Source of the DNA: an uncultured Mucilaginibacter sp.
GTDB taxonomy: Bacteria > Bacteroidota > Bacteroidia > Sphingobacteriales > Sphingobacteriaceae
Assembly (NCBI GenBank): GCA_913777515.1
Contig: CAJYSL010000443.1
Coordinates: 1 to 35,398 of the forward strand
Direction of reading: 5' to 3'
Length of the DNA stretch: 35,398 bases
The notes under the pieces were generated by a model. It worked only from the letters and a program-made list of their open reading frames with translations, searched no databases and was not told the origin of the DNA. Positions 1 to 35,398 of this stretch are shown here, one piece after another. The first letter of the stretch is position 1; each line of letters begins with the position of its first letter. The position numbers were made by a program, and so were the translations under genes.

Positions 1-1076
1 ACCGGGCCAACTTTCAGGGTGGCAATGTCGCGTTGCAGTCTTTCTTTAACGGCAGGCCACAATGATTGCGGAATGTAAGCACGAGAAGCCGCCGAACATT
101 TTTGTCCCTGGTACTCAAACGCACCGCGAATTAACGCTGTGCTTACTACATCGGCATCTGCGCTTGGGTGTGCCAGCACAAAATCTTTACCACCGGTTTC
201 GCCCACAATGCGCGGGTAGCTGCGGTACAGATTAATGTTGTTACCAATGGTTTTCCATAAATGCTGGAACACATGGGTAGAACCTGTAAAGTGCAGACCT
301 GCAAAATCAGGGTGACTAAATATAATATCGCCTGCTACCGGACCATCTACACTAATCATGTTGATGACACCCGGAGGCACACCGGCTTCGTTAAATACCT
401 GCATCACCACATTGGCGGCATACATTTGCGTTGGGGCGGGTTTCCAAACCACAACGTTGCCCATCATGGCAGGGGCAGCACATAAGTTACCGGCAATAGC
501 GGTAAAGTTGAACGGCGTAATGGCAAACACAAAGCCTTCTAAGGGGCGCTGCTCCAAACGGTTCCAAACGCCTTTACCCGACAGCGGTTGCTGTGCGTAA
601 ATTTCGGTCATATACTGCACGTTAAAGCGCAGAAAATCTATAAACTCACAAGCGGCATCAATTTCGGCCTGGTAAGCGTTTTTAGACTGGCCCAGCATGG
701 TAGCGGCGTTAATTTTAGCGCGGTACGGACCGGCCAACAAATCGGCTGCCTTTAAAAATATAGCTGCACGGTGTTCCCACGGCATGTTTTCCCAATCGGC
801 CTTGGCCGTCAGGGCAGCGTTGATGGCTGCATGCACGTGGCTGGCATCGCCCTCATGAAAGGTTGCCAATACGTGTTTATGGTCATGCGGCGGGCGTACT
901 TCCTGCGTTTTGCCGGTGCGTACTTCTTCGCCGCCAATATACATCGGGATGTCCAACTGCTGGGCGCGGGCTTGCTCTAAAGCTGCCTTTAAAGCGGCAC
1001 GCTCCAAACTGCGCGGACCATAGTTTAACACCGGCTCGTTTACAGGTACCGGCACATTAAAAAATCCTTTTAACAT
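1..1076 (-). CDS. pruA: L-glutamate gamma-semialdehyde (1-pyrroline-5-carboxylate) dehydrogenase, N-terminal part; 3' end beyond window
   Basis: Reverse-strand reading gives MLKGFFNVPVPVNEPVLNYGPRSLERAALKAAL...HDHKHVLATFHEG...EGFVFAITPFNFTAIAGNLCAAPAMMGNVVVWKP...GETGGKDFVLAHPSAD...FEYQGQKCSAASRAYIP: aldehyde dehydrogenase family motifs (FNFTAIAGNL, GETGGKD, GQKCSA). Start ATG at 1076; open at the window edge, so absent from the ORF track. Confidence 0.93.
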   Translation of the reverse strand, partial: MLKGFFNVPVPVNEPVLNYGPRSLERAALKAALEQARAQQLDIPMYIGGEEVRTGKTQEVRPPHDHKHVLATFHEGDASHVHAAINAALTAKADWENMPWEHRAAIFLKAADLLAGPYRAKINAATMLGQSKNAYQAEIDAACEFIDFLRFNVQYMTEIYAQQPLSGKGVWNRLEQRPLEGFVFAITPFNFTAIAGNLCAAPAMMGNVVVWKPAPTQMYAANVVMQVFNEAGVPPGVINMISVDGPVAGDIIFSHPDFAGLHFTGSTHVFQHLWKTIGNNINLYRSYPRIVGETGGKDFVLAHPSADADVVSTALIRGAFEYQGQKCSAASRAYIPQSLWPAVKERLQRDIATLKVGP

Positions 1077-1398
1077 AGGGTTGCTTTTATGGCCGCAAAG
1101 ATACAGCTTTTACAGGGGATTTAATAGGGGAGAACGAACAGACCAGTTAGGCATCAAAATACTGACGTTAAAGTGAAATATTGGGATAATTTCAGGCCAT
1201 CGCTACCTGCGATAATTTGTTGATATATTTATTATGAAGCTTAGGTATAATATGCTGATTATTATCCTTAAGTTTATCAGCAAATCATATCACCTGAAGC
1301 TTATCCGTACATCAGACACCGGGCTCCGTTTCTGCCGTGTTAATGGGGTTGCCGGCTTCCGGCAGATATGATCAACCAATTACCTAAAACCATTATTC

Positions 1399-2811
1399 AT
1401 GAAACTATCCTTTACAGTGCTTATGGCGCTTGGCGCACTTTACAGTGGATCATTAAAAGCTCAGAATACCCCTATTACAATTAAGGGAGATACCGTACTT
1501 ATACAAACGCGAAAGGTATTGGGCTTTGGGCCGGAGGGAAATTCATCAACGGCGTTTGGAAGTAAGGATATGAACAACAGCGACGAAGAATACCTGGCAT
1601 ATCCTACCATAAAAAACATCCCGCCAGAACTTACCGGGGTGAAGGAATTTTTTTACCCGGTAAACAGGTTCCAATTTATTTTTCAAAGCTACAAGGCCGG
1701 TAAAATTACAAAGCCGGGGTTATTAAAGAAAGCCGAAAACTATGGGTGGAATTTAGCCGATACGACTACGCTTTCGAAAAAGTATCTGGCTTGTTATATT
1801 AATGCTGCAGTTGGCAAAAATAAAGACGGTGATGATGCCATCATCATTGATTTAAATAATAACGGAGACTACGCGGATGATAAAATTATGTCACTGAAAC
1901 CTCGTCAAGAAAGTGAAGAGCAGATGTTGGCCTGGTCGGTTTCAGTTTCAACCGAAAGCATGCAAAACGGTAAAGTTGTGAAAAGCAGCGTACCGGTATG
2001 TCCGGCTGGCGCACTCTTCTCTCAACGAGGTATGTTATCGTTAGCCTTTCCGGAATTCTCTTACCAAAAATTTGCTTTTAACGGAATTGATTACGTTTTA
2101 TGCGTATCGGCGGGATATACCGGAAAGCCGTTTGTAGCGATACTGGCCGACAGACCTTACTTTGATCGCGTGAGCGGCTCCAAACGTGTGTTCGAAAATC
2201 AGTATGTTAAGTTAGATAATGCCGATTTTAAAATTGCAAAGATCAATCGAGAAGCAGCACAGGTTACGCTTGTCGGAACTGAATCGGCGCAGTTTAATAT
2301 TAAAGCTGAAGCAGGTATGAGTAAACAAGCCGTTGCCCGTACATCCGCAAAAATGCTGACATCATTTTCTACCGGCTATTTGGCGCCGCCAATAAAAGGC
2401 TTAAACATGAACCGTTATTTTACTAAGTATAGCGATGTTTCGTTGGCGAGCTTGAAAGGCAAATTTGTGTTTGTTGATTTTTGGGCTACGTACTGCGGAC
2501 CATGTATAGCCGAAATGCCTTATTTAGCGAAAGCTTACGAAAAATATCCGCGTGATAAATTCGAAATCATAGGTGTGTTTAATGAAACTGATGCTAAAAT
2601 CACTGAAAAGTTAATGCGGGATAATTTTGTTTCGTGGCCTAATATTTTACAGCACGCAAAAACAAGCAATGTATCAGGTTATGGCCTCGTTAACAGTTAT
2701 CCTACTACGTTGTTGATCAACCCGGAGGGAAAAATTGTTGCTAAAGACCTACGCGGCGAACAACTTGCAGCTAAACTCGATGAATTATTAAATGCAAATG
2801 TTAAAGATTAA
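1399..2811 (+). CDS. Secreted TlpA-like thioredoxin-family protein (C-terminal thioredoxin domain)
   Basis: 470 aa ORF; N-terminal signal-peptide-like stretch; C-terminal FVFVDFWATYCGPCIAEMPYLAKAYEKYP with CxxC active site and cis-Pro region SYPTTLLINPEGKIV. Confidence 0.9.
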   Translation: MKLSFTVLMALGALYSGSLKAQNTPITIKGDTVLIQTRKVLGFGPEGNSSTAFGSKDMNNSDEEYLAYPTIKNIPPELTGVKEFFYPVNRFQFIFQSYKAGKITKPGLLKKAENYGWNLADTTTLSKKYLACYINAAVGKNKDGDDAIIIDLNNNGDYADDKIMSLKPRQESEEQMLAWSVSVSTESMQNGKVVKSSVPVCPAGALFSQRGMLSLAFPEFSYQKFAFNGIDYVLCVSAGYTGKPFVAILADRPYFDRVSGSKRVFENQYVKLDNADFKIAKINREAAQVTLVGTESAQFNIKAEAGMSKQAVARTSAKMLTSFSTGYLAPPIKGLNMNRYFTKYSDVSLASLKGKFVFVDFWATYCGPCIAEMPYLAKAYEKYPRDKFEIIGVFNETDAKITEKLMRDNFVSWPNILQHAKTSNVSGYGLVNSYPTTLLINPEGKIVAKDLRGEQLAAKLDELLNANVKD

Positions 2812-2868
2812 ATGTTTGGTGGGTTGTGTTGCAGAGAGTTTTGAGCAGACAACACGTTTTAGTAATTA

Positions 2869-3594
2869 ATGGACATTATCCGCATCATTCAAGAAACAGC
2901 CACCTGGATAGAAAAGGTTAATCCGGATATCGAAACCAATTTGTACCGAACGGCCGGATTATCGCCTAAAATGTATTATTACCAAATTCCTGATGAAGAA
3001 AAAGACCAGGTTGTTACAGATTTGGTTGCCAGCCGGTCGGCTGTGCTTAAGGCACTGAAGCTTGATTTGATTCCGGTTGATGAACTTGTTGGTTATGGCC
3101 GAATTATGTTTTTTGAGGCGAATGAAACGTTGATTGACGGAGCACCTCAGGAGGCTAGCTTTTGCTTTATAGACCAAAGCGATGCGCCTCCGTGGGATAC
3201 CTGGATAGCCACCGAAAGACAACTATTTAATATTGATTTTTGGGCTTATGACCTGAAGCTTACCAATAAAATGTTGATTGCGTGGGTGCCTAAGTCACAA
3301 TATTTTTATGCTCAGGAAGCTGTTGAGGTAGCGATGTTAGATAATTTTATATGGCCTAAAAGCGATTGTGTTGCCGGCCAATTTTCTGATGTCAGAAATG
3401 TGTTCAGCAAACCGCCAACCACAGATGAGCCGTGTAACACCATTGATATCCTGGCACGCCAGCGGCATTTGTACCGGTTGATACGTGATGCAGAGGCTTA
3501 CTCAAAAGTTTATTACAAAAAGTCGTCAACGGATGTTAAGCGAAAGAGTGACGTTAAAAATCCGTTTTGGAAACGTTTATTTGGGCGCAAGTGA
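2869..3594 (+). CDS. Hypothetical protein
   Basis: 241 aa ORF with soluble-protein-like composition; family not recognised. Confidence 0.7.
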   Translation: MDIIRIIQETATWIEKVNPDIETNLYRTAGLSPKMYYYQIPDEEKDQVVTDLVASRSAVLKALKLDLIPVDELVGYGRIMFFEANETLIDGAPQEASFCFIDQSDAPPWDTWIATERQLFNIDFWAYDLKLTNKMLIAWVPKSQYFYAQEAVEVAMLDNFIWPKSDCVAGQFSDVRNVFSKPPTTDEPCNTIDILARQRHLYRLIRDAEAYSKVYYKKSSTDVKRKSDVKNPFWKRLFGRK

Positions 3595-3850
3595 TTATCG
3601 CTTCGTTCTGCTTATATTTACTTTCCTGCTGTTTGTGGACTCAAACTCCTTTGCCTCCAACAAATAAATCAGCGAAGCCGCCCCATCCATGGTAAATTCG
3701 TTGCTGCTGTATTCGCCGGCATCATCGTGGTATACGGCCATGTCCGACTAGAAATCGGCATAGGTATCGGGGCGCGATAGTTTTATACCGCGCAGGTTGT
3801 TGTAAATGCGAGCATACACGTGGCCGTCAACCCTATAGATTACAGCCTTT
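3595..3850 (-). pseudogene. Degraded C-terminal fragment of a glycoside hydrolase (GH9-like wording)
   Basis: Reverse strand reads KAVIYRVDGHVYARIYNNLRGIKLSRPDTYADF*SDMAVYHDDAGEYSSNEFTMDGAASLIYLLEAKEFESTNSRKVNISRTKR*, in one frame across an in-frame TAG (3748-3750). The text resembles the C-terminal region of Bacteroidota GH9-type enzymes (AVYHDD..YSSNE.TMDG.ASL.YLL..KE). Confidence 0.55.
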
Positions 3851-4751
3851 ACATGCTTCTGCTTGCAATTACCCTTCCCGCTGTCGTTTCTCTAACAGGC
3901 CTTTCACGTTTGGGTGTTGCTAAATATACCTCAGTAGTCCTGGCAGATGGGGGCGTTAACGAAAGAAACTGTTCGGCTACTGTGGCTGGTATCATGTCGT
4001 TAGGGTCAGGGTCTTTGCGGCCGCCCCAGTAGTCGGAGTGCCCGGCGTTGTTGTACCGGCGTTGTATCATCCCCGGCAAAATCAGGCTGCCGCCGGCATA
4101 ATGGCGATGGCCAAGCGCTACCGGAAAAAAGCCTTCGCCGGCGGCGGTCTGGCCGGCCGGAAAGGCGAATTTTAAAACTATATCAGCTTCCGAGTAAAGG
4201 CTCATGGTACCGGCAAAGTATTTAAGGGCTTGCTGTAAATTATTAATATCCTCTAAATATTTTACCGGCACAGCGCCGGCCATAAAAACAATTTTGCCAA
4301 CCGACAAGCCCGACAACGAACCCTCGCGGCTTTTTATCGCTAGAAGATTTTTAACAACTTCCAGCACAAGCCTGCAGCCCAGCGAGTGCGCTACAAAATC
4401 GACGTAAAGATACCCCCGCTGTTTTGCGGCCTGAACCAAATCGGCAGCAAGCAGTGGAGCCACTAATTGTGCCTGTTCAACGGCTTGCATGTAGTACAGA
4501 GGCCCTGCCCAATTGGCACCCGGCCAATATATGCCTAAAATATTGGCATTGAGCGAGCCACTGTTTTGCTGCAACCCTTTAAACAGGGTATACGAATCGG
4601 AAGCGGCTTGCAGTTTATTGTTATACCCATGCACCAGCAACACCAGCGAACTTTTGTTTAACGCGTTGCTAGGTTGCGGGTCGCCTTTTGGCCGTATCTG
4701 TGTGCCCGTACCCGACCAGTAATTTAATGAAGGTTTGAAAGTTTCTGACAT
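3849..4751 (-). CDS. Alpha/beta hydrolase (DUF900-like)
   Basis: LVLLVHGYNNKLQAASDSY..., nucleophile elbow VDFVAHSLGCRLVLEVV (GxSxG-like AHSLGC), C-terminal GHSDYWGG. ORF track start is 4802; ATG at 4751 (MSETFKPSLNYW) preferred to reduce overlap with the upstream gene. Confidence 0.75.
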   Translation of the reverse strand: MSETFKPSLNYWSGTGTQIRPKGDPQPSNALNKSSLVLLVHGYNNKLQAASDSYTLFKGLQQNSGSLNANILGIYWPGANWAGPLYYMQAVEQAQLVAPLLAADLVQAAKQRGYLYVDFVAHSLGCRLVLEVVKNLLAIKSREGSLSGLSVGKIVFMAGAVPVKYLEDINNLQQALKYFAGTMSLYSEADIVLKFAFPAGQTAAGEGFFPVALGHRHYAGGSLILPGMIQRRYNNAGHSDYWGGRKDPDPNDMIPATVAEQFLSLTPPSARTTEVYLATPKRERPVRETTAGRVIASRSM

Positions 4752-4755
4752 CAGG

Positions 4756-5529
4756 TTATGACTTTTTAATGCTCGATAGCCCGGTGATGATATCTTTTGC
4801 AAAAGGAGAGATCATGCCGCCAAAGAGCGCCAAGAAAACGGCAGGTATGATAGGTGAAGGGTGCGGATCGAGCATTCGTAGAAAGGAAAAAATAAGTATC
4901 GACGCTCCGCCTACAGCCCAATACTGGTTTAACCTTGCCCATTTGTATTCGGTTCGGGTCTGAAACGCATCCAGTTTTCTGGATACAAAATGGTCTATTC
5001 TGGCCCTTGCTTTTGTAGCGGCCTGGGTAGCTTCATCACTAGGTGCAGTCCCGGCCCTCGTGATAAAATTAGCCCAAATATCTCTGTCTTGCGAAGACTT
5101 TTGGTCATTATAATTGTTGTCCGACTGGTTTGTCTCGGCACGCGCCGCTTCGGAGCGGGGCACGCCTGTCAAAAAATCGTACATGGCCGGGTATAAATCC
5201 GGAAAATCAATAACCACGTTTGTTGCCGCCTGTATCTGCCCGAGCATTTTATCGGTTGGCTGATCAAACAGGGCATCAGCCGACTCTACCTCGGCTACCG
5301 ATAGGATAAGCAGTTCATGGTAGGCTTGCTCGTTTTTAAGCCAGGATACAATTTTTTTGCGATGGTAATTTAGCCTGAGGCCAAACACGGCCTTTATGAG
5401 CTCTAAAAATGTCATGGTAATGGTGGCTATTGAAGCAAGCAAAACGGCATACGACAGAATGTTGCCAACGAAACTATCAACGATACCAGGCAACCCGCCT
5501 ACGAATTCTGTGTTTTTAAAAATTTCCAT
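4756..5529 (-). CDS. Hypothetical integral membrane protein
   Basis: 257 aa; N-terminal TM segment (NILSYAVLLASIATITMTFLEL) and C-terminal TM region (YWAVGGASILIFSFLRML...IIPAVFLALFGGMISPFAKDIITGLSSIKKS). Confidence 0.7.
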   Translation of the reverse strand: MEIFKNTEFVGGLPGIVDSFVGNILSYAVLLASIATITMTFLELIKAVFGLRLNYHRKKIVSWLKNEQAYHELLILSVAEVESADALFDQPTDKMLGQIQAATNVVIDFPDLYPAMYDFLTGVPRSEAARAETNQSDNNYNDQKSSQDRDIWANFITRAGTAPSDEATQAATKARARIDHFVSRKLDAFQTRTEYKWARLNQYWAVGGASILIFSFLRMLDPHPSPIIPAVFLALFGGMISPFAKDIITGLSSIKKS

Positions 5530-5686
5530 AATTAAAAGTTAAGATGGTTTTTAATTTGACGGTCGTTTATGAGACGACGTGTAGTGAATTATGCCCTCAA
5601 TGCCGGCTAGCACATCGCGTGTTATTAGCTTACCATGATAACCGAAGGTGGGGATAGATAACTGTTTTGCCGGATGGTAGCTGATG

Positions 5687-7408
5687 CTACTTTGTAAATT
5701 CAACAAATTTCCCCAAATCAAATTTCTTCGAAAGGGCTAAGGTCACAAACGGCGGACTGCCCTTTGACAATAAACCCCGTACCTCGCCGGTAAATGAAAT
5801 ACCAAAATGCTCTTCGCTCAGGCGGAATTGAAAAACGTAAAACATCTTCCAGTTGCGGCTAACAGGATTTCCGGATGCAGCTAAAATTTCGTTGAATTTA
5901 TTAGCGCTGGGCTGGTTGCTAACGCCGATAACCGGGTTAAAGAAAACGTTTGTTTTACCCTCTTTAAAATAAACGGGTAAGCCCATGCCTATATAATGCG
6001 AAAGCAAATTCGACTCTATTTTTGTCGCCTTGTCTGCATACTTATTAATTTCGCTGGCCACTACAAAGAGTGTGTCTTTTCTTTTGAGGCTGGAAAAATC
6101 CTGTTCCTGAGAAATGCGTTGCCATTGTATTTCGAGCCAAAGAGATGTAAAAAAATGAAGGCCTTCATAATTGGCGCCGCCTCGCGATATTCTTATTTGC
6201 GGCGAAAAGAAGAGCCCCAGGTTTCTGGATACCTGAACCGTTTTAACCGTTCCGGAATCTACAAAAACGCCAACATTGTTCCCCTGTTTTAAGGCTACAG
6301 ATTGGTCTGTATAATACGATCGCCCAACGGTTTTTTCTTCAGATATATCAGCAGTGGCCTTTGATTCAAACACACCGGCGAAAATTCCGAGGTTATCTTC
6401 TTTTCTTCCTTTTGACTTGAAAAGCGGGCGTATATCACGTTTAAAGAAGAAGACTCCTGAAAAGAAATTATTGGGCTTCAAACCGTCAACCAAATCAAAA
6501 TTGGATCCTACCTCTACCCAAAACGGTTGATTAGGGTTGTAGCGCCCTCGTTGGCTCAAGGTAACACGGTGGCTGCCCGTTGCACCCGGAATGGTAATTT
6601 CAACCGATTCTTCTTCAAAATCCTTTTCGGGTATAGCGCTTATTTGCAGATATATTGTTTTTGTTACGGTCTCATTTTGATTTAATAGCTTTATTTCGCC
6701 GGCTGACAGGAGGACTTCAGGCTGAGGAAAAACACTTACATTGGCTTGGTTACCGCCCGGCTTTGTTACTGTCAATTTTACCAGCGTATCATTTTTACTG
6801 ACGATAGGATTAACGCTTGTACTTGCCTTTCTGATCTGTATAATGACAGGCACTTCTATTGTTTTTTGTGTGGTGTCGCTAAGCAGTGGTGGTATTATGG
6901 AAGCTTTTGAAACAATTTCAAGGCTCTGGCCCGGGTAGTTTCCTTCAAATAACAGTTCGGCAAACTCGATTTGACCAGTCACTTTTAAATAGGCAGTTTG
7001 CGCCTTTGCCGGTAAAACTTTAGGGTGTATAACAGAGATATCAACTGTGCGGGTGAAACTTTGGTTTAGCTTTTTAAAATCCGACTTTTTAAAAGTCAAC
7101 TTGATCGCCTTATCAGTAGTATTGGTCAGGTTGTTATAAAATAATGGTTCGAAGTCGGGGGCAAAATCCTCAATATAGATTGTTTTAACAATATCTGTTT
7201 TTGGAGTTTTATCCACAAATTGAAAGGTTAACGTAAGCTGCTTAGTAACCCGGTCGTCATTGCCTCGCTGATTGAACGAAATGGGGGGTGCAAGACTAAC
7301 CAAACGCACATTCTGCGCGGTTGCAGCGAAGTAAAAAAGACTTAATAAAAGGCTCAAAAATAAACTGCTGCCCGTTAACCAAGACTGTTTCCGTTTGGCA
7401 ATTGACAT
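5687..7408 (-). CDS. Secreted/outer-membrane-associated hypothetical protein
   Basis: Signal peptide MSIAKRKQSWLTGSSLFLSLLLSLFYFAATAQ; beta-rich body and barrel-like C-terminus ending in aromatic-rich strands (KKFDLGKFVEFTK). ORF track start is 7531; ATG 7408 preferred because it places the signal peptide at the N-terminus. Confidence 0.7.
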   Translation of the reverse strand: MSIAKRKQSWLTGSSLFLSLLLSLFYFAATAQNVRLVSLAPPISFNQRGNDDRVTKQLTLTFQFVDKTPKTDIVKTIYIEDFAPDFEPLFYNNLTNTTDKAIKLTFKKSDFKKLNQSFTRTVDISVIHPKVLPAKAQTAYLKVTGQIEFAELLFEGNYPGQSLEIVSKASIIPPLLSDTTQKTIEVPVIIQIRKASTSVNPIVSKNDTLVKLTVTKPGGNQANVSVFPQPEVLLSAGEIKLLNQNETVTKTIYLQISAIPEKDFEEESVEITIPGATGSHRVTLSQRGRYNPNQPFWVEVGSNFDLVDGLKPNNFFSGVFFFKRDIRPLFKSKGRKEDNLGIFAGVFESKATADISEEKTVGRSYYTDQSVALKQGNNVGVFVDSGTVKTVQVSRNLGLFFSPQIRISRGGANYEGLHFFTSLWLEIQWQRISQEQDFSSLKRKDTLFVVASEINKYADKATKIESNLLSHYIGMGLPVYFKEGKTNVFFNPVIGVSNQPSANKFNEILAASGNPVSRNWKMFYVFQFRLSEEHFGISFTGEVRGLLSKGSPPFVTLALSKKFDLGKFVEFTK

Positions 7409-7851
7409 CAGGCGGGTGTTATCTAAAAACTGCTGGTGTGGTCTGGCTTCGCCTGGTTTTTTGCTGATGCGTTGATGGAAGGATATGCAATCAAAAAAAC
7501 GATAAATAATAGGTTGTAAATATATCATCATAGTATAAATTAATTAGCGCGTTTGGATGTTGCCGGATGCAGAGGCAGAATGATTGCATCTGCTTCAAAA
7601 TTGCGGAGTGGCTGACCGCCTATCAATACCTACCTAGGGGTATTTGTGAAATATTATTAACTTATTCATGAAAATAGTGCGAACGGCGACTTATTTATCA
7701 TAAGTTATTTTACATTTATGAAAGATTAAAATACCACGCACGGGGTATAGGTTTAAGGTAAATATTGCCTGAGTTTTGGTGCAGCAACGATAGTGGCTAT
7801 CTATTATCGAATTCCTTAACAAAAATCATAAACAATTAAATTCACAACACT

Positions 7852-8331
7852 ATGAGCGATGAAAAATCAATTTGTTCAGAAGAGAACAATAACCCAATCG
7901 GTGTCGGTACACGCATGAAAGAAGATAGTGCTCGGATTGCGGTCTTAAATTATCTTCAAAACGCGCCAATGGGACGTCACGATGAGAGACATTTTTTTGG
8001 TTTCACATTTGGTTTAGACACTTTGAAGAAGTTTATGGACGACATTGATAAGCATAATAATAAGAGCACGGTACCTGCTAATGAGAAAATTGAAGGGGTG
8101 CGTATTTATTATGGTAAAACGATTCGTGAGAATCCAAACCTTCCGGAACAAAAAGGGGTAATGTTACCTGATTTAATTTTTGTACCTGTAATGCCAAACG
8201 GGAAGGATTACTACACAAAAGTACTTCCGGAGAAGCTTAACGATGATGACATGATTTTAGGTGAATCACGCCCTTGCCCTAACCAGTGCAAGCTTGAATT
8301 TTTGAAGAAAGAAGAAAAAAAGCAAGCGTAA
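7852..8331 (+). CDS. Hypothetical protein
   Basis: 159 aa ORF 11 nt upstream of the next + strand gene; no family recognised. Confidence 0.7.
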   Translation: MSDEKSICSEENNNPIGVGTRMKEDSARIAVLNYLQNAPMGRHDERHFFGFTFGLDTLKKFMDDIDKHNNKSTVPANEKIEGVRIYYGKTIRENPNLPEQKGVMLPDLIFVPVMPNGKDYYTKVLPEKLNDDDMILGESRPCPNQCKLEFLKKEEKKQA

Positions 8332-8342
8332 AGGAGAGATTA

Positions 8343-8987
8343 ATGAGCTACACAGAGATAGTGTTTGGTTTGTCCAATAACTCAGATTTGTCCGAATTGC
8401 TGCCTCTGTTAGCCTGGTTATATTATGCCCGTAAAAAACCACCTTATCATATTTTAGGGTGGTTTTTTGCGGTTTCGGCACCGATAAAAATCTACACACT
8501 AATTACAGCCGAAATGCATAAAAATAATATGCCGGCCTATCACTTATTATCCTGTATTGAAATTATTGCTGTAACGCTGTTTTACAACAAGCTAATTTAT
8601 GGTCGTGTAATCTACTGGCTTATAGCTTTGCTGCTCATTTTTAATATAGCTAATACGCTTTTTTATCAATCTATACACGACTTCAATTCTTTGGCCTGGG
8701 CTATTGATATGATGGTGATAATTGGTTTAGGCATGTTTTACTTTTACAAGCTTTACCAAAACGATACCGACCATACGCCATTAGAAAAGCGACCCGATTT
8801 TATGGTTACCGTCGCGTGGCTGCTATACGCTGCCGGATCGTTGTTTGCCTATTTGATGGGTACCGAAATTTTATCGGGCAAAGCTGAAGGTTTTTTTAAA
8901 AATGCATGGATATTTCAGGAAGTTTCTAACATCATTAAAAATATCATCATGGTTTACGCATTTAGTTTGGTAAATCGGCATGAGTAA
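8343..8987 (+). CDS. Multi-TM hypothetical membrane protein
   Basis: 214 aa with about seven hydrophobic segments; overlaps the histidine kinase start by 8 nt. Confidence 0.75.
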   Translation: MSYTEIVFGLSNNSDLSELLPLLAWLYYARKKPPYHILGWFFAVSAPIKIYTLITAEMHKNNMPAYHLLSCIEIIAVTLFYNKLIYGRVIYWLIALLLIFNIANTLFYQSIHDFNSLAWAIDMMVIIGLGMFYFYKLYQNDTDHTPLEKRPDFMVTVAWLLYAAGSLFAYLMGTEILSGKAEGFFKNAWIFQEVSNIIKNIIMVYAFSLVNRHE

Positions 8988-9756
8988 TAGTGCCTATCTG
9001 GTGTTAGGCACCTCGTCTATGGTGCTTATGATGATGGCCATCATCGGGTTCATTTACTTGTATTCGCGCAAGCTGTCGGCTAAGGCCCGTGAGTTTAAAG
9101 AGATTGAGCAGTTGATGCAAAAGCAGGAACTGCGTTTAGCGCACTTTTTAATTGAGGGCCAGGAGCAGGAACGTAAACGCATTGCTGCCGAACTGCATGA
9201 TAATATTGGCGGCCTGCTGGCAACCCTTAAAATTTACAGCGACCTGGTGCTTACCAAGTCTGATTTGGACGAGGTGACGCGGCTAAACGAAAAAATTAAT
9301 TCTATCAGCTCAACACTCAGCGCGGAGGTGCGTCAGCTATCGCACGAGCTGGATTTAAGAACTTTGTCGGGCTTTGGGCTCAAGGTAGCTTTAGAGCAAT
9401 TGTGCGAGGCCATCAACGGCTCGGGTAAATTAAAGGTAAGTTCGTTTATTGATATGCATAAACCCTTTCACGATGATATCTCCTTACATTTGTACCGTAT
9501 TGTGCAAGAGTTGTTTACCAATACTTTAAAGCACGCTTTAGCAACCACCGTACGCCTGGAAGTATCGCAGATTGAAAACGATTTGGTGATGATTTTTGAA
9601 GATAACGGACGTGGTTTTGATACCGCTGCCGGGGGAAAAACGGGGGTTGGTTTGCAAAATATACGGTCGAGGGCAAACCGTATTGCCGGAAAACTCACCA
9701 TTGATTCATCGGCCAATGGTAGTACCTTTATATTGGAGGTAAGCAATTATGAATGA
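8980..9756 (+). CDS. Sensor histidine kinase (HisKA_3/NarX type)
   Basis: DHp EQERKRIAAELHDNIGGLLATLKIYSDL; HATPase motifs (LYRIVQELFTNTLKHA, EDNGRGF, GVGLQNIRSRANRIAGKL). Confidence 0.95.
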   Translation: MSNSAYLVLGTSSMVLMMMAIIGFIYLYSRKLSAKAREFKEIEQLMQKQELRLAHFLIEGQEQERKRIAAELHDNIGGLLATLKIYSDLVLTKSDLDEVTRLNEKINSISSTLSAEVRQLSHELDLRTLSGFGLKVALEQLCEAINGSGKLKVSSFIDMHKPFHDDISLHLYRIVQELFTNTLKHALATTVRLEVSQIENDLVMIFEDNGRGFDTAAGGKTGVGLQNIRSRANRIAGKLTIDSSANGSTFILEVSNYE

Positions 9757-10366
9757 GCTTTTAGTATACATTGCTGATGATCATGCCATCGTGGTTGATG
9801 GTTTGATGGAAATACTTAAAAGCGCTGCCGGCATCCGGGTGTTGGGTACTGCCGCCAACGGCGAAGAACTATTACGCCTGATGAGCAACCGCCGTGCCGA
9901 CCTGGTAATTATGGACATCAATATGCCGAAAATGAATGGCATACAGTGCACCGAACGTATTAAAAAAGATTACCCGGCAACCAAGGTAATCATCCTTACC
10001 ATGTATCCTGAACGGTCGTACATTAGCCAGTTAATCAAAGCAGGTGCCGACGGATGTTTGCTCAAAAGCCGGGGCAGCCTTGATTTGATAGAAGCTATTG
10101 AACGCATTAAAACCAGCCGGTCGTATTTTGACCGCATTCAGGACTTTGCCGAGAAAGAAGAGCATCCTGCCGTAAACCTTAGCGACCGCGAAATAGAAAT
10201 TATACGACTGATGGTGTTGGGCCTAACCAGCGCAGACATTGCCGAACGCTTATTTTTATCAGAACATACCGTTAAAACGCACAAAAAAAATATTTACCGA
10301 AAAATAAAAATAAACAGCGCTGCCGAGCTTACCACTTTTGCCATGAACAATCAATTGCTCAACTAA
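9749..10366 (+). CDS. NarL/FixJ-family response regulator with LuxR-type HTH
   Basis: Receiver domain YIADDHAIVVDGL...LVIMDINMPKMNG...VIILTMY; HTH LSDREIEIIRLMVLGLTSADIAERLFLSEHTVKTHKKNIYRKI. Confidence 0.95.
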   Translation: MNELLVYIADDHAIVVDGLMEILKSAAGIRVLGTAANGEELLRLMSNRRADLVIMDINMPKMNGIQCTERIKKDYPATKVIILTMYPERSYISQLIKAGADGCLLKSRGSLDLIEAIERIKTSRSYFDRIQDFAEKEEHPAVNLSDREIEIIRLMVLGLTSADIAERLFLSEHTVKTHKKNIYRKIKINSAAELTTFAMNNQLLN

Positions 10367-10430
10367 GCAATCGGTTGCTCATGCTAATAAATTGCTGATT
10401 TTCAGGATTGGTAACTGCCATTAGTGATGC

Positions 10431-11099
10431 CTACCTATACTTTTTAAGCAATTCCGTAAAATTGTCGGTAGCATGCGGCTCGCCAATGGCCCTGAATTTC
10501 CACGAGCCATCCTTGCGGTACAGTTCGGCAAAGGTCATGGAGCACATGCCGTTAAAGGTGGCATCGCCCGAAAGGCTGTACCTTGCAATCTCCTTACCCC
10601 GTGCATCCACCGCGCGGATAAACGCGTTATCAACCATGCCGAAATGCTGATTATTGTGCCGCCCCTGGTAAATGCTCACCAAAAACAAAATACGCTGGTA
10701 CTGCTGCCCCAATGAGTTTAGCTTTACGATGATTTGCTCATCATCACCATCGCCTGCACCGGTACGGTTATCGCCCGTGAGCCAAATATGGCCCGACGGG
10801 TGCTGCATGGAATTGAAAAAGATGATGTCGCCGCCGTACAAATTTATCTCGCGCCCGTTGGGGGCCTGTGCCTTGCGGCCCAGGTTGGCCACCTTGCCGT
10901 TAGCATCCAGCAAAAAGGCAATGGCATCCAGGTCGTATTCTTCTTCTTGGCCGCCGCCAAAAAGCTTGCCTAAAAAGCCGGTGTTTTTTTGCCGTACGTC
11001 CCAGCCCAGGCCCAAGGTAACCGTGCTGAGGTCATACTCTTCGCCCTGGTCGTTTTTACGCAGGTCGATGGTTTGACCTTTAATTAAGTTGATTGCCAT
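10431..11099 (-). CDS. TerD-family protein
   Basis: MAINLIKGQTIDLRK...TVTLGLGWDV...EEYDLDAIAFLLDANGKV...SMQHPSGHIWLTGDNRTGAGDGDDEQIIVKL: TerD fold with Asp-rich metal-binding motifs. Confidence 0.93.
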   Translation of the reverse strand: MAINLIKGQTIDLRKNDQGEEYDLSTVTLGLGWDVRQKNTGFLGKLFGGGQEEEYDLDAIAFLLDANGKVANLGRKAQAPNGREINLYGGDIIFFNSMQHPSGHIWLTGDNRTGAGDGDDEQIIVKLNSLGQQYQRILFLVSIYQGRHNNQHFGMVDNAFIRAVDARGKEIARYSLSGDATFNGMCSMTFAELYRKDGSWKFRAIGEPHATDNFTELLKKYR

Positions 11100-11108
11100 A
11101 CGGTGCGG

Positions 11109-11684
11109 TTATTTAATGATTTGACCTTTAAAATATTTAGCTAAAAAGAAGGCCAGGTCTTCGCGGTAACCAATGCCCGAAGCTTCAAACTTCCAGCTGC
11201 CGTCGCGCTTGTAGAGCCTGCCAAACTCAATGCCGGTTTCGATCGAAAAATCTTCGCCCAGCTCGTATTTGGCAATTTCGCTGCCGTTAGAGTCGTCAAC
11301 AATGCGGATGTAGGAGTCGCGCACCTGACCGTAATTTTGCTTGCGCACCAGGGCGTCATGGATAGTTACGACAAATAAAATCTCGTTCACCCGCGGGTCA
11401 ACCAGCGACAAGTCAACGGTGATAATCTCGTCATCTCCGTGGGCGCTGTTGCCGCCGGTAGGGTCATCGCCCGAGTGGTGCAGGGCGCTGTCGGGGGAGT
11501 CGGTATTGCCATAAAAAATAAAAAACTCTTCGGCCGGGATAAGCCGGTTCTGGTCAATCATGATGGCCGAGGCATCCAGGTCAAAATCGTAACCCGTGCC
11601 CTCGTTAGGATTCCATCCCAAACCCACACTTATTTTTTGCAGACCAATATTGATACGCTGGCCCTTTTGCAGATTAATTGCCAT
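11109..11684 (-). CDS. TerD-family protein (tandem paralogue)
   Basis: MAINLQKGQRINIGLQKISVGLGWNPNEGTGYDFDLDASAIMIDQN...HHSGDDPTGGNSAHGDDEIITVDL: canonical TerD motifs. Confidence 0.95.
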   Translation of the reverse strand: MAINLQKGQRINIGLQKISVGLGWNPNEGTGYDFDLDASAIMIDQNRLIPAEEFFIFYGNTDSPDSALHHSGDDPTGGNSAHGDDEIITVDLSLVDPRVNEILFVVTIHDALVRKQNYGQVRDSYIRIVDDSNGSEIAKYELGEDFSIETGIEFGRLYKRDGSWKFEASGIGYREDLAFFLAKYFKGQIIK

Positions 11685-11801
11685 AGACGGTGACGTTATA
11701 AAGTTTATGATACCGACTTATAAATGTTGTTTGATAAGCCGATATAGAAATACAACTTTGGTAAAAGGTTGTTTATAAATGGGGGTAAAGTAAAAGATGT
11801 T

Positions 11802-14672
11802 TTAACTTGCCATTCCGCTTATAAACGTATCTACAAAACTTAAAATTTTGGTTAATATCCGGTCGCCAATTTCTTTAGATTTCAGGATGCTTGGCCGGCC
11901 TTCTTTTCTTAGGTCCAAAATATCATTACGCAACGGTTCGCGTTCGGCAAACAGGTAGTTTTCTATCAGTTTTTCGGTTTTCTCTTCGGATAAGTTTTCG
12001 TCGTTTACTAATACTTTCAAGGCTTTATCCTGCTCTGCATTCCAGAATTTTTCAAACTCTTCCTGGATGTCTTCGGTATCTTCAATGTGAGGCAGGCTTT
12101 CTTTGATAAATTTTTCAATCAGTTCCCGTTTGCTTCTTAGCGATACTTCGTTATTTAAAAGATTAAAAACTTCTTGCTCAATATTTGCTTTCTCCTTTGT
12201 GTTTTGCTTTGCCTTAATGAGTAATTGCATAATGTAGGACACATTGATGGTGTCTCTCCTGATAAGCTCAAGCTCAAAATCAATATCGTTCAGGATAGAA
12301 GTTTTCTCGTTAGAGCCACCCGTAGACAGTTTGTCTTTTAAGTCGAGGTATTTACTGGTATAGGCTTCAAAAGATTGCTGTTCTATAGCTAAGTTACTCC
12401 AGGCGAACTCCGTATAATGGCTCATTTTTTTGTGTAAGCGCATCATCTCCCTAAAAGCTAATATAAATTCGAGTTTTTCCTCTTCGCTATATAAGTCATC
12501 TACATTGTTAAAGTGAGGTACAATGTCTAACAATTTATCAACCGCGTCGTTAAACTTGTCTACGTATACATGGTAAGGCTCCACGATGATGTCATCCACA
12601 ACGTCTTTGGCTTCCTTGTTACTAAAAAGCGCAATAGCTTCGTCCGTTTTGTCTTTTAAATTACGGAAGCATACAATATTGCCCTGCGTTTTATTTTTGT
12701 CTAAAATACGATTGGTACGGCTAAAAGCCTGTATTAATCCATGATACTGAAGATTTTTATCAACGTACAATGTATTTAGATATTTACTATCAAACCCGGT
12801 TAAAAACATGTTGGCTACCAGCAAAATGTCTGCCTCGTTGTTTTTGGATTTTTTGGCTACGGCGTTATAGTATGTATAAAAACCTTCGGAGTCTCTTACG
12901 TTTTCGGACATGCCATACATGGCGTTAAAATCGGCCACGTATCGTTCCAGCAGTTCGCGCCGGTGCGGGATGTAGCTGTTGCCGTAGGCAACGCTTGGCT
13001 CGGCCGCAATGTTATACTGCTGCATAATACTGCTTTCTAACTCATCCTCGTTGGCGGCGTAACTAAATATGGTGGTAACCTTTAAATTGTGCTCGCCATT
13101 AAGTTTTTTACGGTTAAACAATTCATAGTACTGAATAACCGCGTTAATGTCCTGTACGCACATCATGGCACAAAAACTACGGCTTTGCGTTTTTGAGTTG
13201 TGATGTTGAATAATGTAATCAACAATAGCCTCTTTGCGCTTCGGCGATTCGTAAACTTCGGCCTCGTTAATTTCTACAACTTTAAGATCGATGATATGCT
13301 CTTTTTGTTTAAATGTTTTGATGTATTCTACCGAAAACTTCAGCACGTTTTCATCCCCGATGGCATCGGTTATCACATATTTATGCAGGCAGTCTCCAAA
13401 TAAACTTTTGGTCGTCTTTTCACCATTTGAATTTTTTTCTAAAATAGGGGTGCCGGTGAAACCAAACAGCTGAATATTAGTAAAATAACCCACGATGTTT
13501 GCATGTGTATCGCCAAACTGCGAACGATGGCATTCATCAAAAATGAAAACCATGCGCAGGTCGGTTATGGCTTTCATTTTAAGCTGATTTCTTGCCGATA
13601 TGGCATTATTCAGCTTTTGAATAGTGGTGACAATAATCAGTACGTTAGGGTCCCTGAATTTGGCAATCAAATCGTCGGTGTTGGTAGCCGAGCTCACTGA
13701 GCCTTTGCTGAATTTTTCGTACTCCTGGTTAGTTTGGTAGTCCAGGTCTTTGCGGTCTACCACGAACACTACTTTTTTGATAGCTGGAATTTTTGATAAT
13801 ATCTGGCTGGCCTTAAAACTGGTCAAGGTTTTACCACTGCCCGTAGTGTGCCATATGTAACCGTTTTTTTTGATGTCGTACCCATTCAGCACTTCGTTGG
13901 CTGTCACTTTTTTGATGATGCTTTCTACCGCGTAATACTGGTAGGGGCGCATTACCATTAGTTTTTTATCGGTTTCGTTAAGTACAATGTACTTGCAAAT
14001 CATTTTGCTTACATGGCAAGGCTCCAAAAAGCTATCGGTAAAGCCGTTTAATATGTTATTGAGTGGTTTGTTGTTTTCGTCGGTCCAATGAAAAGTTTGC
14101 AGGAACTCTTGGGCATTGGTGCCGAAATTGCTGAAGTATTTGGTGTTTACACCGTTACTGATAATAAACAACTGCACAAAGTGAAAAAGCCCTTTACCGG
14201 CGCCAAAGCTGTGTTTTTTGTAACGGTTTATCTGATTAAAGGCTTCTTTAATTTCAAGGCTTACCCGTTTTAACTCAATCTGTACCAGAGGCAAGCCGTT
14301 TATTAAAAGGCTAACGTCGTAACGGTTGTCGTACTTGCCTTCCTGGCTAATCTGGTGGGTAACCTGATATTCGTTCTGACACCAGTGCTCCACATTTAAA
14401 AACTCGAAATACAGGTTATCGCCGTTATCGCGCAAAATGTGCTGACGTTCGCGCAGGGTTTTAGCCTTTTCAAAAACCGAGCCTTTGGTGAGAATATTCA
14501 TCACCTTATCAAACTCCGCATCGCTCAGCACTATGTTGTTATGCTTTTCGAGCTGAGTTTTCAGATTAGATATTAACGATTTTTCGTTAGGGATGACAAC
14601 GTATTTATAACCGAGTTTTTGTAGTTGGGCAATCAGCTTTTCCTCAAGTACCTGTTCAGATTGTTTGCTCAA
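11802..14672 (-). CDS. hsdR: Type I restriction endonuclease subunit R
   Basis: 956 aa; PLVQIELKR nuclease motif, IWHTTGSGKTLTSFKA Walker A, FIFDECHRSQFG (DEAD-like), FTGTP, LLVANMFLTGFDSKYLNTLYVDK, LIQAFSRTNR helicase motifs. Confidence 0.97.
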   Translation of the reverse strand: MSKQSEQVLEEKLIAQLQKLGYKYVVIPNEKSLISNLKTQLEKHNNIVLSDAEFDKVMNILTKGSVFEKAKTLRERQHILRDNGDNLYFEFLNVEHWCQNEYQVTHQISQEGKYDNRYDVSLLINGLPLVQIELKRVSLEIKEAFNQINRYKKHSFGAGKGLFHFVQLFIISNGVNTKYFSNFGTNAQEFLQTFHWTDENNKPLNNILNGFTDSFLEPCHVSKMICKYIVLNETDKKLMVMRPYQYYAVESIIKKVTANEVLNGYDIKKNGYIWHTTGSGKTLTSFKASQILSKIPAIKKVVFVVDRKDLDYQTNQEYEKFSKGSVSSATNTDDLIAKFRDPNVLIIVTTIQKLNNAISARNQLKMKAITDLRMVFIFDECHRSQFGDTHANIVGYFTNIQLFGFTGTPILEKNSNGEKTTKSLFGDCLHKYVITDAIGDENVLKFSVEYIKTFKQKEHIIDLKVVEINEAEVYESPKRKEAIVDYIIQHHNSKTQSRSFCAMMCVQDINAVIQYYELFNRKKLNGEHNLKVTTIFSYAANEDELESSIMQQYNIAAEPSVAYGNSYIPHRRELLERYVADFNAMYGMSENVRDSEGFYTYYNAVAKKSKNNEADILLVANMFLTGFDSKYLNTLYVDKNLQYHGLIQAFSRTNRILDKNKTQGNIVCFRNLKDKTDEAIALFSNKEAKDVVDDIIVEPYHVYVDKFNDAVDKLLDIVPHFNNVDDLYSEEEKLEFILAFREMMRLHKKMSHYTEFAWSNLAIEQQSFEAYTSKYLDLKDKLSTGGSNEKTSILNDIDFELELIRRDTINVSYIMQLLIKAKQNTKEKANIEQEVFNLLNNEVSLRSKRELIEKFIKESLPHIEDTEDIQEEFEKFWNAEQDKALKVLVNDENLSEEKTEKLIENYLFAEREPLRNDILDLRKEGRPSILKSKEIGDRILTKILSFVDTFISGMAS

Positions 14673-14765
14673 AATAATGACGATTTAGGAGATAGGTATT
14701 TTCGTAATAAACAAATTTAATAAATATTGGATTACTTAACCCTATCTCCTTGAGGGTATTTTACA

Positions 14766-15692
14766 TTACCTCAGCGCTTTAAACATTTGCTCAATCGCCT
14801 TTTTTTTCTGCTCCATATTGGGGTGTACATACAGATTCAAAGTGGTGCTGATGTTGGAGTGGCCCAAAAGCACGCTAACGGTTTTGTAATCGCATTTACT
14901 TTCGATGCAACGGGTGGCAAAGCTATGCCTTAACCCATGAAACTTAAGCTCAGGCATTTTTAAATCTTTCATCAGGTTTTTATAATAGCTCCGATAGGTG
15001 CGTGGTTCGGTAGGTTTGGCATCGTTGGTTAGTACAAAGAAAGATGGGTTGACTATTTTTTTAAAGGGCTTTAAGATTCGCAGCAAATCCTTGCTCAGCG
15101 GAATTTCGCGGATGGAGTTTTTGGTTTTAGGTGTATCTAACAGCAGTTCCGTCCGGCGCTGACCGTCTTCAATGACGTAAATGCGTTGTATGGTACGGCG
15201 CACGTGTATTACGCCCCGGTCGGTATCTACATCTTCCCAAGTAAGGGCGCAAATTTCGCCGATGCGCATGCCGGCGCTCAGGCAAATATATACACCTAAA
15301 TTACGGAAGGTAAAATGCTCCTGAATGTAATTCATCACCTTTTTTTGGTCGGCGCGGCTCAGCACTTCCATGCTTTGACACTCGCGTACGGTCGGGAACT
15401 GGATGTCGAAAGGCGTGTAGCTAAATATCTTTTTTTTGGCGCCAAACTTTAAAATCATTTTAAGCACAATCAAAATGTCTTTAATAGTTTTTTGGCTCAG
15501 GCCCGACTCCAGTTTTTGCAGTACAAAGGTTTGTACATCGGCTTCTTCAATTTCGTGCTTGTGGCCAAAGGCCGGCAATAAATGATTTTCGGTGAGCAGG
15601 AGGTAGGCCGCATAGCTGGATTTTTTGACGTACTGCTTTTTGTCGGCTTTCCATAAGTCGGTAACATCGCTCAATAGTTTTTGGGGGTTCAT
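14766..15692 (-). CDS. Tyrosine recombinase/phage-integrase family; probable hsdS invertase
   Basis: Catalytic motifs LSAGMRIGEICALTWEDVD (Arg I), LKFHGLRHSFATRCIE (HxxR), VLLGHSNISTTLNLYVHPN (H...Y nucleophile). Located between hsdR and the inverted hsdS pair. Confidence 0.95.
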   Translation of the reverse strand: MNPQKLLSDVTDLWKADKKQYVKKSSYAAYLLLTENHLLPAFGHKHEIEEADVQTFVLQKLESGLSQKTIKDILIVLKMILKFGAKKKIFSYTPFDIQFPTVRECQSMEVLSRADQKKVMNYIQEHFTFRNLGVYICLSAGMRIGEICALTWEDVDTDRGVIHVRRTIQRIYVIEDGQRRTELLLDTPKTKNSIREIPLSKDLLRILKPFKKIVNPSFFVLTNDAKPTEPRTYRSYYKNLMKDLKMPELKFHGLRHSFATRCIESKCDYKTVSVLLGHSNISTTLNLYVHPNMEQKKKAIEQMFKALR

Positions 15693-15777
15693 GGTTGAAT
15701 TATATTATGGTGAGCAGTAAAGGAAAGGATTCTGTAAAACTTTTGGGATGGAAAATCTGCAAGATGGATTTACCATT

Positions 15778-15842
15778 AGGTTCAAAATAGAGTACCGAAA
15801 CTTAGATTTCCGGGGTTTGAGGGGGAATGGGAGGAGCGGAAG
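15778..15842 (+). repeat. Left arm of 65-bp inverted repeat (5' end of silent hsdS')
   Basis: AGGTTCAAAATAGAGTACCGA (21 nt) and TTTCCGGGGTTTGAGGGGGAATGGGA (26 nt) blocks are identical to the reverse complement of 18061-18125; 59/65 identical by eye. Confidence 0.95.
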
Positions 15843-16922
15843 TTGGGAGAGATATGTAAATTAATTACCAAAGGAACTACACCTGATAAATTCGTTGAAA
15901 GAGGTGTCGCTTTTATAAGAATAGAGAGTTTTGACGGTGATAAGATTAACAGAAGCAAATGCCTTTTTATAGACGACGAAGTACATCAAGGTAAGTTAAA
16001 ACGTTCTGTTTTGATGCATGGTGACATTCTTTTTGCTATCGCTGGGGCAACTGTTGGAAAGGTAAATATTGTGACTGAGGATTTGCTACCGGCAAATACC
16101 AATCAAGCATTAGCAATCATTCGCGTCAACGACAATGAAGATTATGTTTTCATTTATCAAGTTCTCAAATCTGAAAAAATGAGATCTTACATCAAGGATA
16201 GCATAGCCATTGGCGCGCAGCCGAATATGAACTTGGCTCAAATGGGTAATTTCTGTTTTTCCCGACCTCATATTAATGAACAAAAAAAAATAGCCTCATT
16301 TTTGACTACTATTGATAAAAGGATTCAAACCCAAAACAAAATAATTAATCAATTAAAAGCATTAATTAACAGTTTGAGCCTTCAATCTTTTGGAGATGAA
16401 ACACAGGGACATACTTTTTTGCCCTTAAAATCTCTTTGTTCTATAAAGAAGGGCGAGCAAATAAATGGCTCTCAATTATCTGTGAGCGGATTATATTACG
16501 TAATGAACGGGGGAATCACTCCGTCTGGCTACCACTCGAAATTTAACACGACCGCAGGTACAATATCCATAAGTGAAGGGGGTAATTCTTGTGGTTATGT
16601 TCAATACAACGAAACTGATTTTTGGAGTGGAGGACATTGTTATACGCTACTCAATATTAATAGCGCTGTTGAAAAAAAATATTTATACTATTATTTAAAG
16701 GCCTACGAATCACAGATAATGACTCTCAGAATTGGTTCGGGACTACCGAATATTCAAAAATCTTCCTTAGAAAAATTTGAGGTAAAGATTCTCCAGTTGG
16801 ATAAACAAAAAAAGATTATTTCACTATTAGACAATTTCTCAAAAAAGGTTTCGCTGGAAATAGAAATAAATGAAAAAAATCATCAGTTGAAAAAAATTCT
16901 TTTAATGGCTCTACTTATATAA
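15780..16922 (+). pseudogene. hsdS': Silent, promoterless and start-less hsdS' specificity cassette (type I S subunit; two target recognition domains)
   Basis: Frame from 15780 reads VQNRVPKLRFPGFEGEWEERKLGEICKLITKGTTPDKF..., preceded directly by TAG (15777-15779), with no ATG upstream. ORF track 15843 begins at an internal TTG. Conserved S-subunit spacer NEQKKIASFLTTIDKRIQTQNKIINQLKAL. Likely a functional reservoir rather than a decayed gene. Confidence 0.88.
16326..16345 (+). repeat. Left arm of 20-bp central-spacer inverted repeat
   Basis: CAAACCCAAAACAAAATAAT; perfect reverse complement at 17576-17595. Confidence 0.93.
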
Positions 16923-16923
16923 G
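16914..16923. repeat. Palindrome CTTATATAAG forming the shared 3' end of both hsdS frames
   Basis: Perfect 10-bp palindrome; both convergent frames end ...CTT ATA TAA (Leu-Ile-stop) inside it. Confidence 0.9.
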
Positions 16924-18153
16924 CATGTACTTCAACAAGAAATTCTTTTGATTTTTAAGTTTTTGAAAAATTTTATCTTCTATTGAAACTTTTTCCATTA
17001 ACGTTGAAAGCAATTTAGCAACTTCCAATTGTTCTCTAATTGATGGCAACAAAATTTCAATATTAAAAAAATCGCTTACTCCGACATTCAATAATCCATG
17101 ATTTCTGGCACCCTCATGAGCTATTTTTTCCAGTTCATCATTTTGGACTTGCGATTCGAAGTAGTGCTCCATGAATTCTTGGCAGACATCATCTTTAAAG
17201 CGAAAGCAAATGTAAAGCGTAGAAACGACACCTTTCTCGTATCGTTTGAGCCGCTTTATCGCTCCCATTGAGTATCCAGCTGAATAACTTTTATTATAAG
17301 CGAAATCATTTTTCTCTAACAAGTAGTAGCCTAAAAGATTTTTACCAGCAACTGATTTGTTAAAGAATTCCAGTTGACTGACTAATCCAAGTTGAGCAGA
17401 TATTGTTAGAACATTTTGCTCATTCTCAGTATTCTTTTTTATAATTCTTACTGCAATATCTTTTAACTTGCAATTTTCCCATTCCGAAAAACTGGTTCCT
17501 TCTGAATCCGTTAGAGTAATTTTTTGCCTAAATATTGCATCCCTGAGATTTCGGATTAAGGATTGATAACGTGATATTATTTTGTTTTGGGTTTGGATGC
17601 GGTTATTTAAAAGCGATAAAAAATTAGCAATCTTTTTTTGCTCATCATACTTCGGAAAACTTATTGGTATAGAGTTGCAATTGTATTTGTTCATATATGG
17701 AACAGCAGTTTTAGTCGCAATCTTTTCCATATAATCCTTCCTAGTTCCTAAACTGTGAAGTAAAAACTTGTAATCGATATTTTTAGGGACAAAAGCATGT
17801 AATTGCTGATTTATAACCATTCTTGTACCCGCTATTCCAGCTAAGCCGAGTTCACCAACGCAAGAAATTATAATTGAATTTTCAGGAACAATTTTGGACC
17901 CAACCCTCTTCGCCTCCTCTTCTGAAATTGACAGGCCTTTCTTTGAATATAAAATTAATTGGTTATGCTCGATGTCGGGAGTTGTTATCCAAGGGATTTC
18001 TCCATCAAATACAGATGGCTTGTTTCTGCCGGGTACTATATAATCACACAGTTCACCTACCTTCCGCTCATCCCATTCCCCCTCAAACCCCGGAAACCTC
18101 AACCTCGGTACTCTATTTTGAACCTTACCCATAACATCATCTTTTTCTGCCAT
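16915..18153 (-). CDS. hsdS: Type I restriction-modification specificity subunit S (currently expressed copy)
   Basis: MAEKDDVMGKVQNRVPRLRFPGFEGEWDERKVGELCDYIVPGRNKPS...; spacers YDEQKKIANFLSLLNNRIQTQNKIISRYQSLIRNLRD and REQLEVAKLLSTLMEKVSIEDK typical of HsdS. Downstream of hsdM on the same strand. Confidence 0.96.
   Translation of the reverse strand: MAEKDDVMGKVQNRVPRLRFPGFEGEWDERKVGELCDYIVPGRNKPSVFDGEIPWITTPDIEHNQLILYSKKGLSISEEEAKRVGSKIVPENSIIISCVGELGLAGIAGTRMVINQQLHAFVPKNIDYKFLLHSLGTRKDYMEKIATKTAVPYMNKYNCNSIPISFPKYDEQKKIANFLSLLNNRIQTQNKIISRYQSLIRNLRDAIFRQKITLTDSEGTSFSEWENCKLKDIAVRIIKKNTENEQNVLTISAQLGLVSQLEFFNKSVAGKNLLGYYLLEKNDFAYNKSYSAGYSMGAIKRLKRYEKGVVSTLYICFRFKDDVCQEFMEHYFESQVQNDELEKIAHEGARNHGLLNVGVSDFFNIEILLPSIREQLEVAKLLSTLMEKVSIEDKIFQKLKNQKNFLLKYMLI
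17576..17595 (-). repeat. Right arm of 20-bp central-spacer inverted repeat
   Basis: + strand ATTATTTTGTTTTGGGTTTG, exact reverse complement of 16326-16345. Confidence 0.93.
18061..18125 (-). repeat. Right arm of 65-bp inverted repeat (5' end of active hsdS)
   Basis: Reverse complement aligns ungapped to 15778-15842; encodes VQNRVPRLRFPGFEGEWDERK versus VQNRVPKLRFPGFEGEWEERK. Confidence 0.95.
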
Positions 18154-18194
18154 AATCGATTTTTTAAATTTCGTTAGTAATTACATTGAGGGTT

Positions 18195-19751
18195 TTAAAA
18201 AACAAGTCCAAGCTCTTTTAGGTATACGTCAATCTCTTTGTCTAACTCGGCTCTTTGGGCTTCTAGTGCCTTAATTTCGAGCATCACGGCCTGGATGTCT
18301 ATTTCGGCTTCTTCTTCAAAGGTGTCTACATAGCGCGGGATGTTCAGGTTGTAATCGTTATCGGCAATTTCTTTAAGGGTAGCCAGGTGGCTGTAGCTTT
18401 CGATAGGGGTGCGGTTGCGGTAGGTTTCAACAATTTTAGTAATGTGCTCTTCGCGCAGTATGTTTTGGTTTTTTACCTTGGTAAATTCCTTGCTGGCATC
18501 AATAAACAATACGTCGTTCGGCGTTTCGCGGCACTTCTTAAACACCAGGATACAGGTCGGGATGCTGGTGCCGTAAAATATGTTGGCTGGCAAACCTATC
18601 ACCGCATCCAGATAATTTTTTTGCTCAATTAAATACCGGCGTATGTGTAATTCGGCAGCCCCTCTAAACAACACGCCGTGCGGCAGTACTACGGCCATGG
18701 TGCCGTTTTCGGCCAGGTGGTAAATCATGTGTTGCACAAAGGCAAAGTCGGCCTTGCTGGCCGGCGCCAGCTTACCGTACTGGCTAAAGCGCTCGTCGGC
18801 CAAAAACAAAGGCTTAGCACTCCAGTTAGCCGAAAATGGCGGATTGGCCACAATGGCTTCGAAAGGCCTACTTTCCACATGCATGGGATGCTCAAGTGTA
18901 TCTTCCTGCTTAATATCAAATTTAAGATAATGCACGCCATGTAAAATCATGTTCATGCGGGCCAAATTATAGGTGGTGCGGTTCATTTCCTGACCATAAA
19001 AATTGGTCACGTCTTTTACCTCGCGGGCTACCCGCAGCAACAGCGATCCCGATCCGCAGGTTGGATCATACACCGAACGCAGCCGGTTTTTGCCGGTAGT
19101 AACAATTTTGGCTAAAATTTTTGACACCTCTTGCGGCGTATAAAATTCTCCGGCTTTTTTGCCGGCACCGCTGGCAAACTGGCCAATCAGGTACTCATAA
19201 GCATCGCCTAAAACATCCAGTTCGGTATGCTCCAGTTTAAAATCAATTTCGTCTAAATGCACCAGTACTTTCACAATGATGGCATTGCGGGCATCAACAC
19301 TTTTACCCAGTTTGGTGCTGTTTAAGTCCATGTCCTCAAAAAGGTTATCAAAATCCTCTTCGCTCCGGGTGCCCATGGTGCTCAGCTGTATATTGATCAG
19401 GATTTTTTGCAGGTCTTCTAAAATAAGCGTATTGGCGTTGCTACCGCGTCTGGCAATTTCGCTAAACAGTTCGGATGGTTTTAAAAAGTAACCCAGCATC
19501 TCGAGTGCATCTTCGCGAATAGCATTGATATACTCCTGACCGTCAGGCGTGTCTTCTTGAATGTCACGAAACTGCAGCTTATCCTCTTTTAAAATGGAGT
19601 TGGCATAAATTTCCATTTTTTCGGACAGATACTTATAGAATATAAATCCAAGAATGTAGTCTCTAAATTCGTCAGCATTCATTTTGCCACGCAGCGTGTT
19701 GGCTATATTCCAAAGTTGCTGCTCCAGTATTTTCTTTTGCTCTTCTGACAT
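18195..19751 (-). CDS. hsdM: Type I restriction-modification DNA methyltransferase subunit M
   Basis: GEFYTPQEVSKILAKI, SVYDPTCGSGSLLLRVA (SAM motif), FEAIVANPPFSANW (NPPF), N-terminal LWNIANTLRGKMNADEFRDYILGFIFYKYLSEK. Confidence 0.97.
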   Translation of the reverse strand: MSEEQKKILEQQLWNIANTLRGKMNADEFRDYILGFIFYKYLSEKMEIYANSILKEDKLQFRDIQEDTPDGQEYINAIREDALEMLGYFLKPSELFSEIARRGSNANTLILEDLQKILINIQLSTMGTRSEEDFDNLFEDMDLNSTKLGKSVDARNAIIVKVLVHLDEIDFKLEHTELDVLGDAYEYLIGQFASGAGKKAGEFYTPQEVSKILAKIVTTGKNRLRSVYDPTCGSGSLLLRVAREVKDVTNFYGQEMNRTTYNLARMNMILHGVHYLKFDIKQEDTLEHPMHVESRPFEAIVANPPFSANWSAKPLFLADERFSQYGKLAPASKADFAFVQHMIYHLAENGTMAVVLPHGVLFRGAAELHIRRYLIEQKNYLDAVIGLPANIFYGTSIPTCILVFKKCRETPNDVLFIDASKEFTKVKNQNILREEHITKIVETYRNRTPIESYSHLATLKEIADNDYNLNIPRYVDTFEEEAEIDIQAVMLEIKALEAQRAELDKEIDVYLKELGLVF

Positions 19752-20028
19752 TTCGGTATTGAATGATAGGTTTTGCCGCGAGCCTCACGCAGCCTTAAGT
19801 ATTTAAAATCCTCAATGATTTTAATAAGGGCTAAAGTAATTCTCTTTTTGGTAAGTGTGATAATGCTTTTTTGTAATTTTTAAGATGTACAAGTAAATAA
19901 TCAGTATCAGATAATCCTCCCCAAACCTCCACCCACATTAATTTTTCTTCATATCCGCGCCATTATCAAACCATTAGAATGATGTGGTAGTTAAGCCCTC
20001 TAAAACAAATAAACAAACAAAACAAGTT

Positions 20029-20628
20029 ATGGAAACTTCAGAAAAACAGGGCACAAGAGTGAGTGGAGTGGTTGAGAAATACCTGGCTAATAAACATGGC
20101 GATATTGATGCACTGGAGTTGAAAACAGATAAGGAGCACGTGAAAATTAATTTTCCGCCGCATACGGCCAAAACCATTATGCATAAAGCCGGGCAGGGCA
20201 GCCATGTAACCGTGACTTATCAAGCCGACGAGCCTAAACACGAGGGTAAAGATGATAAAAAACCAAAGTTAAAATTGGTGAGCGTAACCGATGCTCAAGG
20301 TAGCGACACCGAAGCCAACGACATTAAACCGCAAAAATCTGCTGCCGATGCTAGTGCAGAAACCATCAAGCTTGATAACTACGAATTACTGAAAGATAAA
20401 AAAGGCGAACTTATAGGTATTAAGTCGGGCAATAAACTGTTTCACATCCACAAAGAAGACCAACAGTTAGGTGATAAAATCAAAAACGGTGCGGTTTTAG
20501 AAATCACGGCAGTAAAGCGCGGGGATGAAGGTTTTGTGAACCAGCATCATGACGAGGTATATCACATTCAAAAAGTGATGGTAGACGGTCAGGAGTATCA
20601 GTCGCAACACAAAGCCAAACAAAAATAA
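20029..20628 (+). CDS. Hypothetical protein, possibly two related small-domain repeats
   Basis: ATG at 20029 (METSEKQGTRVSGVV...), charged, lysine-rich; ORF track start (GTG 19984) less likely. Confidence 0.7.
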   Translation: METSEKQGTRVSGVVEKYLANKHGDIDALELKTDKEHVKINFPPHTAKTIMHKAGQGSHVTVTYQADEPKHEGKDDKKPKLKLVSVTDAQGSDTEANDIKPQKSAADASAETIKLDNYELLKDKKGELIGIKSGNKLFHIHKEDQQLGDKIKNGAVLEITAVKRGDEGFVNQHHDEVYHIQKVMVDGQEYQSQHKAKQK

Positions 20629-20734
20629 GCTCATTAGTAATATATTAAAAGTGTGCGTAGGCCGTAATCGTAGCCTGTAAGTTGCGGTTAAGGCATGCCA
20701 CTTCAAAATCATTACCTACCCACATCAAACCCTT

Positions 20735-21190
20735 ATGGAAAGTAACAATCAGGTATGGCTTTACCCGCTCATTATTGTGGCCGGGGCATTACAGGCCTGG
20801 GGGCCACCCATGAACGGCGCCCTGCAAAAATCGCTGAGCAACCCCTGGCTGGCCAGCTTTGCTTCGTTTTTGCCAGTGCTGGCTTTGCTGGTCTGCGTGT
20901 TTTTATGCCAGCCTAAACCGCTGCCCACAGCCGAGGGATTGTCGGCTATGCCATGGTGGGCACCTTTGGGCGGACTCATTGGGTCGGTTGCCGTAATTGT
21001 GGGATTGATGTTTGTACAAAAAGTGGGGGCAGGTACATTGGCCGGTCTAACCATTACCGCCAACATTTTAATGTCGCTGATTATTGATAAATACGGCATG
21101 TTCGGTATGACGCAGCACCCGTTGAGTTTGGGCCGCATCGCTGGCGGCGCGCTGATGGTAGCCGGTATTTACTTAATATCAAAGTTTTGA
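20735..21190 (+). CDS. DMT-family (YdcZ/DUF606-like) transporter
   Basis: 151 aa, about five TM segments; LIIVAGALQAWGPPMNGALQKSLSNPWLASFASF and PWWAPLGGLIGSVAVIVGLMFVQKVGAGTLAGLTITANILMSLIIDKYGMFG. Confidence 0.85.
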   Translation: MESNNQVWLYPLIIVAGALQAWGPPMNGALQKSLSNPWLASFASFLPVLALLVCVFLCQPKPLPTAEGLSAMPWWAPLGGLIGSVAVIVGLMFVQKVGAGTLAGLTITANILMSLIIDKYGMFGMTQHPLSLGRIAGGALMVAGIYLISKF

Positions 21191-21262
21191 TGATGAATGA
21201 TAGTGCAAGACAAAAGCTATAGTAGTTTTTTTAAGTTGATTAAGTGAGTTGTTATCAGATGT

Positions 21263-21305
21263 CAAGAGTCCAGGTTAAGCAGTTAGCCGGGACTCTTGCT
21301 TTTTT
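21263..21305 (+). terminator. Rho-independent terminator downstream of the DMT transporter
   Basis: CAAGAGTCC ... GGACTCTTG stem (21263-21271/21290-21298) followed by CTTTTTT. Confidence 0.7.
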
Positions 21306-21356
21306 GGGGTATGCAGTTAAGCTAACAGTACGCAAGCCTTAGCGGTTGCTAACAGT

Positions 21357-22619
21357 TTAACCAGCTGGCGGAAACGTCATGACAAATTCGTGCAAATCAT
21401 TTACATATTGGTAAGATAACTGAAACCCGTAATGGTCGCAGATTTCTTTGCTGATGGTAAGCCCCAAGCCTGTACCATCGGACGATGCTGATTTTTTAAA
21501 GCGACCGAAGAGGTTTTGTACTTCTAATGGCGTTTTTTCTTTACCGCTGTTGGCAAACCGGGCGTGATGCTGGTTTAATTCGATGCTGATACGGCCTCCC
21601 TCGGTGTTGTGCCTGATGGCGTTACCGATGAGGTTGCTAATTAGCACTTCCATCAATAAAAGGCTGGCATCAAGTTTTTTAGGGTCCAGATTGGTTTTTA
21701 CTTCGATGTTTAAACCGGAGATCACATCATCATACTGGTTCAGCGTATCGCTGATGAGTGTATCCAGGTTGATGGTCTGTTTATCGGTAATCAGCCGGTT
21801 TTCTATTTTTGCTAGCAGCAGCATTGACCGGTTGAGGCGGGTGAGTTTGGCTACCGAATTATACATATCGCTCAGCAGCAGGCTTTGCTCGTTGGTAAAT
21901 GCACCGGTTTGTACAAAGCTGTCTAACTTAGAATTGACGACCGAAATAGGCGTCATCAGTTCGTGTGCGGCGTTTTCGGTAAATGCTTTAAGCGCCTGGT
22001 AATCTTTTTGTGCACGTGCTGCCATCGTGATAACGGCTTCGTTCATTTCGCTAAACTCATCGATAGATGAATTTATGGGTCGGATGGGGCCGCCGTTTGA
22101 CAGCGTGAACGACCGCAACTGGTTAAGTATGATGTAAAATGGCTTCCAGATGTTAGCCAAAATGATACGGTTAAAGATGAACAGCGCCGTAAGCAAAACA
22201 ACAATTAGCCCCAGGGTGATCAGAAAGATGACTTTAATTAAGTCTTGCGTTTCGACCATGGATTGCACCACCGTAACCTGGTAGCGCTGCGGCCCCACCA
22301 TTACCGAGGTGTAAATGGCCCGGGCCGGTTCAAACTCATTATCTTTCACGTCCATATACGTGGTGTCAATCATCCTCCGGGTTATCGGTACTTGCGTGAG
22401 GGCAAAGGCGGTGGCCTGATGATTGGCATTGAAAACTTGGGGCAGTTTACCGTTGATGCGCACAAAGTCGAGCACTTCGCGCTCTTCTACCTCTAATGAT
22501 TTATCAATTTGCCTGGATAGCACCAGCTTGATGGCAAAATAATAAACCACTGCCGCAAACAGCATCACGGTTACGGTGAGCAGGATGGTAGAGCGGTTAT
22601 AACGGTCAAGTAGTTTCAT
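21357..22619 (-). CDS. Sensor histidine kinase
   Basis: Two TM segments; DHp AFTENAAHELMTPISVVNSKLDSF; HATPase motifs LISNLIGNAIRHNTEGG, GTGLGLTISKEICDHYGF. Confidence 0.95.
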   Translation of the reverse strand: MKLLDRYNRSTILLTVTVMLFAAVVYYFAIKLVLSRQIDKSLEVEEREVLDFVRINGKLPQVFNANHQATAFALTQVPITRRMIDTTYMDVKDNEFEPARAIYTSVMVGPQRYQVTVVQSMVETQDLIKVIFLITLGLIVVLLTALFIFNRIILANIWKPFYIILNQLRSFTLSNGGPIRPINSSIDEFSEMNEAVITMAARAQKDYQALKAFTENAAHELMTPISVVNSKLDSFVQTGAFTNEQSLLLSDMYNSVAKLTRLNRSMLLLAKIENRLITDKQTINLDTLISDTLNQYDDVISGLNIEVKTNLDPKKLDASLLLMEVLISNLIGNAIRHNTEGGRISIELNQHHARFANSGKEKTPLEVQNLFGRFKKSASSDGTGLGLTISKEICDHYGFQLSYQYVNDLHEFVMTFPPAG

Positions 22620-23293
22620 CAGTCGGCAAACTTATAGCCCATGCCATAGGCCGCCTGAATATAATCCTTTCCGCCGGCCTCTACCATTTTTTTACGCAGG
22701 TTTTTAATGTGTGAGTACAGGAAATCAAAGTTATCGGCCAGGTCGATGCTGTCGCCCCAAAGGTGCTCGGCAATGGCATTTTTTGATATGACCTTGCCTT
22801 TATTGGCAATGAGGTACAGTAAAAGCGAATATTCTTTAGGGGTAAGCTTGATATTGACACCCTCAACCTTTACCTCTTTACTGGCCAGGTCAATATCAAT
22901 TTCGTGGTGCCGGAGGCGTCGGTTGCCGTCAAAAGATTTACGGCGCACAATGGCGGCTACCCGGGCTTTAAGTTCAGATAAATGAAAGGGTTTGGTCAGG
23001 TAGTCGTCGGCACCTAAATCAAGCCCGGTCAGGCGGTCGTCTAACGAGTTTTTGGCCGATACAATCAGGATGCCTTCGTTATGTTCCTGCTCTTTTAAAT
23101 GTCGCAGTATGTCTAAACCACTACCATCGGGCAGCGTAATGTCCAGAATAATGCAGTCGTACCGGTACAGGCTAACCTTATGCATGGCCGAGCTGAAATC
23201 GAATGCTGTCTCGCAAATATTACCATCTTCGGCAAAGTAGCCCTCAATGCTTTCGCGCAGACCGGCTTCATCTTCAATCACTAAAAGTTTCAC
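22619..23293 (-). CDS. OmpR/PhoB-family response regulator
   Basis: Probable GTG start at 23293: VKLLVIEDEAGLRESIEGYF...DCIILDITLPDGSGLDIL...GADDYLTKPF; winged helix LTPKEYSLLLYLIANKGKVISKNAIAEHLWG. Adjoins the kinase start. Confidence 0.94.
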   Translation of the reverse strand: MKLLVIEDEAGLRESIEGYFAEDGNICETAFDFSSAMHKVSLYRYDCIILDITLPDGSGLDILRHLKEQEHNEGILIVSAKNSLDDRLTGLDLGADDYLTKPFHLSELKARVAAIVRRKSFDGNRRLRHHEIDIDLASKEVKVEGVNIKLTPKEYSLLLYLIANKGKVISKNAIAEHLWGDSIDLADNFDFLYSHIKNLRKKMVEAGGKDYIQAAYGMGYKFAD

Positions 23294-23305
23294 TGTTTTT
23301 TGGCG

Positions 23306-23313
23306 CAAAGGTA
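23306..23313 (-). promoter_or_regulatory. Candidate Bacteroidota -7 box (TACCTTTG) upstream of the response regulator
   Basis: Reverse strand TACCTTTG matches TAnnTTTG, 12 nt upstream of the GTG start. Confidence 0.4.
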
Positions 23314-23463
23314 AAATCAAATTCTGGAGGAAGGTTGGAAATGTTGAATTATGCCCCATGATATTGTCCGGTAGCTGCTATCAGGCATCAATCTGTCAAA
23401 AAGATGCGCTTGCAGGTGCAGCCTACAGCTTTTATTCAAAATCGGCCGGCAATTTTGCGGCGT

Positions 23464-25908
23464 ATGAAATGGACCACCTTATTTATTTTTCTATTCATGA
23501 GCGTTACGGTATGGGCTCAAGGTACTCTCAAAATCAGTGGCAGGGTAGTGGATGCCGCCACCAAAAAGCCGGTAGATTACGCCACCGTGAGCCTGTTAGC
23601 GGCTGGCAGCGACAAGCCTGTAGGCGGAACTATTACTGATGCCAACGGTTTTTTTATGATAGATAAGGTGACCAAAGGCAATTACCGGGTGATGGTTATT
23701 TTTATAGGGTATGTAGCCTACAATTCGTCTCAGTTTGTCGATCAGCAAAGCCGGGTAGATTTGGGCAGCATTGCACTTACGGCTTCCAGTAAGCAACTTG
23801 GCGAAGTTTCGGTGACGGCCAGGGTACCCATAGTTGAAAACAAGATTGATAAAATGGTGTATAACGCTGCCAACGACATTACTTCGCAGGGCGGCGTAGC
23901 CCTGGACGTACTGAAAAAAGTACCGCAGGTAAGTGTTGATATTGACGGTAACGTAGAATTGCAAGGCAACTCAAGCGTGCGTTTTTTGATTAACGGTAAG
24001 CCATCCACTATATTTGGCAGCAGCCTGTCTGATGTGCTGGGCTCGCTGCCGGCCAGTAAAATTAAAAGTATAGAGGTAATTACCAGTCCGGGTGCCAAAT
24101 ATGATGCACAGGGGCTGGGCGGTATCATCAATATCATTTTGAAAGATAACCGGATACGCGGCATCAACGGTAATATGAACGTGTCGGCCGGTACCCGGAT
24201 GGAAAATGGTTCGGCTAACTTCAATATCCGCCAGGGCAATTTTGGTGTATCGGCTTTTTTTAGCGGCAATGCACAAGTAAACACCCGTACCTTAAATTTA
24301 AATGACCGTACCTCGGTTGATGTCTCCGGCCGGGCCATACGGCTGATACAGGATGGATACAGTGATTTCAGGCGCACGGGTTATGAGTCGGGCATCAATC
24401 TGGATTGGTCGCTCACTAAGAAAGATAATATAAACGGTTCGTTCGGGTACGACCATTTTGGTAACCGTAACCAGGGAATGACGATGCAGCAGCAATTAAC
24501 CACCGGCTTGGGAGATATATTGAGTCAGCGCACATCGTTGAGTAAATTTAGCGCCCATAGCTATGATTGGAGCCTGGACTACAAACATCAATTTAAAATG
24601 GAAGGACAGGCGCTCGAGATTTTGTATACCTCGAGCATGGGCTACAACAACTCGGCCTACAACCAGCAGCAGGTATACATAGGGCAGTCGGCACCTTTTT
24701 CAGCATCATCCAGCTTTAACCCCGGTACCAACCACGAAATCAATATTTCGGTAGATTATACCCAGCCGCTAACTAAAAAGGTAACGCTGGAAACCGGTGC
24801 CAAAACTATTTCACAAAACATCAACAGCACGGCCGATGTAACCGCTTACAACGCGCGCACCAACGTTTACGCGCCCGACCCAAACCAATCGTACAACCTC
24901 AAATATCACCGTCGTATTTACGCGGGTTACGCATCATTGGGGTTTAGCGCTTTAAATTTCTTTGATGTTAAAGCCGGCGCCCGCGTAGAACATACCGATA
25001 CACAGATAGACTATCCGGGTACGACGATACCGTCTTACAACACCCTGGTGCCTACGGCAGTTATTTCACATAAATTGGGGGAACTGTCAACTGTGAAAAT
25101 AAGTTACACCAAACGTATTGAACGGGCCGAGTACCGCGAACTAAACCCTTTCATAAACCTGAGCGACCCGTACAACATTACCACCGGCAACCCCGCGTTG
25201 AAGCCCGAGATAGGCGATGTTTTTGAGGCGGGTTACAGCCACTCGTTTTCAACCGGTGGCAACTTGTATATCGGTTTGTTCTCGCGCCACAACCGGGATG
25301 ATGTGAAGCCATATACCAACTTTTACAGCCAGTACCAGGTAGGCGATTCGGTTTACCACAACGTATCAGTCACTAACCGTCAAAATATCGGTACCGAGCA
25401 AAATACGGGCATTAATATATCGGGCTCCGTACCTTTTGGCAAAAAGATTAACCTGCGCACCAATACCGCCATTACCGACAAATACATTGTGAATCAGGTT
25501 TATGGCGGCCCCACCGTAAACGCGTTGACTGTGCGCACCAACCTCAACCTGAGTTACCAGCTTTCAGATACCTTTATTGCCGAGGCGTTTGGCAACTACA
25601 ATTCGCCTATGAAAAACATTCAGGGTCAAACCCCTAAATTTATCACCTATAATCTGGCACTGCGCAAGCAGCTGATGGGCAAAAAAGCCAGCATCGGTTT
25701 TACCACCACTAACCCGTTTGCCAAATACGTAGACCAGGTTACCACTGTAACCCGCGCCGCCACAACTAATGGCACGCCATATACCAGCTACAGTTTGCGC
25801 CGCATACCTTACCAATCGTTCGGTATCAGCTTTTCGTGGCGGTTTGGCAGGTTAGATACCAAGAAAGTTAAAGAGCAGGATGAGATGGTGAAACCGATTG
25901 ATAATTGA
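23464..25908 (+). CDS. TonB-dependent-receptor-like outer membrane beta-barrel protein with carboxypeptidase-like regulatory N-domain
   Basis: Signal peptide MKWTTLFIFLFMSVTVWAQ; GRVVDAATKKPVDYATVSLL; plug QGGVALDVLKKVPQVSVDIDGNVELQGNSSVRFLINGKPS, IEVITSPGAKYDAQGLGGIINIILK; barrel SYTKRIERAEYRELNPFINLSDPYNITTGNPALKPE. Confidence 0.93.
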   Translation: MKWTTLFIFLFMSVTVWAQGTLKISGRVVDAATKKPVDYATVSLLAAGSDKPVGGTITDANGFFMIDKVTKGNYRVMVIFIGYVAYNSSQFVDQQSRVDLGSIALTASSKQLGEVSVTARVPIVENKIDKMVYNAANDITSQGGVALDVLKKVPQVSVDIDGNVELQGNSSVRFLINGKPSTIFGSSLSDVLGSLPASKIKSIEVITSPGAKYDAQGLGGIINIILKDNRIRGINGNMNVSAGTRMENGSANFNIRQGNFGVSAFFSGNAQVNTRTLNLNDRTSVDVSGRAIRLIQDGYSDFRRTGYESGINLDWSLTKKDNINGSFGYDHFGNRNQGMTMQQQLTTGLGDILSQRTSLSKFSAHSYDWSLDYKHQFKMEGQALEILYTSSMGYNNSAYNQQQVYIGQSAPFSASSSFNPGTNHEINISVDYTQPLTKKVTLETGAKTISQNINSTADVTAYNARTNVYAPDPNQSYNLKYHRRIYAGYASLGFSALNFFDVKAGARVEHTDTQIDYPGTTIPSYNTLVPTAVISHKLGELSTVKISYTKRIERAEYRELNPFINLSDPYNITTGNPALKPEIGDVFEAGYSHSFSTGGNLYIGLFSRHNRDDVKPYTNFYSQYQVGDSVYHNVSVTNRQNIGTEQNTGINISGSVPFGKKINLRTNTAITDKYIVNQVYGGPTVNALTVRTNLNLSYQLSDTFIAEAFGNYNSPMKNIQGQTPKFITYNLALRKQLMGKKASIGFTTTNPFAKYVDQVTTVTRAATTNGTPYTSYSLRRIPYQSFGISFSWRFGRLDTKKVKEQDEMVKPIDN

Positions 25909-25928
25909 TGGGGAGTACAACAAGGTAA

Positions 25929-25958
25929 TTTGGACGCTTAGTTTTTTAGCTACCTTTG
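25929..25958 (+). promoter_or_regulatory. Candidate Bacteroidota promoter TTTG-N18-TACCTTTG
   Basis: TTTG at 25929-25932, 18-nt spacer, TACCTTTG at 25951-25958, 4 nt before the ATG at 25963. Confidence 0.55.
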
Positions 25959-25962
25959 CCCC

Positions 25963-26199
25963 ATGACTACCGAACAGATAGACCAATTAGAAGCATGGTT
26001 TGCAGAGCAGGATTTGCCTAAATCTTATCGCCTTAGCCGTGCCTTTTACCTGGAAGATGTGCGCAATCACTTAAAATTGGAGTTTAGGTACCTGCGCGAG
26101 AACCTGCACAAACCTCTGCAAGCCGGGCCGGTAATTGAACGCCTCCAGACCTTGGAACGTCACATCAAAGGTGAGCTTTCTTATCCGCAGGGTGAATAA
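25963..26199 (+). CDS. Small hypothetical protein (78 aa)
   Basis: MTTEQIDQLEAWFAEQDLPKSYRLSRAFYLEDVRNHLKLEFRYLRENL...; good promoter immediately upstream. Confidence 0.75.
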   Translation: MTTEQIDQLEAWFAEQDLPKSYRLSRAFYLEDVRNHLKLEFRYLRENLHKPLQAGPVIERLQTLERHIKGELSYPQGE

Positions 26200-26248
26200 A
26201 GGGTGGTACCATTAAGACGGAACAGTGGCCATGTATCCGCCTTTGATG

Positions 26249-27028
26249 TTACTTCTGTACAGTCGACTCACATTGTATCAACAGCCTGCTGATAAACTCG
26301 CTGTATTCATCGCGCATAGGTAGTTCCAATTCGGTATGCAGTATGCGTTTGTTTGTCAGCACCACTTCGTTGGTTTGAGCGTTGATGCCCTCTTTTTCAA
26401 TGATTTTCCAGTATACGCCTATGCCTCTTTTTTGCCAGGGGGGAAGGTCGTTAAAGTTAATGCCATATTGGTAAAGTAATTCATTTTTAGCAGCTATGCT
26501 CAGGCCATTGATTTTGGCCGCCGCGTCGCGTGCGCTAATGTTTTCTTTTCTGAGGCGCCAGTAGCAATGCGCGTTCAGCGCATTGCGGTGGGCGTCTTCG
26601 TTGCGCCACCTGAAATAATCTTCAACTAAGGCTTTGTTCGGAAGTTCGGACAAGCGGCAGTCAAACGCTGCAGGGTGCCCCAAAAGCGCCGAAAACTGAG
26701 CGCTGGCCTCACCAGCCAGTATCGACAGATATTTTCGCGTCTTTCTGCCGAATGCGTCTTCGTTGGGATGGAAAAGCAACGATATCTCGTCGCTTTCAGT
26801 ATAGCCGTAGATTACGTTAAAACCGCAGGTCATCAAATGCTTTACGGTGGCAACCATCAGATCACGAAAGCGCTCGTCAAACGGCGCCTCAAACGGGTGC
26901 ACTTCTTTAGTAAGCCTGGTAAAGCCTCGTCCGTCAATCCGGGCTACCAGGTACATGCCGGGTAAAACGTTGCGGTCTTGCGTGGTTTCATAAATCCGCA
27001 TTTTTTGGTCAAGGGTATCAAATTTCAT
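26249..27028 (-). CDS. tRNA(His) guanylyltransferase Thg1-family protein (bacterial Thg1-like)
   Basis: LVARIDGRGFTRLTKEVHPFEAPFDERFRDLM, CGFNVIYGYTESDEISLLFHPNEDAFGRKTRKYLSILAGEASAQFS, AAFDCRLSELPNKALVEDYFRWRNEDAHRNALNAHCYWRLR: Thg1 catalytic-domain text. Start ATG 27028 preferred over ORF-track start 27088. Confidence 0.93.
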   Translation of the reverse strand: MKFDTLDQKMRIYETTQDRNVLPGMYLVARIDGRGFTRLTKEVHPFEAPFDERFRDLMVATVKHLMTCGFNVIYGYTESDEISLLFHPNEDAFGRKTRKYLSILAGEASAQFSALLGHPAAFDCRLSELPNKALVEDYFRWRNEDAHRNALNAHCYWRLRKENISARDAAAKINGLSIAAKNELLYQYGINFNDLPPWQKRGIGVYWKIIEKEGINAQTNEVVLTNKRILHTELELPMRDEYSEFISRLLIQCESTVQK

Positions 27029-27464
27029 CCAGCCATTGTTTGATGGTAAATGTATTATTTTCAGCCGTAACGTAATACAGTTCATCAAAGCCTTCAGTAA
27101 AAGAGGGCGGTACTAAACGCTTGTACGTTCCCCTAATACCAATTTCGGGGATGTTTTCCTTACCGGTGCGGTGCCGGTTACGGGCCAAAGCATCGTCAAG
27201 TTTTGATTGAAAATAATAGCCGATAACTTTAAACCGGTTGACTTTGGCAATTGTTATGTAAGTTGCCCGCTCTTCTGGCGATGGGTTAGTATTATCTACA
27301 ACAAAAGCTTGCGAGGTTTGAATGCAGGTGTCAATAAACCGGCGTTCCTTGTTGCGGGTGTTAAGCTGGTCAAGCGATATCCGCATGTGCGTTTTAAAAA
27401 ACTGATCTTTGTAAAAAGTAGTTTTTCCGGTGGCCTGAATACCGCAAAATATTACCGCTTCCAT
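27018..27464 (-). CDS. Small P-loop (AAA_33/polynucleotide-kinase-like) kinase
   Basis: MEAVIFCGIQATGKTTFYKDQF (GxxxxGKT Walker A), FVVDNTNPSPEERATYI, LARNRHRTGKENIPE; overlaps the Thg1-like start by 11 nt. Confidence 0.85.
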   Translation of the reverse strand: MEAVIFCGIQATGKTTFYKDQFFKTHMRISLDQLNTRNKERRFIDTCIQTSQAFVVDNTNPSPEERATYITIAKVNRFKVIGYYFQSKLDDALARNRHRTGKENIPEIGIRGTYKRLVPPSFTEGFDELYYVTAENNTFTIKQWLDEI

Positions 27465-27861
27465 GTTTGTAAAATAAACGTCTGGGTAAAATAAAACGAG
27501 TAAGAATAAATGTTCATCTTCCCCTTCATGTTGGGCAGTAAGTTAATCGTTTGTACTCAACAAGAAAATTTGACCGGTTACTATAATCAATGATTTTCCC
27601 CTTTAAATATTAATAACGTAGCCATTGTTGAGCCACTAACATCTATCGTGCGTTCATTCATTTAAAACAACAGCGCGACGCTTATGTTAAAGCGATTTTT
27701 TGAAGTTACACTGAGGGCTTATATAGTGACTGGCCTTACGGTACATTTAATTATCAGCCTGAACGATGCCATTCTTTTATATAATTTAATAGCTTCCAAT
27801 TGATATCCCCTTAGTATTGCAGTGCTTTAAGTTGTATTGCGGAAAACAATTAAACCTATAA

Positions 27862-27939
27862 TTAAGATAAATATAAGATAAGCGCAATCAGAACAATGTT
27901 CAGGGATATGGAAAAGATAAGTAGTAGTTTTTTATTCAT
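27862..27939 (-). CDS. Candidate 25-aa single-TM micro-protein
   Basis: MNKKLLLIFSISLNIVLIALILYLS*; TATATTTG (-7-like) at 27963-27970, 23 nt upstream. Too short for the ORF track. Confidence 0.4.
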   Translation of the reverse strand: MNKKLLLIFSISLNIVLIALILYLS

Positions 27940-28073
27940 AATCAGCGTTTAGCATCGGTTAGCAAATATACACTTTGTAATATTTCAACTTATTAAAACT
28001 ACAAAGAATATTTATTGTATTTAATACGATCAACGCATCTGTTTTACGTAGGTGGTTGATTTAAAGTTTTGGT

Positions 28074-28105
28074 GAGCCGGTGCAATGCCCGGCTCTCTTA
28101 TTTTT
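28074..28105 (+). terminator. Terminator-like hairpin with no annotated upstream gene
   Basis: GAGCCGG-TGCAATGC-CCGGCTC followed by TCTTATTTTT. Confidence 0.5.
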
Positions 28106-28144
28106 GATGATCCGGACGGTTAATATTGTTAAACAGACTTAGAC

Positions 28145-28339
28145 ATGCAAGCATATGCCAAACTTCTGCACAAGAGGGACGAGCTTATAAAGGTGATTGA
28201 TCTGCTCATTGTTTATCTGAGAAAAAAAGCAGCTGAAGGCGGAAAGATTTATGAGCCTATGCAATACCTTTTAGATTGCAGGGCACAATTAATTGTGATT
28301 AAGTCCCAAATTAATGTTCTTTTATTTGGTGATTCGTAA
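28145..28339 (+). CDS. Small hypothetical protein (64 aa)
   Basis: MQAYAKLLHKRDELIKVIDLLIVYLRKKAAEGGKIYEPMQYLLDCRAQLIVIKSQINVLL: plausible helical protein. Confidence 0.55.
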   Translation: MQAYAKLLHKRDELIKVIDLLIVYLRKKAAEGGKIYEPMQYLLDCRAQLIVIKSQINVLLFGDS

Positions 28340-28480
28340 AAGACGTTTTAGTATTTTAACGTAATAATGGTATGCTCAAATGTTTTTTTCAAAACAATAA
28401 GCCGACAGCAAACTTAATTCTATAATTTTTATCGTATTGACCTAAATAAATGGCTCTCAACTATTACGGTACAATAAAGT

Positions 28481-28813
28481 ATGTTTGAAGGAGTAACCAT
28501 AGCACAGTCCATAAATAACCCACTACGCGACACCATTACCGATGATGAAAGCGGACTGAGCATGGAAGTGGTAAACATGAGCAAGGAAATGTTTACACCC
28601 ACTACTCATATGGAACCGTTTGAGTTTGGTTTTTTCGTCAGTTTTACCAATAACCCACTCCATAAGTACAGCGGTATTTACTTTATTCTCGGTTCTGTTT
28701 CAGAAGGGTTTAATATCAACATGCAAGACATTATCACTGTTGCGCACTATTACTGCAACCTCAGGCAACTCCCGCAACCGCAGGGTATAACGCCCGTAAA
28801 CAATATGCATTGA
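28481..28813 (+). CDS. Hypothetical protein (110 aa)
   Basis: Complete ORF with protein-like composition; no family recognised. Confidence 0.5.
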   Translation: MFEGVTIAQSINNPLRDTITDDESGLSMEVVNMSKEMFTPTTHMEPFEFGFFVSFTNNPLHKYSGIYFILGSVSEGFNINMQDIITVAHYYCNLRQLPQPQGITPVNNMH

Positions 28814-29056
28814 CCCTCGCTTAAAGCTTTTACAGTTAGATATAGCACTAAACGCCAAGATGGACTGCATAACGTTAAAGTAGGGCAGGGCTAAGAATGA
28901 TTAACTCCTTTTTTTGCTTTTAAATTTGAAAGGGTGGGATTTGGGATTCTATGCGCCCATTCAGGAAACTCGAACCAATCTTTTTTACTCAGTACACGTA
29001 CAAGCTTTTTTAAGCTTTAATATTTCGACGATCCAATTTAACAACTCCTCAGTGCT

Positions 29057-29776
29057 ATGAACAACTACTTCATCACTCAAAAACCTTACTCCATCTACCA
29101 CCGCAAGGAGTCAAAGGCTATTGGTTTGGTTAATAAAGCGCTCAGGCGTTTTAAAACCGGGCTACATATAAAGCACCTGGATGTAACTGTTGACATGAAC
29201 ACCGTTGAACAGCGCATTAATTACTATCACCTGCTCGATTCGGTGATTGCTCACAACGTTCCCGGCCAGGTGGTTGAGTTGGGTAGTTTTACAGGGCAAT
29301 GCGCCCTGTTGTTTCAAAAAGTGATTGAACAAACCGGTTCTGATAAAGAACTGCACTTGTTCGACAGCTTTCACATTCCGTTCGCGTTTAAAGGCAACGT
29401 TGAAGAAGAATTAAAAGAAAACTTTAAACGTGCCGGTCTCAAGCAGCCCATCATCCATAAAGGCGACTTTAAAGAGACGCTTCCAGGTGAGTTGCCTAAC
29501 GAAGTTGCCTTTTTACACATTGACTGCGGTTTTGGCGGCGACCAGTTTGCTCATCGCGACGTACTGCTTCATTGTTTAGAAAGCGTTTATCCCCGAATGG
29601 CCAAAAACTCAGTTTGCGTATTGATGGATTACTACGACCCGGCAGAAAACCCGGTGGGTTTGGATATCAACCCCGGCGTAAAACTGGCTTTTGATATTTT
29701 CTTTAAGGATAAGCCGGAAAAGATTGTGGCCTTGTTTGGTGAGATGTATAACCACGCATTTTTTAGGAAGGTTTGA
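29057..29776 (+). CDS. TylF/MycF-like class I SAM-dependent methyltransferase
   Basis: VVELGSFTGQCALLFQKVI, LHLFDSFHIPF, VAFLHIDCGFGGDQFAHRDVLLHCLESVYPRMAKNSVCVLMDYYDP. Confidence 0.85.
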   Translation: MNNYFITQKPYSIYHRKESKAIGLVNKALRRFKTGLHIKHLDVTVDMNTVEQRINYYHLLDSVIAHNVPGQVVELGSFTGQCALLFQKVIEQTGSDKELHLFDSFHIPFAFKGNVEEELKENFKRAGLKQPIIHKGDFKETLPGELPNEVAFLHIDCGFGGDQFAHRDVLLHCLESVYPRMAKNSVCVLMDYYDPAENPVGLDINPGVKLAFDIFFKDKPEKIVALFGEMYNHAFFRKV

Positions 29777-29903
29777 GTATTATAATCCTAACGATAATGT
29801 GCTGCGTGAGCCATCCGAAGGCCATGTTAGTCAGGTGATGTCAGCTTTTAATTGACGATACTAATCTTGAGACTGATGTGGCGCCAATCAAAATTGGCAA
29901 TAA

Positions 29904-30131
29904 CTAAGTCAGAAATACAATAATCGCTGCAGATATATACCAGCCTAAATGCTTGGTTTTGTATCCCATAAAAGCACATAATCCAAAGTGGCTAAAAAGT
30001 GTGATGTCTGAATATAGTTTACTATTGTCGAATGCAGGCATCAGTTCTGAGTAGAGGTAAATAATTCCAAGGTTTAAACCAACAATAATTAAGGTTTCGA
30101 TAATTTCTTTTGCTCCGCGATGACCTTTCAT
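29904..30131 (-). CDS. Small membrane protein (paralogue A)
   Basis: 75 aa, about 2-3 TM; aligns with the neighbouring 30227-30490 protein in its C-terminal half. Confidence 0.6.
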   Translation of the reverse strand: MKGHRGAKEIIETLIIVGLNLGIIYLYSELMPAFDNSKLYSDITLFSHFGLCAFMGYKTKHLGWYISAAIIVFLT

Positions 30132-30226
30132 GGTACGGCTAACATACCGAAAAAAGTCAACATCAATTACAAATCCAGAAATAGGTTACAGCCTGAAGGT
30201 TAGCACCACTCAGAATGATGTCAATT

Positions 30227-30490
30227 TCAATACCCATACAACAAAAACATGGCAGGAAGCAGAACAATCACTGCTGAAAGCCACCAGCCGTCTTTCTTAG
30301 TTTGGTTGGCGATAAGCAAGCACATTAAAAGGTGAGAAAAGATTAAGAAATAGCTTGCGTATTTTGGCCACCTGTAAAGGAAAATAACATAATCGTAAAC
30401 TATGATGGCCAATAGGTTGCACGCTGCGATGGCCAAGTCTTTATACTGGCTTTTCCTGATATCTATTTGTTCTTGTTGTGAATCCTGCAT
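30227..30490 (-). CDS. Small membrane protein (paralogue B)
   Basis: 87 aa; FSHLLMCLLIANQTKKDGWWLSAVIVL parallels FSHFGLCAFMGYKTKHLGWYISAAIIV. Confidence 0.6.
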   Translation of the reverse strand: MQDSQQEQIDIRKSQYKDLAIAACNLLAIIVYDYVIFLYRWPKYASYFLIFSHLLMCLLIANQTKKDGWWLSAVIVLLPAMFLLYGY

Positions 30491-30753
30491 GGTCAGAAAA
30501 GGTTAAGTGTATAGACACATTGTACGATGATTGGATTAGATTGTTTTCGCCCTTTCAGATGATATTAAATGCGAACTATTTTCCAAGAGCCAACAGGTAT
30601 CATTAACAGGCCAGTCCGAAGCCTTATTATCCATTATACCAATCCCCCTTGATCCTACAGCTCACCGCAATGTCCTGATATAAACAACTTTGATTGATAT
30701 CGTATCCCGTTCAGCGAATTTACTGTTACGCATGAATTAAAGTTTCATTTACA

Positions 30754-32289
30754 TCAATTCTTTTCCATCCATTGATATATCGCATTGGTCCAACCAAAGC
30801 CATCCTGGTTAGGGTATTCTCCACCGCCTGCCGGCAAATCAATATCTACCACATTGTACTTTTCCATCATCTTACCCGCTTGTTTAAAAACTCTATCATT
30901 CAAACTCATCCATCGGGCTTTCAGTTCTTCTGCGGTATCATTAAAATTATAGTTGCGAAGCGCTACATAGGTTAGGTATTGGAGAGGAGCCCAGCCGTTG
31001 GGAAAGTCCCATTGCTGACCACTCTCGTGCGTAGATGAAACGACGCCGCCTTTTTTCAAAAAGCTTTTCTTGATATGCTCATGAACGTGATTGGCCTGTT
31101 CGTCCGTCGCAATGTTAAAAACTAGCGGAAATACGCCGGCCAAAGACATTATTGCAGTCGATTCATTCGAAGCGGTATTATAATCCATGAAAAATTGCTT
31201 ATCCTCATTCCAGCAATATTTGATGATGGCGTTTTTTCGCATTTCCGCTTTTTGAAGGTAATGGCTGGAAGGTTCGGGAAATGCACTGTAATTGTATGCT
31301 TTCGATAGCGTGATTTCGAGTTCGTATAAAAGGCAGTTCAAATCCACCGGAATAATGTCGGTTGTTTGAATAGTTTCCATGCGGTCGGCGTCTTTAAACC
31401 ACCGGCATGAAAAGTCCCAGCCAGATTCGCAAGCTGCCCTGATATGCCGGTAAAGCGTTCCGGGCTCCAGGCCGACTGCGGCAGATTGATGAGCCATTTC
31501 CACATCTTCATGATAAGATTCGGGGCGAGGGGCAGGAAGATCGTCCCAATAGCGGTTTAAAATGCTGCCGTCCGGTAATAAAGCTACTCTTCGAAAACTG
31601 GTTTCTCTGTCGGAAAGATGGAAATATCCGTCCATCCAATAATTGTATTCTTTTTGCAAGTGCGGGAGATACTTAGCAAATACTTCCGGCCCGTCAATTT
31701 CGGCAAGCAGGCATACCATCGGAGCAAAAAAAGGAGGTTGCGAGCGGGTAAGGAAATAACTGCGGTTTGCATTCGGAATATGGCCGTATATATCGATCAA
31801 ATAAGCAAAATTATCGACCATGTTTCTGATCAGGTCATGTTTCACGGCAGTTTGTAAACCCAACATGGTAAAGTAACTATCCCAATAATATAAGCCCCTA
31901 AACCTGCCTCCCGGAACAATATAAGCATGCGGAACAGGCAGCATGGACGAATTTGGCTCCGTAGTTCGCGTTAACAATGGCCAAAGCCGATTGATATGTG
32001 CGATGGTAGGTAGCGACTGGTTACTGGTATACTCAGTTTTTATAGGCTCCGGAATATAAAAATAGGTAGCTACAAACTCAGCCAGATTAAAATCCTCGTG
32101 ATGTTTTTCAATTTCATATAAGTTCAAGATTTCTTCGGGAGCACGTTTGGGGTAGCAGTCGGCAAAAGTGATGGAATCAGAAAAAACACGCTGCATCTGC
32201 ACGTCGTGGAATAACGGGCCGAATAACTGATCTGGTGGTAAAATAGCAGGAACTACACTGTATATATGAGAGCGCTCAATAGATTTCAT
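30754..32289 (-). CDS. treF: Trehalase (GH37), probably cytoplasmic
   Basis: GH37 signatures VPGGRFRGLYYWDSYF and QQWDFPNGWAPLQYL; HINRLWPLLTR; no obvious signal peptide. Confidence 0.93.
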   Translation of the reverse strand: MKSIERSHIYSVVPAILPPDQLFGPLFHDVQMQRVFSDSITFADCYPKRAPEEILNLYEIEKHHEDFNLAEFVATYFYIPEPIKTEYTSNQSLPTIAHINRLWPLLTRTTEPNSSMLPVPHAYIVPGGRFRGLYYWDSYFTMLGLQTAVKHDLIRNMVDNFAYLIDIYGHIPNANRSYFLTRSQPPFFAPMVCLLAEIDGPEVFAKYLPHLQKEYNYWMDGYFHLSDRETSFRRVALLPDGSILNRYWDDLPAPRPESYHEDVEMAHQSAAVGLEPGTLYRHIRAACESGWDFSCRWFKDADRMETIQTTDIIPVDLNCLLYELEITLSKAYNYSAFPEPSSHYLQKAEMRKNAIIKYCWNEDKQFFMDYNTASNESTAIMSLAGVFPLVFNIATDEQANHVHEHIKKSFLKKGGVVSSTHESGQQWDFPNGWAPLQYLTYVALRNYNFNDTAEELKARWMSLNDRVFKQAGKMMEKYNVVDIDLPAGGGEYPNQDGFGWTNAIYQWMEKN

Positions 32290-32653
32290 TTCTTATAATT
32301 TCGCTATTAACACAATGCCGGCTTTTATGTTAGCTATTTTTCGGTGAAATGCTTTCGTTTTGCTCTTATCAGTTGGCATAAAGTGTTCTTCCAAATTTAA
32401 CTCACATCAGGAACCAGTAAAAAGTAGACGAATGAAAGTCTGCCCATCTTAGAGTCGCTGCGCGTGGCAGCGAAAGGAAAGCCTTGCGGGAACGTTAGGT
32501 ATGGCAATCTTGCAACGCAGTCAAAGTTTGCAGGGTTTGGTAAAAAATTAGGATTAATAGCGGTATCCATCAGCAGAAGATTTAACTTATAACCCTGACA
32601 CGATGGATGCCGTATTTTAGACGCGTTCGCTCAATACGATGTACTCAACTTAT

Positions 32654-32740
32654 GGTTGGTGTTTTATTTTAAACTTGCGCGAAAGACAAAGCGGCAAATA
32701 AGAAAATAAGGTTGGTGACAACACCAACCTTAGGCTGGAA
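32654..32740. repeat. Palindromic repeat element, copy 1 (degenerate left arm)
   Basis: Shares ACAAAGCGGCAAATAAGAAAATAAGGTTGGTGACAACACCAACCTTAGGCTGGAA-type sequence with copy 2 (near-identical over ~52 bp). Confidence 0.85.
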
Positions 32741-32863
32741 TGATGGCGAGGCCATCAACACGTAATTAATTGAACTCAAATGTATGTTAAAAGGGTATTA
32801 ACGTGCTAAAGTATCAAAAATACCAAAAATCATTGCTATTCGAGCGACTGCCTTTTATAGGTT

Positions 32864-33616
32864 TCATTCGTTAAGTTTGCTCTGCATAACATTGGTTACC
32901 TCAGGTACTGGCATTCCAGATGCCTTGATTGTCTTAGATTGTTTTAAGTCAAGGAAAATGCTGTTTTTGATTAGATATTCAGGAGTAAGTGACGCGACTT
33001 CGTCATTCAAGCCAATCCACGCTTTGTTTAAACCTTCCTCAATATATTGATTAACCTTTAAAAGCAAAGTTGCAAAGTCATCGCAAAGTGTTCTTATTGA
33101 TGTTCTATATGTTAAATTGTCGCTTAAGGTATAATTGACTTCATCTGTATCTGCGTCTATCCACCAATTCATGCTAACAGGATTTATTTCATATAGACCA
33201 ACTTCGCCATGGGCGACGTATTTATGTCTTAAATCCATAATAATTGAGTGTAGGTCTTTCAAGTTATCGTCACAGTATTTTAATGCTTTACGCAACTCTA
33301 GGCTTCTCCTTTTTTCTGCTTTTGTAAAGCATTTGCCATACGTTACAACTGCATAGAATGACAGGCTTTGTTCAATCAGGGCATACTCGTCTTCGGGTAA
33401 GGTTTTTATTTTCTGTACACACTGAAATGCTGTATCAATATCTTTCGACAAAAACTTCCAATCTGAATACTGCTTTGCTTTATGTGATTTTATAATACAT
33501 GTAGGGATCTGAACACCGCCTGCATAAGCAACTTTGACTAAACCAACATCAGGTATATCAATAACCTCAAATAGCCTTCCGTTTGACTCCATAATATAAA
33601 GATAAGTACTAGACAC
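32864..33616 (-). CDS. Hypothetical protein with a candidate HEPN-like RHKYVAH motif
   Basis: 250 aa helical-looking protein; SIIMDLRHKYVAHGE at 33209-33229 fits Rx4-6H. Alternative start MESNGRLF 24 nt downstream. Confidence 0.6.
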   Translation of the reverse strand: MSSTYLYIMESNGRLFEVIDIPDVGLVKVAYAGGVQIPTCIIKSHKAKQYSDWKFLSKDIDTAFQCVQKIKTLPEDEYALIEQSLSFYAVVTYGKCFTKAEKRRSLELRKALKYCDDNLKDLHSIIMDLRHKYVAHGEVGLYEINPVSMNWWIDADTDEVNYTLSDNLTYRTSIRTLCDDFATLLLKVNQYIEEGLNKAWIGLNDEVASLTPEYLIKNSIFLDLKQSKTIKASGMPVPEVTNVMQSKLNE

Positions 33617-33909
33617 AGAACGTAAACAAATTAAAGCTTTTAATTATTTACACGTTGCCAGTTTCTTGCCTTAATCATTAGGGTGCAAGAAATCGGGCTC
33701 TGGCTTCTTCTCATGGATGTGATAAGGGAAAACGCTTTCTTTGTCGTTGCATCTAGTAATTGTAAAAATGCAAAATATTTTATGTTGCGCTTGGTTGCAG
33801 TTGATTTAATGGTTTTGATAGCGCGGTTCGCCATGATTTTGCAGTTTTCTTGAAACTTATTCGCACTATTCTATTTTGCTTTATACTATGGCATAAATTA
33901 TAACCCTTT

Positions 33910-34004
33910 AGCCTAAGGTTGGTGTTGTCAACAACCTTGCGCCTGACAGGCAAAGCGGCAAATAAGAAAATAAGGTTGGTGACAACACCAACCTTAGGCT
34001 GGAA
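33910..34004. repeat. Palindromic repeat element, copy 2, with perfect 21-bp terminal inverted repeats
   Basis: AGCCTAAGGTTGGTGTTGTCA (33910-33930) is the exact reverse complement of TGACAACACCAACCTTAGGCT (33980-34000). Confidence 0.9.
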
Positions 34005-34015
34005 CTTTATTATCC

Positions 34016-34270
34016 TCAAGGTTGAGGGTCATTTTCCGGTGAATAATAAGCCGGAATAACTCGGGCAATAGTACCAATTATTTCTTCATCCAATGGTTTA
34101 ATGCTTTGTTGTTGTCAAACTGCTTTATCATCTCTAAGGATAAAGTCTCCAGGTAAGCGCTGTTCAGAAAGAAACATGTAAAGGTCTCTGGAAAGCCAAA
34201 TCGCGCACATTAAAGGATAGATGCCGACAGCGTCACATAAGTAATAATTTAATTCTAAGTTTATAAACGC
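34016..34270 (-). pseudogene. Degraded ORF remnant of unknown family
   Basis: Reverse strand reads AFINLELNYYLCDAVGIYPLMCAIWLSRDLYMFLSEQRLPGDFILRDDKAV*QQQSIKPLDEEIIGTIARVIPAYYSPENDPQP*: protein-like text broken by one in-frame TGA (34115-34117). Confidence 0.45.
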
Positions 34271-34280
34271 CTACAAGACT

Positions 34281-34676
34281 TTATAATAAACTATACTTCT
34301 TTAACCATTTTTGTAAGTCTTTCTCAAATTTCTCTAAGTCGAAAGACTCAAGCTTGTACTTGGCAATTATGGGTGGGAGTTCTCTAAAGAGTCGCTGTGA
34401 TACTAACCGATTACGCTCGGTCTGCTCTAATTCTTTGAATTGATTTAAATTTAGCATAATGTCCAAATAAAGTGTCTTCTCCTTTTTCGAAAACCGGATA
34501 CGTTGATTAAAATTATAATCCGGATTCCGGCACATAAGTATTACAACAATTTCATCCAGCGAGCTTCCATATTCTTTTTTCTCAAAGTATAGCTTAAACC
34601 CTTTATCGGAAAAGTTAGACAGAACTTTATCAAGTTTTGCTTCCCAATCTGCATCGTATAAAATTTTAAAATTCAT
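34281..34676 (-). CDS. Hypothetical protein (131 aa)
   Basis: Complete ORF with protein-like composition; family not recognised. Confidence 0.6.
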   Translation of the reverse strand: MNFKILYDADWEAKLDKVLSNFSDKGFKLYFEKKEYGSSLDEIVVILMCRNPDYNFNQRIRFSKKEKTLYLDIMLNLNQFKELEQTERNRLVSQRLFRELPPIIAKYKLESFDLEKFEKDLQKWLKKYSLL

Positions 34677-35235
34677 CTTATTTTTTCATTCTCGTGCAAT
34701 CATTGGGAGCATTGGGTATTTAGTAATGCATGGAAAAATGCCAGTACTCTTTTGTTTTAGCGATACATCTCGAAGATGAGGCAAGGTTCCGTTTTGTTGG
34801 TTCTAATGTGATTCCAAACTTAAGCCAATAGTTGTCGATTGAAAGTCTGGCTAGTAAAATGCAATGTACAAAAGATTATTTAACCTAATCTTAATTTAAG
34901 ATGTGTAACTCTTTAAAGGCCTTAAGTCGTTTCAGAGCTTCAAATCCCATTTGGGCAGAAACATACCACCACAAGCCGTTCCTTTGCAATGATATATTTT
35001 TGTCTTGGTCTGCTTCTCTTCCAGCGACCAACGGGAGAGAAGCAATTTTCACACGGGTTGCCGTAGAGTTTTGTGGAATAAAAACACAAACTTGCTTCTT
35101 ATCAACGACAAGCAGTAACAGCCGACGATCAAAGAGATAAAAGCATTTCCTTTTAGGGGTCAAACAACCAAAATTTGACAGACGGCCGCTGTCAAGGAAA
35201 TACGGAATAATTAAAAACCCAATCACCTCAAACTC

Positions 35236-35269
35236 AAAAAGCCTCAGATTATACAATCTGAGGCTTTTT
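35236..35269 (-). terminator. Rho-independent terminator of tRNA-Ser
   Basis: Perfect 15-bp stem AAAAAGCCTCAGATT/AATCTGAGGCTTTTT with 4-nt loop, just downstream of the tRNA on the - strand. Confidence 0.88.
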
Positions 35270-35277
35270 AACTTTTG

Positions 35278-35362
35278 CGGAGAGTTAGGGATTCGAACCC
35301 CAGGACCTGTTACAGTCAACAGTTTTCAAGACTGCCGCAATCGACCACTCTGCCAACTCTCC
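35278..35362 (-). tRNA. tRNA-Ser (anticodon UGA)
   Basis: Reverse strand GGAGAGTTGGCAGAGTGGTCGATTGCGGCAGTCTTGAAAACTGTTGACTGTAACAGGTCCTGGGGTTCGAATCCCTAACTCTCCG: acceptor pairing GGAGAGT/ACTCTCC, long variable arm, GTTCGAATC T-loop, anticodon loop CTTGAAA. Confidence 0.96.
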
Positions 35363-35398
35363 GGGGACAAAAGTACAAATCCGGACTGAATTGCCAAA

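What the first reader, a model, noticed from the sequence alone, without database searches (positions are those of the whole stretch)
15778..18125. Two nested inverted-repeat pairs predict four HsdS alleles
The outer pair (65 bp, 59/65) flanks both recognition domains. The inner pair (CAAACCCAAAACAAAATAAT and its exact complement) lies in the spacer between TRD1 and TRD2. Recombination at the outer pair would exchange the whole two-TRD content, and at the inner pair would exchange only TRD2, giving 2x2 combinations. The outer repeat holds two perfect blocks (21 and 26 bp) separated by an 8-nt divergent block with 5 mismatches, which could record past crossover boundaries.
Basis: partly seen in the sequence, partly recalled or inferred. 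Interest (0 to 1): 0.7.

Follow-up and report, generated by a model that had tools for sequence, protein, structure and literature searches.

The report
Four-way invertible restriction-enzyme specificity gene
This stretch of a soil-type bacterium's genome is a gene shuffler: two nested pairs of mirror-image DNA sites next to a recombinase gene should let the cell swap the halves of its restriction enzyme's DNA-reading subunit into four versions, a kind of switch already known in other bacteria, including Bacteroides.

Summary
Outer arms 15778-15842/18061-18125 match at 59/65, with 21- and 26-bp perfect blocks. Inner arms 16326-16345/17576-17595 match at 20/20. They lie in a complete type I R-M locus (hsdR, tyrosine recombinase, silent hsdS', hsdS, hsdM) of a Mucilaginibacter MAG. 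Simulated inversions give four intact HsdS proteins (412, 384, 390, 418 aa).

About 80 Bacteroidota loci with this recombinase (65-92% identity) share the layout. At the inner site a 7-nt core (CAAAATA here) is identical between arms in 40/40 loci although it varies between loci. Outer arms agree over a sharply bounded ~17-nt core. Short-read contigs end preferentially at both sites. Related loci show the inner segment in both orientations, and TRD1 exchanged with TRD2 unchanged. Both products therefore exist in the family; switching in this organism was not seen.

One correction: the crossover most likely lies in the 21-bp block, so the 8-nt divergent block travels with TRD1 and records no boundary.

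This is a new member of a known kind (four-way inverting hsdS systems; Bacteroides fragilis hsdS shufflon, whose published repeat contains nearly this inner core). Open: outer and inner cores do not resemble each other, yet one recombinase gene is present.

The parts
11802..14672 (-). hsdR, restriction subunit, 956 aa
   Evidence: PF04313, PF18766, PF12008; TIGR00348 above cut-off
14766..15692 (-). tyrosine recombinase, 308 aa, intact, with R...K...HxxR...H...Y signature residues; the presumed invertase
   Evidence: PF00589 E=6.6e-29, PF14659; translation; residues identified by eye from knowledge of the family; 65-92% identical homologues in about 80 Bacteroidota loci
15778..15842 (+). outer inverted-repeat arm on the silent side (59/65 against 18061-18125)
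18061..18125 (-). outer inverted-repeat arm at the start of the expressed hsdS
15780..15796 (+). predicted outer crossover region GTTCAAAATAGAGTACC (inside the 21-bp perfect block); mirror copy 18107-18123
   Evidence: register with 34 related loci, sharp left edge of arm identity; shared variant with L062/G496
15799..15806 (+). 8-nt divergent block (5 mismatches; mirror 18097-18104); predicted to lie downstream of the crossover and to travel with TRD1
15780..16922 (+). silent hsdS' cassette: TRD1sil and TRD2sil; open from the outer arm, in-frame stop TAG at 15777-15779 just before it, no start codon
   Evidence: two PF01420 stretches
16326..16345 (+). inner inverted-repeat arm in the spacer of the silent copy; predicted 7-nt crossover CAAAATA at 16337-16343
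17576..17595 (-). inner inverted-repeat arm in the spacer of the expressed hsdS; predicted 7-nt crossover at 17578-17584
16915..18153 (-). expressed hsdS, 412 aa (TRD1act + TRD2act); its 3' end overlaps that of hsdS' by 8 bp
18195..19751 (-). hsdM, methyltransferase subunit, 518 aa
   Evidence: PF02384, PF12161; TIGR00497 above cut-off

Best explanation
[quoted passage not shown] The adjacent tyrosine recombinase inverts DNA between the two outer sites, swapping TRD1 and TRD2 together, or between the two inner sites, swapping TRD2 only. The one copy that has a start codon, next to hsdM, therefore carries one of 2x2 TRD combinations. Each would give a different methylation and restriction specificity. 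Shown: anatomy, intact genes, four in-frame alleles, family-wide conservation of both cores, and both rearrangement products between related loci. Inferred: that this recombinase does it, that switching occurs in this organism, and the effect on DNA methylation.
For: Four intact alleles in silico, 412/384/390/418 aa. The silent copy has no start and a stop just before the repeat. The same layout occurs in dozens of loci beside recombinase homologues, outer sites ~75 and ~2400 nt and inner sites ~600 and ~1900 nt upstream, against 8 inner-like and 2 outer-like matches in 1.28 Mb of flanking strand-bases. The inner 7-mer is identical between arms in 40/40 loci (mean 17.6 if partners are shuffled) while the base just before it agrees in only 75%; the outer 7-mer agrees in 32/34 (shuffled mean 9.8, max 18) with a left edge falling from 100% to 59% in one base. 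Further loci from the window's own genus and family and one more distant relative: outer 7/7, inner 8/8. Fixed silent codons in the inner core (CAA 63/63, AAA 63/63, ATA 59/63); the peptide motif is found only in recombinase-bearing loci of a control set. Contig ends: 18 of 34 at the outer site and 8 at the inner site on the hsdS side. Inner segment inverted between L032 and L039, and between L079 and L088, with recombinase and hsdM collinear; TRD1 swapped with TRD2 unchanged between L065 and L038.
Against: Only one arrangement exists in this MAG, and no two genomes of one species were available. The outer core here deviates from the family consensus (GTTCAAAATAGAGTACC against GTTCCNAATTTGAGATTTCC), and its right half is displaced by a 12-nt insertion, so the outer pair could be weakened. 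Outer and inner core profiles do not align better than chance, so recognition of both by one enzyme is not explained. In pneumococcus one report found inversion without any known site-specific recombinase (PMC6620402).
Confidence: 0.86

Rival explanations
1. Two-way switch only: the inner pair is active, but the outer pair has lost its function in this lineage because its core has drifted (insertion and divergent block).
For: The window's outer core differs from the family consensus, and the part corresponding to TTGAGATTTCC falls in the divergent block. Its inner core is a perfect consensus match in one arm and one mismatch off in the other.
Against: The 21-bp block at the expected left edge is perfect between arms. 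L062/G496 (Sphingobacterium) carries the same AAATAGA variant with arms identical 66/66, so the variant appears to be maintained.
Confidence: 0.2
2. The repeats are only conserved protein motifs (LRFPGFEGEW at the start of a TRD; QTQNKII in the coiled coil), not recombination sites.
For: Both repeats encode conserved HsdS segments.
Against: Silent codon positions are fixed at the inner core. Cores co-vary between arms within a locus. HsdS genes of the genus without the recombinase lack the motif. Contig breaks and inversions sit at the sites.
Confidence: 0.03
3. The rearrangements come from general homologous (RecA) recombination across the repeats, and the recombinase is a bystander.
For: The outer repeat is 65-80 bp; in pneumococcus part of the hsdS inversion is recombinase-independent (PMC7096588; PMC6620402).
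Against: A 20-bp inner repeat is short for RecA (general knowledge). Arm identity has a one-base-sharp left edge and a strict 7-nt core, as expected of a tyrosine recombinase. The recombinase is next to the site in all loci because loci were found through it, so its co-occurrence is not independent evidence.
Confidence: 0.07

Closest known systems
Bacteroides fragilis hsdS shufflon (NCTC 9343 BF1839-1842, shufflon BB; 638R BF638R_1146-1149), Patrick et al. 2010, PMC3090145
   Same: Same phylum; type I R-M locus with inverted repeats in hsdS and an adjacent tyrosine integrase. Its published repeat ...GCTACCCAAAACAAAATCAT contains the inner core found here with one difference (ACCCAAAACAAAATCAT against ACCCAAAACAAAATAAT).
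   Different: The B. fragilis locus has four sets of repeats and a stated eight polypeptide combinations; here there are two pairs and four. Its genome was not compared here directly.
Four-way inverting type I R-M systems of the REBASE survey (Atack et al. 2020, PMC7394358; Streptococcus suis type)
   Same: Figure 1 of that paper is this architecture: one repeat pair before the 5' TRD, one between the TRDs, four alleles.
   Different: Different phylum and sequences. The survey required repeats of at least 20 bp with 100% identity.
Pneumococcal cod/SpnD39III locus with PsrA (PMC7096588, PMC4190663)
   Same: Tyrosine recombinase next to hsdS genes inverts segments between repeats of very different length, including a 15-bp pair.
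   Different: Three repeat pairs and six alleles. PsrA acts on IR2 and IR3 through IR1-like sequences, whereas outer and inner cores here show no detectable similarity.

Membership tests
Inverting (phase-variable) type I R-M system | Complete hsdR, hsdM, hsdS | tested here: met
   Pfam and NCBIfam matches, open frames
Inverting (phase-variable) type I R-M system | Second, silent hsdS copy with different TRDs in opposite orientation | tested here: met
   15780-16922 on +, no start; TRD1 pair 22% identical, TRD2 pair not alignable
Inverting (phase-variable) type I R-M system | Inverted repeats before TRD1 and between the TRDs, giving in-frame exchanges | tested here: met
Inverting (phase-variable) type I R-M system | Observed inversion within one strain or species | tested here: inconclusive
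   Only one arrangement in this draft MAG, but a consensus assembly cannot show mixed states; inversions seen only between related loci of different species. Reads were not available
Inverting (phase-variable) type I R-M system | Changed methylation motifs between states | not testable with these tools
   needs SMRT or nanopore methylome data
Bacteroidota hsdS shufflon with adjacent tyrosine integrase (B. fragilis BB type) | Tyrosine integrase next to hsdS cassettes | tested here: met
Bacteroidota hsdS shufflon with adjacent tyrosine integrase (B. fragilis BB type) | Inner repeat with core ACCCAAAACAAAATnAT | tested here: met
   window; published repeat in PMC3090145
Bacteroidota hsdS shufflon with adjacent tyrosine integrase (B. 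fragilis BB type) | Integrase orthologous to the B. fragilis one | not tested
   the B. fragilis proteins were not fetched; 60-61% identical homologues in Bacteroides/Phocaeicola plasmids were seen
PsrA/cod-type locus | Recombination sites share a common core | tested here: not met
   outer and inner profiles align no better than column-shuffled ones, 241 of 400 shuffles as good or better

The most novel reading that the evidence does not exclude
A single tyrosine recombinase family, spread over the Bacteroidota, acts on two unrelated core sequences buried in the coding sequence of the same gene (GTTCCNAATTTGAGATTTCC at the start, ACCCAAAACAAAATAATT in the spacer). Each allows free variation of the crossover between loci but demands identity within a locus, so the enzyme would have dual specificity or a partner protein.
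Probability: 0.4. Interest if true: 0.5.

Novelty: new member of a known kind. Interest (0 to 1): 0.36.

Why it matters
It shows that four-way hsdS switching with one conserved recombinase is a widespread trait of Bacteroidota, including soil genera, not only of gut Bacteroides and streptococci. The comparison gives base-level predictions of two crossover cores that can be tested directly. Genomes of this kind are also systematically broken or frozen at these sites by short-read assembly, so the recorded HsdS allele is only one of several.

Tried and rejected
I first placed the family outer motif on the LRFPGF stretch of the window, which made the arms differ at 4 of 7 core positions and suggested a dead outer site. 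Re-registering with L062 showed that the cognate GTTC start is about 16 nt upstream, in the 21-bp block, so that reading was dropped as the main one and kept as a rival.

A shared motif between outer and inner sites was sought by profile alignment and not found. A search of the own genome for other junctions gave none. Plasmid records gave only ~60% recombinase homologues and no multi-isolate series. The window's own TRDs were looked for in opposite phase: TRD2act is active in L147, L038, L065 and L067 but silent in L045; TRD1act was found once, active, in L154; TRD1sil has no close match. The outer variant GGTTCMAAATAGAG was found at such a site only in the window and in G496/L062. One simulated double inversion used inner coordinates that had shifted after the outer inversion (406 aa line); the valid fourth allele is the 418-aa one, made by inverting the inner pair first.

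Full report
WHAT IS THERE. The finding's coordinates and counts are right. The outer arms are 15778-15842 and 18061-18125 (21 perfect, 8 with 5 mismatches, 26 perfect, 1 mismatch, 9 matches; 59/65), and the inner arms are 16326-16345 and 17576-17595 (20/20). In 300 dinucleotide shuffles of 15700-18200 the longest exact inverted repeat was 17, against 26 and 20 here. The surroundings are a complete type I restriction-modification locus. hsdR is at 11802-14672(-), a tyrosine recombinase at 14766-15692(-), a silent hsdS' at 15780-16922(+), hsdS at 16915-18153(-) and hsdM at 18195-19751(-). The silent copy is open from the outer arm but has a stop codon (TAG 15777-15779) immediately before it and no start. 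The window is contig C443 of an 84%-complete draft genome of 473 contigs.

FOUR ALLELES. Inverting in silico at the inner core, the outer core, or both gives uninterrupted HsdS proteins from the same ATG: 412 aa (TRD1act-TRD2act, as assembled), 384 (TRD1act-TRD2sil), 390 (TRD1sil-TRD2sil) and 418 (TRD1sil-TRD2act). The alternative TRDs are very different (TRD1 pair 22% identical; TRD2 pair not alignable), so four specificities are expected.

THE FAMILY. A genome scan with the recombinase found 207 candidate relatives, of which 80 loci (65-92% identity) were kept, nearly all from Bacteroidota. Where the contig is long enough, most show the same plan: outer sites about 75 and 2400 nt and inner sites about 600 and 1900 nt upstream of the recombinase. 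Some have longer versions, with an extra cassette and outer arms 3.4-4.7 kb apart. Matches to the two cores elsewhere in the same loci are rare (8 and 2 in 1.28 Mb of strand-bases at up to 3 mismatches).

BASE-LEVEL SITES. I aligned the two arms of each locus. At the inner site, seven positions (CAAAATA in the commonest form) are identical between arms in 40 of 40 loci, although other loci use GAAAATA, TAAAATC, GCAAATT, GAAAGTG, CAGGATA and so on. With partners shuffled between loci the mean is 17.6. The base just before the seven agrees in only 75%. This is the pattern expected of a tyrosine recombinase crossover region, where the two sites must match each other but not a fixed sequence. At the outer site the arms agree from position -1 to about 15 of GTTCCNAATTTGAGATTTCC (the first G is position -1), and one base further left agreement drops to 59%; the 7-mer NAATTTG agrees in 32 of 34 (shuffled mean 9.8, maximum 18). 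Loci fetched afterwards, mostly from the window's genus and family, gave 7/7 (outer) and 8/8 (inner). Caveat: partner arms were chosen as the best match on the opposite strand, which favours agreement somewhat; the contrast between neighbouring positions is not affected by that. Three inner-site pairs with many mismatches were set aside or counted as weak (L072 excluded at 6 core mismatches).

NOT JUST CONSERVED PROTEIN. In the inner core the silent positions are fixed across the phylum: Gln is CAA in 63/63, Lys is AAA in 63/63, and Ile is ATA in 59/63 arms. Among 30 loci picked from the genus by the HsdS family alone, the motif appears in L116, L128 and L134, which come from genomes that carry this recombinase; the one other match (L120, 9 mismatches, stop codons around it) is chance.

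EVIDENCE OF MOVEMENT. First, contig ends: of 79 loci, 34 contigs end within 4 kb on the hsdS side against 10 on the other side. Of the 34, 18 end at the outer site and 8 at the inner site (binomial P about 1e-16 and 5e-7 under uniform ends). In G004 a 650-kb contig begins inside the distal inner site. Breaks can arise from short repeats alone, so this is supportive, not conclusive. Second, inversions between relatives with recombinase and hsdM collinear. L032 and L039 have the inner segment in opposite orientation at 86% identity over 1.4 kb, with ends at the inner sites; so do L079 and L088 at 80.5%. Between L065 and L038 the active TRD1 of one is the silent TRD1 of the other while TRD2 keeps its phase, the net result of an outer plus an inner inversion. 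L042 and L043, with an extra cassette and 96% identity, differ as two successive inner-type inversions would make them (the two-step reading is mine). So both junction types have been used in the family, across species. No same-species pair was available.

THE 8-NT BLOCK. In the window the GTTC start that marks the left edge in the family is in the 21-bp block: GTTCAAAATAGAGTACC. The same AAATAGA form occurs in L062/G496, whose outer arms are identical over 66 nt. The window HsdS starts VQNR-VPRLRFPGF where relatives have VPNLRFPGF, a 12-nt insertion in the middle of the usual core. The 8-nt divergent block therefore lies on the inverting side and should travel with TRD1; it does not mark where crossovers resolve. 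Because the right half of the usual core is displaced, reduced outer switching remains possible (rival 1).

COMPARED WITH WHAT IS KNOWN. The four-allele arrangement is that of figure 1 of Atack et al. 2020 (PMC7394358). In B. fragilis an hsdS shufflon with an adjacent tyrosine integrase was described, with the repeat CTTATTGATGAACGTATCGCTACCCAAAACAAAATCAT (PMC3090145), which contains this inner core with one change; it was the only held paper containing both the string CCCAAAACAAAAT and hsdS. High prevalence of recombination between hsdS genes in a survey of invertible sites is reported in PMC5903667. Hence: a new member of a known kind. What seems not to have been set out before in the papers I could search is the base-level definition of the two cores across the phylum and the lack of similarity between them, which leaves open how one enzyme would serve both.

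Noticed in passing
L058/L155 (Mucilaginibacter oryzae, G027): Degenerate relative: the recombinase frame is interrupted (1 TAA) and the start of hsdS abuts it; the whole region between the two outer sites is missing.
   Followed up: partly
L068 (Chryseobacterium gilvum): Outer and inner arms are joined by a 503-bp perfect inverted repeat: both TRD1 copies are identical, so this locus can make only two alleles.
   Followed up: partly
L037, L042, L043, L057, L079, L082, L106: Larger versions with an extra cassette between the inner sites (inner arms 2.3-3.6 kb apart), which could make more than four alleles.
   Followed up: partly
L101, L105, L082: Homologues of the window's TRD2act sit close to the outer site, in the TRD1 position, suggesting TRDs also move between the two slots of hsdS over longer times.
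   Followed up: no
L082 and L084 (Dysgonomonas sp. 216): Two apparently identical copies of the switching region on two contigs of one genome.
   Followed up: no
window 26249-27464 (-): Thg1-like tRNA-His guanylyltransferase gene overlapping an AAA_33 (kinase-like) gene, unusual for a bacterium; possible RNA-repair pair.
   Followed up: no
window 10431-11684 (-): Two adjacent TerD-domain genes downstream of the hsd operon.
   Followed up: no
window 19530-19564 and 20564-20598: A 35-nt, 80% inverted repeat between hsdM and the ORF 19984-20628, which has no family match.
   Followed up: no
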